DNA of 64,000 nt from an uncultured SAR86 cluster bacterium (GTDB lineage: Bacteria > Pseudomonadota > Gammaproteobacteria > Magnimaribacterales > D2472), in contig CABYPB010000004.1 in NCBI GenBank assembly GCA_902520725.1, forward strand, positions 1-64,000. The letters are read 5' to 3'. The first letter of the stretch is position 1; every line of letters starts with the position of its first letter. A model generated the notes under the pieces. The model was not told the DNA's origin and did no database searches. It saw nothing but the letters and a program-made list of their open reading frames with translations. Shown here piece by piece: positions 1 to 64,000 of this stretch. The translations under genes were made by a program, and so were the position numbers.

Positions 1-165
1 TTTTGATATATTTTCACAATCATTTATATCGATAATATTATTAGAATCGATAAAAATTCTTAAAGTATTTCTTTTTTTTCCCCTCAAAATCTCTAATCCC
101 CATAAAATACAATTATTACTGTTTACAACAGGCTCGATTATATTTTTAAATTCGTCTTTATTCAT
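1..165 (-). CDS. rimP: Ribosome maturation factor RimP, N-terminal part (runs off the window)
   Basis: RimP helps assemble the 30S subunit. Only the first 55 codons lie in the window; the frame is open to the left edge. The translation contains LWGLEILRGKKRNTLRIFID followed by a DINDCENISK stretch, which matches the conserved RimP core (GxExxRG, then LRIYIDxxxGxxxxDCxxxS). The ATG at 163-165 lies just downstream of a hairpin with a T run and downstream of the initiator tRNA. This is the usual initiator tRNA-rimP-nusA-infB arrangement of gammaproteobacteria, so nusA would be expected beyond the edge. No clear Shine-Dalgarno sequence is seen. Confidence 0.9.
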   Translation of the reverse strand, partial: MNKDEFKNIIEPVVNSNNCILWGLEILRGKKRNTLRIFIDSNNIIDINDCENISK

Positions 166-176
166 TATTTTTATAT

Positions 177-196
177 AAAAAAAGGGCAAATGCCCC
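177..196 (-). terminator. Small hairpin with T-run between initiator tRNA and rimP
   Basis: Read on the minus strand, a GGGC/GCCC stem with a four-base loop is followed by seven T residues and lies 12 bases before the rimP ATG. It has the form of a weak intrinsic terminator or attenuator, and could separate the tRNA from the rimP mRNA or form the tRNA 3' processing region. The stem is only 4 bp, so termination would probably be partial. Confidence 0.5.
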
Positions 197-214
197 ACAA
201 AAAAATTTTAACTG

Positions 215-291
<77 letters not shown>

Positions 292-306
292 ACGCAGCGA
301 ACATGA

Positions 307-335
307 AGTTTATGAAAGTAAGCTAGATAGGTCAA
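307..335 (-). promoter_or_regulatory. Sigma-70 type promoter for initiator tRNA and rimP
   Basis: On the minus strand a -35 element TTGACC (330-335, five of six matches to consensus) is separated by exactly 17 bases from a -10 TAAACT (307-312, four of six). The predicted start of transcription is near position 300, just before the mature tRNA 5' end at 291. Confidence 0.6.
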
Positions 336-346
336 GTAAATTTTAT

Positions 347-374
347 ATTACAACAAATATAATATTGCTATAAT
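347..374 (+). promoter_or_regulatory. Sigma-70 type promoter for tRNA-Leu
   Basis: A perfect -10 TATAAT (369-374) lies 12 bases before tRNA-Leu. A -35 candidate ATTACA (347-352, four of six) precedes it by 16 bases. Together with the minus-strand promoter at 307-335 this makes the 95-base gap a divergent tRNA promoter region. Confidence 0.55.
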
Positions 375-386
375 CACCTGCTTTTT

Positions 387-473
387 GCCGAAGTGGTGGA
401 ATTGGTAGACACGCTAGCTTGAGGGGTTAGTGAGTGAAAACTCGTGCGGGTTCAAGTCCCGCCTTCGGCACCA
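387..473 (+). tRNA. tRNA-Leu (GAG)
   Basis: An 87-nt class II tRNA that begins GCCGAAGTGG and ends with TTCGGCACCA, so CCA is encoded. The anticodon loop TTGAGGG gives anticodon GAG, inside a CTAGC/GTTAG stem with one G:U pair. The variable arm is long, as in tRNA-Leu, and the T arm is GGTTCAAGTCC. Its orientation is unusual: in E. coli the secG-linked tRNA-Leu is co-directional with secG, while here it points at the 3' end of secG and ends 7 bases before that stop codon. It has its own -10 box. Confidence 0.97.
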
Positions 474-480
474 ATTTAGT

Positions 481-792
481 TTATTCTATTGGAATTTCGT
501 CAGATAGGCTTTCTTCAATAGCCTCTTCAATCAGAGGAGTTTCAAAAATAATTTCTGAATTTTCATTCTTGAGTAAATAGGCTAGTAATAATGACAATAT
601 TAGCCATAAAGCTACTAATGCATATGTTAATTTTCCAAGAAACCCTGACGGTCCCAGTGCTCCAAACATCGAATTTGACGAACCACCTCCAAAAGCTGAT
701 CCTAAATCAGACCCTTTTCCTTGTTGTAATAAAACCATTGTTATTATTACAACGGCCAAAATTACGTTAATAACTGTTAAAAAAACTATCAT
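481..792 (-). CDS. secG: Protein-export membrane protein SecG
   Basis: SecG is an auxiliary subunit of the SecYEG preprotein channel in the inner membrane. The 103-aa protein has two hydrophobic segments (about residues 3-22 and 53-74). They flank a glycine/serine-rich cytosolic loop containing GKGSDLGSAFGGGSSNSMFG, the hallmark of the family. The C-terminus is an acidic tail (about residues 76-103, rich in E and D). The gene follows tpiA with a 10-base gap and is the last of the carA-to-secG run, as in Pseudomonas. Its 3' end faces the convergent tRNA-Leu. Confidence 0.95.
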   Translation of the reverse strand: MIVFLTVINVILAVVIITMVLLQQGKGSDLGSAFGGGSSNSMFGALGPSGFLGKLTYALVALWLILSLLLAYLLKNENSEIIFETPLIEEAIEESLSDEIPIE

Positions 793-802
793 CTTGGTTC
801 AC

Positions 803-1567
803 TTATATTATAAATTCGTTCCATATATTAACTATCTCTCCAAAGGTTGAGCCTTCTAGCGAAGCCCCTCCTATCAAAGCACCATCTACAAACTCTTCTA
901 CAAAAAAACTTTTAGCATTTTTATTAGTTACACTTCCGCCGTAAATAACATCAGGTACAAGACTATTTGCAGAAACGGATTGTACAACATCTTTTATATA
1001 TTTATGAATATCATTTATATCTTTTGGTTCTGGTGTTAACCCGCTTCCAATTGCCCAAACCGGCTCATAGGCAATTGTAAAATCTCTACTAAGATTTAAA
1101 CCATCAATTACTTCAAGTTGGTTTTTGAGGACATCTTTTGTAATACCCTCTTTATTTTCTTCTTTTGTCTCTCCGATGCAGAGTATTGGTCTTAGATTGC
1201 TTGCGTTAACAGCATGTATTTTTTTTCTAATCAAGTCGTTATCTTCATGAAAAAATTCTCTTCTTTCTGAATGGCCAATAATTACAAAAGTTATATCACC
1301 ATGTTTTTCGAGCATTTCAACGGATATTGCACCTGTTCTTGATCCTGACGAATAATCAACATCTTGAGCTCCAGTATGCATATCCCACATATCATGATCA
1401 TTTTCATCTCTATTGCTCCAGAATTCAATTTCTGGATAAGCATCTGCGATATTAATAAATGGCGGAGCCATTCCTACATAAAATTCTACTGGCGGACAAG
1501 AATTTACAAAGTCATCTACCCATTTAGGATAATTTACTATATTTGACTTAAAATTAGCAATTATCAT
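803..1567 (-). CDS. tpiA: Triosephosphate isomerase
   Basis: This enzyme interconverts dihydroxyacetone phosphate and glyceraldehyde 3-phosphate in the cytosol. At 254 aa it has normal length. Visible active-site elements are NFK (Lys7), IIGHSERR (His99) and AYEPVWAIG (Glu168), and the phosphate-binding YGGSV loop is near the C-terminus. Its start overlaps the glmM stop by 4 bases, implying translational coupling. Position between glmM and secG is the Pseudomonas arrangement rather than that of E. coli, where tpiA lies elsewhere. Confidence 0.97.
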   Translation of the reverse strand: MIIANFKSNIVNYPKWVDDFVNSCPPVEFYVGMAPPFINIADAYPEIEFWSNRDENDHDMWDMHTGAQDVDYSSGSRTGAISVEMLEKHGDITFVIIGHSERREFFHEDNDLIRKKIHAVNASNLRPILCIGETKEENKEGITKDVLKNQLEVIDGLNLSRDFTIAYEPVWAIGSGLTPEPKDINDIHKYIKDVVQSVSANSLVPDVIYGGSVTNKNAKSFFVEEFVDGALIGGASLEGSTFGEIVNIWNEFII

Positions 1568-2886
1568 GATTTTGACTTAATTAATTTTTCAATATCAGAT
1601 GCAAACTTTTCTGCAACACTTTTTTCAGATGATTCAACCATTATTCTAATCTTGGGTTCCGTTCCAGATGGCCTTACTAATATTCTTCCAACAGTCAAAT
1701 CAGATTCAATTTTTTTGAGAAGGGATTTAATATCTTTATCGTTAATAATATCTTTGTTAGAAACTTCTACTGCTTTATTGATTTGTGGTATTTTGGTGTA
1801 AGTTGATAGAACTTCTGACGGTTTTTTCCCAAGAATTAACAGTGAAGAAATTACTTTCAAAGCAGCTATTGTTCCATCACCAGTGCTAACTAAGTCTTTG
1901 CAAATTATATGGCCTGATGTTTCTCCACCTAACATCCAACCCTTATCAGTTAGCATGTTAGTAACATATTTATCACCAACATCTGCTCTTTTAAATTTGT
2001 AACCAAGTTTTTTAATTCCATCTTCTAATCCAAGATTACTCATAAGTGTTCCCACAACACCGGACCATGAGCCTGTTCGATTTGGATTAGAAAAAGCTAG
2101 GATATAAAGCAAGTCATCTCCGTCAAGTATGTTGCCTTTTTCATCAACCAAGATAACTCTATCTCCATCTCCATCAAGAGAAATTCCATAATCTGCCCTA
2201 TGCTTAATTACTTCCTTTTGAATAAGTTCTGGATGTGTAGAACCACATTCTTGATTGATATTATATCCATCTGGATTAATGCCAATAGTGATGACCTCAG
2301 CACCTAATTCTTGAAATATTTCTGGACTAACTTTATAACATGCGCCATTTGCACAATCTAAAACAATTCTTAATGATGCAAACGATATATCTGAAGGAAC
2401 TGTGGATTTGCAAAACTCAATATATCTTGGGCCTGATTCATCAAACCTATATGCCTTACCAATTTTTGATGTTTCAACAGGATTTAAATCAGATGAAATA
2501 TATTTTTCAATTCTTTTTTCAATATCTCTAGAAATTTTTTCGCCATCATCATTAAAGATCTTAATACCATTATCTAAAAAATCGTTATGAGAGGCGCTTA
2601 TTACAACACCAAATTTATTTCTTAGGGTTTTAGTCAAATATGCTATACCTGGAGTCGGTAATGGCCCAGCAAGCTGGACATTTACACCAGCGGCAATAAA
2701 GCCTGCTTGTAGGGCTGATTCAAGCATATATCCAGAAATTCTAGTATCTTTGCCAATTACAACAGTGTTCCAGCCTAACTCTTTCATGACAATGCCAGTA
2801 GCATGCCCGATTTTTAAACAAGCTTCGGGTGTTATTACGCTCTCAACGGGTCCCCTTATCCCGTCAGTGCCAAATTTCAATTTCAT
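1564..2886 (-). CDS. glmM: Phosphoglucosamine mutase
   Basis: GlmM converts glucosamine-6-phosphate to glucosamine-1-phosphate for UDP-GlcNAc synthesis, feeding peptidoglycan and lipid A. The 440-aa protein begins with the FGTDGIRG motif. It carries the catalytic phosphoserine loop ISASHN (Ser99), the metal-binding DGDGDR, the sugar-binding GGETSGH and the C-terminal phosphate site RPSGTEPKIR. The residue after SASHN is Asp where Pro is common in the family. It follows ftsH directly (10-base gap); folP, which normally sits between the two, is absent. Confidence 0.97.
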   Translation of the reverse strand: MKLKFGTDGIRGPVESVITPEACLKIGHATGIVMKELGWNTVVIGKDTRISGYMLESALQAGFIAAGVNVQLAGPLPTPGIAYLTKTLRNKFGVVISASHNDFLDNGIKIFNDDGEKISRDIEKRIEKYISSDLNPVETSKIGKAYRFDESGPRYIEFCKSTVPSDISFASLRIVLDCANGACYKVSPEIFQELGAEVITIGINPDGYNINQECGSTHPELIQKEVIKHRADYGISLDGDGDRVILVDEKGNILDGDDLLYILAFSNPNRTGSWSGVVGTLMSNLGLEDGIKKLGYKFKRADVGDKYVTNMLTDKGWMLGGETSGHIICKDLVSTGDGTIAALKVISSLLILGKKPSEVLSTYTKIPQINKAVEVSNKDIINDKDIKSLLKKIESDLTVGRILVRPSGTEPKIRIMVESSEKSVAEKFASDIEKLIKSKS

Positions 2887-2895
2887 GAAAAAAGA

Positions 2896-4803
2896 TTATA
2901 ACTCTTCTGCAGTACCTTTTATTGAAGTTTTTTTCGAAGACTTTCCTGATGGACTATCATCTGACCAACCCTTTGGCTCTCTTGGAGTAGCACCCTCCAT
3001 AATGTCATCGATCTGCTCAATGCCAATAGTTTCGTATTTAAGTAGAGCATCAGCCATTACATTTAACTTATCTAGGTTTTCATTTAAAAGTTTCTCAGCA
3101 CGCACATAGCAAGAATCAATAATAGCTTTTACTTCTGAATCAATTAACTTAGATGTTTGATCACTTCTAATTTGGGCAGGATTTGAAGCAGATCTTCCTA
3201 GAAATGGGCTTCCTTCATCTTCACCATATTTAATTGTCCCCAATTCATCTGAAAACCCCCACTTAGTTACCATATTAGTAGCTATTCCTGTAGCTACTTC
3301 AATATCATTAGATGCTCCAGTGGTAATGCCGTCGTGCCCGTTTATAATACTTTCAGCTATTCTTCCACCAAATAAAGTAGTAATTCTGCCTAAGAGATAT
3401 TCCTTGCTTTGCATATATGTATCTTCTTCAGGAAGAAACATTGTTACACCAAGCGCTCTACCTCTTGGAATAATAGTTACTTTATAAACAGGATCATGAG
3501 TCGGACATAATCTTCCAACAATTGCATGACCAGCTTCATGAAAAGCAGTAATTCTCTTTTGTTCTTCACTTAGAATCATTGATTTTCTCTCAGCACCCAT
3601 CATAATTTTGTCTTTTGCAAGATCTAGATGAGACTGATCAATTTTTTTATCAGAATATCTTGCAGCAAAAAGTGCAGCTTCATTAATTAAATTTGCAAGG
3701 TCAGCTCCAGAAAATCCAGGAGTGCCTCTTGCAATAACTAGTGGGTCAACATCAGCGGCTAATGGTACCTTCCTCATATGAACTTTTAAAATAGCCTCTC
3801 TGCCTCTTATATCAGGAAGATCAACAACAACCTGTCTATCAAACCTTCCAGGTCTTAAGAGTGCTGGATCTAGAACATCAGGTCTATTAGTTGCAGCTAT
3901 TACAATAACACCGTCATTTCCTTCGAATCCATCCATTTCAACTAGCAACTGGTTAAGTGTTTGTTCTCTTTCGTCATGGCCACCACCAAGTCCTGCACCT
4001 CTATGCCTACCTACAGCATCTATTTCGTCAATAAAAACAATACAAGGTGATTGTTTCTTAGCTTGATCAAACATATCTCTTACTCTTGAAGCACCAACTC
4101 CAACAAACATTTCAACAAAATCAGAACCTGAGATTGTAAAAAACGGAACTTTTGCTTCACCTGCAACAGCTCTAGCAATTAAGGTTTTACCAGTTCCTGG
4201 AGGACCAACCATCAAAACTCCTCTTGGTATCTTTCCACCTAATTTTTGAAATTTTGTTGGGTCTCTTAAAAAATCAACTAATTCTTGAACATCTTGTTTT
4301 GCTTCTTCACATCCTGCCACATCTTTGAAAGTTGTTTTAACCTTTCCACCTTCCATTAATTTAGCTTTGCTTCTTCCAAAAGACATAGGCCCGCCCTTAC
4401 CAGACATACCTCCCTGCATTTGTCTCATGAAAAAGAAAAATATTGCTAAAAGCAATAATATGGGAAAGGCACCTACTAGTAATTGTGAAAAAATAGATGG
4501 CTGCTCTACCTTTTCATAAACTGCAATTACCCCATTTTCTTCAATAGCATTATCTACGGCTTCATCTTTTTTAAAGATTGGATGCGTTGTTTCAAATTTT
4601 GAACCATCCAAGCGATCTCCAATAATAGTCATTTGATCACCCTTGTAGACCACCTTTGCGACCCTATCTGATAATACTTCTTGCTTAAATTGACTATAAC
4701 TAATCTGTTCTCTAGCAGATGAATTTTCAACATTATTAAATACATAAACCATGAGTGAGCCTAGGACGACCCAAACAACTAAATTTCTTACAAAACTACT
4801 CAT
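2896..4803 (-). CDS. ftsH: ATP-dependent zinc metalloprotease FtsH
   Basis: FtsH is the membrane-anchored AAA+ protease for short-lived and misassembled proteins; in E. coli it also degrades LpxC and sigma-32. The 635-aa protein has two transmembrane segments (about residues 7-24 and 108-126) around a periplasmic domain. The AAA+ module has Walker A GPPGTGKT (200-207), Walker [11 protein letters not shown] and the SRH region with [20 protein letters not shown]. The M41 protease domain has HEAGH near residue 420. The ATG lies 4 bases after the rlmE stop. Confidence 0.98.
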
Positions 4804-4807
4804 AAAA

Positions 4808-5371
4808 TTATTTTACTCCAAATAAATAAATCTCGCCCGATTGTTTTTTTGATGCCATAGGCTTAAACATTTGAACTTCTTTAAATGACATTTCCATCTC
4901 TCTTCTTAATGTTTTTAACATGTTGTTTTGAAAAGTCTTCATAATCATTATGCCATCTCTATTCAAGTAGTTTTTTGCAACATTGACTGTCATTTGATTA
5001 AGTTCAAATATATTTTCAATATCAATTGCACCAATACCACTCAAGTTTGGGGCTATATCTGAAATTACAAGATTAAATGTGCCTTTAAGTTTATTAATCT
5101 CAATAATGTTATCAATATTCTCTATGCTATCTTTATAAAAATTGACTCCATCAATTGGCTCCATGTCCAATATATCGACAGCATAAATATTAACATTTGA
5201 ATATTTTTTTTTTATGTATTGAGACCAACCGCCAGGAGATGATCCAATATCTAAAACATTTTTATATTTTTTTTTTGGTTTTATTTTGCTTAAAATTTCT
5301 TCTAATTTAAAAACTGCTCTTGTGCGGTAGCCCATTTGCTTAGCTTTATTAGCCCAATTATCTGCATGCAT
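4808..5371 (-). CDS. rlmE: 23S rRNA (U2552) 2'-O-methyltransferase RlmE
   Basis: RlmE methylates the ribose of U2552 in 23S rRNA late in 50S assembly. The 187-aa protein shows the SAM-binding motif [17 protein letters not shown] and the DIAPN motif. KTFQ and GEIYLFG segments near the C-terminus complete the K-D-K-E catalytic set. It starts shortly before the conserved [21 protein letters not shown] region and lacks the N-terminal 20 or so residues of the E. coli protein. It lies 2 bases after greA and just before ftsH. yhbY, often found between greA and rlmE, is missing. Confidence 0.95.
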
Positions 5372-5373
5372 TT

Positions 5374-5850
5374 TTAAATATGCTTAACATCAAGAATCTC
5401 ATAATTTAAATTTCCTGATGGTGTTTCAATTATTATTTCATCTTCAACAAACTTTCCAACTAGCCCTCTAGCAATCGGAGTATCTATTGATATATCTCCT
5501 TTATCAGGATTAGATTCGAGATTGCCAACAATTTTAAATGTAATTTCTTTATCATTATCAATATCATATATTTGAATGGTTGATCCAAATACAACTCGTC
5601 CAGTTTCAGGTATATCTTTTACATCAATAACTTGTGCATTTGCTAGGGCACTTTCAATTTCATTAATTTTTGACTCTATAAGACCCTGCAACTCTTTTGC
5701 AGCGTGATATTCTGCATTTTCTTTTAGGTCACCATGAGCTCTGGCCTCGGCGATGGCTTCTGAAATTTTAGGCCTTTCAATAAATTTTAGATTGGAAAGT
5801 TTTTCTTTTATTAAAATTTCACCATCTTTTGTTAGCGGTATTCTATTCAT
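5374..5850 (-). CDS. greA: Transcription elongation factor GreA
   Basis: GreA rescues backtracked RNA polymerase by stimulating transcript cleavage. The start is set at the ATG at 5848-5850 giving MNRIPLTKDGEI, the normal N-terminus; a longer frame to 5940 would only add a non-homologous extension overlapping carB. The product is 158 aa, the usual length. The N-terminal coiled coil carries ISEAIAEARAHGDLKENAEY, including the acidic tip residues (D, E) needed for cleavage, and the C-terminal FKBP-like domain follows. It begins 22 bases after the carB stop. Confidence 0.96.
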   Translation of the reverse strand: MNRIPLTKDGEILIKEKLSNLKFIERPKISEAIAEARAHGDLKENAEYHAAKELQGLIESKINEIESALANAQVIDVKDIPETGRVVFGSTIQIYDIDNDKEITFKIVGNLESNPDKGDISIDTPIARGLVGKFVEDEIIIETPSGNLNYEILDVKHI

Positions 5851-5872
5851 TATTAAATTATAGCAACTGAAA

Positions 5873-8800
5873 CTATGATTTATTAATTTCTTGAAGAGTG
5901 TTATACGTCCATTTATCTTCACTATTCTGAAGTGCCTCAATTACTGCAGATGCTCCAAACATAGTTGTTGTACAAAAAATCTTATTTCTCAGTGCGCTTT
6001 GCCTTATTGATGCGGAATCTTTTATAGATTGAGTTCCTTCCGTAGTATTTATGACAAGATCTATTTCATTATTTAAAATGCTATCAACCACATGTGGTCG
6101 CCCTTCATTAACTTTATTAATTTTTTTAACTTTGCAACCTAGAGTTTCAATATATCTTGCGCTACCACTAGTAGCTACTACCTTAAATCCACATTTAATA
6201 ATTGCAGGCACAAAATCATCTAGAAATTTCCTATCAGATTTTTTTACACTAACAAAAACAACTCCAGACTTTCTTAAAAGTTTGTTAGCTCCTTTTTGCG
6301 CTTTTGCATAAGCTTCACCAAAATTTGGTCCAATGCCCATTACCTCACCGGTTGATTTCATTTCTGGTCCAAGAATAGGATCTACATGAGGAAATTTATC
6401 AAATGGCATTACTGCTTCTTTCACAAAAGATAAACCTTTAGGAAGATCAGACGAAAAGCTTTGGTCTTTAAGGCTTTTACCTATCATTGCTTTTGATGCA
6501 ACTTTGGCCAGAGAGTTACCTATAGCCTTTGATATGAAAGGGACGGTTCTTGAAGCTCTTGGATTAACTTCAATTATATAAACTTCGTCATCTTTAATTG
6601 CAAATTGTATATTCATTAATCCAATAATATTTAGTTCTTTAGAAATATTAACTGCTTGCTCTTTCATTTTATCTTGAATGTTATTTGATAGGCTGTATGG
6701 TGGAAGAGAACATGCTGAATCTCCAGAATGTATACCCGCTTGCTCTATATGCTGCAAAATTCCACCTATTTGAATGTTTGTTCCGTCAGAAACAACATCT
6801 ACATCCACTTCAACAGCATCGGTTAAATAACTGTCTAAAAGAATTGGTTTGCTATTTGAAACTTCGACAGCTTCATTTAAATACTTTTCAAGCTCCTTGA
6901 GGTTATTAACTAATTGCATTGCTCTTCCGCCAAGAACATATGAAGGTCTTACCACAATTGGGAAGCCAATTTCTTCAGCCTTAACTAAGGCCTCATTAAG
7001 ATTTTTTGCAGTAGCATTAGAGGGTTGTTTCAAATTTAATTTATTTACTAATTCTTGGAACCTTTCTCTATCTTCAGATCTATCAATTGCATCAACATCA
7101 GTACCTAATATTTTTAAACCTTTTTGAGATAAAATCTCAGCAAGCTTCAATGGAGTTTGTCCACCAAATTGAATTATTATTCCTTCAGGATTCTCAATAT
7201 CTATAATATCAAGTATTTTTTCAGATGTTATTGGTTCGAAATATAACCTATTTGAAACATCATAATCTGTTGAAACAGTCTCTGGATTACAATTTACCAT
7301 TATTGATTCATAGCCCTCTTCTTGCATTGCCAATGAAGCATGAACACAGCAATAATCAAACTCTATGCCTTGCCCGATTCTATTTGGTCCGCTTCCAAGA
7401 ACTAATACTTTCTTTTTAGTAGTTGGTTTGCTTTCACATTTACCACCGTAAGAAGAATACATATAGCAAGTAGATGTTGCGAATTCTGCGGCACATGTAT
7501 CAACTCTTCTGAAGATTGGGAGTACTCCTAAATCTTTTCTTAGATTTCTTATAGAATCTTCGTCTGAGCCTATAAGTTCTGATATCCTACTGTCAGAAAA
7601 ACCTTTCTCTTTAATAATTTTTAAATAGCTAGCTTCCAGATCATCTTCTTTTGTATTAATTAAGTTTTTTTCAATTTCTAATATCTCATCGATTTGATCT
7701 AAAAACCAATAATCAATCTTTGTTAATGAGTGGATTTTAGACAAAGACCAGCCATTTCTTATAGCATCAGCAACATAAAAAATCCTTTTAGGGCCAGGAA
7801 TAGTAAGTTCGTTAAGAATTTCCTCTTTGGAAATATCAGAATGATTAGATCTTAAGGAATTAAGGCCATTTAAACCTTCCTCCATACTACAAAGAGCTTT
7901 TTGAAATGATTCTTGAAAATTTGAACCTATTGACATTACTTCGCCAACAGATTTCATCTGAGTTGTTAATTTTGGACTAGCTTGAGGAAATTTCTCAAAT
8001 GCAAACTTTGGAATTTTAGTAACAATATAATCAATACTTGGCTCAAAAGAAGCTGGTGTTAGACCTCCAGTAATGTCATTTTTTAATTCATCAAGCGTGA
8101 ATCCTACTGACAACAAAGCAGCAACTTTAGCAATTGGGAAACCTGTTGCTTTAGATGCCAAAGCTGATGATCTACTTACTCTTGGATTCATTTCAATGAC
8201 AACCATCTTTCCGTTTTCAGGATTGACTGCAAATTGAACATTTGAACCACCTGTATCAACTCCAATTTCTCTTAAAATTTTAAAAGAAGCATTTCTCATA
8301 ATCTGGAACTCTTTGTCTGTGAGTGTTTGAGCAGGAGCAATGGTTATTGAGTCGCCTGTATGAATGCCCATAGGATCTAAATTTTCTATAGAGCAAATTA
8401 TTATGCAATTATCTTCGCAATCTCTCACCACTTCCATTTCATATTCTTTCCAGCCTATTAAAGACTCATCTATTAAAAGTTCATTAGTAGGAGATAGTTC
8501 AAGTCCTTTTTCGCAAATGTTCTTAAATTCAGTAATATTGTATGCAATACCCCCACCTGTTCCACCCATAGTAAAAGATGGCCTTATAATACAGGGGAAT
8601 CCTATTTTCTTTTGAACATCTAAAGCATCGTTCATTGAATGTGCGATTCCAGAAGCAGGTGTTTCAAGATTAATTGCTTTCATGGTTTCATCAAAAAGCT
8701 GCCTATCTTCGGCTTTATCTATAGCGGTTCTATTGGCTCCTATAAGAATTACATTGTGTTTTTTTAGAATGCCTTTTTTATCTAATGTCAATGCGGTATT

Positions 8801-9088
8801 TAAGGCAGTTTGCCCGCCCATTGTTGGTAGGATTGCATCAGGTGATTCTTTTTCTATAATTTTTTCTACAGATTTCCAATGGATTGGTTCTATGTATGTT
8901 GCATCTGCAAGCAGAGGATCTGTCATAATAGTAGCTGGATTTGAATTCACCAGTATTACTCTAAAGCCCTCTTCTTTTAAAGCCTTGCATGCTTGAGCGC
9001 CTGAATAGTCAAACTCACATGCTTGACCGATAATAATTGGCCCTGCTCCAATTATTAATATTGAAGATATGTCTTTACGTCTTGGCAT
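5873..9088 (-). CDS. carB: Carbamoyl-phosphate synthase large subunit
   Basis: CarB makes carbamoyl phosphate from bicarbonate, ATP and ammonia delivered by CarA, for pyrimidine and arginine synthesis. The 1071-aa protein has the expected duplicated architecture: two carboxyphosphate/carbamate ATP-grasp halves, each with a GxGPxxIGQxxEFDY motif (near residues 14 and 560), and metal-binding [18 protein letters not shown] and [16 protein letters not shown] loops. A C-terminal MGS-like allosteric domain covers about residues 940-1071. The start overlaps the carA 3' end by 14 bases. Confidence 0.98.
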
Positions 9089-10196
9089 ACTCTTTTACCA
9101 TTAAACTAAATTTCTTAAAAAGATTTTGTATTTCTTGAGGACCTGGACTAGCTTCTGGGTGACCCTGGAAACTGAAAGCAGGAGCATCAATAAACTCTAT
9201 TCCTTGCAGTGATCCATCAAATAAAGACACATGAGTGATCTTTATATTTTTTGGTAATGTATCAACATCTACTGCAAACCCATGATTTTGACTTGTTATA
9301 AATACTTCTTTAGTCTCAATGTCTTGCACAGGATGATTTGCTCCATGATGACCAAATTTCATTTTGTAAGTATTAGCACCTCCAGCAAGAGCGAGCAATT
9401 GATGGCCCAGGCAAATCCCAAAAATAGGAACTTTTTTTTGTAAAAAATTTCTTATACTTTCTATTGCGTAATCACAAGGCTGAGGATCTCCTGGACCGTT
9501 TGATAGAAATATGCCTTTTGGAGACAATTTAAGAATTTCACCAACAGGAGTTTTAGCATTAACTACTTTGACTTCTCCAACGTGCTCACTGAGAAGTCTT
9601 AATATATTTTCTTTTATGCCAAAATCATATGCAATAACTGGATAACTATCTTTAGACTCATGATAGTTTGGCCAAGTGCCTTCATTCCATTGATAACTGC
9701 ATTCTGCTGAAACAACTTTTGCTAAATCCATACCTTTTAATCCTGAGAATTCTTTTGCAGCAACCAATGCTTCACTTTCTGAAATTTTTGATAAAGCACC
9801 AATACAACAATTCATAGCACCTTTTTCTCTTAAGATTGATGTGATTTCCCTTGTATCAATATCAGATATACCAACAACATCATTTTTGACTAGAAACTCC
9901 TCCAGTGAACTTGTTGATCTCCAATTAGATGGTTTTTCACAGAAGTTTTTAACAACCATTCCAGAGGCATGAATTATATTAGATTCATTGTCTTGATCGT
10001 TTATACCAGTATTTCCAATATGTGGGTGAGTGAATGTAATAATTTGTTTCTTATATGACGGATCAGTAATAATCTCCTGATACCCAGTCATTGAGGTGTT
10101 AAAGACAAGCTCCCCTACATCAAATTTTTCTTTCCCAAAACCTTTCCCATAGAATACACTACCGTCTTCAAATGCTAATATTGCTTTGAATGACAT
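9075..10196 (-). CDS. carA: Carbamoyl-phosphate synthase small (glutaminase) subunit
   Basis: CarA hydrolyses glutamine and channels ammonia to CarB. The ATG at 10194-10196 is chosen because AAGGAG lies 8 bases upstream of it; a GTG three codons earlier would sit inside that ribosome-binding site. The 373-aa product has the class I amidotransferase triad: Cys262 in FGICLGHQ, and His346/Glu348 in [12 protein letters not shown]. In Pseudomonas dapB precedes carA; here dapB is about 36 kb away and carA begins the operon, diverging from map. Confidence 0.97.
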
Positions 10197-10350
10197 TAAA
10201 AACACTCCTTAGTATAAGGATTTTTTGAGAAAGATTTAGGTAAACTATTTAAAGAATTTTTAGATTTTAATGAGCTAAAATTACATGCTGGCATTAAAAT
10301 TGTACTTTATAGATTAAGTTGTCTAATGTCTATATATAAATTAAAAAAAT

Positions 10351-11121
10351 ATGAAAATATCAATAAAATCGAATGATGAAATTGTAAAAATGAGGATTGC
10401 AGGAAAGCTTGCTGCTGAAGTTCTCGAAATGATTACGCCTCATGTCGTTCCAGGAATATCTACTGGTGAGCTTGATAATCTGTGCTACGAGCATATTGTT
10501 AATTATCAAAATGCCATTCCTGCGAATGTAGGATACAGGGGCTATGAAAAAACAATTTGTTCAAGTTTAAATCAAGTAATTTGTCATGGTATTCCAAGTA
10601 ATGAAAGAATTCTAAAAGATGGAGATATTCTAAATATTGATGTGACGGTAATTAAAGATGGTTGGCATGGCGATACATCGAAAATGTTTTTAGTTGGTAA
10701 ATGTGCTCCACATAATGAAAGATTAGTGAGGGTAACTCAAGAATGTTTATATGAAGGTATTAATGTTGTTAAGCCAGGTGCCTTCTTAGGAGATATTGGT
10801 AATGCTATTCAAAAACATGCCACAAAAAATTACTACAGCGTAGTTGAAGATTACTGCGGGCATGGTATTGGGACTGTTTATCATGAAGAACCTCAAATAC
10901 TGCATTACGGAAGATCTGGAACAGGCATTCAACTAAAAGAGGGAATGTGCTTCACAATAGAGCCAATGATCAATCAAGGTACAAAATATTGTAAAACCCT
11001 TAAGGATGGATGGACGGTTGAAACAAAAGATGGTCGTAATTCCGCACAGTGGGAACATACCATTGTTGTTACTGATCAAGGGCATGAGATTCTTACAAAA
11101 AGAAATAATGAATTTGAATAA
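10351..11121 (+). CDS. map: Methionine aminopeptidase, type I
   Basis: Map removes the initiator methionine from nascent proteins. The 256-aa length is typical of bacterial type Ia enzymes. Metal ligands are visible in the order of the family: DVTVIKDGWHGDTSKMF (two Asp), GHGIGTVYHEEP (His and Glu) and the C-terminal EPMI and QWEHTI glutamates. In E. coli map is divergent from rpsB; here it leads a plus-strand group with glnD, dapD and dapE, and rpsB lies 35 kb away. The 154-base gap to carA must hold divergent promoters, but no strong -35/-10 pair stands out. Confidence 0.97.
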   Translation: MKISIKSNDEIVKMRIAGKLAAEVLEMITPHVVPGISTGELDNLCYEHIVNYQNAIPANVGYRGYEKTICSSLNQVICHGIPSNERILKDGDILNIDVTVIKDGWHGDTSKMFLVGKCAPHNERLVRVTQECLYEGINVVKPGAFLGDIGNAIQKHATKNYYSVVEDYCGHGIGTVYHEEPQILHYGRSGTGIQLKEGMCFTIEPMINQGTKYCKTLKDGWTVETKDGRNSAQWEHTIVVTDQGHEILTKRNNEFE

Positions 11122-13621
11122 AGACATAGCTTCGCTTTCTAAAAATTACTTAAAAAACTTTCCAGAAACATATAAAAATTCTTCAAAAGTAAATAGTTAC
11201 CTTAAAAAACATTCAGAGAACATTGAAAAAAATATTAAGGATAAGTTTTTAGAGCTAAGCCTTGATAATAATTTTGCGATTTATGCCAATGGAGGTTTTG
11301 GTAGACAAGAAATGTTCCCTAATTCTGATATTGATCTTTCAATAATAGATTTTGGTCAGGCTAAGAATTTTAATGATTTAGAAAATTTTATTTCTTTCAT
11401 GTGGGATCAAGGTTATAAGGTTGGTCATTCTGTAAGATCAATAAGTGACATTAAAAATATATCAAAAAAAGATCTTAAGGAATTCACATCTTACTTAACT
11501 AGAAGACCCATCATCTCAAATCAAGATATTGATAAAAGGATTACAAAAATACTTTCGAGATTATGGACTCGAAATGATTTTTATAATCAAAAACTTATAG
11601 AGCAACAACAACGACATATTCAATTCCATTCAACTGCATATAATCTTGAGCCTGATTTAAAAGAATCCCCAGGAACTATGAGAGATTTTCATACAGCTTT
11701 GTGGATACTTCAGCATTGTTATGGTCTAAATTCGTTAAATGCTATCGAAAAAGCTAATGTTATGAGCAATGAGTTTGAAAAAACTATTAAAGCATATAAT
11801 TTTATTAAATCACTGAGATTTGCAACCAACATTACAACTCAAAAAAGTAGACTAAATTTCGAAGCACAGATTGAAGTATCAAAATATGCAAAATTAAATA
11901 ATACAAGCTCCAAAAGTTTAGTAGAAATAATGATGAAAAAGTATTATGAAAGCGCGTCCATACTATCTTATTTTAATGAAATTATTTTTGAAAAATATGT
12001 TGAAAAACCCCGAAGCATTTTTTCAAGAAAAGTATATGGAATATATAGAAATAAAAATAAAATTGGAATTCAAAATGTTGACTTAAAACATAATAAAAAT
12101 CTTATTTTTGAGATATTTATAGAAATTGGTAAAAGCAAGGAAATAACTCTTATCAATACAGAAACCAAATCTTTAATGAAATCAAATATCGGCTTGATTG
12201 ATGATAGTTTTAGACAAAATTCTATTTATTCTGAGCAATTCTTACATATATTAAAGTCAAAATATAACCTCTCGTCCATCCTAAAGACAATGAAAACTTT
12301 GGGGGTATTGCAGGCATATATCCCTGAATTTGCAGAAGTAGTTGGACAGATGCAATTTGATTTATTTCATGTTTATACGGTTGATGAACATACCTTTAAG
12401 GTCGTCAGAAATATGAGACAAATGAAATTATATGAACAAAAGGGTTTTGAGCTTGAACATGAATTAATCAATAAAATTCCTAAAATAGAGATTCTATATA
12501 TAGCAGGAATTTTTCATGATCTTGGAAAAGGTAAAGGAGGAGACCACTCTGAAATAGGCGCAAAGACTAGTTTAAATTTTGCAAAAAGGCTTGGTATGTC
12601 TTCTATTGATGCAAATTTAATATCATGGTTAGTTAAGAAACATTTAATTATGTCCTCTATATCTCAAAAAAAAGACATTAGCGAACATGAAACTATAAAT
12701 GAATTCATTAAACATGTGGAACAAGATGAAAAATTAGATTACTTGTATCTTCTTACAATCAATGACATTAGAGCAACAAATCCAGCTCTATGGAATGGAT
12801 GGAAGCATCAACTTCTAAAAGATTTATATATTTTATCTAGATCAAAGATAAATCAGCAGCCTATAATGGCCTCCTCTAAGATAGCTTTGGAACGAAAAAA
12901 CAATGTGTTCACTAAATTTAAAAAGGATGAGCGTAATATCTTAGAAAAATATTTTGTAAATCTTGATGATAGTTTTTTTAATAAAAATGATACGGAATCA
13001 CTTAATTGGCAATCAAGTCTTATTATCAAAAATCAAAATAAAAATATAATAGTTGGTTGTAAGGGTATTTTTGAGAACTTAATTAAAATATTTATTAAGG
13101 TTGAAAACTCAAAGGGTCTTTTTTATAAATTTACGAAAGTCCTAGAGCGATCAGGCTTGGAAGTAATTGATGCTAATATTTTTTCTTCTATAGATAATAC
13201 TATTGCAGCGAATACCTTTATTACCAAATTTTCTCATCATGATCGAATATTAAATAAATCTGAACTTAAAGAATTAAAGAAAAGAATTGAAAAAAACTTT
13301 TTAAATTTTAATGAAATTAAAGACAACAAAAATAGAATAACTAACAAAAAAAATAATTTTGAAAAAGTTATCAACATTACACATTCAATTAATAAGGATA
13401 AAAAAAGAAACTTAATTACAATTGAAACCTCAGACAGCTTTGGGTTGCTTTCGAAGATAGCTAGAGTATTTTTTGAGAATGATGTTTCTATTTTTTCGGC
13501 AAGAATTAACACTCTAGGAGATAGAGTCGAAGATACATTTGAAATTGAAAACTTTGAACACTCATTAGTTGAAGATAAGAAAATAAAAAATATTGTAGCT
13601 GCTCTTGAAAAAGTGGTATAA
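11108..13621 (+). CDS. glnD: Bifunctional PII uridylyltransferase/uridylyl-removing enzyme
   Basis: GlnD senses glutamine and uridylylates or deuridylylates PII proteins to control nitrogen assimilation. The ATG at 11108 (MNLNKDIASL) is preferred; a longer frame starting at 11006 would lie almost wholly inside map. This gives 837 aa and a 14-base overlap with map. Domains in order: nucleotidyltransferase with GGFGRQEMFPNSDIDLS, a PII-uridylyltransferase helical domain, an HD domain with FHDLGKGKGGDHSEIG, and two C-terminal ACT domains, the last beginning DSFGLLSKIARVF. All key residues appear intact. Confidence 0.95.
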   Translation: MNLNKDIASLSKNYLKNFPETYKNSSKVNSYLKKHSENIEKNIKDKFLELSLDNNFAIYANGGFGRQEMFPNSDIDLSIIDFGQAKNFNDLENFISFMWDQGYKVGHSVRSISDIKNISKKDLKEFTSYLTRRPIISNQDIDKRITKILSRLWTRNDFYNQKLIEQQQRHIQFHSTAYNLEPDLKESPGTMRDFHTALWILQHCYGLNSLNAIEKANVMSNEFEKTIKAYNFIKSLRFATNITTQKSRLNFEAQIEVSKYAKLNNTSSKSLVEIMMKKYYESASILSYFNEIIFEKYVEKPRSIFSRKVYGIYRNKNKIGIQNVDLKHNKNLIFEIFIEIGKSKEITLINTETKSLMKSNIGLIDDSFRQNSIYSEQFLHILKSKYNLSSILKTMKTLGVLQAYIPEFAEVVGQMQFDLFHVYTVDEHTFKVVRNMRQMKLYEQKGFELEHELINKIPKIEILYIAGIFHDLGKGKGGDHSEIGAKTSLNFAKRLGMSSIDANLISWLVKKHLIMSSISQKKDISEHETINEFIKHVEQDEKLDYLYLLTINDIRATNPALWNGWKHQLLKDLYILSRSKINQQPIMASSKIALERKNNVFTKFKKDERNILEKYFVNLDDSFFNKNDTESLNWQSSLIIKNQNKNIIVGCKGIFENLIKIFIKVENSKGLFYKFTKVLERSGLEVIDANIFSSIDNTIAANTFITKFSHHDRILNKSELKELKKRIEKNFLNFNEIKDNKNRITNKKNNFEKVINITHSINKDKKRNLITIETSDSFGLLSKIARVFFENDVSIFSARINTLGDRVEDTFEIENFEHSLVEDKKIKNIVAALEKVV

Positions 13622-13649
13622 ATCAAATCTATTAAAATATAATTTTATA

Positions 13650-14558
13650 ATGAAAATTCAATCCAAAGGAATTGCTAATAAGTCTTTAAAGGGTGAGCTG
13701 CTTGATGTTTATTTTCCAATTATTGAATTTGGTGAAAAAAAAGTAGCTTCTGGCTCGGTAGAAATAAAAAATAACCTTCAACAAATAATCGAAGTTGATT
13801 GGACCGAGAAGGATTTAAATAGGCCAATTGAAAACCTTTCAGATGCATATTTGAAGTTGCATTTGTTGTCAAATAAGTTTGTATTACCAAATTCTATAAA
13901 TTTAGATGGGTTATTTTCTAATCTTCCAAATGTTGTATGGACTAATTATGGTCCTATTTCTGTTAATGAAATCGAAAATAAGCTGCATGAATCCAAAATT
14001 AATAAAAATAATTTATATGTGAGATCTTTAGATAAGTTCCCCTGTCTCACTGATTATATTATTCCTAAAAATGTAAGAATTGCCGATACTAGCAGAGTAA
14101 GGCTTGGAGCATATCTTAGTGAAGGCACGACAATAATGCATGAAGGTTTTGTTAATTTTAATGCAGGAACTCTTGGGCCTGCGATGATTGAAGGAAGAAT
14201 CTCAGCAGGAGTAACAGTTGGCAAAAACTCTGATATTGGAGGCGGTGCAAGCACAATGGGGACACTGTCAGGTGGAAATGATACAAAAATATCTATTGGA
14301 GAGAATTCTCTTTTAGGAGCAAATGCTGGAATAGGAATTTCTATTGGAGATAATTGCACAGTTGAGGCAGGTTTATATATTACATCTGGGACAAAAATAA
14401 CAGTGCTGGATGGTACTGAATCTAAATTGGTCAAAGCATCTGAAATTTCAGGCATTTCAGGTATGTTGTTTTTTAGAGACTCATCAACTGGAAAGGTAAT
14501 AATGAAACCAAATAATAAAATTTCAGATCTAAATAAAGAATTACATAACAATGATTGA
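13650..14558 (+). CDS. dapD: 2,3,4,5-tetrahydropyridine-2,6-dicarboxylate N-succinyltransferase
   Basis: DapD succinylates tetrahydrodipicolinate in lysine and meso-diaminopimelate synthesis. The start at ATG 13650 (MKIQSKGIANKS) follows the glnD stop by 28 bases; the frame also extends upstream into glnD without family similarity. The 302-aa protein has an N-terminal domain (about 1-135) and a left-handed beta helix of hexapeptide repeats (about 140-265), with GGGAST and LGANAGIGI turns. It resembles the longer Pseudomonas-type DapD rather than the 274-aa E. coli enzyme. It overlaps dapE by 8 bases. Confidence 0.9.
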   Translation: MKIQSKGIANKSLKGELLDVYFPIIEFGEKKVASGSVEIKNNLQQIIEVDWTEKDLNRPIENLSDAYLKLHLLSNKFVLPNSINLDGLFSNLPNVVWTNYGPISVNEIENKLHESKINKNNLYVRSLDKFPCLTDYIIPKNVRIADTSRVRLGAYLSEGTTIMHEGFVNFNAGTLGPAMIEGRISAGVTVGKNSDIGGGASTMGTLSGGNDTKISIGENSLLGANAGIGISIGDNCTVEAGLYITSGTKITVLDGTESKLVKASEISGISGMLFFRDSSTGKVIMKPNNKISDLNKELHNND

Positions 14559-15678
14559 GCTTCTTCAAAATTTACTAAAAATAAAATCTATATCGCCAAA
14601 TGATATGGGTTGCTTTGATCTAATTGAAAAAGAATTAATAGAAATTGGTTTTAATTGTGAAAGAATTAATTATCTTAATGTAGAAAATTTATATGCAACT
14701 ACTGGAAATTCAGGAAAGTTGTTTTGTTTCTTAGGTCATACTGATGTTGTGCCAACTGGACCAGAAGAAAAATGGAAATATCCGCCCTTCTCTGCCACGA
14801 TTGATGGAGATATTTTATATGGAAGAGGTACAGCAGATATGAAAGCATCTGTTGCAGCTTTTATTGAATCTGCAAAAGAATTTATTAATTCTTCTGAGAA
14901 ACTTAACTTTAATTTAGGAATCTTGATTACATCTAATGAGGAAGGAACTTCTAAAGATGGTTTCATAGACAAAATTATAGAGGATATGATAAAAAATGAT
15001 GAAATCATTGATTTCTGTTTAGTCGGTGAACCAACATCAAGTGAAAAGGTTGCTGATTGTGTGAGAGTTGGAAGAAGAGGATCTCTTGGAGGGAACCTAA
15101 AAATATATGGCAAACAAGGTCATGTTGCTTATCCAGAAAAGGTTATAAATCCAATCCTTTTGTCAGGTGATTTGATTTCAAAATTAAATAATAAAATTTG
15201 GGACAATGGTAATAATGCTTTTGATCCAACAAGTTTCCAAATTTCTAACATTAGTTCTGGTACTGGAGCCCATAACGTTGTTCCAGGAGAACTTGAACTA
15301 ACATTTAATTTTAGATTTTCAACTGAATCTAGCGAGAAAAGTCTCAAGAAAGAATTTGAATCTATGTTAAAAGAGCTTAAGTTAAATTATGATTTAGTTT
15401 GGGATTTAAATGGAAATCCCTACTACACAAAAGATAATTTCTTCAAAGACATTGTTGCGAATTCAATTAAAGAAATTACTGGTTATACCCCAGAACAAAA
15501 TGCAAAAGGTGGAACATCTGATGGTCGCTTTGTTGCAAAAATGAATACAGAAATTGTTGAATTAGGTCCTGTAAATCAATCAATTCATCAAATTGATGAA
15601 CATGTAAAAATTAGTGAGTTATGGACTCTCAAAAATATATACACAAAAATACTAAAAAATCTTAATCAAGCTTTTTAG
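14551..15678 (+). CDS. dapE: Succinyl-diaminopimelate desuccinylase
   Basis: DapE hydrolyses N-succinyl-L,L-diaminopimelate, the step after DapD/DapC. The 375-aa M20 metallopeptidase shows GHTDVVPTG with the first metal His and the YGRGTADMKAS motif with the bridging Asp. TSNEEGTSKDG carries the catalytic Glu pair. GEPTS, GGTSDGRF and the C-terminal ELGPVNQSIHQIDEHV motif complete the metal sites. Its start overlaps dapD by 8 bases, so the two consecutive pathway steps are translationally coupled. Its last 17 bases overlap a small antisense ORF. Confidence 0.96.
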   Translation: MIELLQNLLKIKSISPNDMGCFDLIEKELIEIGFNCERINYLNVENLYATTGNSGKLFCFLGHTDVVPTGPEEKWKYPPFSATIDGDILYGRGTADMKASVAAFIESAKEFINSSEKLNFNLGILITSNEEGTSKDGFIDKIIEDMIKNDEIIDFCLVGEPTSSEKVADCVRVGRRGSLGGNLKIYGKQGHVAYPEKVINPILLSGDLISKLNNKIWDNGNNAFDPTSFQISNISSGTGAHNVVPGELELTFNFRFSTESSEKSLKKEFESMLKELKLNYDLVWDLNGNPYYTKDNFFKDIVANSIKEITGYTPEQNAKGGTSDGRFVAKMNTEIVELGPVNQSIHQIDEHVKISELWTLKNIYTKILKNLNQAF

Positions 15679-15784
15679 ACTTATCTTTTCTATTATATTT
15701 AGTTTTATCCCTATGAGTTTTTGGTTTATGGAATTTATCCATATTTTTTTTGACTGGGTCTTTTTTTCCTTTAACTTGCGCCAT
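15662..15784 (-). CDS. Small basic protein of 40 residues, function unknown
   Basis: An open frame from ATG (15782-15784) to TAA (15662-15664) encodes 40 residues, about half of them Lys, Arg or His, with a KKDPVKKNMDKFHKPKTHRD core and no hydrophobic segment. It starts inside the last codons of the peptide transporter gene (14-base overlap, different frame), a spacing typical of translational coupling, and its end overlaps dapE antisense by 17 bases. The composition suggests a nucleic-acid or ribosome-associated protein. Short lysine-rich proteins with an NPV-K-M-KF-type core occur in other gammaproteobacteria, but I cannot name a family with confidence. Confidence 0.6.
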   Translation of the reverse strand: MAQVKGKKDPVKKNMDKFHKPKTHRDKTKYNRKDKSKKLD

Positions 15785-17246
15785 GCATTAATTTTTTAAG
15801 TATTGGGGTAAGAATGGCTAATAATAATCCGCATCCAATAGCGATTAAACCAACGTCCAAATAAACATCCATAAAAGCTTGTTTTTGAATTAATGAGAAT
15901 GTTCCATCACCGACATCAGCTCCTTCACTTGCAGTAGCTCGAGCAATAAGGCCTGCTACGTAGTTTCCAGCAGCAGAAGCACAAAACCACATACCCATCA
16001 TCATCCCAACGATTCTTTGTGGAGATAATTTTGTAACTGAAGAAAGGCCTACAGGTGATAAACATAGTTCACCAATAGTATGAAGTAAGTATATTAATAT
16101 AATCCATATCACGCCTGTTTGAATTCCTGATGATGTGCCCATTCCGTATACAAGAGCTAGAAATCCTAAGCCAACAAAAATAATGCCTATTGAAAATTTT
16201 AATGGAGTAGATGGCTCCATGCCTCTTTTAGCTAAAGCAATCCAAAGCAATGCAAAGAAAGGTGCCAAAGTGAAAATAAATCCAGCATTCAAGGATTGAA
16301 ACATTGATGCTGGAACTGCCCAGCCAAAAATAGATCTATCAACTCCCCTGTCAGTAAGAATATTTAAAGATGATCCTGCTTGTTCAAAGAGAGCCCAAAA
16401 TATTAATGAAAAAAGAATCAAGATACCAACAACTATTAATCTATCTCGCTCCTCTGGAGAACACTTAAATAATGCATATATTAACCATATAGCTATGCAA
16501 ATTGCTCCAAAACCACCTAAAAGAGTACCTACAACCTCTTGGTTCTGAACAAGAAACCATGATCCTAAAACCATTAAAATACCAGAAATATATGCCCAGT
16601 TCTCATATGATATCCCCATGCTTATTTCTTTATATTTATCTGAAGGAGGCTCAGCCAGTCCTTGCAAATATTTTTGGCCCCATATAAATATGATCAAGCC
16701 CAACAACATTCCAATGCCTGCAGCTCCAAATCCATATGCCCAGCCATAAGTCTCACCAAGATATCCACAAAGTAATGAAGCACTAAAAGCACCAATATTT
16801 ATGCCCATATAAAAAATTGTGAATCCAGAATCTCTTCTTGGATCACCTTCTTCATACAGTGAGCCTACCATTGTAGATATATTTGGTTTTAAAAAACCAA
16901 CCCCAGAAACAATAAGAGCCAAAGATAAATAAAAAATTTGTTGATTGCTTTCAATTGCCATCCCGGTATGCCCTAGAACTAAAAGAATTGCTCCATAGGT
17001 TACTGCTTTTTTGGACCCTAAAATTTGATCAGCGAGCATGCCTCCAAAAACAGGCATAATATAAACTAATGAAGTGTAGGCACCATAAATTAAATAGCTT
17101 GTGGCATCCGAAAATTCCCAATGCTTTGTTAAATATAATATTAAGAGCGCTCTCATTCCATAATAAGAAAATCTTTCCCACATTTCTGTGGCAAAACAAA
17201 CAAATAAACCTTTTGGGTGTCCTAAAAAATCAGAAGTTGTATTCAT
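15771..17246 (-). CDS. Proton-dependent oligopeptide transporter (POT/PTR family)
   Basis: An inner-membrane major-facilitator protein that takes up di- and tripeptides with protons. The 491-aa sequence has the POT signature EMWERFSYYGMRALL near residue 22 (the ExxERFxYYG proton-coupling motif). A second family motif, GVGFLKPNISTMVGSLYEEGD, lies near residue 115, and about 12-14 hydrophobic segments follow. It resembles the DtpA/DtpD type. It stands alone, divergent from the RDD gene, and its 3' end overlaps a small basic ORF. The exact substrate cannot be read from sequence. Confidence 0.92.
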   Translation of the reverse strand: MNTTSDFLGHPKGLFVCFATEMWERFSYYGMRALLILYLTKHWEFSDATSYLIYGAYTSLVYIMPVFGGMLADQILGSKKAVTYGAILLVLGHTGMAIESNQQIFYLSLALIVSGVGFLKPNISTMVGSLYEEGDPRRDSGFTIFYMGINIGAFSASLLCGYLGETYGWAYGFGAAGIGMLLGLIIFIWGQKYLQGLAEPPSDKYKEISMGISYENWAYISGILMVLGSWFLVQNQEVVGTLLGGFGAICIAIWLIYALFKCSPEERDRLIVVGILILFSLIFWALFEQAGSSLNILTDRGVDRSIFGWAVPASMFQSLNAGFIFTLAPFFALLWIALAKRGMEPSTPLKFSIGIIFVGLGFLALVYGMGTSSGIQTGVIWIILIYLLHTIGELCLSPVGLSSVTKLSPQRIVGMMMGMWFCASAAGNYVAGLIARATASEGADVGDGTFSLIQKQAFMDVYLDVGLIAIGCGLLLAILTPILKKLMHGAS

Positions 17247-17285
17247 AGTAATTTATTTTATTTGATAATTTAGTACTATACCAAA

Positions 17286-17696
17286 ATGAATAACAAATCA
17301 TATATCGTATTTCCACTAAAAAGGATTGCGTCAACTATCTATGATTTATTCCTTCTTCTTGGCGTCTGGTTCGTTGTGGGTTCACTAGCCGTCTGGATTA
17401 ACGGCGGTATCGTTGAAAACAAGTGGGTTGGACCAATGTTAGTTTTATTTAGTACGTGGATTTTCTATGGTTATTTCTGGATTAATGGAGGAAAAACTTT
17501 AGGTATGGCGGTATGGAATTTTGAGATATACAGCATTGAGAATCAGCCAATTAATATTAAGCAAGTATCAATAAGATACTTTCTAAATTTATTAACGTTT
17601 CTTCTTGCCGGAATACCATTGCTTTACATGTATTTTTCTAAGAATAACCTTTCAATTAGTGATTATTTTTCAAAAACATCCTATAGGAAGATTTAG
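17286..17696 (+). CDS. RDD family membrane protein
   Basis: A 136-aa protein with three or four hydrophobic segments. The family name comes from an Arg and two Asp; here FPLKRIASTIYDLFLLLGVW carries the Arg and the first Asp. The later WINGGKTLGMAVWNFEIYS and ISIRYFLNL-type segments (ISDYF near the end) are typical of RDD proteins. Function is unknown for most members; transport or stress roles have been proposed. Its stop overlaps the lptG stop by 4 bases, convergently. Confidence 0.8.
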   Translation: MNNKSYIVFPLKRIASTIYDLFLLLGVWFVVGSLAVWINGGIVENKWVGPMLVLFSTWIFYGYFWINGGKTLGMAVWNFEIYSIENQPINIKQVSIRYFLNLLTFLLAGIPLLYMYFSKNNLSISDYFSKTSYRKI

Positions 17697-18742
17697 ATAT
17701 TTTGATAGGACTTGAAACTTAAAACTATTATCAAAATTGATGGGATCAACACTCCTATGAGAACAGGAAATCCATATGAAATAAATATTCCTATAGATAA
17801 ATCTTGGAATATCTTATAAATAAAGGCTCCCAAGACAGAAATCACAATCCTTTCACCAACATTTGAATCTCTTAGTGAAGTAAATATTAACGATCCAAAA
17901 AACAAAATTAATACCATTATTGATATTGGTTTAAAGATCGAAGTGAATAAAGCTTTATCTAGATGTGCTTTAAATAAAACATCCTCTTTTAATGTACTTT
18001 CTGTAAATAGCTGACGAAATGAATTAATATTTTTAAGACTTAAATGATTAATCTTTTTAAGAGAAATTTTCGACTGTATTGGAATTTTAAAATTTACTTC
18101 ATTATTTTGGACAAAATCATCAATGAAAATTTTATATGATGCATCCTCGTTTAAAAATATTTTATTTCCAGATATTTTTGCTGTACTCGATGTTGCTGAA
18201 AAGATCATTTGATTACCTTTAGTTTGAATAAGTCTCACTTTATAAAGTTTATTATCAATGATGTCATCAAAGCTTAAATATGAATCTCCTGATCTAATCC
18301 AATTAAAGCTTTTATCACTAGAGGTAATTTGTTCAGATAAAAGATTCTTATTTGCTTGAGCATTTAAGTATGTTTTCTTAAAAAGAATTTCATCAAAAAG
18401 TATCAATGAAAAAGCTAAAAAAATTGCCCCGATTGAACTTACTAAGATTATTTTAAAAGGTGATGCTCCAGCTGTTCTAAGAACGTTTAAGTTACCCTCT
18501 TGATGAGATAGGCCAAGTGCTATCATTACACCAAGTAAGCAAGCTCCCTCTATAAAATCAATCAAATTGTGTGGCATTGAAAGCAGTCCATATATAAAGA
18601 TTTTAGAGATACTTAGTTGAGTTGAGATATTTTCAAGTTCTGATATAAAATTGAAAACTGAATCAAGTAATCCAAAAAAAATTAAAATAAAGAATGAGAA
18701 ATATAAAGATCTTTTAATTAAATACGAATAAAATATTCTCAT
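17693..18742 (-). CDS. lptG: Lipopolysaccharide export permease LptG
   Basis: LptG pairs with LptF in the LptB2FG ABC transporter that extracts LPS from the inner membrane. The start is the ATG at 18740-18742, which overlaps the lptF stop as TAATG; a TTG five codons upstream is less likely. The 349-aa protein has the YjgP/YjgQ architecture. Three N-terminal membrane segments (about 12-30, 55-80, 95-120) precede a periplasmic beta-jellyroll region (about 135-245), and three more segments follow. Order pepA/lptF-lptG is widely conserved. Confidence 0.92.
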   Translation of the reverse strand: MRIFYSYLIKRSLYFSFFILIFFGLLDSVFNFISELENISTQLSISKIFIYGLLSMPHNLIDFIEGACLLGVMIALGLSHQEGNLNVLRTAGASPFKIILVSSIGAIFLAFSLILFDEILFKKTYLNAQANKNLLSEQITSSDKSFNWIRSGDSYLSFDDIIDNKLYKVRLIQTKGNQMIFSATSSTAKISGNKIFLNEDASYKIFIDDFVQNNEVNFKIPIQSKISLKKINHLSLKNINSFRQLFTESTLKEDVLFKAHLDKALFTSIFKPISIMVLILFFGSLIFTSLRDSNVGERIVISVLGAFIYKIFQDLSIGIFISYGFPVLIGVLIPSILIIVLSFKSYQNI

Positions 18743-19932
18743 TATTTGATAATCCAAAAAAATATTAAAGTAACAACGATCACTAATCCAATTTTTACAA
18801 AATTACTTTTCTTGATGATAGTTGCTAGTTTAGAGGTTTTGTTAAAATTTGATTTAAAAATACTAAAAAGACCAAGACATACAAAAATAGAATGGACATA
18901 CCATACATAGTTTTGTGTATTAACTGAATTTTCTTCGAATGACTCTCTAGCTAAAATTAATAAACTTAGATACAAGATATAAATAAATACTGCTGGCAGC
19001 AACACAGATAACCTTCCCTGCCTTGGTTCAACCTTAGCAAATTGAACGCCTAAAATAAGAAGAGTAAAAATTGTTAAGGGTATTGAAACATTCCATTGCA
19101 TTGCAGATCTAGAAGATTGTGAAGAGTAGTCAAATAATTTCGAGAGAGATAATCCAGATAATTGATTTCTACTCTTTTTTAAGGGCATCTTTAACTCACC
19201 AAATTCAGAAATAATATTAGGGCTAGAATCAAATATATTTTGGTAAATAGACCCATCTTCAAAATCCAATTGAATTGATGTGTTCGAGCTTTTTATACTT
19301 AGCTTATCTGCAAGTACAATTGATGATAAATCTTTATCTTTAAGAAAAATAACTGCATTTTCTAGAGAATTTCCATTCTTATCTTGAGCATATATAAATC
19401 CATCGCTTTCCATGAATGGAAGTATATTCTTTGGTTTAATTGATTCGATTTGCTCATCAATAGTATCAATAGAAATTAATTCTTTTGAAAGTTCTTTTGT
19501 ATAGGGTGCTACAAATAGGCTCAAAGATAATGTAATTAAAAAAAAGATTGTTGATTGAGGTATCAAATATTTTATAAGATCATTTTGCGACAAACCTCCA
19601 GAAAGATATCCATAAATTTCTCTGTCAGCGTAAAGTCTACTTATTGTAATAACTACGCCTAGAAAAAAAGATAGTGGTATGAGAAGTGTTATAAAATCAG
19701 GAAATCGTAATGCTATGATCTTATAAATTAAATTTGGTTCTAGCATGCCCTGTGATGCTTGTTCAAAATAACCAACAAATCTTGAACCAACCACTAAAAA
19801 GAAGAAGATTAAAAAAATTCCAAGTGTTGATTTAAGAACTTCGACATTCAAGCTTTTTGAAAGAATATTTCTTTTATCTATGCCTTGTGAACTATGATGC
19901 ATTACAATATTTATCTTATCAGTAAATACCAT
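18742..19932 (-). CDS. lptF: Lipopolysaccharide export permease LptF
   Basis: Partner of LptG in the LPS export ABC transporter. The 396-aa frame shows the YjgP/YjgQ fold: membrane segments near residues 35-55, 70-90 and 105-130, a periplasmic region (about 140-275) and three C-terminal segments. FPDFITLLIPLSFFLGVVIT is a characteristic early motif. The first ATG (19932) gives about 20 residues more than E. coli LptF; an internal ATG at 19902 is a reasonable alternative. It diverges from pepA with only 15 bases between the two first codons. Confidence 0.92.
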   Translation of the reverse strand: MVFTDKINIVMHHSSQGIDKRNILSKSLNVEVLKSTLGIFLIFFFLVVGSRFVGYFEQASQGMLEPNLIYKIIALRFPDFITLLIPLSFFLGVVITISRLYADREIYGYLSGGLSQNDLIKYLIPQSTIFFLITLSLSLFVAPYTKELSKELISIDTIDEQIESIKPKNILPFMESDGFIYAQDKNGNSLENAVIFLKDKDLSSIVLADKLSIKSSNTSIQLDFEDGSIYQNIFDSSPNIISEFGELKMPLKKSRNQLSGLSLSKLFDYSSQSSRSAMQWNVSIPLTIFTLLILGVQFAKVEPRQGRLSVLLPAVFIYILYLSLLILARESFEENSVNTQNYVWYVHSIFVCLGLFSIFKSNFNKTSKLATIIKKSNFVKIGLVIVVTLIFFWIIK

Positions 19933-19947
19933 AACAGGAGAACTTAA

Positions 19948-21465
19948 ATGGCATATAAAGTTTTAAATAATATTTCATTAAAAGATGTTGCATCTTCGGG
20001 CTTGTCTAAACTAAAAACAGACTTGTTAGTAATTGTTATTAACAAAAATACAAAAAGTGATTCATCTTTTAAAGAGATAAATAAAATTTCAAAAAACTAT
20101 ATTTCTAAAACAATATCTTCACATCTAAAAGATGCTGGTAGCAATGTTCTTCTTCCAAAAATTGATGGTATTGCGGCTGCAAATATATTGCTTGTTAATG
20201 GACTAGATTCATCAGCTCCAACTCATAAATGGTTAAGCATGTATCAATCAATTGCACACAAAGGTAATAGTCTTAAGTGTAAGGATATTTCAATAATGCC
20301 AGGCAACACATGTCCAGCAAAAAAGGATGAGTTCTGGTTAATTGAAATGGTCGCAAAAACAATAGAATCAAATGTGTATATTTTTTCTGAAACAAAAAAT
20401 AAAACTGCTTCTAAGCCAGCGGTAAAAAAACTAACCATATTAACGTCTGGTCTTACCCCTTCTGCACTGAACAAGGCAAAAAAAGCTGCCAAAACTGGTT
20501 ATGCTATTGGTGAGGGTGTGAACACAGCTAAATATCTTGGAGATCTTCCTGCAAATCATTGCACTCCAAAAATAATAGAGAAAAAAGTCAAAGCTATGAC
20601 AAAAGATTTTCCAAAATTAAAGATTAAGACATTCAATGAGCAACAAATGCAAAAGATGGGCATGGGATCATTTTTGAGTGTTTCCAGAGGCAGTATAGAG
20701 CCAGCAAGGATGATGGTTATTGAATATAAAGGTGGCAAAACTAATGAAAAACCAATTGCACTAGTAGGTAAAGGCGTTACTTTTGATACTGGAGGAGTTT
20801 CAATAAAACCAAGTCCCGCTATGGACGAAATGAAGTGGGACATGTGCGGAGCTGCAACTGTATTTGGAGTTATGTCTACCCTAGCAAGATTAAATGCAGA
20901 TGTTAATGTGGTTGGTGTTATGGGTTGTGCTGAAAACATGTGCTCATCCACTGCCACTAAGCCTGGAGACGTTGTAACATCCATGTCAGGTCAAACTATA
21001 GAAATTCTTAATACTGATGCTGAAGGAAGATTAATACTTGCAGATTGTTTAACATATGTTGGAAAGTACAAACCTTCATATGTAATCGATATGGCTACGC
21101 TTACAGGTGCTGTTGTAATTGCTTTGGGAAGACATGCTAGTGGTGTGATGACTAATGATCAGCATTTAGCAGATAAAATTATAGAAGCTGGCGAAGATTC
21201 TGGTGATAGAGCATGGCAACTTCCATTGTGGGATGAACATCAATCTTGTACAAAAACTAAATATGCTGATTTAGCTAATATTGGTGGAGGTAGAGAAGCC
21301 GGTACTATTCATGCTGCTGCTTTCTTATCAAAGTTCACCAATGATTATAAATGGGCTCATATTGATATTGCAGCTACAGCCTCATATAGTTCCCCTGTTA
21401 AAGCAGGAACAGGAAGACCTGTGCCATTAATTAGTGAGCTACTTTTAAGTAAGAAATTAAAATAA
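19948..21465 (+). CDS. pepA: Cytosol (leucyl) aminopeptidase PepA
   Basis: A hexameric M17 aminopeptidase that removes N-terminal residues from peptides; in E. coli it also binds DNA at carAB and cer sites. The 505-aa protein carries the family signature NTDAEGRLILAD and the metal-binding GKGVTFDTGGVSIKPSPAMDEMKWDM region. AGGAG lies 7 bases before the ATG. Divergent from lptF as in other gammaproteobacteria, and followed by valS. Its promoter must lie inside the lptF 5' region. Confidence 0.96.
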   Translation: MAYKVLNNISLKDVASSGLSKLKTDLLVIVINKNTKSDSSFKEINKISKNYISKTISSHLKDAGSNVLLPKIDGIAAANILLVNGLDSSAPTHKWLSMYQSIAHKGNSLKCKDISIMPGNTCPAKKDEFWLIEMVAKTIESNVYIFSETKNKTASKPAVKKLTILTSGLTPSALNKAKKAAKTGYAIGEGVNTAKYLGDLPANHCTPKIIEKKVKAMTKDFPKLKIKTFNEQQMQKMGMGSFLSVSRGSIEPARMMVIEYKGGKTNEKPIALVGKGVTFDTGGVSIKPSPAMDEMKWDMCGAATVFGVMSTLARLNADVNVVGVMGCAENMCSSTATKPGDVVTSMSGQTIEILNTDAEGRLILADCLTYVGKYKPSYVIDMATLTGAVVIALGRHASGVMTNDQHLADKIIEAGEDSGDRAWQLPLWDEHQSCTKTKYADLANIGGGREAGTIHAAAFLSKFTNDYKWAHIDIAATASYSSPVKAGTGRPVPLISELLLSKKLK

Positions 21466-21486
21466 TTTTCTATCTCAACCAACATT

Positions 21487-23706
21487 ATGGATAAGCAATA
21501 TTACCCAGTTGAAATTGAAGAAAAATGGTCCAAGATTTGGTCTGAAGGAGTTATTTCAAATAAAGACTCTGATACTTCTTTTTCTCAAGTAATACCGCCA
21601 CCAAATGTTACTGGCACTCTTCATATGGGTCATAGTTTCCAATATGCCATCATGGATTTCTATACTAGATATAACCATATGGCTGGAAAGGATGCTCATT
21701 GGCAAGTTGGTGCAGATCATGCAGGCATAGCAACACAAATGGTTGTAGAAAATAACCTTGCAAAAAAAGATATAACCAGGCATGAACTTGGAAGAGAAAA
21801 ATTTCTTGATGAAGTTTGGTCTTGGAAAGATTATTCAGAAGAAAAAATTACATCCCAAATTAAAAGACTGGGATGTTCTGTAGACTGGAATAAATATAGA
21901 TTTACGTTAGATGATGGATGCAATGAAGCGGTTATAAAAGCCTTCGTTGAATTACACAGAAAAAATAAAATATATAGAGGTTACAGATTGGTTAATTGGG
22001 ATCCATCCCTTAAAACTGCTGTTTCAGATCTTGAAGTAGTAAGACAGGAAAAAGATGGTCTACTTTGGCATATAAAATATCCAATTGAGGATTCAGAAGA
22101 CCATGTGATAGTAGCAACAACAAGGCCTGAAACCATGTTTGGAGACATGGCAGTTGCTGTCAATCCAAATGATAATAGGTATAAAAATCTTATTGGTAAA
22201 AATATCGTTCTACCCTTTGTTGGCAGAAAGATACCTATATTAGCCGATGAGTATGTTGATATGGAATTTGGGACTGGTTGCCTTAAAATAACACCAGGTC
22301 ATGACTTTAATGATTACGAAATAGGCAAAAAATATTCATTGCATGAAGTAAACGGCCAAGTAGAGACTTCAGATACTGCAAGCGACTTTAAACCTATCAA
22401 TATATTTAATGAAGATGCGTGGTCAAATAAAAATGTACCTGAGCCATTTTCAAACCTTGATCGTTTTAAAGTTAGAAAGGCTGTACTAGAGAAACTAAAA
22501 GAACTGAATCTTTTAGAAAAAGAAGAAAAACATTATATAAGCGTGCCCAGAGGTGAAAGATCAAATATTGTTATTGAGCCTAGATTAAGTCATCAATGGT
22601 ATGTCAGAACCAAGGAAATGGCAGCAAGAGCTAATGAGGCTGTTAATAAAGGAGAAATAAAATTTCATCCTGGTAATTGGGTTAAGACATATTTTAATTG
22701 GATGAATAATATTGAGGACTGGTGCATAAGTAGGCAAATATGGTGGGGTCACAGAATTCCAGCATGGTATGACTCAGAAAATAATGTTTATGTTGGACAT
22801 AGCGAAGATGAGGTCAGACAATTTTATAAACTTGATGACAGAGAGCTCTCGCAGGATGAAGACGTATTGGATACCTGGTTTTCTTCAAGTTTATGGCCTT
22901 TTGCATCTATGGGATGGCCAAAAAAAACCGAAGATTTTGAAAAACATTTTCCAACTTCTTTGCTGGTTACTGGGTTTGATATTATATTTTTCTGGGTTGC
23001 CAGAATGATGATGATGAGCCTTGAGTTTACTGATCAAATCCCTTTTAAAGATGTATATGTTACAGGCCTTATAAGAGATGAAAATGGACAAAAGATGTCT
23101 AAATCCAAAGGCAATGTTATTGATCCATTAGATTTAATTTATGGTATTTCCCAAGACGATTTGGTTGAAAAAAGAACATCGAATCTAATGCAAGAAGGAT
23201 TAGCTCAAAAGATTGAAAAGAAAACAAGAAATCAATTTCCAAAAGGGATCGAATCATATGGAACAGATGCTCTCAGGATGACTTTTTTTTCTTTAGCAAC
23301 TCATACGAAAGATATTAGTTTTGAGCTTGGTAGATTAAAGGGGTTTAGAAATTTTTGTACAAAGATATGGAACGCGGCAAGATTCATTGATGGATATCCA
23401 AATGAAGGTGAAGTTTTTGAAGCAAAAAATGAACAAGATAAGTGGATATATGACGAATTCAATATTGCAAAATCACAGATTGAAAAAAATATTACAGATT
23501 ACAGGTTAGATTTTGCAATAAATGAAGTATATGAATTTTTCTGGAATAAGTTTTGTGATGTCTATATTGAAGAATGTAAAAAATCTGGTCAAACAGCAAA
23601 TCTTAGGCCATTGCTAAAAGAAATTTTGCATGTCCTCCATCCATTTGCTCCATTTATAACTGAAGAGATAAGCGAACTTTTATTTAAAAAAAGAATTATA
23701 AATTAG
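21487..23706 (+). CDS. valS: Valyl-tRNA synthetase, C-terminally short
   Basis: Charges tRNA-Val. The 739-aa protein has the class I motifs HMGH (46-49) and KMSKS (536-540), an editing domain (about 180-330, with TTRPETMFGD and GTGCLKITPGHDFNDYEIG) and the start of the anticodon-binding helical domain. It ends at LHPFAPFITEEISELLFKK plus four residues. E. coli ValRS is 951 aa and continues for roughly 140 residues past this point, through the rest of the anticodon domain and a coiled coil. The gene for elaA overlaps the end on the other strand and no valS remnant follows. holC, normally between pepA and valS, is absent. Confidence 0.95.
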   Translation: MDKQYYPVEIEEKWSKIWSEGVISNKDSDTSFSQVIPPPNVTGTLHMGHSFQYAIMDFYTRYNHMAGKDAHWQVGADHAGIATQMVVENNLAKKDITRHELGREKFLDEVWSWKDYSEEKITSQIKRLGCSVDWNKYRFTLDDGCNEAVIKAFVELHRKNKIYRGYRLVNWDPSLKTAVSDLEVVRQEKDGLLWHIKYPIEDSEDHVIVATTRPETMFGDMAVAVNPNDNRYKNLIGKNIVLPFVGRKIPILADEYVDMEFGTGCLKITPGHDFNDYEIGKKYSLHEVNGQVETSDTASDFKPINIFNEDAWSNKNVPEPFSNLDRFKVRKAVLEKLKELNLLEKEEKHYISVPRGERSNIVIEPRLSHQWYVRTKEMAARANEAVNKGEIKFHPGNWVKTYFNWMNNIEDWCISRQIWWGHRIPAWYDSENNVYVGHSEDEVRQFYKLDDRELSQDEDVLDTWFSSSLWPFASMGWPKKTEDFEKHFPTSLLVTGFDIIFFWVARMMMMSLEFTDQIPFKDVYVTGLIRDENGQKMSKSKGNVIDPLDLIYGISQDDLVEKRTSNLMQEGLAQKIEKKTRNQFPKGIESYGTDALRMTFFSLATHTKDISFELGRLKGFRNFCTKIWNAARFIDGYPNEGEVFEAKNEQDKWIYDEFNIAKSQIEKNITDYRLDFAINEVYEFFWNKFCDVYIEECKKSGQTANLRPLLKEILHVLHPFAPFITEEISELLFKKRIIN

Positions 23707-24157
23707 GTTCAATAAACATTTGTATATGATCTATGTTATCTTCTAAATACATCTCTCCCCTACTTTTAAACCCAAGTTGATTGTAAAAACTTAATAGTCT
23801 GTGCTGCGCTGAAATAATAATTTCATCTTGAGGATATTTTTCCCACAGAAAATCTTTACCAATATTCGTAATTTCTTTTCCTAGGTCATTGCCTCTGTGA
23901 CTTGCCTTTATAACAATTCTTCCCATCGATGAACCATCATATTTAATTTTTGGCGGAAATGCTCTGAGATATCCAATGAGATTTTTATTTTCATAACCCA
24001 GCAAATGAAATGCATCTTGATCAGAATAGTCAGCATCTATATAAGGACAATTTTGCTCAAGTACAAAAACCTCTTGTCTCAAACTCAAAATCGCATAAAG
24101 ATCATCTATTGATAATTCATTAAAGCTCTTCCACAAATAATTTATCTTATTTCTCAT
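23696..24157 (-). CDS. elaA: GNAT acetyltransferase of the ElaA type
   Basis: A 153-aa protein of the GCN5-related acetyltransferase fold. LYAILSLRQEVFVLEQNCPYIDADYSD is the ElaA hallmark. GRIVIKASHRGNDLGKEI is the acetyl-CoA binding motif A, and HRLLSFYNQLGFKSRGEMYLEDNIDHIQM ends the fold. The substrate of ElaA is not established. It overlaps the end of valS by 11 bases on the opposite strand. A -10-like TATAAT lies only 8 bases before the ATG on the minus strand, so the mRNA may lack a leader. Confidence 0.88.
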   Translation of the reverse strand: MRNKINYLWKSFNELSIDDLYAILSLRQEVFVLEQNCPYIDADYSDQDAFHLLGYENKNLIGYLRAFPPKIKYDGSSMGRIVIKASHRGNDLGKEITNIGKDFLWEKYPQDEIIISAQHRLLSFYNQLGFKSRGEMYLEDNIDHIQMFIEPNL

Positions 24158-24198
24158 AATGAAATATTATATTTAACCAAGTTAATTTTAATTACATA

Positions 24199-24204
24199 TA
24201 TAAT
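24199..24204 (+). promoter_or_regulatory. -10 element upstream of the glutathione peroxidase gene
   Basis: A perfect TATAAT lies 32 bases before the ATG at 24237 in the divergent gap between elaA and the peroxidase gene. No good -35 partner is seen at 16-18 bases, so only the -10 is reported. Confidence 0.4.
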
Positions 24205-24236
24205 GTTCAAACATTTTCGCACACAAAAAAAAATTT

Positions 24237-24716
24237 ATGAAAACTATTTATGATTATTCTGTAAAAGACGCAAATCTTAAAGATGTATATCTAAAAGACT
24301 ACATGGACAAGGTATTGCTCATAGTTAATGTAGCTAGTTACTGTGGATTAACATATCAATATGATGGATTGGAAAAACTTTATAAAAAATATCAAAATAA
24401 AGGATTAGAGATTATAGGATTTCCTTGTAATCAATTTGCACTTCAGGAGCCTGGAACTAATAAAGAAATACAAGAATTTTGTGATTCCAACTATGGAATA
24501 ACTTTTAAAATTATGAATAAAATTAATGTAAATGGCTCAAAAGCTGATCCTTTTTATAAATTTTTAAAAAATGAAAAAGTTGGTGTTGCCGGCACTCCGC
24601 AAATAAAATGGAATTTTACAAAGTTTTTAGCTAACAAGGATGGTGAGGTTGTTCATCGCTTTGGTCCTCAAATTGAAACGAATGAAATTGAAGTCATTTT
24701 AAAAAAATATTTATAA
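24237..24716 (+). CDS. Glutathione peroxidase family protein (BtuE/Gpx-like)
   Basis: A thiol peroxidase of 159 aa that reduces hydrogen peroxide or lipid hydroperoxides, in bacteria usually with thioredoxin as donor. The peroxidatic Cys lies in NVASYCGLTYQY near residue 36. A second Cys occurs in GFPCNQFALQEPG near residue 64, where the catalytic Gln also lies; the Trp and Asn of the tetrad are in IKWNFTKFL. The usual Lys and Phe around the first Cys are Tyr and Leu here. It is monocistronic and convergent with rimI. Confidence 0.92.
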   Translation: MKTIYDYSVKDANLKDVYLKDYMDKVLLIVNVASYCGLTYQYDGLEKLYKKYQNKGLEIIGFPCNQFALQEPGTNKEIQEFCDSNYGITFKIMNKINVNGSKADPFYKFLKNEKVGVAGTPQIKWNFTKFLANKDGEVVHRFGPQIETNEIEVILKKYL

Positions 24717-24717
24717 C

Positions 24718-25155
24718 TTATATATCTAAACTCATAAGAACAGCGTCATCAGGATTGCTTCCAGTATAGTAATTTGATCTAATTGCGTCCTTCATAAAAT
24801 TAAATTTACTGTAAAAATTAATTGCATTAGTATTTTTTGATCTTACCTCAAGAAAGATTTTTCTTGCGCCTAAAACTTTTGATTGCTTTATAAAAGCATT
24901 CATTAACATTTTACCAGAACCCTTTCTTTGCCACTTCTCTAGCACTGCTATATTGAGTAAGTGGCTTTCATTTTGTATCAAAGAAAAAATTAGAAATCCA
25001 ATAATCTTATGATCTTTCTTGCATACAATTGAATTATGTCCAACCTCAAAGGAGGAAAAAAAATTATCTTTTGACCATGGTGCTGGATTAGTTTCTAACT
25101 CAATCTTGTAAGCTTCTTCCAAGTTGGAGTAATCCATTAAAGAGATCTTAAACAT
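24718..25155 (-). CDS. rimI: Ribosomal protein S18-alanine N-acetyltransferase RimI
   Basis: A 145-aa GNAT enzyme. Features are NPAPWSKDNFFSSFE (the RimI-type PWS motif), the acetyl-CoA loop VLEKWQRKGSGKMLM and the C-terminal LEVRSKNTNAINFYSKFNF segment with NYY. It acetylates the N-terminus of S18 in E. coli. It lies 4 bases after a frame resembling holD, the same pair as E. coli holD-rimI, which supports both calls. Confidence 0.9.
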   Translation of the reverse strand: MFKISLMDYSNLEEAYKIELETNPAPWSKDNFFSSFEVGHNSIVCKKDHKIIGFLIFSLIQNESHLLNIAVLEKWQRKGSGKMLMNAFIKQSKVLGARKIFLEVRSKNTNAINFYSKFNFMKDAIRSNYYTGSNPDDAVLMSLDI

Positions 25156-25159
25156 GCTG

Positions 25160-25600
25160 TTAAATATCTAACTTAGTTTTAATTTCTATCCACAGATTTT
25201 TTTTAAGATTTTTCTTTAAACCTAGCTCGTTTACAGATGGAGCTAAAATTGCATCTTTGTTAATTTGTACACCGTTGATGATATTTCCAAAAACAATAAC
25301 CAACTTAAAATTAGATAAATTATGAATTTTTTTATTTAATTCATTAGATGAATTAAATGATAAAACATTTGACTCTTGATTACCTTCATCGCATTTTGTT
25401 GATGCCATAATTGCATTAATAAGATCTTGTTGATTTTCAACAAAATTTTCAATAGGTTTATCAAGCAATGCTAGGATCGATCCTTTTTGATAATAATATA
25501 TGTCTTTTTTTAGAGAATCAGTTTTCTTTTTTCTTAATGAATATCTTTTAACACCGATCTCTTTTAATATAAGATTAGTTTTTATTTCAGGAGTAAGCAT
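25160..25600 (-). CDS. holD: Probable DNA polymerase III psi subunit (HolD)
   Basis: HolD links the clamp loader to HolC and single-strand binding protein. The 146-aa product is divergent, but its N-terminus LKEIGVKRYSLRKKK lines up with E. coli LQQLGITQWSLRR, and the C-terminal APSVNELGLKKNLKKNLWIEI lines up with the SPALTDL...ALWQQI ending of HolD. Position directly upstream of rimI matches E. coli. The ATG at 25600 puts the conserved segment at the right distance; ATG at 25609 is an alternative, and a longer frame to 25651 would overlap leuA. No holC is present at its common site next to valS. Confidence 0.65.
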   Translation of the reverse strand: MLTPEIKTNLILKEIGVKRYSLRKKKTDSLKKDIYYYQKGSILALLDKPIENFVENQQDLINAIMASTKCDEGNQESNVLSFNSSNELNKKIHNLSNFKLVIVFGNIINGVQINKDAILAPSVNELGLKKNLKKNLWIEIKTKLDI

Positions 25601-25631
25601 AAAATACATAATAACATTTAGTTTATAAACA

Positions 25632-27290
25632 ATGGATAACCCGATAGACAAATATTCAGCTTTTAAGCCAATTGATCTAGGTAACAGAAAATGGCCTAGT
25701 CAAGTTATAACAAAGACACCGATATGGTGTTCGGTGGACTTACGTGATGGAAATCAAGCGCTGATAGAGCCGATGGGTTCTGAAAGAAAGGATAGAATGT
25801 TTGATTTGCTTTTAAAACTTGGTTTTAAGGAGATAGAGGTCGGATTTCCTTCAGCGTCTCAAACAGACTATGATTTTGTTAGAAATCTTATTGAAAACAA
25901 TAAAATTCCGTCCGATGTAAATATTCAAGTCCTTACTCAGGCAAGAGAAGAATTAATTATAAAAACTTTTGAGTCTTTAGAAGGTGCTTCAAAGGCAATT
26001 GTGCATTTTTATAATTCAACATCTACGCTTCAGAGAAAGGTGGTTTTCAAACAGGATAAAGACGGCATAAAAAAAATTGCAACCGATGCTGCTATCCTTA
26101 TTAAAGATTTGGCAGAAAAGTATTCCAAAACTGAGTGGAGTTTTGAATACTCTCCTGAGAGTTTTACTGGAACTGAGCTTGATTATGCTAGAGAAGTTTG
26201 TGACGAAGTTGTGGAAATCCTTAAGCCTGTTTCAAAAAATAAAATTATTATAAATCTTCCTGCTACTGTAGAGATGGCAACACCAAATATATATGGTGAT
26301 CAAATTGAATGGATGAATGATAACTTAAAAAATAGAAAAGATATTTGTTTAAGTCTGCATCCTCATAATGATAGAGGAACAGCAGTAGCTGCAACAGAAT
26401 TTGGATTAATGGCAGGAGCAGATCGAGTTGAAGGTACACTCTTTGGAAATGGAGAAAGAACAGGAAATGTTGATGTTGTAACAGTTGCTTTGAACATGCT
26501 TACACAAGGTATTGATCCCGAATTAGATTTTTCAAATATAAATTCAGTTATGAGAGAAGTTGAATACTGCAATCAATTACCTGTACATCCAAGACATCCT
26601 TACGCCGGAGATCTTGTTTTTACTGCATTCTCTGGGTCTCACCAAGATGCAATCAAGAAAGGGTTTAAAGCTATAAAACAATCTAATGATCCAAAGTGGC
26701 AGGTCCCTTATCTACCCATTGATCCAGCAGATTTAGGAAGAAGTTATGAAGCTGTGGTAAGAATTAATTCACAATCAGGCAAAGGTGGTGTTGCGTTCTT
26801 ATTAGAAAAAGATCATGGCGTTTCTCTTCCAAGAAGACTTCAAATAAGTTTAAGTCAAAAAATTCAAAAGCTTGCAGAAGAAACTGGAAAAGAGATAAGT
26901 AGTTCACAAATTTGGGATATTTTTGAGAAAAATTACCTAAAGCCTATAAATAACTTTTCATATATAGAACATTCTTCAACATCAAACGGAGATGCACATT
27001 TTTTAGAACTTACTATGAATATGGAAAACGAAGAAATCAAAATAAAGGGAAATGGAAATGGACCTATTGATTCATTTATAAATGGTTTATCAGAAAAGTT
27101 AGGAATGCAAATTAAAGTTGCTGACTATCATCAATCAGCAATATCTTCTGGCTCTGATGCAAAAGCTGCTGCATATATAGAACTTGAAAAGGGAGGGAAA
27201 ACTTTTTGGGGAGTTGGGATTCATCCAAACACAACAAGAGCATCTTTTGATTCAATAATTGTTGGATTAAGTAAGCTATTAAATAATTAA
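25632..27290 (+). CDS. leuA: 2-isopropylmalate synthase
   Basis: Condenses acetyl-CoA with 2-ketoisovalerate, the first step of leucine synthesis. The 552-aa enzyme is of the longer type that starts with a KWPSQVITKTPIWCSVDLRDGNQAL segment. The TIM barrel has metal ligands in DLRDGNQ and SLHPHNDRG (HxH). GNGERTGNVD follows, and a C-terminal LeuA allosteric domain (about 430-552) provides leucine feedback. It is monocistronic, divergent from the holD-rimI pair, and its stop overlaps the crotonase stop convergently. Confidence 0.96.
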   Translation: MDNPIDKYSAFKPIDLGNRKWPSQVITKTPIWCSVDLRDGNQALIEPMGSERKDRMFDLLLKLGFKEIEVGFPSASQTDYDFVRNLIENNKIPSDVNIQVLTQAREELIIKTFESLEGASKAIVHFYNSTSTLQRKVVFKQDKDGIKKIATDAAILIKDLAEKYSKTEWSFEYSPESFTGTELDYAREVCDEVVEILKPVSKNKIIINLPATVEMATPNIYGDQIEWMNDNLKNRKDICLSLHPHNDRGTAVAATEFGLMAGADRVEGTLFGNGERTGNVDVVTVALNMLTQGIDPELDFSNINSVMREVEYCNQLPVHPRHPYAGDLVFTAFSGSHQDAIKKGFKAIKQSNDPKWQVPYLPIDPADLGRSYEAVVRINSQSGKGGVAFLLEKDHGVSLPRRLQISLSQKIQKLAEETGKEISSSQIWDIFEKNYLKPINNFSYIEHSSTSNGDAHFLELTMNMENEEIKIKGNGNGPIDSFINGLSEKLGMQIKVADYHQSAISSGSDAKAAAYIELEKGGKTFWGVGIHPNTTRASFDSIIVGLSKLLNN

Positions 27291-28060
27291 TCGAAATTTG
27301 GTTCTCTTTTCTCGAAAAAAGCTTTAACTGCTTCCTTGTTTTGTGGACTAACAGTTAATTTATTCTGAATTTCAGCTTCGTTATGAAATGTGTCCCAGTA
27401 ACTAACATGAAGAGACTCTTTCATTAATTTTTTCGTGTGATTTAGAGATTGAGATGACCTTTTAGCCAAAGTTTGTGCCCATTCAAGTGTTTTACTCTCT
27501 AACTCATCTAAAGGTACCACTTTATTTGCAATGCCAAATTTAAGGCATTCGTCTGCAGGTATCTTTTTTGCTTCAATGGCATATTCATATGCTTTTGAAA
27601 AACCCATATATTTTGGTAAGTACCATGAGAGTCCTCCATCTGGAACTAAGGCAATATTACTAAAAACTGACAAGATGTAACTATCATCTGACATGATTCT
27701 TAAATCACAAGACATTGCAATTGCAGCTCCGATTCCTGCAGCAGGTCCAGCGATTGAACCAATAACAGGTTTTGGCATATCAATTATATTTTTAAAAAAT
27801 GGTTTGTAGCCACGTATTAGTGCATCTTTTGATCCTGTCCAACTAGCTCCTCTTTCACTTAAGTCAGCACCAGCAGAGAAACCTCTTCCTGAGCCTGTTA
27901 ATATAACTACTTTAATATCATTATCATTTTTGACATCTTCTGTTGCTTTCTGGAAGTCCCATACCAATTGCTCATTAACTGCATTTAAAAGTTTTGGTCT
28001 ATCTAATTTGATTATTGCTATTTTATCTTTCTTTATTAAATTGATCGTCTCTAAATTCAT
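27287..28060 (-). CDS. Enoyl-CoA hydratase/isomerase family protein
   Basis: A 257-aa crotonase-fold protein. The oxyanion-hole segment is GRGFSAGADLSERG and the second is GPAAGIGAAIAMSCDLRI. The loop FSNIALVPDGGLSWYLPKYMG has an Asp (PDG) where classical hydratases have Glu, as in PaaG-type and enoyl-CoA isomerase-like members. A role in beta-oxidation or ring-cleavage CoA chemistry is possible, but the substrate cannot be assigned. It precedes tilS in no known functional unit. A second PDG-type crotonase lies at 62982-63857. Confidence 0.85.
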   Translation of the reverse strand: MNLETINLIKKDKIAIIKLDRPKLLNAVNEQLVWDFQKATEDVKNDNDIKVVILTGSGRGFSAGADLSERGASWTGSKDALIRGYKPFFKNIIDMPKPVIGSIAGPAAGIGAAIAMSCDLRIMSDDSYILSVFSNIALVPDGGLSWYLPKYMGFSKAYEYAIEAKKIPADECLKFGIANKVVPLDELESKTLEWAQTLAKRSSQSLNHTKKLMKESLHVSYWDTFHNEAEIQNKLTVSPQNKEAVKAFFEKREPNFD

Positions 28061-28068
28061 ACTTATCC

Positions 28069-29028
28069 TTAATTGTTTTTAGAAATTAATATACAGCCAT
28101 TAGCATAAGTTATTTTACCAGCAACTTCTTCTTTATCAGCCCTTGACCAACTTACCTGTGATTTTGGTCCAGGGTTTGATTGAATAAAAGTTTTCTTTAT
28201 TTCTTTCATTATTTTAATGCTAGGTGTCGCTATATTTGATTTTTTTATCGAATATCTTAATACATCAGAAACTGTTGTATCTGGAAGTTCCTTGAGTTCT
28301 TTTAAATTAATAGAATTCCCAATCAGATGTTGATATTTTTCATGTATTAAATTCATATAATTATCATTCCTAGAACTTAAAATTGTAGAAAAATTATTTA
28401 TTCTCTCTGGGAAATTATTCCACCTTTCTTCTAAGAGTGGAAAAATTTTATTTCTTAAAAAATTCCTATCAAAATCATTGCTTAAATTTGAGTCGTCTTG
28501 AATAAACTCAACTTTATTTTGATTGAGATATTCTAGTATCTCTTGCTTTGAAGTTTCTAAAAATGGTCTAATTAAGATACCCTTCCCGATAGATCTCTTT
28601 ATTTTTGGTCCTTCCATTCCATCTGGTCCACTACCTCTAAGCAGCCTCATAAATATAGTTTCTGCAACGTCATCTCTGTGATGTCCTAGAAGTAATTGAT
28701 CATCATCATTTAATAAATTTTCAAAAATCTTGTATCTAGCTTTTCTTGATGCTGCTTCAATACCATCACCATCAGATTTTATTTCTACTGACTCTGTTAT
28801 TAAATTTATATTTAATTTAAAACATTGCTCAATGCAATGCCTTTGCCAAGAATCTGAGTACTTGGATAAATTATGATTAATATGGATAGCCTGAACTTTT
28901 GCCTTTTCATTCAAATCGACGGTTGATAATAAATGTAATAATGCTGTTGAATCTGGCCCTCCGCTATATGCGATGAACATATTTTTACTAAGATCGATAT
29001 TTTTTGATATTAATTTATTTGTTAACAA
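28069..29028 (-). CDS. tilS: tRNA(Ile)-lysidine synthase TilS, short form
   Basis: TilS attaches lysine to C34 of tRNA-Ile(CAU) so that it reads AUA. The 319-aa protein has the PP-loop YSGGPDSTALLHLL near residue 21, the GHHRDDVAETIFMRLLRGSG motif and an RPFLETSKQEILEYL segment. E. coli TilS is 432 aa with two C-terminal domains; most of this end is missing or reduced here. The gene follows dnaE directly (3-base gap). In Pseudomonas accA lies between dnaE and tilS; it is absent. Confidence 0.93.
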   Translation of the reverse strand: MLTNKLISKNIDLSKNMFIAYSGGPDSTALLHLLSTVDLNEKAKVQAIHINHNLSKYSDSWQRHCIEQCFKLNINLITESVEIKSDGDGIEAASRKARYKIFENLLNDDDQLLLGHHRDDVAETIFMRLLRGSGPDGMEGPKIKRSIGKGILIRPFLETSKQEILEYLNQNKVEFIQDDSNLSNDFDRNFLRNKIFPLLEERWNNFPERINNFSTILSSRNDNYMNLIHEKYQHLIGNSINLKELKELPDTTVSDVLRYSIKKSNIATPSIKIMKEIKKTFIQSNPGPKSQVSWSRADKEEVAGKITYANGCILISKNN

Positions 29029-29031
29029 TCT

Positions 29032-32000
29032 TTAAATCTCAATTATATTTTTACCAAAAACATCTTCCAATATAAAAAAATTTTCAAGCGAAGGTTTGAA
29101 TTTATATTGATCACCAATATCTATTATGGCTTCTGATTTGTCAGAAGTAACTCTCACATTTAGTCTACATGATCCGTCTGTCCAAAAATCTTTGTTAAAA
29201 GTATCGAGATATTCTGAAAATTTGTTTAAAGAAATAGCTTTAGAATTTTTTATATCGATTGTTATCTCTTTAATTCTTTTATCTAGCTCAGAATCAACTG
29301 TAAGAATTTCTTTGACTCTCATTCTAAACATTAATCCTCCCAAGTCTTCAGTTCTGTAATCATCAACCTCAATTGTTCCTTTCAAAGACAATATTTTTCC
29401 TTCTTTTAAAATATAATGACAATTTTCTAAAACTTCGCTTGAAACAATACCATCCATTGTTCCAGTTCCATCATTAAAATTAATAAAAGTTAGGGGTTTG
29501 CCCTTTCTATCCTTAATTTGTCTTACGCTATTTATTAAACAAATTAGTGTTGCTGTTTTTGTTTCGTTATTTAACTCGCTTATTTTTTTAGACCTTATTT
29601 TTTTTACTTTATTTTCAATAGCAAGCACAGGATGTCCAGACAAGTAATAACCTAAAGATTTTTTTTCAAATTCAAGTTTTTCTGTAAGTGTGAGTTCAGG
29701 AGTATTTTTATACTTTTCATAAGGATCAAAATCCTCTTCAATTGAAGAAAATAAATCGCCACTTTGCACAGAAGTATTATTACTATTGCTAGCACCATCC
29801 TTAAGCATATCCTCAACAGATTTGATTGCGATTGTTCGCGATGGAGCTAATACATCAAAAGCTCCTGACTGAGATAAAGCTTCAAGAGATTTTTTTCCTC
29901 CTAATTTAATATCAATTTTTTTTGAAAAGCTCCATAAGTCCTTAAAATGTGTTTTATCTCTAACATTACAAACATGCTCTATAAAAGCATCTGCAACACC
30001 TTTAATTGCTCCCAATCCATATTCAATATCTAAATCCTTATTCACATTAAATCTCTTTTCAGAAGTTCTTATATTAGGATTGAGAACATTTATTTTCATT
30101 CGAGAACATTCTTGGATTAACGCATGAATCTTATCTGTGTTTCCTAATTCTGATGACAGTACAGCTGCCATAAAATGCTCTGGATAATATGTTTTTAGAT
30201 AAGCTGTTTGATATGAGATGAGAGCATATGCTGCTGAGTGAGATTTGTTAAAACCATATTCAGCAAACTGATTTATTAAATCAAAAATTTGTTCAGCATT
30301 TTTTGATGTAATATCATTATTCTCACATCCTTTTACAAATATCTCTCTTTGTTCTTCCATTTCTTCTTTCTTCTTTTTACCCATAGCTCTTCTCAAAATA
30401 TCAGCTTGACCCAAAGAGAATCCTGCTAATACTCTTGCAGCTTCCATCACCTGTTCTTGGTAAACAATTACTCCATAAGTTTCTTCAAGAACCTCTTTAA
30501 GTAACTTATGAGGGTAGGTCACAGGACTTCTACCATGCTTCCTATCTACAAACTCATCATGCATACCAGAATTAAGTGGTCCCGGTCTATAGAGAGCTAA
30601 TAAGGCAGTTATTTCCTCAAATTTGGTGGGTTTTAATCTTTTAATAAGATCTCTCATACCCGAAGACTCTAACTGGAATACAGCCATTGTTTTTCCTGAT
30701 GAAAGAAATTTAAAAACTTTTTCATCATCAAGCGGTATGCTATCAAGATCAAGTTTTCCCTTATCTAGATTTTTGTTTATTGACTTAACTGCTCTGTCGA
30801 TAACTGTTAGTGTTCTCAAACCTAAGAAGTCAAACTTTACTAGTCCAATCTTTTCTACATCATCTTTATCATACTGAGTCATAACTGAGCTAGATGATCG
30901 GTCAACATATACAGGACAAAAATCAGATATGCTGCCAGGAGCAATAACAACTCCCCCAGCATGCTTTCCTACGTTTCTTGCAATGCCTTCAAGCTTGTAT
31001 GAAAGATTTACAATTTCTCGAACTTCATCATCATTTTTAATACTTTGTGCAAATAAAGGTTGTTCTTCTTTTGCTCTATCCAAAGTCATACCAGGAGCGA
31101 AAGGAATCATTTTTGAAATTCTATCGCCAAGAGCATAAGGTTTACCTAATGCTCTAGCTACATCTCTTACAACTGCTCTAGCCGCCATTGTTCCAAAAGT
31201 TGCTATTTGTGAAACAGCTCCTTCTCCATATTTTTTACTTACATAATCTATGACTAAGTCCCTTTTTTCCATGCAAAAATCGATATCAAAATCAGGCATT
31301 GAAAGTCTTTCTGGGTTTAAAAACCTTTCAAAAAGAAGTCCATGAACTATTGGGTCTAAAGTCGTTATACCCAAAGAGAATGCTACAAGCGAGCCCGCTC
31401 CAGAACCTCTTCCTGGTCCTACAGGTACATCATTATTTTTTGACCATTCAATAAAATCATAAACTATCAAAAAATAGCTCGAAAAACCCATATTCTTAAT
31501 TTGATTGAGTTCATAGCTTAGTCTTGATTTATATTCCTCTTGTTGATCTTTTTTAAAATTCTTTACGTATGAATGTAATCTTGCATTTGAAAGTTCTTCG
31601 AGATAAGTATCGAAGTTATGTTCTTTTGGAACAGGGTACTCTGGAAGAAAGTACTCTTTTGTATCAAACGAAACATTACATTTTTTTGATATCTCATTTG
31701 TATTTTCTATTAAAGAAATACAATCTTTAAATAAATTTTCCATTTGTTCAGAAGATTTAAAATACTGTTGTTCTGAAAAAATTTTCTCTCTATTAGGATC
31801 ATTTAATGTCTTTGAAGTGTTTATACAAACTTTTGTTTCATGAACTTCATAATCATCTTGATTTGCAAAGAGCACATCATTTGTTGCTACTATAGGAATT
31901 CCTTTTTCAACTGCCAATGGAAGTATATTTTTAAAATACTCAACTTCATCTGGTCTGTTCGTCCTTTGCACTTCCAATACAAAATCATCTTTAAAATATT

Positions 32001-32469
32001 TTGTAAAACTGTCAATAATTCTTGATGCATCAGATATGTTATTTCTTTTAAGGCACTCAAATAAATGACTATCTTTTCCTCCTGAAATAGCAACTATGTC
32101 GTTTTTTAGCTCAATTAATTCATTAAAATTGATTACAGGTGAGGTATATGTAGAATTGTTATGTGCATTAGAAATAACCTTCATTAAATTTTTATGCCCT
32201 TCATTTGTTTTTGCTAGACACAAAAGCTCATGCGAATTCTCATCATTGTCAAAAATTAATTTTATTGAAGCTCCAGATATCGGTTTAATTCCAGCTGCCT
32301 CGCATTTGTTGAAGAATTTTACAAGGCCAAACATATTTGATTTATCTGTCAAAGCAACAGAAGGAATAGAGTGTTTTGAAGCACTCTTAACAATTTGATC
32401 AATAGTTAATAAGCCTTGGCTAATACTATATTCTGAAGAGACCCTTAAATGAGAAAAAATACCACTCAT
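29032..32469 (-). CDS. dnaE: DNA polymerase III alpha subunit
   Basis: The replicative polymerase, 1145 aa. In order: a PHP domain (FSHLRVSSEYSISQGLL at the N-terminus), palm with PDFDIDFCMEKR supplying catalytic Asp residues, fingers, a clamp-binding motif QSGDLF near residue 900, and OB and C-terminal domains. The QSGDLF site matches the QxxDLF-type internal beta-binding motif. Its ATG overlaps the rnhB stop by 4 bases, and the gene ends the lpxD-fabZ-lpxA-lpxB-rnhB-dnaE run as in E. coli. Confidence 0.98.
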   Translation of the reverse strand: MSGIFSHLRVSSEYSISQGLLTIDQIVKSASKHSIPSVALTDKSNMFGLVKFFNKCEAAGIKPISGASIKLIFDNDENSHELLCLAKTNEGHKNLMKVISNAHNNSTYTSPVINFNELIELKNDIVAISGGKDSHLFECLKRNNISDASRIIDSFTKYFKDDFVLEVQRTNRPDEVEYFKNILPLAVEKGIPIVATNDVLFANQDDYEVHETKVCINTSKTLNDPNREKIFSEQQYFKSSEQMENLFKDCISLIENTNEISKKCNVSFDTKEYFLPEYPVPKEHNFDTYLEELSNARLHSYVKNFKKDQQEEYKSRLSYELNQIKNMGFSSYFLIVYDFIEWSKNNDVPVGPGRGSGAGSLVAFSLGITTLDPIVHGLLFERFLNPERLSMPDFDIDFCMEKRDLVIDYVSKKYGEGAVSQIATFGTMAARAVVRDVARALGKPYALGDRISKMIPFAPGMTLDRAKEEQPLFAQSIKNDDEVREIVNLSYKLEGIARNVGKHAGGVVIAPGSISDFCPVYVDRSSSSVMTQYDKDDVEKIGLVKFDFLGLRTLTVIDRAVKSINKNLDKGKLDLDSIPLDDEKVFKFLSSGKTMAVFQLESSGMRDLIKRLKPTKFEEITALLALYRPGPLNSGMHDEFVDRKHGRSPVTYPHKLLKEVLEETYGVIVYQEQVMEAARVLAGFSLGQADILRRAMGKKKKEEMEEQREIFVKGCENNDITSKNAEQIFDLINQFAEYGFNKSHSAAYALISYQTAYLKTYYPEHFMAAVLSSELGNTDKIHALIQECSRMKINVLNPNIRTSEKRFNVNKDLDIEYGLGAIKGVADAFIEHVCNVRDKTHFKDLWSFSKKIDIKLGGKKSLEALSQSGAFDVLAPSRTIAIKSVEDMLKDGASNSNNTSVQSGDLFSSIEEDFDPYEKYKNTPELTLTEKLEFEKKSLGYYLSGHPVLAIENKVKKIRSKKISELNNETKTATLICLINSVRQIKDRKGKPLTFINFNDGTGTMDGIVSSEVLENCHYILKEGKILSLKGTIEVDDYRTEDLGGLMFRMRVKEILTVDSELDKRIKEITIDIKNSKAISLNKFSEYLDTFNKDFWTDGSCRLNVRVTSDKSEAIIDIGDQYKFKPSLENFFILEDVFGKNIIEI

Positions 32470-33026
32470 TTGTAAATGACACCTTTAAAACTTTTTCGAT
32501 GAATTTCACAATAACCATTAATTTTTAGCAGTCTTAAGTGCTCAGCAGTGCCATAACCTTTATTATTTATAAAATCATAATTCGGAAATTTTGAGTTGTA
32601 TTGGATCATTAAATTATCTCTGTAAACTTTAGCTACTATAGAGGCTGCACTAATCTCAGGCTCAGAAGCATCGCCACCAATAATTGTCCTCATAGGGACA
32701 TTTAGATCTGGTTTATGTATACCATCAACTAAAACCAAAGCAGGTTTTATTGGTAAGTTTAGTATAGCTCTTTTCATTGCTAGTAAAGAAGCTTTAAGAA
32801 TATTAATTTTATCTATTTGAATATTGTTAACAATGCCGAAGCCAAAATAAGAATTTTCTAATATTAATTTAGCTAAAGCAGACCTCGTTTTAGGTGATAA
32901 TTTTTTTGAATCTTTTAATCCAGGAATATTTTCTTTTAACACAACTGCTGCAGCAACAACAGGGCCAGCTAAGCAACCTCTTCCAACCTCATCAGTTCCG
33001 GCTATTAAGTTACTTTTTAAATTAAT
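32466..33026 (-). CDS. rnhB: Ribonuclease HII, apparently without a standard start codon
   Basis: RNase HII cuts RNA of RNA:DNA hybrids and single ribonucleotides in DNA. The first ATG/GTG/TTG in frame is a GTG at 32942, but the open frame upstream of it encodes IAGTDEVGRGCLAGPVVAAA, the N-terminal active-site motif, so the gene must start earlier. Between the preceding in-frame TGA and this motif there is no ATG, GTG or TTG. Possible starts are ATT at 33026 (7 bases after GAGAG) or ATT at 33032, both within the lpxB 3' end. From 33026 the product is 186 aa. Other motifs (GLKDSKKLS, ISAASIVAKVYRD, HRKSFKG) are intact. Confidence 0.88.
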   Translation of the reverse strand: MNLKSNLIAGTDEVGRGCLAGPVVAAAVVLKENIPGLKDSKKLSPKTRSALAKLILENSYFGFGIVNNIQIDKINILKASLLAMKRAILNLPIKPALVLVDGIHKPDLNVPMRTIIGGDASEPEISAASIVAKVYRDNLMIQYNSKFPNYDFINNKGYGTAEHLRLLKINGYCEIHRKSFKGVIYK

Positions 33027-34138
33027 GTTAATTCTCTCGCTGCATCCGAATACCCTCTTCCCTTGAGCATCTTTTTTAATGATTCCGCGATGTTCTCAGA
33101 GTTCTCTTTCAGTAACAAAGTTTCTTTAATAGCATTCTTAATATTTTGTTTATTAAAATCATTTTGCAATAATTCAATGAAATAACGATGGCCAAGAAGT
33201 AAATTAGGTAGGCCAATATTATCAACTTTGAGCATACGAGATATTATTGAGTAGTTTATAAAATTTGTTTTATAACAAATAATTGGAGAGCAACCTAGAA
33301 CTGCTGATTCTAATGAGGCTGTTCCAGATGTAACAATGGATAACTCTGAAATAGAGAGAAATTCGCGCATTGAATTTTCTTTAATTATTACAGGCAAGTT
33401 GCTTGCTTGAAATGACTTTACCAAAACTTTCATTAATTTTTTATCAGCGGCAGGTATAAGATATAGATAGTCGTTATTTTCTTGAGAATGCTCTTGAATA
33501 AATTCTTTATATATTGGTAACATATCTTGCAGCTCAGATACTCTACTGCCAGGAAGCACTGAAATATATTTTTTATCTTCTGCAAAGTTATATTTTTTAA
33601 GCACATCAATCCTATCAATTTTATTAAGTGAGTAAAATGGGTGCCCTAAATGAAAACTTTTGTGTCCTTCTTTCTTGTAGAAATTATCTTCAAAGTTAAA
33701 TAAGCATAATGTTAAATCTATGTTTGCTTGTATTGATTTAATTCTATTTTGTCTCCAGCCCCATACTGATGGACTAACAACTTGAATATTTTTACTAACA
33801 TGTTGCTTTTTTAATGCTTTATGAATCCCCATATTAAAATCTGGAGAATCAATTCCAATAAAAAGATCAATTTTTTTATTAATAAAAGTTTCAATTAAAG
33901 AGTTTCTTAAATTTTTAAGCTTTCTATATTTTAATAAAGGTTGGACAAAGCCCATTACATTTATTTCAGAAAAATTAAACTCTGAAATAACGCCCAGTTC
34001 TTCAAGCTTAGGCCCACCCACACCAAAGAGATTAACGTCTGAATTTTTTTTTATTTCCTTTATTAAACCAGCGCCCAACCTATCACCAGAATGCTCACCA
34101 CAAACAACTCCAATATTTAATGGTCTGTTAGTCGGCAC
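33017..34138 (-). CDS. lpxB: Lipid-A-disaccharide synthase
   Basis: LpxB joins UDP-2,3-diacylglucosamine and lipid X into the lipid A disaccharide. The 373-aa protein begins with a GVVCGEHSGDRLGAGL motif (GExSGD). It contains NMGIHKALKK, PSVWGWRQNRIKSI and a C-terminal SGTASLESAVLGCSPIICYK sugar-nucleotide binding region. It starts immediately after lpxA. Its end overlaps the coding frame of rnhB. Confidence 0.95.
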   Translation of the reverse strand: MPTNRPLNIGVVCGEHSGDRLGAGLIKEIKKNSDVNLFGVGGPKLEELGVISEFNFSEINVMGFVQPLLKYRKLKNLRNSLIETFINKKIDLFIGIDSPDFNMGIHKALKKQHVSKNIQVVSPSVWGWRQNRIKSIQANIDLTLCLFNFEDNFYKKEGHKSFHLGHPFYSLNKIDRIDVLKKYNFAEDKKYISVLPGSRVSELQDMLPIYKEFIQEHSQENNDYLYLIPAADKKLMKVLVKSFQASNLPVIIKENSMREFLSISELSIVTSGTASLESAVLGCSPIICYKTNFINYSIISRMLKVDNIGLPNLLLGHRYFIELLQNDFNKQNIKNAIKETLLLKENSENIAESLKKMLKGRGYSDAARELTLI

Positions 34139-34915
34139 TTATCTTAAAATTCCTCTCTTAGAAACTTCTATAGATTTAACGAAGGAATTTAAATAAGGAT
34201 CATCATTTTCGTTTAAATCTTTAATTTTTTTGATAGCTTGATCAATTTTTAATTGCTTTCTATATACCAACTTGTAAGCTTTTTTAATTAAGCTTATGGA
34301 GCTATCTGGTATATTGTTTCTTGTCATACCAACTGTATTAAGCCCTATAACTCTTGCTGGATCTGCAGCAACTTTTACATAAGCTGGGATATCCATATTT
34401 ATGGACGTATTCATCCCAATAAAAGAATAGTCTCCTAACTTACAAAATTGGTGAACGGTCACTAAAGCGCCTATAGTAATATTATTTGAAACACATACGT
34501 GACCTGCAATACCAGCATTATTTGCAAAAACATTATGATTGCCAACAATGCAATCATGAGCAATATGACTATATGCCATAAATAGATTATCGGAACCAAT
34601 CTCTGTAATTCCCTTATCTTGAATAGTGCCCCTGTGGACGGTAACGCCTTCTCTAAATATATTATTATTCCCAATTTCTAGCTTTGTTTTCTCACCTTTA
34701 AATTTTTTATCTGGAGTGTCTTCGCCGATAGTAGAGAATTGATAGAAAATATTATTTGCTCCAATAACAGTAGGTCCCTTTATAACAACATGGCTAAGTA
34801 ATTTAGTGCCTTGTAAAATTTCAACGTCTTCACCGATGATGCAATATGGACCAATTTCTACCGAGTCATCTATTTTTGATGATGGATGAATTATTGATGT
34901 TTCGTGATTTTTCAT
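34139..34915 (-). CDS. lpxA: Acyl-ACP--UDP-N-acetylglucosamine O-acyltransferase
   Basis: First step of lipid A synthesis. The 258-aa trimeric left-handed beta-helix protein has hexapeptide repeats from about residue 5 to 185. The catalytic His lies in FMAYSHIAHDCIVGNHN, with the GHVCVSNNITIGALVTVHQ repeat after it, and a C-terminal helical domain follows. ATGA overlap with fabZ suggests coupled translation. Confidence 0.96.
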   Translation of the reverse strand: MKNHETSIIHPSSKIDDSVEIGPYCIIGEDVEILQGTKLLSHVVIKGPTVIGANNIFYQFSTIGEDTPDKKFKGEKTKLEIGNNNIFREGVTVHRGTIQDKGITEIGSDNLFMAYSHIAHDCIVGNHNVFANNAGIAGHVCVSNNITIGALVTVHQFCKLGDYSFIGMNTSINMDIPAYVKVAADPARVIGLNTVGMTRNNIPDSSISLIKKAYKLVYRKQLKIDQAIKKIKDLNENDDPYLNSFVKSIEVSKRGILR

Positions 34916-35367
34916 TTCGCTTTCCTATCAGCACACAGAATAGTAGCAGTACAAATTAATTCATTATTAAGTTCTGCTTTGCAATCAAACTTCCATATAC
35001 CTCTTTTTTCACTTACAACTTTACAAATTAAATCTATATTATCACCTGGCCTCACTCTCTTTCTAAATCTTACTTTATCTACTCCGGCTAAAACATAAAT
35101 TGATCCCTCTTCAGGAGTTTTATTCATTGAAACAAATCCTAAGATTCCAGATGCCTGACCTAATGCTTCTATGATTATAACTCCAGGGAATATAGGATTA
35201 TTGGGAAAGTGTCCTTTAAGAAAATATTCATCTTCAGAAATAAATTTTGTTGCATGAATCTCTTTGTTTTCTTTTATTGCTATTACTTCGTCAATAAATA
35301 AAAAGGGTTCTCTATGTGGTAGATATTTTTTAATATCTTCTTTTTTGATTTTCAAATTACTTTCCAA
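34912..35367 (-). CDS. fabZ: 3-hydroxyacyl-[acyl-carrier-protein] dehydratase FabZ
   Basis: Dehydrates beta-hydroxyacyl-ACP in fatty acid elongation. The 151-aa hot-dog fold protein shows LPHREPFLFIDEV and GHFPNNPIFPGVIIIEALGQ, which carry the catalytic His and Glu. It lies between lpxD and lpxA, where it competes with LpxA/LpxD for hydroxyacyl-ACP, and overlaps lpxD by 11 bases. Confidence 0.97.
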   Translation of the reverse strand: MESNLKIKKEDIKKYLPHREPFLFIDEVIAIKENKEIHATKFISEDEYFLKGHFPNNPIFPGVIIIEALGQASGILGFVSMNKTPEEGSIYVLAGVDKVRFRKRVRPGDNIDLICKVVSEKRGIWKFDCKAELNNELICTATILCADRKAK

Positions 35368-36292
35368 GCTTTTTTATAAATATTGAAGATTTAGCCCAAT
35401 CTTTATGTTTTTGAGCTGGCATTATTCCAATATAATCACCAGGTTCATCAATATTTTTTGTAATTAAGGTATGAGCTCCGATAGAAACATTGTCACAAAT
35501 CTCTAAATGTCCAAGAACTCCTGAAAGACCCCCCATTTTAAAGTTTTTTCCAATTTTTGTTGAGCCTGCAATAGCACAAGATGCTGCAATTGCAGAATGC
35601 TCTCCAAGAATTACATTATGAGCAATATGAATAAGGTTATCTAGGATTACTCCATTATGAATCTCTGTATCATCAAGCGCTCCTCTATCAATTGTGCAAT
35701 TAGCACCTATTTCAACATTCTTACCAATTTTTAGGCCACCAAGCTGTTCGATTTTTACATAACCTTTTTTCGATGGAGCAAAACCAAAGCCATCAGATCC
35801 TAAAACACAACCTGGGTGAATAAGGCTATTTGATGCAATTAAAACATTTTTTACAATCGAGCAATTTGCATGAATAGTTACATCATCTTCAATAATGCAA
35901 TTTGGACCAATTACAACATTTGGACCAATTACAACATTTTCACCAATAGAAGACTTTTCTGAAATTACTGCAGATTCATGAATAGATGGTGAGAGAGGTT
36001 CTAATTCTTTATTAAAAATCTTTGAAAGAATTGCATATGCCATATATGCATCACCAGATTTAAGATAATTGAATTTTTTGTCTTCTTTAAATTCTTTTGA
36101 AACAATTACAGCGGAAGCTTTACAATCTGAAAGAGAGTCAGCATATTTTTTATTTGTCAGAAAGGTGATAGAACCTTCATCAGCCTTATCTATTGTTGAT
36201 AAATTATCTATGAGGCAATCAGGATTTCCTGAAATCTCAGAATTAGTAGCTTCAGCTAACTCTTTTAAGGTAAAGCCTTTGTGACTTGACAC
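35357..36292 (-). CDS. lpxD: UDP-3-O-(3-hydroxyacyl)glucosamine N-acyltransferase
   Basis: Third acylation step of lipid A synthesis. The 311-aa protein has an N-terminal uridine-binding domain (about 1-95, with DNLSTIDKADEGSITFLTNKKY). A long hexapeptide-repeat beta helix follows, with the catalytic His region LDNLIHIAHNVILGEHSAIA. A near-repeat of NVVIGPN occurs twice in tandem (about residues 119-132). It overlaps the skp stop by one base. Confidence 0.96.
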   Translation of the reverse strand: MSSHKGFTLKELAEATNSEISGNPDCLIDNLSTIDKADEGSITFLTNKKYADSLSDCKASAVIVSKEFKEDKKFNYLKSGDAYMAYAILSKIFNKELEPLSPSIHESAVISEKSSIGENVVIGPNVVIGPNCIIEDDVTIHANCSIVKNVLIASNSLIHPGCVLGSDGFGFAPSKKGYVKIEQLGGLKIGKNVEIGANCTIDRGALDDTEIHNGVILDNLIHIAHNVILGEHSAIAASCAIAGSTKIGKNFKMGGLSGVLGHLEICDNVSIGAHTLITKNIDEPGDYIGIMPAQKHKDWAKSSIFIKKLGK

Positions 36293-36828
36293 TAATCAGT
36301 CTGAGCAGGAGCCCCAGCAGCGGCAACATCTAACATAGATGTAACATCGTCTGTAAGATCTAATGAAGAATCACTAAATAGCAAAGTTTCATTTTTAGCC
36401 AATAAAACTTTTATTTGTTTTGCTGCGATAAGTTCGCTGATAATCTTTTGCATTGCTGGTCCACTCTGCGCAAATACTGCTTGAGCAGTTTCTTCTTGAG
36501 CTTGTTGGATTTTCCCTGCTAAGAACTCAAGATCTTTTCCTTTATCTTGAATATCCTTTTGCATTTGAGCAATTTCTTCTTGAGATAATGTTTCAAGTTC
36601 CTTTTGAAGTTTTTCAGCAATTGCTTGTCTGTCTGCTTGAAGTGACTTAGCTTCTTCTAGATTGGATGAATAATCAGGATCTTCCTCTAATGCTTTAAAA
36701 GCATCTGCAGCGCCTTGAGTAGACAACACAGCTGTTCTCATATCAATAACTGCAACACCTTCCATTGCAAATAATGGTGATGCTATAAACAAAAATGCTA
36801 GTAAATAAAGTTTATATATATTTTTCAT
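36292..36828 (-). CDS. skp: Periplasmic chaperone Skp/OmpH family
   Basis: Skp holds unfolded outer-membrane proteins in the periplasm on their way to BamA. The 178-aa protein has a signal peptide (about residues 1-21, cleavage after SPLFA). A short beta strand GVAVIDMRTAVLSTQ follows, then a long, highly charged Gln/Glu/Lys-rich coiled coil (about 50-130). The C-terminus is Ala/Gly-rich. Sequence identity in this family is low; the call rests on this layout and on position between bamA and lpxD. Confidence 0.85.
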   Translation of the reverse strand: MKNIYKLYLLAFLFIASPLFAMEGVAVIDMRTAVLSTQGAADAFKALEEDPDYSSNLEEAKSLQADRQAIAEKLQKELETLSQEEIAQMQKDIQDKGKDLEFLAGKIQQAQEETAQAVFAQSGPAMQKIISELIAAKQIKVLLAKNETLLFSDSSLDLTDDVTSMLDVAAAGAPAQTD

Positions 36829-36864
36829 GTTTACCCCTTAATGGATTTGACCATTTTATATTAA

Positions 36865-39285
36865 CTAGAATACATTTCCTACTGTAAATTGGAATTCTTC
36901 CGTTCTCTCTCTTGGCCCTGCATTTGTTGGTTTTGCAATAGCTAAACTCATTGGACCAAAGCCAGTAATCCAAGTTAGACCTACACCATATGAATATCTT
37001 AAATCATCTACGGATGGCTCTGAGCAGTTTATTTGATAATCTTTGCAATTATCTGAAAATACATTTCCAAAATCAAAGAAAAAAGCAGACCTTAACGATC
37101 TTTGATCTTCAATGAAAGGAAGTCTAAATATAAGCTGTAAACTACCTTCAATTTTAATGTTTCCCCCTATAGGTGCATCTCTATATCTTGAAGTTTGATT
37201 TGCATATGGATTGTAGTATGGTGCGTCTAATTCTCCATCACCATCTGTATCCAGTAAATTTGGGCAAGTGCCTTCTTCATAGTTAAACTCGTAACATGGT
37301 GCATCTGTACTTCTTGGACCAAGAGTATTCGATTCAAATCCCCTTAATGATCTAGGCCCACCAGCATAAAAGTTTTGAAAGAATGGTGTTTCTTCGGTAT
37401 CTCCATAAGCATCTAGATAACCAAGCTCACCTTGGAAACCAAAAACAAGATTTTGAGTTAAGGGTTGATAATACCTCTGTCTGACATTTAATCTATAGTA
37501 GCTTAAATCGCTACCTGGAATTGTAGAACTGACACTAAGAACTGTAGATGCTCCATCCGTTGGAAACAAACCTCTATTCAATGTTACTCTTTGCCAGGAA
37601 AGTTGTGCTGATAGAGTCTCAAATATATTTCCTTCTACTGATACAAAATCATAGATTTCTCTGGCAGGAAGGCTACCAATATCGATATCAGTTTTATCAT
37701 ATGTGATATTAAAACCTAATCTTGTAATGTCTGAAATTGGATAACCAAACTGTGCTCCAAAGCCACTTGAATTAGTTAAATAATTTGCAACATTAAACTC
37801 ACCATAATCTGTTTCTCTAAAGTAAAGGTTATAACCTAAACTTACGCCATCCCTTGTTGCATAGGGGTTCATATACGAAATGTTGTACATTTCACTATAA
37901 ACATTTTTGTTTATACCAATGCCTACGGTATTACCGCTTCCCAAAAAATTTTGTTCTTGCAGATTGAATCCAAGCATTAAACCAAAGTCACTGTAACCAA
38001 TATTGCCACCAATACTGCCAGTTGTTTCCTCTTCAACGCTATATGAAATATCAATTTGGTCATCAGTTCCTGGAACTGGAATAGTTTCTACATTTACTTC
38101 TTTAAAGTATCCAAGTCTTTCAAGACGAACTTTTCCTGCCTCAATAGCATTATCAGATGTCCATGCACCTTCAAACTGCCTCATTTCTCTTCTTAAAACA
38201 TGATCTTGTGTGATGTCGTTACCTATAAATAATATTTTTCTTGTGTAAGTTCTGTTTCCTGGCTGAACAGAAAATATTAGTTTTACTTCATTAGTTTCTT
38301 CGTCAATTTCAGGATTACCTGCAACTTCGGCAAAAGCATACCCCCTATTTCCAAGAATATTTATAAAGTACTCTTCAATAGAAGTTATTTGAGCTTGAGA
38401 ATAGGTTGTATCTTTTAAGCTTTGTATAATATCTTTATAAATCGCCTCTTCAAAAGGTATTTCACCGACAACATCTACATCATTTATTTGATATTTATCA
38501 CCTTCATTAATATTAAAAGTAATGAAAATTGATTTTTTATCTCTAGAAAGGCTTATTTGTGACGATTCAATTGAGAATTTCAGATAACCCCTATCTCTAT
38601 AAAATGATTCAAGTGTTTCAATATCACCTTTTAGCTTTTCTCTAGAATATTGATTGTCATTAGCCAAAAATGAAAAAAAGGTTCCCTCTGATAATTCAAA
38701 ACCATCGAGAAGTTCTTCATTTGTATATATTTCATTTCCAATGATATTAATCTTTTTAATAGTTGCGCTCTTCCCTTCGTCTACCTCGATATTAATTTCA
38801 ATTCTATTTCTTGGCTTCACAACCTCTTCAATATCTACACCAGCACCATATCTTCCATTGGAGGCGTAGGATCGAACTAATTCTGATTTAACTTTTTCTA
38901 AAGTCGACCTTTTATATACTTCACCTTCTTTGATACCTACACCATCAAGACTTTCCATTAGTTGTTCTGTTTTTAATGCTTTATTACCTGATATATCTAT
39001 GGCAGATATTGATGGCCTTTCAGTCACTGTGATAATTAGGGTGTTACCATCTTTACCTATTTGAATATCATCGAATTGTTCTGTGGAGAATAATGATTTA
39101 ACAATATCGTTTGATTTTCTAGAATCTATTTTATCGCCAACACTAATAGGAATTACATTAAAAATACTGCCTGTAGAAACTCTTTGAAGACCTATAATCC
39201 TTATATCACTAACTAAAAATTCATCAAAAGCAAAAAGTTGTGTGCTCAATAATAAAGATAAAAAGGCTAGTTTTATTTGTTTCAC
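36865..39285 (-). CDS. bamA: Outer membrane protein assembly factor BamA
   Basis: Central Omp85 component of the BAM complex. The 806-aa precursor has a signal peptide (about 1-19, ending QLFAF), five POTRA domains (about 20-420, beginning VSDIRIIGLQRVSTGSIF) and a 16-stranded beta barrel. The loop-6 motif is LRGF in GGPRSLRGFESNTLGP. The last residue is Phe, as needed for its own assembly. Four Cys occur in barrel loops, in two spaced pairs (APCYEF/GTCPN and DNCKD/INCSE), which could form disulfides. Order rseP-bamA-skp-lpxD is conserved. Confidence 0.97.
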   Translation of the reverse strand: MKQIKLAFLSLLLSTQLFAFDEFLVSDIRIIGLQRVSTGSIFNVIPISVGDKIDSRKSNDIVKSLFSTEQFDDIQIGKDGNTLIITVTERPSISAIDISGNKALKTEQLMESLDGVGIKEGEVYKRSTLEKVKSELVRSYASNGRYGAGVDIEEVVKPRNRIEINIEVDEGKSATIKKINIIGNEIYTNEELLDGFELSEGTFFSFLANDNQYSREKLKGDIETLESFYRDRGYLKFSIESSQISLSRDKKSIFITFNINEGDKYQINDVDVVGEIPFEEAIYKDIIQSLKDTTYSQAQITSIEEYFINILGNRGYAFAEVAGNPEIDEETNEVKLIFSVQPGNRTYTRKILFIGNDITQDHVLRREMRQFEGAWTSDNAIEAGKVRLERLGYFKEVNVETIPVPGTDDQIDISYSVEEETTGSIGGNIGYSDFGLMLGFNLQEQNFLGSGNTVGIGINKNVYSEMYNISYMNPYATRDGVSLGYNLYFRETDYGEFNVANYLTNSSGFGAQFGYPISDITRLGFNITYDKTDIDIGSLPAREIYDFVSVEGNIFETLSAQLSWQRVTLNRGLFPTDGASTVLSVSSTIPGSDLSYYRLNVRQRYYQPLTQNLVFGFQGELGYLDAYGDTEETPFFQNFYAGGPRSLRGFESNTLGPRSTDAPCYEFNYEEGTCPNLLDTDGDGELDAPYYNPYANQTSRYRDAPIGGNIKIEGSLQLIFRLPFIEDQRSLRSAFFFDFGNVFSDNCKDYQINCSEPSVDDLRYSYGVGLTWITGFGPMSLAIAKPTNAGPRERTEEFQFTVGNVF

Positions 39286-39294
39286 TTATAGGTC

Positions 39295-40731
39295 CTAAAA
39301 GAATCTCGAAACATCATTAAAAACAGCAAAAATCATTAACATCATTACCAGTACAGCCCCACCGGTGTATATAACGTTCTCAACTTTTTCTGGAAGTGGT
39401 TTGCCTCTGATAGCTTCAACGGCCAGCAATGTAAGCTGTCCTCCATCGAGTACGGGTATAGGAAGCAAATTCAAAACAGCTAAACTTATACTTAAAAGAG
39501 CCATCAAATACATAAAGGGAAGAAATCCAGCTTGTGCGGTATTTCCTGCCATTTGAGCAATGCCAATTGGCCCGCTTAAGTTTTCAGTTCCCATGTTGCC
39601 TGTCAACATCTTTCCAATGAATTGGAGTGTTTTAATACTTAAATTATATGTTTCGTATACTCCCTTTGAAAAAGACTGCCCTATACTCCTTGAGGTTCCA
39701 AAAGAAACTCCTAAAATTCCAACTATCTGTTCTTTATCTAATTGAGAACTAATTGATATAGGCAAATAAAGAATTTCACCATTTCTATTTATCTTAAATT
39801 CTAAATTAGTTTCTGGATTTTCAGTGACCACTTTTCGAATATCGTCTGCAAAACTAATATCAGTGCTGCCTATTTTTAAGACTATATCATTTGTTTTAAG
39901 ACCACCTTGGTCAGCGGCACCACCAGATAAAACTTTACCTATTATTGGCATCATCATGTAAGAAATATCAACTCCCAGATATTCAGTGGGGTTCTTTTGA
40001 GATTCAGATGTTGGTAGAAAGTCTATAACGCTTAAATCAATATTTAATGGTTCTTCACTAGTTGTTCTAGAAATTAAAAAATTTAATTCTCCTGAAAAAC
40101 CAGCGTAACTTAAAAGTTCAAGATTAATATCTTTAGCGTCTTTAACAATTGTATTATTTATTGAAAGGATCTTATCTTTGGTTTCAAAGGATGAGCTACT
40201 TATGTATTTGATATCTTGGTTTGCCTTTTCAATAACTGGAACAGTTTGAGGATCAATAGTATTTAAAAAAATGGCCGTAAAGATAAATATTGAGAGTAAG
40301 AAATTTGCTAAAGGACCCGCAAACATAATTGATGCTCTTTGCCATTTAGGTTTGGAGTCAAAAGTATTTTTTAATTGTTCGGTGGATAAGCCTTTAACCG
40401 ATTCCGGTTCAAGCTCTATTAACTTATTTGTAATCATTGATACATAACCGCCTAATGGAACAGCAGATAAAGCAAACTCAGTACCGTATTTATCATATTT
40501 TTTATAAAATACTGGGCCCATACCGATCGAAAATCTTTGAACATAAACATTGCACATTCTTGCAACAATAAAATGTCCAAACTCATGAATTGTTACGAGA
40601 ACACCTAGCAAAACAGCAAATGCTAGAAGGTAGGGTATTAAAGATAGTAAATAACTCCAAGAATCAGTTATATATGCATAGTAAGATCCTATAATGGATA
40701 TTGCTATAAAGATTTTTAGTTTTGTATTCAT
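39295..40731 (-). CDS. rseP: Site-2 intramembrane zinc protease RseP
   Basis: RseP cleaves membrane-anchored anti-sigma factors and leftover signal peptides. The 478-aa protein has the HEFGH zinc motif near residue 50, a second metal motif NLLPIPVLDGGQL near residue 420, and a periplasmic PDZ region (about residues 245-335, with GGAADQGGLKTNDIVLKIG). It is somewhat longer than E. coli RseP (450 aa), with extra hydrophobic sequence before HExxH. Confidence 0.95.
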   Translation of the reverse strand: MNTKLKIFIAISIIGSYYAYITDSWSYLLSLIPYLLAFAVLLGVLVTIHEFGHFIVARMCNVYVQRFSIGMGPVFYKKYDKYGTEFALSAVPLGGYVSMITNKLIELEPESVKGLSTEQLKNTFDSKPKWQRASIMFAGPLANFLLSIFIFTAIFLNTIDPQTVPVIEKANQDIKYISSSSFETKDKILSINNTIVKDAKDINLELLSYAGFSGELNFLISRTTSEEPLNIDLSVIDFLPTSESQKNPTEYLGVDISYMMMPIIGKVLSGGAADQGGLKTNDIVLKIGSTDISFADDIRKVVTENPETNLEFKINRNGEILYLPISISSQLDKEQIVGILGVSFGTSRSIGQSFSKGVYETYNLSIKTLQFIGKMLTGNMGTENLSGPIGIAQMAGNTAQAGFLPFMYLMALLSISLAVLNLLPIPVLDGGQLTLLAVEAIRGKPLPEKVENVIYTGGAVLVMMLMIFAVFNDVSRFF

Positions 40732-40734
40732 ATA

Positions 40735-41910
40735 TTAATTAGTGATGGATTTTACCACCTTCTTCGCCTCAATGCGTGTCTGCATATCAATATCATTAAT
40801 AGATTCAATTGATAAATCTTTAGACACATTTTTATTATCAAAAGTTCTATATATAACCTCATAAATCTTATCAAAATTTATTTTTGCATTTATAAAGCTT
40901 TCAACTGCAATTTCATTTGCAGCGTTAAATACAACTCCATAATTGCTGCCTTTATTACACACTTCACGAGCAATACTTTGAATTTCTAATCTATCAGGTG
41001 GAAATTCTTGAAACGATAAATTTAAAGATGTGAAATCTAAAGAATTAAAATCTATTGGAATTCTATTTTTATCAGACATTGCATGAGCAATTGGAACCCT
41101 CATATCCGGTGAACTCATCTGACAAATACTTGATCCATCTATGTAAGTTACTATTGAATGAACAATACTTTGAGGATGAACAACTAAATCAAAATAATTT
41201 TCATCAAGACTAAAAAGATGTTTTGCTTCAATTAGTTCTAAACATTTATTAACAAGTGTGGCTGAATCAATAGTTACCTTGTTACCCATTTTCCAATTAG
41301 GATGCGCTAATGCCTCTTTAACAGTAACATTTTTCAAGTCAGAAATTGACTTATTTATGAAAGGTCCACCTGAGGCAGTAATAATTATTTTTTTAACATC
41401 TTCTGTTCCTTTTTCGCCATTCAAGCACTGAAATATTGCATTATGCTCACTGTCTATAGGAATTATTTCAGTTTTGTTCTCTTTAGCAATCGGTAAAATC
41501 AAATCGCCTCCGGCAACAATGCTTTCTTTATTGGCTAAAAGAACTTTTTTTCCAGAATGAGCTGCCATATATGTTGCTTTGAGGCCAGCGAATCCTGAAA
41601 TAGCGCAAACAATAATATCAATGCTTTCATGATTTATTAGATCTTCAAGTTCTGATGGTCTATGTGTCCAATCACGAGGGCTGCTATCTGGGTAATAATC
41701 CATTCTTGCGCAAAAATACTTATACGCTTTTTGGTCTTCGACATGAACGTATGAAAGGTATGGGTGGTCTACAAATATTTCTCTAGCTTTATCAACATTT
41801 TTATTAAATGAGATTCCTATTAAATTTAACTCTTTGTTATTTTGTTTAATAACGTTTAGAACACTATCGCCAATACTTCCAGTTGCTCCAAGTAATAAAA
41901 TATTTTTCAT
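40735..41910 (-). CDS. dxr: 1-deoxy-D-xylulose 5-phosphate reductoisomerase
   Basis: Dxr makes 2-C-methyl-D-erythritol 4-phosphate, the committed step of the MEP isoprenoid pathway. The 391-aa protein has the NADPH-binding LLGATGSIGDSVL at the N-terminus, LLANKESIVAGG, the metal-site motif PIDSEHNAIFQCL and ITASGGPF. Near the C-terminus is VFNAANEIAVESF. Its ATG overlaps the cdsA stop as ATGA. Confidence 0.97.
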   Translation of the reverse strand: MKNILLLGATGSIGDSVLNVIKQNNKELNLIGISFNKNVDKAREIFVDHPYLSYVHVEDQKAYKYFCARMDYYPDSSPRDWTHRPSELEDLINHESIDIIVCAISGFAGLKATYMAAHSGKKVLLANKESIVAGGDLILPIAKENKTEIIPIDSEHNAIFQCLNGEKGTEDVKKIIITASGGPFINKSISDLKNVTVKEALAHPNWKMGNKVTIDSATLVNKCLELIEAKHLFSLDENYFDLVVHPQSIVHSIVTYIDGSSICQMSSPDMRVPIAHAMSDKNRIPIDFNSLDFTSLNLSFQEFPPDRLEIQSIAREVCNKGSNYGVVFNAANEIAVESFINAKINFDKIYEVIYRTFDNKNVSKDLSIESINDIDMQTRIEAKKVVKSITN

Positions 41911-42575
41911 ATAACCAAAATCATTAAAATTAATATAATAGGAGTTGCTAACAGATGAGAATCCAATCTATCTAGGATGCCTCCATGGCCGGGCAGCGAT
42001 GATCCAGTATCTTTTATGTTATTTTCCCTCTTTTGAAAACTTATCAGAAGATCACCAATAAAAGCCAATGCGCCTCCAAGAATAAAAATTAATATAAGCA
42101 AGGGGCTAAAGTCAAATATATTGATAATAAGCAATCCAAAAGCTGCAGCTCCCATCAATCCCCCAAATAAGCCTTCCCAAGTTTTGTTTGGGCTTATATT
42201 TGGAGTTATATAACGCCTGCCAATATTTGAACCAGTAACATATGCAAAAGTATCAAAAATAGCTGTATTAAATATTACTATTAAGAAAATGGAATAAACC
42301 GATAACGGTGATGTTATGGTACTACTAAATAAAATTTCTCCTACTATTAGATTTATCAAAAGCCAAAAATATCCAAAAATTAAATTAAATCCCCAAAATA
42401 TAGGATGTCTAAATTTATTTGATAACCATTCATAATATGCTAGAGCGCAAACTAAAGAAGTTACCAAAAAAAAGAACAGGAAGTTTTGAAGAAATGTAAT
42501 GAAAATAATTGGTGTAATAATAGCCAATGCTGTAAATGCTCTTTTTATTAGATTCTTGTTATATTCTTTTTCCAA
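41907..42575 (-). CDS. cdsA: Phosphatidate cytidylyltransferase CdsA, short form
   Basis: CdsA makes CDP-diacylglycerol for all phospholipids. The 222-aa, highly hydrophobic protein ends with the family signature KDTGSSLPGHGGILDRLDS (S-x-x-KD-x(4-6)-GHGG-x(2)-DR-x-D). SPNKTWEGLFGG lies earlier. The E. coli enzyme is 285 aa, so about 60 residues of N-terminal membrane segments are missing. It overlaps the uppS end by 17 bases. Confidence 0.93.
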   Translation of the reverse strand: MEKEYNKNLIKRAFTALAIITPIIFITFLQNFLFFFLVTSLVCALAYYEWLSNKFRHPIFWGFNLIFGYFWLLINLIVGEILFSSTITSPLSVYSIFLIVIFNTAIFDTFAYVTGSNIGRRYITPNISPNKTWEGLFGGLMGAAAFGLLIINIFDFSPLLILIFILGGALAFIGDLLISFQKRENNIKDTGSSLPGHGGILDRLDSHLLATPIILILMILVI

Positions 42576-43284
42576 ATCTTCTACTCACATTTTTAAAATT
42601 ATCTATACATTGTGCAAAATCTTCCTGTGTAAAATCTGGCCAAAACTTATCAATAAACATAATCTCTGCGTAAGCAATTTGATACAGAAGAAAGTTGCTA
42701 ATTCTTTTATCTCCTCCAGTCCTAATAAGTAAATCGATTTCATTTACAGGTACAGATAAAAATTCATTAATAGATTCTTCATTAAGATCTTCCAATTTTA
42801 TCTTTCCTTGAGAAACTTGTTTCGAAACCTTAATGACCATATCAAGAATATCTTGTTGCCCTCCGTAACCTAAAGCTACATTTAGATCTAATTTAGAATC
42901 TTTGGAGAAGGTTTCATTTTCAGCAAAAGATATCTTATCTTGTATTTTTTTTCCAAAATCACTTATATGACCAAAAAATTTTAGTTTGACTTTTTTTTCT
43001 TTCAGCTCCGGCACCTGTTCGTTAATTGCTTCAATAACTAAGCTCTTAATGGCATTGATTTCTGCTTTTGGTCTTTTCCAATTCTCAGAGCTAAATGCAT
43101 ATAAGGTAAGTGATTGGATGCCCTGCTTGACAGACTCCTCAACAATATTTTTTACTACACTAACTCCTTTCTTGTGACCTTGGCTTATGTTCAATGCATT
43201 TTTAAGAGCCCATCTTCCATTGCCATCCATAATTATCCCGATGTTTTTGGGATATTTTTTGTTTATATTTTGGCTAGTGGCCAT
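42559..43284 (-). CDS. uppS: Undecaprenyl diphosphate synthase
   Basis: UppS makes the C55 isoprenoid carrier for peptidoglycan. The 241-aa cis-prenyltransferase has IGIIMDGNGRWA (catalytic Asp, residues about 15-26), TLYAFSSENWKRP, and the C-terminal LLIRTGGDKRISNFLLYQIAYAE region. It lies 8 bases after frr, as in E. coli. Confidence 0.96.
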   Translation of the reverse strand: MATSQNINKKYPKNIGIIMDGNGRWALKNALNISQGHKKGVSVVKNIVEESVKQGIQSLTLYAFSSENWKRPKAEINAIKSLVIEAINEQVPELKEKKVKLKFFGHISDFGKKIQDKISFAENETFSKDSKLDLNVALGYGGQQDILDMVIKVSKQVSQGKIKLEDLNEESINEFLSVPVNEIDLLIRTGGDKRISNFLLYQIAYAEIMFIDKFWPDFTQEDFAQCIDNFKNVSRRFGKRI

Positions 43285-43292
43285 TTGGATCT

Positions 43293-43847
43293 CTAGATTT
43301 CTAATAAATCTGATTCTTTATTCTTTAATTCTGTATCAACAATTAAGATATATCTGTCAGTTTCTTTTTGAATAAGATCTTCTATTCTTCTTTGTTCATC
43401 TTCAGATATTTCAGATGCTTGTTGCTTCTCTTTGGCTGATTGATTAGCATCCCTTCTTACATTCCTAATTGATACTCTTGAATTTTCAGCCTCTGCCTTA
43501 GCTTGTTTAATATAATCTTGTCTAGTTTCCTCAGTTAAGGCCGGCATAGTTAATCTTATAAGATCAGAACTAGTACTTGGGTTCAAGCCAAGATCTGAGC
43601 TCAATATTGCCTTCTCAATTTCTGGTATTAAATTCTTATCCCATGGAGATATGACCAATGATCTGCCTTCTTCAACACTTATGTTTGAAGTCTGATTAAT
43701 TGGAGTCATATTTCCATAGTAATCTACTTTTATGTCATCTAAAATTGCAGGATTTGCTCTTCCAGTTCGAATCTTATTAAAAGCATTTTTTAAAGCAGAT
43801 ATCGACTTATCCATTTTATCTGAAACTTCATTTATTAAAATTTGCAT
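43293..43847 (-). CDS. frr: Ribosome recycling factor
   Basis: With EF-G, Frr splits post-termination ribosomes. The 184-aa protein is of normal length. It has the conserved IRTGRANPAILDDIKVDYYG segment, a LVISPWDKNLIPEIEKAI-type region, and VSIRNVRRDANQ with the functionally important Arg residues in the long helices. It sits one base after pyrH. Confidence 0.97.
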   Translation of the reverse strand: MQILINEVSDKMDKSISALKNAFNKIRTGRANPAILDDIKVDYYGNMTPINQTSNISVEEGRSLVISPWDKNLIPEIEKAILSSDLGLNPSTSSDLIRLTMPALTEETRQDYIKQAKAEAENSRVSIRNVRRDANQSAKEKQQASEISEDEQRRIEDLIQKETDRYILIVDTELKNKESDLLEI

Positions 43848-43848
43848 A

Positions 43849-44562
43849 TTAACTTATAAGTGTACCTATTTTTTCACCACAAATAATCTCTTTTAGAGCA
43901 TCGCTTTTACTTACGTTAAAAACATTAATAGGTAATTTATGATCTCTAGCAAGTGTTAGTGCGGTTGCATCCATAACTTTAAGGTTTTTTGAAATAGCTT
44001 CATCAAATGTTAAAGAATCAAAGAATTTTGCATCTTTATTCGTTTCTGGATCTGAGTCAAAAACCCCATCTACTCTTGTTGCCTTTAACATTAAATTAGA
44101 CTGTGTTTCAATTGCCCTTAAGCAGCCTGCGGTATCTGTTGTAAAAAAAGGATTTCCTGTTCCTGCTGTAAAAATAACAACGTATCCATCGCTTAAAAGT
44201 TGAATAGCCAATCTTCTATCATAATGCTCAACGATTCCTGACATTGATATTGCAGACATTACTCTTGTTTTGATTCCAGCTCTTTCAAGAGCATCTCTTA
44301 AAGCTATACCATTCATTACAGTTGCTAACATTCCCATATGATCTCCTGCAACTCTATCCATTCCAGCTTTATTTAATTTTTCACCTCTAAAAAGATTACC
44401 GCCTCCAATTACTATGCCAATTTCTGCGCCAATGTTTACACATGACTCTACAGAAGCCGCCATATCATTCAGTATCATTGGGTCAATACCGTGATCGTCT
44501 TTTCCAGCAACTGATTCCCCGCTAAATTTAACAAGAACCCTTTTATGCTTTAATAGAGACAT
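43849..44562 (-). CDS. pyrH: Uridylate kinase
   Basis: PyrH phosphorylates UMP to UDP. The 237-aa amino-acid-kinase-fold hexamer has VLVKFSGESVAG at the N-terminus, GIVIGGGNLFRG, DRVAGDHMGMLATVMNG and the ATP-binding FTAGTGNPFFTTDTA. It is in the conserved rpsB-tsf-pyrH-frr order, 3 bases after tsf. Confidence 0.98.
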   Translation of the reverse strand: MSLLKHKRVLVKFSGESVAGKDDHGIDPMILNDMAASVESCVNIGAEIGIVIGGGNLFRGEKLNKAGMDRVAGDHMGMLATVMNGIALRDALERAGIKTRVMSAISMSGIVEHYDRRLAIQLLSDGYVVIFTAGTGNPFFTTDTAGCLRAIETQSNLMLKATRVDGVFDSDPETNKDAKFFDSLTFDEAISKNLKVMDATALTLARDHKLPINVFNVSKSDALKEIICGEKIGTLIS

Positions 44563-44565
44563 ATT

Positions 44566-45426
44566 TTATTTTAATTGCTCAGCAACCTCTTCTGCAAAAT
44601 CTTTGACTTCAATTTCAATACCTTCTCCCACTTTTAATCTAGAGAAAGATACAATATTAGATGAATTTTGAGATAAGTAATCACTCACAGTTATATCAGG
44701 ATCCTTCACAAAACTTTGAGATAATAAAGAAACCTCAGATAGGAACCTTTTTATTTTACCCTCTACCATCTTATCCATAATTTCTTTTGGTTTTCCAGAT
44801 TCATTCGCTTGATTCTGGTATATAGCTCTTTCCCTATCAAGAACATCTTTATCGATATCATCTTCTGATAGGCAAAGTGGATTAAAGGCTGAAACGTGCA
44901 TTGCAATGTCTTTTGCTACAACTTCATCACCACCATTAATCGAAACAATTGATGCAAGTTTAGAATCAGAGTGAAGATAAAGCCCAATACTCATATCTTT
45001 TGAAAATTCAATTGTACTTATTCTTCTGAGTTGAATGTTTTCGCCAATGGTTTGAACAAGAGCTTTTCTTTCGTCTTCAAGCTCTGATTCATTTAAAGTT
45101 GAAATATCTTTTACCTTATTTTGTGAAATATATTCTTTAACTTTATCTGCAAATCCTAAAAAATTTGCATCTTTTGCTGCAAAATCTGTTTCAGAATTAA
45201 TTTCAACCATGGTTGCATAATCATCACATACTGAAGAAACAAGAATACCATCTGCTGCTACACGAGATGACTTCTTTTCTGCTTTTAGTGCACTGTTAGA
45301 TCTTAATAAATCTAATGCTTTTTCAATATCACCGTCACAATCAACAAGTGCTTTTTTGCAGTCCATCATTGCAACACCTGTCATTTCTCTTAATTCTTTT
45401 ACTTGTGTGGCCTTAATTTCCATCAT
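44566..45426 (-). CDS. tsf: Translation elongation factor Ts
   Basis: EF-Ts exchanges GDP for GTP on EF-Tu. The 286-aa protein has the N-terminal UBA-like VKELREMTGVAMMDCKKALVD and the core TDFAAKDANF motif (TDFVAR/K in most relatives). Two adjacent ATG codons are possible starts; the first overlaps the rpsB stop as TAATG. Confidence 0.97.
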   Translation of the reverse strand: MMEIKATQVKELREMTGVAMMDCKKALVDCDGDIEKALDLLRSNSALKAEKKSSRVAADGILVSSVCDDYATMVEINSETDFAAKDANFLGFADKVKEYISQNKVKDISTLNESELEDERKALVQTIGENIQLRRISTIEFSKDMSIGLYLHSDSKLASIVSINGGDEVVAKDIAMHVSAFNPLCLSEDDIDKDVLDRERAIYQNQANESGKPKEIMDKMVEGKIKRFLSEVSLLSQSFVKDPDITVSDYLSQNSSNIVSFSRLKVGEGIEIEVKDFAEEVAEQLK

Positions 45427-46346
45427 TAATCTTCCTCTTTTTTTTCTTCAACAACTTCTTCTTCTACTTCAGGAGAGGTCTCTTCAGCCTTTTCAGAATC
45501 TTTTACATCTTCTTCTTCATCTAAGTTTTTTAATTCTTCAGTCTCAACTGTATTAGCAGATTCTTTAATTTCTGAATCCTTGTTTGTATTAGAGGTTTCT
45601 TCTTTATCCTCTTTTTTTACAGTTTGTATTACTGGAGAGTCAGATTTTGGAGCAAAACCTTTAGAAGATTCAATACCGCTTGAACATGCATCAGCAATAA
45701 CTTTGGTAATTAATCTTATGGATCTTATTGCATCATCATTGCCAGGAATAACAGTATCGATTCCATCAGGATCTGAATTAGTATCAACTAATGCGATTAC
45801 AGGGATTCCCATCTTCTTAGCTTCTAAAACTGCTATTTTTTCGTACTTTACATCAATAACAAAAATTGCATCTGGCAATCCTTTCATATCTTTAATTCCA
45901 CCAACACTTGCTTGCAATTTTGCATACTCTTTTTGAATTTCAACTGCCTCTTTTTTTATAAGCTTTTCAATTCTTCCTGAAGAAATCATTTCCTCAATAT
46001 CAATTAGTCTTCTTATAGAACCTCTTATTGTTTTCCAATTTGTTAATGTTCCTCCAAGCCATCTTTTGTCCACATATGGCAAACCTATTTGTGATGCTTC
46101 TTCTTTGATTGTTTTGCTTGCAGATCTTTTAGTTCCAACAAACAATATTTTATTGCCTCTTGAACAGATATCCTCAACTTTTGAGGCTGCTGCACTCAGA
46201 TGTTCTTGTGTTAGCTCTAAATTAATAATGCTAATTTGTTTTCTTGTATCAAAGATATATTCATCCATCTTTGGATTCCAGAATCTTTGTTGATGACCGA
46301 AATGAACGCCAGCTTGAAGCAGGTCTTTTATTGATACTATGCTCAA
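45426..46346 (-). CDS. rpsB: 30S ribosomal protein S2 with acidic C-terminal tail
   Basis: S2 completes the 30S subunit. The body (residues 1-240) is normal: [44 protein letters not shown] and [11 protein letters not shown]-type motifs. The start is TTG (46344-46346), 6 bases after a strong AAGGAG; no ATG gives a proper N-terminus. At 306 aa it is about 65 residues longer than E. coli S2. The extra part (about 244-306) is low-complexity, with roughly 28 of 63 residues Asp or Glu. Confidence 0.96.
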
Positions 46347-46352
46347 TTTTTT

Positions 46353-46406
46353 CTCCTTAGGGGTTATTCTCCAATTCCTAGTAAAGCTGACTTATATAAG
46401 CACCCC
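46353..46406 (-). promoter_or_regulatory. rpsB leader with ribosome-binding site and possible pairing segment
   Basis: The minus-strand leader ends in AAGGAG (46353-46358) before the TTG start. Immediately upstream of it is ACCCC (complement of 46360-46364), which can pair with a GGGGT segment at 46402-46406. In E. coli, S2 represses its own rpsB-tsf mRNA through a structured leader; whether this pairing plays that part here is an inference. No confident -35/-10 pair was found in the 137-base gap to dapB. Confidence 0.3.
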
Positions 46407-46483
46407 AACTTCACAAAAACAGAATCTTCGTGTTAAAAGTTTTTGTATTCTATAGAAAAAATGACTCTTTTTAAAGATTTAGA

Positions 46484-47131
46484 TCAATTTAATATATCTT
46501 TAAATTTGTATATGTTTGGCTCTAGTCCGCCAACAATTTTAGATGAAAGTAATGCTCCGTAGGCAAATACATCTCTTGATAATGCTTCATGCATAAAATA
46601 GCTAGATCCATTCTTATTATAAAAAGTAATTTTATGAATTCCAAAAACATCTTCAACTCTATGAGAATTTACTTCTATATTTTTTATATTCTGATTTTCA
46701 TCCTCTAGTTTTATTAAATCTATTAACTCAACTGCGGTTCCTGAAGGCTTATCTATTTTTTGGACATGATGCGTTTCATCTATAATGCAATGCATTTTTT
46801 CCTCTAATTGGTTTAAAAATTTTGTGATAGATTCTTTAAGATTATTGATACCAGTACTCATATTTGCTGCTAACAAAATAGGTATTTCTTTGGATGCTTT
46901 TTTTATGATATTTAAATGGTCTTCACTAATTCCAGTTGTGCCAATTATTAAGGGTTTTTTATTATCAACACATTCATCAAGTATTTGCAAAGTTGAAATT
47001 GGGTTTGAAAAATCAATAACAACATCAGAATTTAAAAGATTATCTTTTGCAAACTCATTATTATCTTCAATAATTTTAAGTACTGCTTGTCCCATTTTGC
47101 CTGAAGCACCATTTACGTATATTTTATGCAT
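46484..47131 (-). CDS. dapB: 4-hydroxy-tetrahydrodipicolinate reductase, short form
   Basis: DapB reduces the cyclised aspartate-semialdehyde/pyruvate product in lysine and diaminopimelate synthesis. The 215-aa protein has the NAD(P)H loop VNGASGKMGQAV, the VIDFSNP motif, IIGTTG, and the catalytic segment DETHHVQKIDKPSGTA with the His pair and Lys. E. coli DapB is 273 aa. Most of the shortening is between the nucleotide loop and VIDFS, where only about 20 residues remain, plus trimming in the C-terminal half. It overlaps dnaJ by one base. In Pseudomonas it is followed by carA; here by rpsB. Confidence 0.92.
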   Translation of the reverse strand: MHKIYVNGASGKMGQAVLKIIEDNNEFAKDNLLNSDVVIDFSNPISTLQILDECVDNKKPLIIGTTGISEDHLNIIKKASKEIPILLAANMSTGINNLKESITKFLNQLEEKMHCIIDETHHVQKIDKPSGTAVELIDLIKLEDENQNIKNIEVNSHRVEDVFGIHKITFYNKNGSSYFMHEALSRDVFAYGALLSSKIVGGLEPNIYKFKDILN

Positions 47132-48231
47132 TAATCTTTAATCTTTGATATAGCATCTAGAAATGTTTCAGTACCTGGATAATTTTTAGATTGATTTAAT
47201 GAACTTGTAAAGTCGTTAAGAAGCTTTGACTGTTTTTTATCAAGGTTTGAAGGAGTTTCTACAATAACCCTGCACAAAATATCTCCTCTTCTTCGATCTC
47301 TAACAATTGATGCACCCTTGCCTTTAATTCTAAAAACTTTTCCAGTTTGAGTATTAGGAGGTATTTTTAAAGATATATTATTCTCAAGTGTTGGTATTTT
47401 AATAGAGCCTCCCACTACTGAAATTTCAAATGGTACAGGAGTTTCAATGTATAAATTTCTTCCATCTCTTTCAAATAAAGGGTTTTCACTTACTCTGATA
47501 GCTACGTATAAATCACCAGATTGACCCCCTTTCATCCACTCACCTTCTCCAGATAACCTTACCTTGTCACCATTATCGACGCCTGCAGGAATGTTAACTG
47601 AGAGAGTTTTGTTTTCTTTTATAGCTCCAATACCTCCACATGTTCTGCATTTATCTTTGATAACTTGTCCAGTCCCAGAGCATACAGAGCAAGTTTGTTG
47701 AACTGAAAAAAAACCTTGTTGCATTCTAACCTGACCCGTCCCATTACAATTTGAACATGTAACAGGACTTGTACCTTTTGCTGCACCAGTTCCATTACAA
47801 TCGTGACAAACTTTATGAGAAGGGATTTTAATTTTTTTTTGAATTCCTAAGACTGCGTCTTTTAAAGATAATTCTAAGTTATATTGAAGATCTGAGCCTC
47901 TTCTTTGCCTTCTAGATTGGGAGCGTGTTCCAAAAACATCACCAAATATATCTCCAAATATATCATTGATATTTACATCATTATAACTTTGGCCTCCTCC
48001 CATTCCCTCAACACCTGAATGTCCGAATTGATCATAAGCAGACTTTTTTTGAGAGTCTGAAAGAATGTCATAAGCCTCAGCAGCTTCTTTAAATTTTTCT
48101 GCTGCTTCTGGATTATCGGGATTTCTATCTGGATGATATTTCATTGCTTTCTTTTTGAAAGCTTTTTTTAATTCACCAGCTGAGGCATCTCGAGAGACTT
48201 CAAGAGTTTCATAGTAGTCTCTCTTCGACAT
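47131..48231 (-). CDS. dnaJ: Chaperone protein DnaJ
   Basis: Hsp40 co-chaperone of DnaK. The 366-aa protein has a J domain with HPD (in KYHPDRNPDN, near residue 33), a Gly-rich linker (GGGQSYNDVNINDIFG), and four CxxCxGxG zinc motifs (CHDCNGTG, CSNCNGTG, CSVCSGTG, CRTCGGIG). A C-terminal substrate-binding region follows. It lies 8 bases downstream of dnaK in the grpE-dnaK-dnaJ operon. Confidence 0.98.
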   Translation of the reverse strand: MSKRDYYETLEVSRDASAGELKKAFKKKAMKYHPDRNPDNPEAAEKFKEAAEAYDILSDSQKKSAYDQFGHSGVEGMGGGQSYNDVNINDIFGDIFGDVFGTRSQSRRQRRGSDLQYNLELSLKDAVLGIQKKIKIPSHKVCHDCNGTGAAKGTSPVTCSNCNGTGQVRMQQGFFSVQQTCSVCSGTGQVIKDKCRTCGGIGAIKENKTLSVNIPAGVDNGDKVRLSGEGEWMKGGQSGDLYVAIRVSENPLFERDGRNLYIETPVPFEISVVGGSIKIPTLENNISLKIPPNTQTGKVFRIKGKGASIVRDRRRGDILCRVIVETPSNLDKKQSKLLNDFTSSLNQSKNYPGTETFLDAISKIKD

Positions 48232-48239
48232 AGTCTAAT

Positions 48240-50156
48240 CTACTTTTCTTCTTCTTTTACTTCTTCAAATTCAGCATCGACGGTATTGTCTGAGGATTCT
48301 TCATTTTCAGGATTAGTTTCTGCTTGTCCTTCTGGTGCTTCTTGCTTATAAAGCTTTTGAGTCAGCGGAGTTAAAACATCATTTAAGCTTTTTGTCGATG
48401 ATTCAATCACTTCAATATTCTCTGACTTAATAGCCTCCTCTAAGGACACAACAGCATCTTCAACTTGTTTTTTTTCATCCTCAGATAGTTTATCTTCAGA
48501 TTCTTGAATAGTTTTTCTAGTTGCATGAACTAGCATGTCAGCATTATTTTTTGTTTTAACTAGCTCCTCGAATTTTTTATCATCTTCAGCATTTGCTTCT
48601 GCGTCTTTGACCATTTTTTCGATATCTTCGTCAGACAAGCCACTAGAAGCTTTTATAACAATGGATTGTTCTTTACCTGTATTTTTGTCTTTTGCAGAAA
48701 CATTAAGGATTCCGTTTGCATCCAGATCAAACGAGACTTCTATTTGAGGCATTCCTCTAGCTGCTGGTGGTATGTCAGTTAAGTTAAATTGTCCAAGCGA
48801 CTTATTTTGAGCAGCCTGTGTTCTTTCACCTTGAATGACGTGAACTGTAACAGCTGTTTGATTATCTTCTGCTGTTGAAAATACTTGAGATTTTTGAGTT
48901 GGAATCGTTGTATTTTTTTCGATCAATGGAGTTGATACTCCTCCAAGAGTTTCAATGCCCAGGGTTAGTGGTGTTACGTCTAACAATAATACATCTGTTG
49001 TGTCGCCAGATAGAACAGACCCTTGTATTGCAGCTCCAACAGCAACAGCTTCATCTGGATTTAGATCTTTTCTTGGATCTTTACCGAAAAACTCAGACAC
49101 TTTCTTTTGGACAAGAGGCATCCTAGTTTGTCCGCCAACTAAAAGTATTTCATTAATTTCGTTTTTCTCTAATTTTGCATCTTTTAAAGCTAATTTAAGT
49201 GGTTCTAGACTTTTATCAACTAAATCTTCAACAAGTGATTCAAGTTTTGCTCTTGTTATCTTATGTACAAAATGTTTTGGTCCAGAACTATCCGCAGTGA
49301 TATATGGAAGATTGACTTCTGTTTGTTCAGAAGAAGATAATTCAATTTTAGCTTTTTCAGCAGCTTCTTTTAACCTTTGAAGTGCTAGTGGATCACTTTT
49401 TAAGTCGAAGCCTGACTCTTCTTTAAATTTATCAACAAAATAATCTATTAATCTTAGGTCAAAGTCTTCTCCACCTAGGAATGTATCTCCGTTGGTAGAT
49501 AGAACTTCAAATTGATGCTCACCATCCACATCTGAAATTTCGATAATAGATATATCAAAAGTACCTCCGCCCAGATCATACACAGCAACAGTAGAATCTC
49601 CCTTGCTTTTATCTAGACCATAAGCGAGTGCAGCTGCAGTAGGCTCATTTATTATTCTTTTAACATCAAGGCCTGCAATCTTTCCGGCATCTTTTGTAGC
49701 TTGTCTTTGTGAATCATTGAAATAAGCAGGGACAGTAATAACTGCTTCTTTCACCTCATGACCTAAATAATCTTCAGCAGTTTTTTTCATTTTCTTAAGA
49801 ATTTCAGCTGCTACTTGAGGGGGTGCAAGTTTTTTATTTGAAGCTTCTACCCATGCATCTCCATTATCAGCTTTAATGATTTTGTATGGGACCATGTCAG
49901 CATCCTTGCTAACAACTTCATCATCAAATGTTCTTCCAATTAGCCTTTTGATAGCATATAAAGTATTTTCAGGATTTGTAACAGCCTGCCTTTTAGCTGG
50001 TAATCCCACTAAAACTTCATCGGTTTCAGTATATGCAATAACAGATGGAGTAGTTCTTCCACCCTCTGCATTTTCAATAACTTTTTGTTGTTGGCCTTCA
50101 ACAACAGCAACGCAGCTGTTTGTTGTCCCTAAATCAATCCCTATTATTTTTGACAT
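48240..50156 (-). CDS. dnaK: Chaperone protein DnaK (Hsp70)
   Basis: ATP-dependent folding chaperone, 638 aa as in E. coli. It begins with [18 protein letters not shown]. The ATPase domain has [17 protein letters not shown] and [14 protein letters not shown], followed by the linker [19 protein letters not shown], the beta substrate-binding domain and a helical lid. The acidic end terminates in [12 protein letters not shown]. It is controlled from the sigma-32 promoter before grpE. Confidence 0.98.
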
Positions 50157-50168
50157 ATTTTTTTTCCT

Positions 50169-50729
50169 CTAATTTTTTATTACTGTTACTCTAGCTGGTC
50201 TTAAGACTCTAGAGTGAAGCTCCCATCCTCTTTGGAATATATTTCCGACAAAACCATCTTTTTTGGATTTATCTTTTTCCATTGAAACAGCTTCATGTTT
50301 TTCTGGATTAAATTGTTCATTATCCGGATAGATGGGTACCATTCCGAATTTATCAAGTGTGGATTCAAAAGATTTTAAAGTTAATTCAATTCCTTCCTGG
50401 TCCTCTTTTGTAGCATCTTTTGATAAATTAGTTAATGCACTTTCTAAATTATCAATTATTGGTAATAGTTCAGATAGTAATTTTTCAACACCGTATTTAT
50501 GGGCTTTTTCTACTTCATTAAGTGTTCTTTTGAGAGCATTATCAAGATCTGCATTGGACCTTAAGAGCTGTTTTTCAAGCTCTTCATGTTTATCAAACAG
50601 TTCTTCATAAGACGGAGTTTCGTTTGACTCTGATGCAGATGAATCCTCAGATTTATTGTCTTCATTTGAATCTTTTTCAACAATATTTTCATCAATTTCA
50701 TCAACAACTGATTTATCTTTTTTATTCAT
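50169..50729 (-). CDS. grpE: Nucleotide exchange factor GrpE
   Basis: GrpE releases ADP from DnaK and acts as a thermosensor. The 186-aa protein has an acidic, disordered N-terminus (about 1-45), a long coiled coil (about 45-90) and the C-terminal beta domain with NPEKHEAVSM and GNIFQRGWELHSRVLRPARVTV. It is the first gene after the heat-shock promoter. recN, which separates fur and grpE in Pseudomonas, is missing. Confidence 0.96.
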   Translation of the reverse strand: MNKKDKSVVDEIDENIVEKDSNEDNKSEDSSASESNETPSYEELFDKHEELEKQLLRSNADLDNALKRTLNEVEKAHKYGVEKLLSELLPIIDNLESALTNLSKDATKEDQEGIELTLKSFESTLDKFGMVPIYPDNEQFNPEKHEAVSMEKDKSKKDGFVGNIFQRGWELHSRVLRPARVTVIKN

Positions 50730-50752
50730 AATTAAACCCCATTACAGAGCTT

Positions 50753-50782
50753 ATATTGGGATTTATAACGTCAGTTCAAGGG
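50753..50782 (-). promoter_or_regulatory. Sigma-32 (heat-shock) promoter of grpE-dnaK-dnaJ
   Basis: On the minus strand ACCCTTGAA (-35, CTTGAA at 50775-50780) is followed after exactly 14 bases by CCCAATAT (-10, 50753-50760). The consensus for RpoH promoters is CTTGAA, 13-17 bases, CCCCATNT. Transcription would begin near 50746, about 17 bases before the grpE ATG. The match to both hexamer regions and the position directly before a chaperone operon make this a confident call. Confidence 0.8.
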
Positions 50783-50799
50783 TAGAACTAGATAATTAT

Positions 50800-51210
50800 T
50801 TATTTCTTCCTGACGTGCAAAACAAGGTTATGATCAACTAATTGATAGCCTGATTCATCAGCTATCTTATTTAATCTATCCATGAGCTCAACATCTTTAA
50901 ATTCGAGAACTTTTCCTGTTTCTACATCGACCATATGCTCATGTTGTTCTTCTATGACTTCATATACCGCATGACTACCTTCAAAATGGTGTTTTTTAAC
51001 CATTCCTGCAGATTCAAATTGTGTTAAAACTCTATATACAGATGCTAAGCCAATATTCTCACCTTTATTTAGAAGCTCTTTATAAATATCCTCAGCGCTA
51101 AAATGCGCTTCTTCTTGTATAGCTGTAGATTCAAGAATTTCCATAATTTTAATTCTTGGTAGGGTCGCTTTTAAACCAGCCTTTTTTAGTTCTGTGTTCT
51201 GTTTATTCAT
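50800..51210 (-). CDS. fur: Ferric uptake regulator Fur
   Basis: Iron-responsive repressor, 136 aa. The winged helix contains LKATLPRIKIMEIL and GLASVYRVLTQFESAGMV; the metal-sensing region includes HFEGSHAVYEV and EEQHEHMVDVETGKVLEF. It ends like Pseudomonas Fur (LVDHNLVLHVRKK) and so lacks the C-terminal Cys pair of E. coli Fur. The Cys that follows MV in Pseudomonas (MVCVDTG) is Asp here, so the protein has no Cys at all. It is divergent from bamE, a conserved pairing. Confidence 0.95.
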   Translation of the reverse strand: MNKQNTELKKAGLKATLPRIKIMEILESTAIQEEAHFSAEDIYKELLNKGENIGLASVYRVLTQFESAGMVKKHHFEGSHAVYEVIEEQHEHMVDVETGKVLEFKDVELMDRLNKIADESGYQLVDHNLVLHVRKK

Positions 51211-51217
51211 ATGGTAT

Positions 51218-51246
51218 ATAGTACATGTTTTTAATTATGATGCTAA
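51218..51246 (-). promoter_or_regulatory. Promoter of fur, very close to the start codon
   Basis: On the minus strand TTAGCA (51241-51246) and TACTAT (51218-51223) are separated by 17 bases, each matching four of six consensus positions. The -10 ends 7 bases before the fur ATG, so transcription would begin at or next to the start codon. Confidence 0.45.
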
Positions 51247-51252
51247 TGCTTG

Positions 51253-51281
51253 GCGACATAAAATTTGTAACAAAGTATAAT
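51253..51281 (+). promoter_or_regulatory. Promoter of bamE, very close to the start codon
   Basis: GCGACA (51253-51258, four of six) and a perfect TATAAT (51276-51281) are separated by 17 bases. Only 10 bases lie between the -10 and the bamE ATG, so the leader would be about 4 nt. No Shine-Dalgarno sequence is present. Confidence 0.55.
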
Positions 51282-51291
51282 AGATTTATAT

Positions 51292-51642
51292 ATGAAAAAT
51301 AATAACAAGTTGATTCAATTTAAATCATTTATTTCAATTCTTGTTTTAATGATTTTTGTTTCATGCACCTCACTATCACCATATAAAGTTCCTGTTCTTC
51401 AGGGAAACATTTTTGAAGAAGAGGATATTGAAAAATTATCAGAAGGTTTAACTAAAGATCAGGTGCAGTTCATTTTTGGAACGGCTCTTGTTAAAGACCC
51501 TTTCCATCCAAATAGATGGGATTACTACTATTCAATCAAAGTGGGCACTGAGTTACTTAACGAAAGCAAGCTATCAATTTCATTTAATGATGATCAGCTT
51601 GTAGACAGCTGGATAATTGAAAAGGTAGAAGATTCAAACTAA
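51292..51642 (+). CDS. bamE: Outer membrane protein assembly factor BamE (SmpA/OmlA)
   Basis: Small lipoprotein of the BAM complex. The 116-aa precursor has a lipoprotein signal peptide with Cys at about residue 25 (IFVSC; Phe at -3 is slightly atypical). The SmpA/OmlA domain follows: VLQGNIFEEEDIEKLSEGLTK, then DQVQFIFGTALVKDPFHPNRWDYYY. It is divergent from fur and its stop overlaps the convergent ratA stop by 4 bases. Confidence 0.93.
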   Translation: MKNNNKLIQFKSFISILVLMIFVSCTSLSPYKVPVLQGNIFEEEDIEKLSEGLTKDQVQFIFGTALVKDPFHPNRWDYYYSIKVGTELLNESKLSISFNDDQLVDSWIIEKVEDSN

Positions 51643-52073
51643 CTTTCTGTAAAAGTTTCAAGCCTCTTTATGAATGCTTCCATAGCAGCTTCAATAAACA
51701 CATTAATAACTCGATCTGGCAATAAGTTATCCAATAGAAACGGAAGTTTAAATTCTGCGTCAAATCTGATTTCAGTGAGGTCTTTTTCTTTGCTCATTAA
51801 AGTCCACTCTCCATCAAAATATTCAAAAGGTCCTTCTATTTGTTGAATCTTAATAGAGTTATCTTCTAAAATATTTTTTGATTTAATAGAATAACTTCTT
51901 AGCATAAAATCAAATTTAAGTTCTCCAATTTCAAATTCATTATTTTTTTCAATTAGATCAGCACTTATGCATCCAGGTATAAAATTTACATAGTTTTTAA
52001 AGTTTGTTATTTCTTTATATGCAAAATTTTTTTCTACTTTTATAAATCTTGTAAGTGTGAAATTTCTTTTCAC
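51639..52073 (-). CDS. ratA: RatA/PasT-type SRPBCC (START-like) protein
   Basis: A 144-aa polyketide cyclase/START-fold protein. The segment KNFAYKEITNFKNYVNFIPGCISADLIEK and the ending FKLPFLLDNLLPDRVINVFIEAAMEAFIKR fit the family that includes E. coli RatA and yeast Coq10. RatA was described as an inhibitor of 70S formation, while Coq10 relatives bind ubiquinone; which applies here is open. In the family's usual locus ratB is adjacent; it is missing. Confidence 0.88.
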   Translation of the reverse strand: MKRNFTLTRFIKVEKNFAYKEITNFKNYVNFIPGCISADLIEKNNEFEIGELKFDFMLRSYSIKSKNILEDNSIKIQQIEGPFEYFDGEWTLMSKEKDLTEIRFDAEFKLPFLLDNLLPDRVINVFIEAAMEAFIKRLETFTES

Positions 52074-52077
52074 TTTT

Positions 52078-53421
52078 TTATAGAACTTGGGATATAAATA
52101 TTAATGCGACGCTTGCTGGTGCAATAAATTTAATAAAAAATCTCCATAACTTATATATAACAGGATTTACATATCCAACTTCATTGATAATCAAATCTTT
52201 TTTTACAAACCAGCCAACAAAAATTGCAATCATCATTCCACCTAATGGAAGGAGTATCTGGTTAGCTATAAAATCCATTGAATCTAAAAAGTTTCTACCA
52301 GGTGTCAAATTAAAGTCTGATAAAACATTGAAACTCAATGCGGTTCCTAATCCAAGTGACCATGCAAAAAATGAAATTGCGAAAGCAGAACTCTTTCTAG
52401 ATAAGTAGCCTTCTTCTGATAAGTAGGCAACACCTGGTTCTAATAAAGAAATTGAAGAACTTAAGGCGGCGATAGACAGAAGAACAAAAAAGATAGGTCC
52501 AATTAATTGGCCAAACTGCATTTGATTAAAGGCCGATAACATTGAAACAAAAACCAAACCTGGTCCACTATTTGGCTCCAAATTAAAGGCAAATATTATT
52601 GGAAATATTGCTAACCCTGCAAGCATTGCAACAAGTGTATCTAAAGACGCGACAGTAAATGAAGTAGGAACTACTTTTTGATCTTTTGGCATATACGCGC
52701 CGTATGCCATTATAGAACCCATTCCAAGACTTAAACTAAAGAACGCTTGGCCCATAGCACTTAAAAATGTTTCTGAGGTTACATTTGAAAAATCAGGAGC
52801 AAATAAAAAATTTAATGCCTTAGTAAAAGCTCCATTAAACATTGCATATGTAACCATAAATATTAGAAGAAATCCTAACATTGGCATCAAGATTTTTACC
52901 ATTCGGCCAATACCATTTTTAACACCAGCAGATACAATTAAAAAAGTAAGCAGCATAAAAACTGTATGCCAAAATATTAGATTTAATGGTGACTCAATGA
53001 CAGCTCCAAATTGTTGTGAGGAACTAAGAATTTCACTTGAGGTTGCTGAAATAAAGATGTAATTTAAACAGATGCCAGCAATGACGCTATAAAAAGATAA
53101 AATTAAAATTCCGGCTGTAATACCACTCCATCCGACGAGCTTCCATAAATGTGTGCTATTTGAATCTAAAGCAGTTTTTTTCATAGCATTAATTGGACTA
53201 TTACCTGCTCTTCTGCCAATTATTATTTCACTTATCATGATTGGAACTCCAATAATGACGATGCAAAGCAAATATATTAGAACAAAAGCTCCACCGCCAT
53301 TAGTGCCTGCTTTATATGGAAAACCCCATATATTGCCTAATCCTACAGCCGAACCTGTGGCTGCAAGAATAAAAGTCCATTTTCCAATCCAAGCGCCATG
53401 AGATTTAAGTTGTTTTTCCAT
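52078..53421 (-). CDS. Sodium-dependent transporter, neurotransmitter:sodium symporter (NSS) family
   Basis: A 447-aa inner-membrane protein with about 11 hydrophobic segments. The N-terminal ATGSAVGLGNIWGFPYKAG is the Na+/substrate-binding unwound region of TM1 in LeuT-type carriers. GGGAFVLIYL and later LSLGMGSIMAYGAYM (TM6 region) also fit. Bacterial members import amino acids such as tryptophan, tyrosine or leucine; the substrate here cannot be told. It lies between ratA and smpB, which are close neighbours in Pseudomonas, so it looks inserted. Confidence 0.9.
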   Translation of the reverse strand: MEKQLKSHGAWIGKWTFILAATGSAVGLGNIWGFPYKAGTNGGGAFVLIYLLCIVIIGVPIMISEIIIGRRAGNSPINAMKKTALDSNSTHLWKLVGWSGITAGILILSFYSVIAGICLNYIFISATSSEILSSSQQFGAVIESPLNLIFWHTVFMLLTFLIVSAGVKNGIGRMVKILMPMLGFLLIFMVTYAMFNGAFTKALNFLFAPDFSNVTSETFLSAMGQAFFSLSLGMGSIMAYGAYMPKDQKVVPTSFTVASLDTLVAMLAGLAIFPIIFAFNLEPNSGPGLVFVSMLSAFNQMQFGQLIGPIFFVLLSIAALSSSISLLEPGVAYLSEEGYLSRKSSAFAISFFAWSLGLGTALSFNVLSDFNLTPGRNFLDSMDFIANQILLPLGGMMIAIFVGWFVKKDLIINEVGYVNPVIYKLWRFFIKFIAPASVALIFISQVL

Positions 53422-53426
53422 TGTGT

Positions 53427-53888
53427 TTATAAGTATGGGTTACTATAGGGATTAATCCAATAACCTATTGATATTAAAAAAGATATGCATACAAGTAAAG
53501 TTAGAAGTTTTCTAAATTTTTGATAATCAATGTCTTTTTTTTCAAAATCTTCTGTTGATTTTTCAAAAATATAAAAGCAATAAAAACTAATTATAGATAA
53601 TGATAGAGAAACTAAAATCATTTTGAAGTAAGTTAGCAAAAGTATTGAACATCCCAACAAGCTAAATCCTATACCAATAGATAAATTCAACTTTTGATTT
53701 TTTTGATTATCTCTCCAGCCCCAGGCAAATCCTCCTAAAAAGGTAATAATTATTGCGCCATATGCTAATTGGAAGACAATAAAAGTTTTACTAATCTCTC
53801 CTCCAATTATCCAAGGTAAAAGTGAAAAAGTTGCAAAAGGTAGAAATCCTATGTAACCGTATGTTGATTTGATATTAGTTATATTCAA
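53427..53888 (-). CDS. DUF3429-like integral membrane protein
   Basis: A 153-aa protein with about five hydrophobic segments. The N-terminal YGYIGFLPFATFSLLPWI, the GAIIITFLGGFAWGW motif and the C-terminal FRKLLTLLVC resemble DUF3429 proteins, which have no established role. The gene is 5 bases upstream of the sodium transporter gene and probably co-transcribed with it; it diverges from smpB. Confidence 0.7.
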   Translation of the reverse strand: MNITNIKSTYGYIGFLPFATFSLLPWIIGGEISKTFIVFQLAYGAIIITFLGGFAWGWRDNQKNQKLNLSIGIGFSLLGCSILLLTYFKMILVSLSLSIISFYCFYIFEKSTEDFEKKDIDYQKFRKLLTLLVCISFLISIGYWINPYSNPYL

Positions 53889-53906
53889 TTTTATGTTCTA
53901 AAAATA

Positions 53907-53934
53907 TTGCACTTAGTTTGTCAAAATACATAAT
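53907..53934 (+). promoter_or_regulatory. Possible promoter of smpB next to the start codon
   Basis: TTGCAC (53907-53912) and CATAAT (53929-53934, five of six) are 16 bases apart. The -10 ends only 5 bases before the smpB ATG, which would give a leaderless transcript. The -35 is weak (three of six), so confidence is moderate to low. Confidence 0.4.
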
Positions 53935-53939
53935 AAAGC

Positions 53940-54431
53940 ATGTCTAAAGATAAACCTGCATTAATTGTAAAGAATAAATCAGCTTCACGAAACTATGTTT
54001 TGGGCGATTCTTTTCAAGCAGGAATTGTTTTAGAAGGCTGGGAAGTAAAATCACTTAGAAATGGAAAAATAGATGTAAAAAATAGCTATGTTACATTTAA
54101 GAACGATGAGGCCTGGTTACTTGGAGTAAAAATTGATCCTCCCAGATCTCTGAAAGATTTTGATATAGATCCTTTGAGAACAAGAAAATTACTTTTAAAA
54201 AAAAGGGAGATATCAGAACTGCAGAAATTAAAAAATGAAAAAAGTTTAACAATAATTATGACTTCAATGTATTGGAAAGAGAATTACATTAAGTGTGATA
54301 TAGCTACGGGAAAAGGAAAAAAAATGCGTGATCAGAGACAGGATATCAAAAAAAGGGATTGGGAAAGAGATCAAGGAAGAATTCTAAAGAATGCGAAATA
54401 CAACGCCAACCCTTCAAAAAAAATTAAGTAA
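53940..54431 (+). CDS. smpB: SsrA-binding protein SmpB
   Basis: SmpB carries tmRNA to stalled ribosomes. The 163-aa protein has the beta-barrel core with SASRNYVLGDSFQAGIVLEGWEVKSLRNGK and the C-terminal basic tail containing GKGKKMRDQRQDIKKRDWERDQGR, which folds as a helix in the mRNA channel. Its RNA partner ssrA follows 26 bases downstream, a common gammaproteobacterial linkage. The ssrA promoter overlaps the end of this gene. Confidence 0.97.
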   Translation: MSKDKPALIVKNKSASRNYVLGDSFQAGIVLEGWEVKSLRNGKIDVKNSYVTFKNDEAWLLGVKIDPPRSLKDFDIDPLRTRKLLLKKREISELQKLKNEKSLTIIMTSMYWKENYIKCDIATGKGKKMRDQRQDIKKRDWERDQGRILKNAKYNANPSKKIK

Positions 54432-54436
54432 TGCTG

Positions 54437-54442
54437 TATAAT
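54437..54442 (+). promoter_or_regulatory. -10 element of the tmRNA gene
   Basis: A perfect TATAAT lies just after the smpB stop codon and 15 bases before the mature tmRNA 5' end. The matching -35 would fall in the last codons of smpB; TTCAAA at 18-base spacing is the best candidate and is weak. The precursor 5' leader would be removed by RNase P. Confidence 0.5.
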
Positions 54443-54457
54443 TCACCTCCTTGTGAT

Positions 54458-54805
54458 GGGGGCGAATAGGGTTCGACGTTTCTACTGGACTCCAAAGCGC
54501 ATGCCAAGATTGTGGTAATTCTTGTAAAACATACTACAAAAAATTTAGTTGCAAATAACGACAACTACGCTTTAGCAGCTTAATGCTAACCGATGCCAGA
54601 ATTGACTATGGTTTAAAGCATCGGCAAATTACATAGTCTAGCCAAGCTGTGTTGCTTGGACACAGTTTGGTTAAATTAATCAAGCTCGCTTTTCCACCCT
54701 GCTCCTCGGGTCGTAAAAGTTAAAAAGCCAATTGGGTGAGCTAAGCATGTAGAAGTTAGGCTGAAGGATTAGCGGACGCGGGTTCAATTCCCGCCGCCTC
54801 CACCA
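54458..54805 (+). ncRNA. ssrA: Transfer-messenger RNA (tmRNA, SsrA)
   Basis: One-piece tmRNA of 348 nt that frees stalled ribosomes and tags the peptide. The 5' end GGGGGCGAATAGGGTTCGACG and the 3' end with TTCAATTCCCGCCGCCTCCACCA form the tRNA-like domain (GGGGGC pairs with GCCTCC, one G:U), and CCA is encoded. The tag reading frame runs from GCA at 54551 to TAA at 54583 and encodes ANNDNYALAA, close to E. coli ANDENYALAA. The pseudoknot region downstream is present but was not folded in detail. Linked to smpB. Confidence 0.97.
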
Positions 54806-54843
54806 TTTTTTGTATTATCAATTGATGATAGTTACAAAAAATA
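54806..54843. repeat. AT-rich inverted repeat after ssrA
   Basis: The palindrome consists of TTTTTTGTA and TACAAAAAA outer arms with inner TATCA/TGATA arms around a 5-base loop. It lies directly after the tmRNA CCA end. Because its T run is on the 5' side and its A run on the 3' side in both directions, it does not have the form of an intrinsic terminator. It could act in tmRNA 3' processing or bind a regulator of the downstream receptor gene. Confidence 0.45.
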
Positions 54844-54902
54844 TGTATATAATTCAAACTGAATTCAGAATATTAACTTTAAAAATAGCCTAGGGGGCTT
54901 TT

Positions 54903-57164
54903 ATGAAACTTATTACGAAAATAATGTCTATTTCATTTTTGTTGTTCATTGCTTTTGATATAAATTCACAAGAAGATGAATCTAATATTTCAAGTAGTGT
55001 TTTAATTGAAGAAGTTGTAGTTACTGCAAGAAAAAAAGAAGAATCGGCTCAAAGCGTGCCTGTTGCTCTTACAGCTTTAAATCAAGAACAATTAGAAATC
55101 CTTAAATTTAGAGACTTTAATGATTTATCTGTAGGAATACCAAATGTTGCTATGGATGATATTGGTACAACAAAAGGTACTCAGAATTTTAGTATCAGAG
55201 GAATTGGTATTAATTCATCGATTGCGTCTGTTGAACCTGCTGTTGCAATTGTGGTTGATGGTGTATACATGGGCGTTAGTGCTGGAATGGTCTTTGATAT
55301 GTTTGACTTAGAAAGTATTGAAGTTTTAAGAGGTCCTCAAGGAACATTATTTGGTAAAAATTCAACGGGTGGTGCGATTCTTGTAAATACTGCTCTTCCA
55401 GGTGATGAAATAAAGCAAAAAGCAAGAGTTGCTTTTGAAGGAGGAGGCCCAGGTGGTAACAACTCTATTGTTCAATATAGTTATTCAGGACCTATCAGCG
55501 ATACTTTGAAGGCAAAAATTAGTCTTCATAGAAGCGATGACGAAGGTTACTTTAAAAATTCATTTGATGGATCAGATCATGGCCAGTTTGAACAAAATAC
55601 AGTCAGGCTAGCTTTTGTATATGAACCAAGTGATAAATTCGATATGACATTGAGAATAGAAAACAGTGATCAAGATGGAAGTGGTCCAGCTGCACAGTGT
55701 CATTTAGGAGCAAATGGGACTGGATGTCAGGCTGATGACGGAGCTGCAGTGCCAGCACCAAACAGCACCTTTGACAGAAATTCTCTAGACTTCAGTAATG
55801 ACAATGCAGGTTATCAAATTTCTGAAACAGATTTTGTAACTGCAACATTAAACTGGCATGTAGAGAATGGAACGTGGACTAATGTTTTCGGCAAAAGAGA
55901 ATATTCTCTAGAGGTTGACCTTGATGTTGATGCAAGATCAATTAGTTTCTTTGACGCGCCAGGATCTTCGTCAATGGAGCAAGTTAGTAATGAATTAAGA
56001 TACTCTGGTTCATTAACAGATAATCTAGATATCACTGCTGGTCTATTTATGTTCGATGCTGATGTAATGGTTTGGGACAATAGAGCATTAAGAGGTGCTC
56101 TTTATGCAGCTGCTGGTTTACCTGGCGTATTTTTATGGCAATCTGGTGGTGGTCTTCATAATGTTGAACAAACAGCTCTTTTTACGACATTGGATTATGC
56201 AGTCAATGATAATCTTTCTGTAAACATAGGTGTTAGATTAACTGATGAAGAGAAAGAAATCCATTTAGCTTCAATTAACAGAAATGTTGCAGTTGGTCCT
56301 ACTCCACCATGCAGCGTACCAGCTGGAACATGTACATTTGATTATGTCGATAATGATGCTTGGAAAACAACATCTCCAAAAATTGGTTTTACATATAACG
56401 CTGGTGAAAGCTCAATGATGTATGGTTATTGGACAAGAGTTTTTAAATCTGGTGGTTATAACTTAAGAAATAGTGTTGATTTAGCAACTTTTCCAGATGC
56501 ATCACCTAAAGCAGATGACGAAATAGTTGAAACTCTTGAGTTTGGTATGAAAACAGACTTTGAAAAAGGTAGGCTAAACTGGGCTTTATTCAATACTATG
56601 GTAGATGATTCTCAAAGAATGACTAATATTCAAGATCCAGTCAGTGGTGTTGCTCAGGTAGTTAAGAATGCTGGTGATATCGCTTACAGAGGCTTTGAAG
56701 TGGATGGAGTTTATTTAATTTCAGATGTTGTAACCATGGTTGCATCAGTGGGATATGTTCATTCAAAATATGAAAACTTAATTTCTGACTTGAATGGTGA
56801 TTTTATAATAAATGCATTGGATTATGCTCTTGAAATTCCTAGAGCAGCTCCTCTTACATATAGCATTGGTTTTAATGTCGATGGAAATATAGGTTCTTGG
56901 CAGTCAATATCAAGATTTAGTTTTTATCACAGAGATAAGTCTTTCTACAATGAAAACAATCAAGGATATATAAATGAACAGGATATTTTAAATCTTGGAT
57001 ATGACGTCTATTCACCTGATGGAAAAATCAATATTGGAATATATGCTAAAAATCTTAAGAATGAGGTTAAACATGGTGGTGACACTAATTTAAGCTTTGG
57101 TGGTACTTTTGCACCATTGGCAAAAGGCAAAATTGTTGGAGCTGAAGTAGTTTATAAATTCTAA
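54903..57164 (+). CDS. TonB-dependent outer-membrane receptor
   Basis: A 753-aa receptor that imports a large or scarce substrate with energy from TonB. Signal peptide about 1-22; TonB box IEEVVVTARKKEESAQSVPVALT near residue 35. The plug domain (about 50-165) contains SIRGIGINSS, VDGVYMGV and IEVLRGPQGTLFGKNSTGGAILV, followed by a 22-stranded barrel with the typical aromatic end (VVYKF). The sequence is of the broad group often annotated as receptors for siderophores, vitamins or plant/algal compounds; no substrate can be assigned. A GGGGG-containing ribosome-binding site precedes the ATG, and a terminator follows. Confidence 0.93.
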   Translation: MKLITKIMSISFLLFIAFDINSQEDESNISSSVLIEEVVVTARKKEESAQSVPVALTALNQEQLEILKFRDFNDLSVGIPNVAMDDIGTTKGTQNFSIRGIGINSSIASVEPAVAIVVDGVYMGVSAGMVFDMFDLESIEVLRGPQGTLFGKNSTGGAILVNTALPGDEIKQKARVAFEGGGPGGNNSIVQYSYSGPISDTLKAKISLHRSDDEGYFKNSFDGSDHGQFEQNTVRLAFVYEPSDKFDMTLRIENSDQDGSGPAAQCHLGANGTGCQADDGAAVPAPNSTFDRNSLDFSNDNAGYQISETDFVTATLNWHVENGTWTNVFGKREYSLEVDLDVDARSISFFDAPGSSSMEQVSNELRYSGSLTDNLDITAGLFMFDADVMVWDNRALRGALYAAAGLPGVFLWQSGGGLHNVEQTALFTTLDYAVNDNLSVNIGVRLTDEEKEIHLASINRNVAVGPTPPCSVPAGTCTFDYVDNDAWKTTSPKIGFTYNAGESSMMYGYWTRVFKSGGYNLRNSVDLATFPDASPKADDEIVETLEFGMKTDFEKGRLNWALFNTMVDDSQRMTNIQDPVSGVAQVVKNAGDIAYRGFEVDGVYLISDVVTMVASVGYVHSKYENLISDLNGDFIINALDYALEIPRAAPLTYSIGFNVDGNIGSWQSISRFSFYHRDKSFYNENNQGYINEQDILNLGYDVYSPDGKINIGIYAKNLKNEVKHGGDTNLSFGGTFAPLAKGKIVGAEVVYKF

Positions 57165-57174
57165 ATATCTATTC

Positions 57175-57211
57175 AAAACGGCAGCTATCAACTTAGTTGC
57201 CGTTTTTTTTT
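57175..57211 (+). terminator. Intrinsic terminator of the TonB-dependent receptor gene
   Basis: An inverted repeat with arms AAAACGGCAGCT and AGTTGCCGTTTT (12 bp including one G:U) and an 8-base loop, running into a stretch of nine T residues. It starts 11 bases after the receptor stop codon. Confidence 0.9.
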
Positions 57212-57221
57212 ATAAAAACAA

Positions 57222-57250
57222 TAGACATAAGCTGATTAGCTAATTAAACT
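57222..57250 (+). promoter_or_regulatory. Promoter of rpsT
   Basis: TAGACA (57222-57227, five of six) and TAAACT (57245-57250, four of six) are 17 bases apart. Transcription would start near 57257, leaving a leader of about 16 nt before the rpsT ATG. Confidence 0.5.
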
Positions 57251-57272
57251 AGCGGACTAAATTTAAATTAAT

Positions 57273-58554
<1,282 letters not shown>

Positions 58555-58812
58555 TTATTGAGGAATAACGTTTGCTGTTTTTCTTTTTTTAGGGCCTTTG
58601 TATGAAAAATGAACCATGCCGGATGCTTTAGCAAAAAGAGTATCATCTTTTCCGATACCAACATTAAGACCAGGATGAGTGTTGGTTCCTCTTTGACGAA
58701 TAAGAATCTCTCCTGCTTTGACTATTTGGCCTCCAAAGCGTTTTACACCAAGTCTTTTGGAGTTGGAATCTCTACCGTTCTTACTTGAACCACCTGCTTT
58801 CTTATGTGCCAT
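58555..58812 (-). CDS. rpmA: 50S ribosomal protein L27
   Basis: L27 lies near the peptidyl-transferase centre. The 85-aa protein begins [20 protein letters not shown] and contains [21 protein letters not shown], the family core. The start codon overlaps the rplU stop (TAATG). The N-terminus matches the E. coli form and has no cleavable extension. Confidence 0.98.
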
Positions 58813-59132
58813 TATTTACTCTCTAATTTTATATTCTTGATCTCAACCTGAGAATGTTTTGCTCTATGTCCAGATTTTCTCATACTATGCTTCCTTCTTC
58901 TAAAACGCAATATGGTAATTTTTTCTGATTTAACAGTATCTTTTATCTCTGCTGTCACTTTAACATTAGAAAGATAAGGCTGTCCCACCTCAACATTTTC
59001 ACCGTCAACATACAATAAAACATTATCAAAAGTAATTTTTTTACCAACTTCTTCCTTTAGAAGATCTACTGACAAAATCATACCCTTTTCTACTTTATGT
59101 TGTTTGCCACCTGTTTCTATAACTGCATACAT
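58812..59132 (-). CDS. rplU: 50S ribosomal protein L21
   Basis: L21 binds 23S rRNA. The start is the ATG at 59130-59132 ([17 protein letters not shown]), preceded at 8 bases by AAGGA; a longer frame to 59156 adds eight non-homologous residues. The product is 106 aa and ends with the basic motif [23 protein letters not shown]. First gene of the rplU-rpmA-obgE operon. Confidence 0.98.
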
Positions 59133-59156
59133 AATATAATCCTTAAAAGCTCGCAA

Positions 59157-59185
59157 AATATACGCTTTAATGAAGAATTTATCAA
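59157..59185 (-). promoter_or_regulatory. Promoter of rplU-rpmA-obgE
   Basis: On the minus strand TTGATA (59180-59185, five of six) and TATATT (59157-59162, five of six) are exactly 17 bases apart. The -10 is followed by GCG, resembling a discriminator, and the leader to the rplU ATG is about 18 nt. One of the best sigma-70 matches in the window. Confidence 0.7.
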
Positions 59186-59222
59186 TACTTAGGTTACATT
59201 TTGATTAATTAAATACAACCAT

Positions 59223-60167
59223 ATGAATATAAACAAAAAAATTTCAAATGATTTAAAACTTGTTGAAAAACTCATTAAGAAAGATATAAGTAAAGAGAAA
59301 ACAATATCTGGACTTTATAAATATATTTTTAAGTCAAACGGCAAGAAAATTAGGGCAAGACTTAACCTTATAGCGTCATCAAAGAATCTAAATAAAAATA
59401 GAATTAAGTTAGCATCTGTTATTGAATTATTACATACAGCAACATTGATTCATGATGATGTTGTCGATGATTCTGCTGTACGAAGAGGTACTAAATCTGT
59501 TAATAAATTATGGACCAATTCTCATGGTGTCTTAATTGGTGATTATATCTACTCAAAAGCTTTTATGTATATGGTCGATATAGGTAACAAAAAAATACTT
59601 GAGGAGCTTGCTATTGCAACTAATGATATTTCTCAGGGTGAGTTAATACAATTAGATGCTATTCGAAATTTAAATATTACGCTTCAAAAGTTAAAAAAAA
59701 TTAGTTATTACAAAACTGGAAGGCTTTTTGAAGCAGCTGCTAAAACAGGCGCAATAAATTCAAATGAAAATCAAGCATTCATATTTAATATAAGTGAGTG
59801 TGCAAAATATCTTGGCATATTGTTCCAAATTAAAGATGACTTGCTTGATTACTCTGATAATAAAAAAATAGGTAAGCCTGTTTTTCAAGATATAAAAGAA
59901 GGTAAAGTTACGTATCCATTCTTTTATGCCTATCAAAAAGCCAATGGTAAAGAAAAAAAGATTTTAAAAGAGCTTCTTTATTCTTCAAAAAAAATTAGAA
60001 GAAAGGATTTAGAGCTTATTGAAAGTTTGAGTGGAATAAAAAAAACTGAACAATTAGCAAATCATTATCATAAAAAAACTATTGAATGTGCAAAAAAAAT
60101 AAAGAACCTAGATATCAGAGAAGAAATGATAGAATTATCTAATAATGCTCTTAATAGGGAAAAATGA
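59223..60167 (+). CDS. ispB: Polyprenyl (octaprenyl-type) diphosphate synthase
   Basis: Makes the isoprenoid side chain of ubiquinone. The 314-aa trans-prenyltransferase has the first Asp-rich motif [15 protein letters not shown] near residue 78 and the second [10 protein letters not shown] near residue 203, with [14 protein letters not shown] at the N-terminus. It is divergent from rplU, the same pairing as in E. coli. It overlaps fabA by 4 bases. Chain length cannot be read from sequence with certainty. Confidence 0.93.
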
Positions 60168-60688
60168 CTTTTAATCAAAAAAATCATTATAAAAAAAATG
60201 AGCTTGTTGCATGTTCAAATGGTGAGCTATTCACAAAAGATGGTGATGGAAGACTGCCATCAGATCAAATGCTAATGTTTGATGAAATTATTAACATAGA
60301 TGATCATTCAGGTTCTCATAATAACGGTTCAATTGAAGCGATTCTTCATGTAAAACCTGATTTATGGTTTTTTGATTGTCATTTCAAGGAAGATCCTGTT
60401 ATGCCGGGGTGTCTTGGCTTAGATGCAATGTGGCAGCTTTTGGGTTTTTATCTTTTATGGACTGGCTTACCTGGCATTGGAAGAGCGCTTGGTGCAGACA
60501 ACATTAAATTCTTTGGTCAAGTTCTTCCTAGTGCAAAAATAGTTACATATAGATTAGATATTAAAAGAGTTATAAATAGAGGCGCTATAGTTGGTCTTGC
60601 TGATGGTGAGATGTATGTCGATGGTAAAAAGATCTATACTGCTGAAAAACTTAAAGTTGGATTATTTAAAGATCCAAGTAATTTTTGA
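60164..60688 (+). CDS. fabA: 3-hydroxydecanoyl-[ACP] dehydratase/isomerase FabA
   Basis: FabA introduces the cis double bond at C10 in anaerobic-type unsaturated fatty acid synthesis. The 174-aa hot-dog protein has the catalytic His in [12 protein letters not shown] and Asp in [16 protein letters not shown]. The C-terminal half contains [15 protein letters not shown]. It overlaps fabB as TGATG, the standard fabAB pair. Confidence 0.97.
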
Positions 60689-61896
60689 TGAAAAACGTAG
60701 TCATAACAGGTATTGGAATTAAGTCTTGCATTGGTAATAGTCATAATGAAGTTCTGACAAGTTTACAAAATGGAAAATCTGGAATTGTTTTTAATGAAAC
60801 TTATTCTAAAATGGGTTTTAGAAGTTGCGTCTCGGGATCTGTCAATATCAACCTATCTGATTATATTGACAGAAAGTTATTAAGATTTATGGGGGAATCA
60901 GCTGGATATGCTTATTTAGCAACAAAAGATGCTTTGATTATGGCAGGTATTGATGAAGAAAAGCTGGATTCTCCAAGAATTGGTATTGTTGCAGGATCTG
61001 GTGGTGCCTCAACTAGGGTTATGGTGGCAAGTGGAGATATAGCAAGAGAAAAAGGACCGAAAAGAATTGGGCCTTATGGAGTAACAAAAAGTATGTCTAG
61101 CTCAATATCAGCTATTATTGCCACTGCACTAAAATTGAAGGGTATTAATTATTCTATATCCTCAGCATGCGCAACTAGCGCTCATTGTATAGGACATGCT
61201 GCTGACTTAATAAAAAGCGGTCAGCAAGATATAGTTATTGCTGGAGGAAGTGATGATGAGCATTGGAGTTCTTCTTGTCTTTTTGATGCAATGGGCGCTC
61301 TGTCATCAAACTATAATTCAACACCAATGACAGCATCGAGACCATATGACTCAAATAGGGATGGCTTTGTAATCTCTGGTGGTGCTGGGATGGTAATACT
61401 TGAAGAAGAGGAACACGCAAAAAAGAGAGGTGCTAAAATCTTGGCAAAATTGTCTGGATACTTTGCCAATTCAGACGGATACGATATGGTTGCGCCATCT
61501 GGTGAGGGAGCTTTAAGATGTATGGAGGGAGCAATCAAACAATCTAAAGTAAAAATAGATTATATAAACACTCATGGTACAAGTACGCCTGTTGGAGATG
61601 CTGCTGAGTTGAATGCCATCAAGCAACTATTTAATTCAGATGCTCCTATGATTAGCTCTACAAAGTCAATGACCGGTCATTCTCTGGGTGCTACAGGTGC
61701 CCATGAAGCAATATATTCAATCATAATGATTAATGAAAACTTTATAGCACCATCAATTAATATTGAATCATTGTGTGAAGAAGCAAAGGGTCTTGATGTT
61801 GTTACTGAGACAAAAGAAGCAACGATAGAGAATATACTAAGCAACTCTTTTGGTTTTGGTGGAACTAATGCAAGTCTAGTTATTAGTAGGTATTAA
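60688..61896 (+). CDS. fabB: 3-oxoacyl-[ACP] synthase I FabB
   Basis: FabB elongates the unsaturated acyl-ACP made by FabA. The start is ATG at 60688; a TTG one codon earlier is inside fabA. The 402-aa condensing enzyme has the catalytic Cys in SSACATSAHCIG, His in NTHGTSTPVGD and His in TGHSLGATGAHE. The C-terminal NSFGFGGTNASLV is also present. Its stop overlaps the convergent oxidoreductase stop by 4 bases. Confidence 0.97.
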   Translation: MKNVVITGIGIKSCIGNSHNEVLTSLQNGKSGIVFNETYSKMGFRSCVSGSVNINLSDYIDRKLLRFMGESAGYAYLATKDALIMAGIDEEKLDSPRIGIVAGSGGASTRVMVASGDIAREKGPKRIGPYGVTKSMSSSISAIIATALKLKGINYSISSACATSAHCIGHAADLIKSGQQDIVIAGGSDDEHWSSSCLFDAMGALSSNYNSTPMTASRPYDSNRDGFVISGGAGMVILEEEEHAKKRGAKILAKLSGYFANSDGYDMVAPSGEGALRCMEGAIKQSKVKIDYINTHGTSTPVGDAAELNAIKQLFNSDAPMISSTKSMTGHSLGATGAHEAIYSIIMINENFIAPSINIESLCEEAKGLDVVTETKEATIENILSNSFGFGGTNASLVISRY

Positions 61897-62972
61897 TAAA
61901 GATTCAATAAAGCATCTTTGGTATACGGAATAACATCGTTAAGTCTACCCTCTTTCATTTTTACTACCCATTCATAGTCAGATAATAATGCTCTTCCAAC
62001 TGCAATAAGATCGTATTTTTGTTTTTTAATGTCATCTAGAGCTTTATCGATGCTAGTTGGGGTAGCAGGCGCTGTCATATCAATAAAATCAGAATCTAGT
62101 CCAACACTTCCAACACCAATAGTTGGAATATTTGAAATTTTCTTTGTCCAGTATGCTAAATTTTCATCTGAGCCTTCAAATTCACTTTCCCAAAACCTTC
62201 TCATGCTTGAATGAAGAAAATCTAGCCCAGCTTCTACAGGTGGCATTAATATTTTTTTAAGATCATCTGGGGTTGAAGCAAGTTTTGCACTAAAATCATG
62301 CTGCTTCCATTGAGAAAATCTTAATCCAACAATGAATTGGTCATCTACGTTTTCTTTAACTGCTTTGATAATATCTGAAACAAATTGAGAACGTTTTTGA
62401 ATTGAACCACCATACGAATCCTCACGAATATTTGTGCCGCCCCATAAAAAATTATCTATTAGGTATCCGTGAGCCCCATGAATTTCCACCCCATCAAATC
62501 CAAGTTCCTGGCATATTTTTGCATCTGATGCATATGCGTCAATTGTTTCTTTTATATCTTGTAAAGTCATTTCATGGGCAACTTTTTTGCCAGGTTTGAC
62601 TAAACCAGAAGCTGTGTATCCAGGAACTTCAGGATTTGGTTGCATACCAAGCTTTCTAAAACCTCCACAATGCCAAAGCTGAGCTATTACAGCTCCATTA
62701 TTATTTTTTATGCCATCAACTACTTTTTTCCAACCTTCTCTAGCTTTGTTAGTATCTAATCTTGGAACATTTGGGTAAGCGCTTGATGCAATATGGCTTA
62801 CCTCAATTCCTTCAGTAATTATTAACCCCACTTCGGCCTTAGCACGCCTTGCATAATAAGAAATAACATCACTTGTTGGTATACCTCCAGGTGATTGATT
62901 CCTTGTCATTGGAGCCATTACAACCCTATTTCTTAAGATTAAGTTTTTTAATTTATATTCATCAAAAAGCAT
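61893..62972 (-). CDS. NADH:flavin oxidoreductase, Old Yellow Enzyme family
   Basis: A 359-aa FMN-dependent TIM barrel. VVMAPMTRNQSPGGIPTSDVISYYARRA gives the family N-terminus. IAQLWHCGG carries the substrate-proximal His/Trp region, and DGVEIHGAHGYLIDNFLW the conserved HGAHGY motif. AVGRALLSDYEW is the phosphate-binding end. Members reduce electrophilic alkenes; a single-domain protein of this length resembles enoate reductases or N-ethylmaleimide reductases rather than the longer dienoyl-CoA reductase. It may form a unit with the downstream-strand crotonase 9 bases upstream. Confidence 0.88.
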   Translation of the reverse strand: MLFDEYKLKNLILRNRVVMAPMTRNQSPGGIPTSDVISYYARRAKAEVGLIITEGIEVSHIASSAYPNVPRLDTNKAREGWKKVVDGIKNNNGAVIAQLWHCGGFRKLGMQPNPEVPGYTASGLVKPGKKVAHEMTLQDIKETIDAYASDAKICQELGFDGVEIHGAHGYLIDNFLWGGTNIREDSYGGSIQKRSQFVSDIIKAVKENVDDQFIVGLRFSQWKQHDFSAKLASTPDDLKKILMPPVEAGLDFLHSSMRRFWESEFEGSDENLAYWTKKISNIPTIGVGSVGLDSDFIDMTAPATPTSIDKALDDIKKQKYDLIAVGRALLSDYEWVVKMKEGRLNDVIPYTKDALLNLY

Positions 62973-62981
62973 GGATATTTT

Positions 62982-63857
62982 CTAATCTTCATTATTAAAT
63001 TGTGATTTTCTCCATGGAAAATCAGAGGGTAAGTCAGATGATATTTTATTTTTAAAATGTGCTTCTCTTTTCTCTAAAAAAGACATAACTCCCTCTTTAG
63101 CATCCTCAGAAGCTCCCCTTGAATCTATTAACTTGCTTTCTATGATATGAGAATTTTCTGGATTATTATCTGCAGATAATGACCATAGCATATGTCTTGT
63201 CATTGCTACTGAAACTGGTGCACTTGAATTACAAAATAAATCAGAAATTTCAATAGCTTTTGTTATAAGTTCGTTATCTTCAACTAAGTAGTTAACTAAG
63301 CCAATTCTTAGTGCTTCATTTGAATCAATAATTTTTCCTGAATAACATAATTCCAGTGCCATAGGTATGCCAACAATTTTTGGTAGAAACCAACTTGCGC
63401 ATCCATCAGGGACAATGCCTCTTTTTGCAAAAACAAATCCAAATCTTGAGCTTTTGGCAGCAATTCTTGCATCAGTTGGGAGTTGCATAGTAGCACCTAC
63501 TCCAATAGCATCTCCGTTACAGGCTGAAATAACTGGTTTGAGGGAATCATAAATCTTTAAATTTAATATTCCTCCAGCATCACGTCTAAAATCTGAAATA
63601 TATTTTGCTTTTGTATCAAAACTTTTATCAAATGTTTTTTCTCCACCTGATAGATCTGCCCCTGCACAAAAAGCTTTTCCTGAACCTGTTAGAACGAGTG
63701 ATTTAATATTGTCATCAGAATTTGTTAAATCAATAGCATCAAGCATATCCTCTAACATTTGCATATTAAACGCATTTAGTTTTTCAGGCCTGTTTAATTT
63801 AAGAATCGCTACTGAATTTACTTCTTCAAGAGAAATAGTTTCGTATTCTTTTAACAA
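62982..63857 (-). CDS. Enoyl-CoA hydratase/isomerase family protein
   Basis: A 291-aa crotonase-fold protein. GSGKAFCAGADLSGG forms the oxyanion hole, and CNGDAIGVGATMQLPTDARI the second conserved segment. The loop FAKRGIVPDGCASWFLPKIVG has PDG in place of the classical Glu, suggesting isomerase or other crotonase chemistry. The only start available at the right place is TTG (63855-63857), 9 bases after the ssb stop, without a clear ribosome-binding site. It is followed by an Old Yellow Enzyme gene; a joint role in CoA-ester metabolism is an inference. Confidence 0.83.
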   Translation of the reverse strand: MLKEYETISLEEVNSVAILKLNRPEKLNAFNMQMLEDMLDAIDLTNSDDNIKSLVLTGSGKAFCAGADLSGGEKTFDKSFDTKAKYISDFRRDAGGILNLKIYDSLKPVISACNGDAIGVGATMQLPTDARIAAKSSRFGFVFAKRGIVPDGCASWFLPKIVGIPMALELCYSGKIIDSNEALRIGLVNYLVEDNELITKAIEISDLFCNSSAPVSVAMTRHMLWSLSADNNPENSHIIESKLIDSRGASEDAKEGVMSFLEKREAHFKNKISSDLPSDFPWRKSQFNNED

Positions 63858-63866
63858 AATTTATAT

Positions 63867-64000
63867 TTAAAAAGGAATATCATCATCTGTTAAACCAGGT
63901 CCACTATCGTCTTCTGGAAATGGAGTGCTTGATGAGTCATTGGGCTGAGCTGGAGATTCTGAAGTATTTCTTGAGCCAAGCATAGTTAACTGATTTCCAA
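63867..64000 (-). CDS. ssb: Single-stranded DNA-binding protein, C-terminal part (runs off the window)
   Basis: Only the last 43 residues are in the window. They contain GNQLTMLGSRN, which ends the OB fold, a Pro/Ser/Asp-rich linker and the universal C-terminal tip DDDIPF that binds partner proteins such as HolC and RecO. The N-terminal OB domain lies beyond the right edge. Confidence 0.93.
   Translation of the reverse strand, partial: GNQLTMLGSRNTSESPAQPNDSSSTPFPEDDSGPGLTDDDIPF

Follow-up and report, generated by a model that had tools for sequence, protein, structure and literature searches.

In Escherichia coli the gene infC starts at AUU. Further starts of this kind are described in PMC13009471, according to which infC of Staphylococcus aureus starts at AUA, and which cites by title an AUU start of E. 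coli pcnB; the same article reports reporter constructs for three other S. aureus genes with AUU or AUA, which gave about 10% of the AUG yield in poor medium, one of them reaching up to 30% in rich medium. For CUG, a share of 0.024% of bacterial starts and 0.86% of the AUG yield are given in PMC11497404. Evolutionary switches away from an ancestral start codon are reported as rare in PMC5622118, with values of 1/2,468 for UUG to CUG and 1/61,358 for AUG to AUU.

The DNA-repair gene rnhB (RNase HII) analyzed here, which lies in a window of 64,000 nucleotides (the whole stretch of DNA under study) from an uncultured SAR86 cluster bacterium, resembles infC and pcnB in being a conserved gene without an AUG, GUG or UUG start and probably with a low yield. 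It differs from them in that the infC and pcnB starts are backed by experiment and the S. aureus sites carry an extended Shine-Dalgarno sequence, whereas the window's rnhB has no strong Shine-Dalgarno sequence; moreover, unlike in those genes, its start appears to have been lost recently, and at a gene overlap. The missing start is real and rare. The explanation that we tentatively favor, at slightly less than an even chance, is that after the loss of a TTG rnhB is made by low-level near-cognate initiation coupled to the upstream gene lpxB, most likely at an ATT at 33026. SAR86 is an abundant marine group, and at this locus a single base naturally sets both where one gene stops and where its neighbor starts; a sister genome and a second lineage are at hand for comparison, and the candidate start codons make a short list. 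Among the papers listed by our literature searches, none reports on the start codons of SAR86 rnhB or infC.

The rnhB frame and its upstream junction across the order

The rnhB open frame runs on the minus strand, stop to stop, from 33095 to 32466 (32466..33095), and the conserved domain, recognized by both Pfam and NCBIfam, begins at the motif GTDEVGRG, the first base of which is 32999. The 32 codons from the preceding in-frame TGA to this motif include no ATG, GTG or TTG, as an earlier note on this DNA had pointed out, and the near-cognate codons that it had listed are those that we recovered, namely ATC 33083, ATT 33080, ATT 33032, ATT 33026 and ATA 33005. The first canonical codon in the frame is GTG 32942, 51 codons from the preceding stop, compared to at most 20 codons in each of 50 comparison genes (frames matching the sister contig, from window position 10345 onwards, hand-picked as real genes). 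Initiation at this GTG would remove GTDEVGRG. The gene has no AUG, GUG or UUG ahead of its essential residues, as in genes that start at a near-cognate codon. Gene-calling software that accepts only ATG, GTG and TTG would start rnhB at GTG 32942 and lose the active site, and such genes can therefore be misread as broken.

Upstream lies lpxB (33017..34138, minus strand; TIGR00215 above its cut-off), the likely source of the ribosomes that translate rnhB. Downstream lies dnaE (29032..32469, minus strand), whose ATG overlaps the rnhB stop as ATGA at 32466-32469, so that the three genes lpxB, rnhB and dnaE follow one another through close junctions. As the rnhB frame is -1 relative to that of lpxB and shares 79 bases with it in the window, a frameshift in lpxB could in principle yield an LpxB-RNase HII fusion; this is extremely improbable, given that reading by eye reveals no slippery heptamer in the lpxB frame ahead of its stop and that relatives have separate rnhB starts.

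The rnhB junction was surveyed at one locus per genome in 157 genomes (203 searched in the order, 182 matched). A canonical start precedes the motif at 154 of these loci, the nearest being 2 to 7 codons away, and at 14 of the 157 even the furthest canonical start is just 3 codons ahead of the motif. The three exceptions are the window (L001), its sister genome G021 (L002) and G034 (L026), which belongs to another genus. The earlier note had asked if the missing start is conserved and had staked its interpretation on close relatives not all being normal: the sister also lacks a canonical start, and in this respect the interpretation stands.

At 100 of the 157 loci the start and the upstream stop share bases as NTGA (TTG 64, GTG 22, ATG 14), the upstream gene having been identified as lpxB in the window and the counts in relatives referring to the upstream stop irrespective of its gene. 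This is the same junction type as the coupled overlaps described in PMC12548453 and PMC6728339, whereas the window's junction reads TTAA, with the stop retained and no canonical start sharing bases with it. Within the genus, TTGA is common, being found at 23 of 30 loci; four others have an ATG elsewhere, two (the window and sister) have no canonical start and one is a divergent copy. The last of these (L040, genome G010) has 47% identity to the window's rnhB and the longest branch in the tree, and is perhaps a replacement or contamination. A search of viral contigs for a second copy of the junction gave 0 matches.

The four loci with an ATG elsewhere (L013, L014, L017 and L021) have TAA as the upstream stop, and their ATG precedes the motif by 3-5 codons. 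A TTA occupies the old start site in L021, as in the window, and in L013, L014 and L017 this upstream stop falls within the rnhB frame itself. The window shares the TAA stop with all four but is devoid of their ATG. These loci bear on the very unlikely alternative that ribosomes restart at the old site by position, whatever the codon there (UUA in the window, CUG in the sister, near a GUA in G034), with no start codon needed. Such a mechanism would fit the location of the relatives' TTG at precisely this site and the variable first base of the overlap starts. However, of the three bases of UUA only the middle one pairs with the initiator anticodon, and the presence of that ATG in all four other genus loci with a TAA-ending lpxB suggests that a start codon is needed. 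Were positional restart true, start/stop overlaps would need no start codon, and a change of stop in one gene could erase its neighbor's start without silencing that neighbor.

In G034, the rnhB without a canonical start (L026, contig 230431-233985) is a separate instance, in which the upstream gene ends in TAG, with ATT, ATC and ATT just ahead of that stop.

Base changes in the window and its sister

The junction codons in the rnhB frame are AAT TTA AAA in the window, AAT CTG AAA in the sister and AAT TTG AAT in L003, the next locus in the tree. Thus, the position of the overlap TTG of the genus is occupied in the window by a TTA (33018..33020, minus strand), which the earlier note had overlooked, and a single base here sets both the lpxB stop (33017..33019, minus strand; TAA in the window, TGA in the sister and wherever a relative has TTGA) and TTA versus TTG in rnhB. 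The sister's junction is CTGA. Both differences between the two genomes are silent for lpxB, being TAA versus TGA and ATT versus ATC (both Ile).

In the phylogenetic tree the window groups with the sister (100/99), their nearest neighbor being L003 with its TTG (97/91), and the state without a start needs two origins; L026 sits on a long branch and its placement is less sure (93/84). By our own count, a TTG ancestor implies one change per species, and an ancestor with CTG or TTA three in all. The ancestral rnhB would have started at a TTG that formed TTGA with the lpxB stop, and ribosomes terminating on lpxB would have translated it. One lpxB-silent change (TGA to TAA) would have abolished this TTG in the window lineage, and in the sister a different one (ATT to ATC) would have turned it into CTG. 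If the CTG is used, the sister represents a switch of the type recorded in PMC5622118; unlike the switches described there, the two sister species depart from TTG in two different ways. If the codon is now internal, leucine is retained by either change, which would fit an initiation site that had shifted in the common ancestor of the two species.

A sequence error at 33018, which the earlier note had raised as an alternative, is conceivable in that one base would restore the common state (TTG with TGA) and the window derives from a single assembly. Yet the sister, which is a separate assembly differing by plain substitutions, has no canonical start either, and the same holds for G034, a genome of one contig, making an error very unlikely.

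The ATT codons at 33026 and 33032 are common to the window and sister, and L003 has CTT and AAT, respectively, at those places. The eight lpxB codons holding both ATTs and the GAGAG upstream of them are identical in the window and sister, which speaks weakly for the explanation favored here, given that 21 of the 366 overlapping eight-codon stretches of lpxB (~6%) are likewise identical.

Integrity of RNase HII and selection on rnhB

The product of the window's rnhB is recognized by Pfam PF01351 (RNase_HII) at 3.6e-40 and by NCBIfam NF000595 with 222 bits against a cut-off of 167, and it is the only RNase HII found in its assembly, which is 78.5% complete. The proteins of the window, the sister and G034 retain all 40 conserved columns (those conserved in at least 95% of the RNase HII proteins) and in this regard belong with the 119 of 157 proteins showing no departure at these columns. 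Elsewhere in the order, the arginine of DEVGRG is replaced by V, L or I in 17 of 17 RNase HII proteins examined in family f4 (L107, L108, L112, L117, L119, L127, L132, L133, L136, L138, L143, L145, L149, L150, L156, L159 and L164), the gene being otherwise kept.

Comparison of the window and sister rnhB gives a dN/dS of 0.21 to 0.23 (0.229). The median over 286 pairs of rnhB genes is 0.11, and the window/sister pair ranks sixth highest, although pairs sharing genomes are not independent; the five higher pairs are all drawn from L060, L062, L068 and L089, which belong to one genus. Among the 63 pairs with dS of 0.2-0.45, four exceed the window/sister value. In the same two genomes lpxB, dnaE, tilS, lpxA, fabZ and lpxD have dN/dS values of 0.025 to 0.168, with rnhB being the highest of the seven genes.

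These values, along with the absence of the start in both sisters, are what one would expect if rnhB were at the onset of decay, with RNase HII hardly made for want of a proper start and its loss being tolerated. We consider this a minor possibility, as the frame is intact, none of the 40 conserved columns is changed in the window, sister or G034, and dN/dS is far below 1; in other words, the window gene displays neither a broken frame, nor loss of conserved residues, nor a dN/dS near 1, as a pseudogene might. The comparisons instead show that rnhB is kept under purifying selection, perhaps with a weaker constraint than usual. Because the start is absent, its absence is common to the closest relative and the gene is under purifying selection, some form of non-standard initiation is likely. 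To this extent the earlier note's proposal of a non-standard start is supported, the grounds that it gave for ATT 33026 being weak.

Candidate start codons and apparent near-cognate initiation in the lineage

Under the explanation that we favor, coupled near-cognate initiation, ribosomes that have finished lpxB would now initiate a few bases from the old site, at a near-cognate codon of rnhB that is most likely the AUU at 33026 (33024..33026, minus strand; ATT in the sister, CTT in L003), which overlaps lpxB by 10 nt; the product would be made at low yield and be two residues longer. Re-initiation from lpxB, which the earlier note had listed as an alternative to an ATT start, probably contributes to such initiation rather than competing with it as an explanation. 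The ranking of ATT 33026 as first follows from a rule seen in phage cases, where, according to the review PMC12548453, coupled ribosomes chose the start nearest the stop: by our own count ATT 33026 lies 4 nt behind the P site of the terminating ribosome and ATA 33005 lies 17 nt ahead of it.

As previously noted for this DNA, a GAGAG within lpxB (33034..33038, minus strand; read 33038-33034) ends 7 bases ahead of ATT 33026, which itself overlaps the lpxB end. This Shine-Dalgarno-like motif is weak and hardly above random positions. The best pairing with the 16S end is -3.6 kcal/mol for ATT 33026, -3.3 for ATT 33032, -3.1 for TTA 33020 and -0.4 for ATA 33005. Pairing of -3 or better was found for 28% of the 50 window genes versus 24% of 1500 random positions, and of -4 or better for 22% versus 13%, so some window genes use Shine-Dalgarno pairing; ATT 33026 lies below the latter level. 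We accordingly rejected Shine-Dalgarno strength as an argument for ATT 33026, its -3.6 being within the range of 24% of random positions. The presence of a nearby ATT was set aside in the same way, since ATT, ATC or ATA occurs 1-4 codons upstream of the overlap start in 31 of 100 relatives in which that start is normal; 83 of the 100 have one of these codons nearby, either upstream or downstream.

It is possible, though on the whole doubtful, that another near-cognate codon is used, either ATA 33005 (33003..33005, minus strand), 11 nt past the lpxB stop, which would give a short protein beginning M-AGTDEVGRG, or ATT 33032 (33030..33032, minus strand), which is shared with the sister. In favor of the former, infC of the window's family seems usually to start at ATA, and the 14 loci whose furthest canonical start is 3 codons before the motif imply that a start at 2 codons could yield a working enzyme; however, it has the weakest upstream pairing, and a start there would replace the hydrophobic residue that relatives keep before AG. 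ATT 33032, for its part, is farther than ATT 33026 from the lpxB stop.

A link of rnhB initiation to IF3 is plausible, and a survey of infC in the order bears on near-cognate initiation more generally. It covered 90 of 154 matched genomes, 50 of them taken from the search returns and 40 picked by hand. No ATG, GTG or TTG precedes the IF3_N domain at 46 of the 90 infC loci of the order and at 17 of 21 in the genus. In the window's family a single position, 9-10 codons ahead of the domain, mostly carries ATA and several times ATC, and two genus members have ATG and GTG at that very position; some of the 44 loci counted as canonical also carry ATA or ATC there, with a TTG or ATG only further in. 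From this conservation we infer that ATA and ATC probably serve as infC starts. The frequent occurrence in the order of infC genes with only ATA or ATC available supports coupled near-cognate initiation of rnhB, in that the lineage seems to use such starts, and suggests that near-cognate initiation may be part of normal SAR86 life.

No infC was found in the assemblies of the window (G000) or sister (G021). We considered whether lax initiation might stem from a loss of IF3 and rejected this, as ribosomal protein L20, encoded within 1 kb of infC in G008 and G013, is missing too, and the absence looks like an assembly gap. Across the surveyed infC loci (L171-L260, with G034 as L234), families f1 and f2 usually have ATA, as does genus g9 within f3, whereas ATC is usual in genus g14, the other f3 genera examined have ATG and the six f4 loci have TTG.
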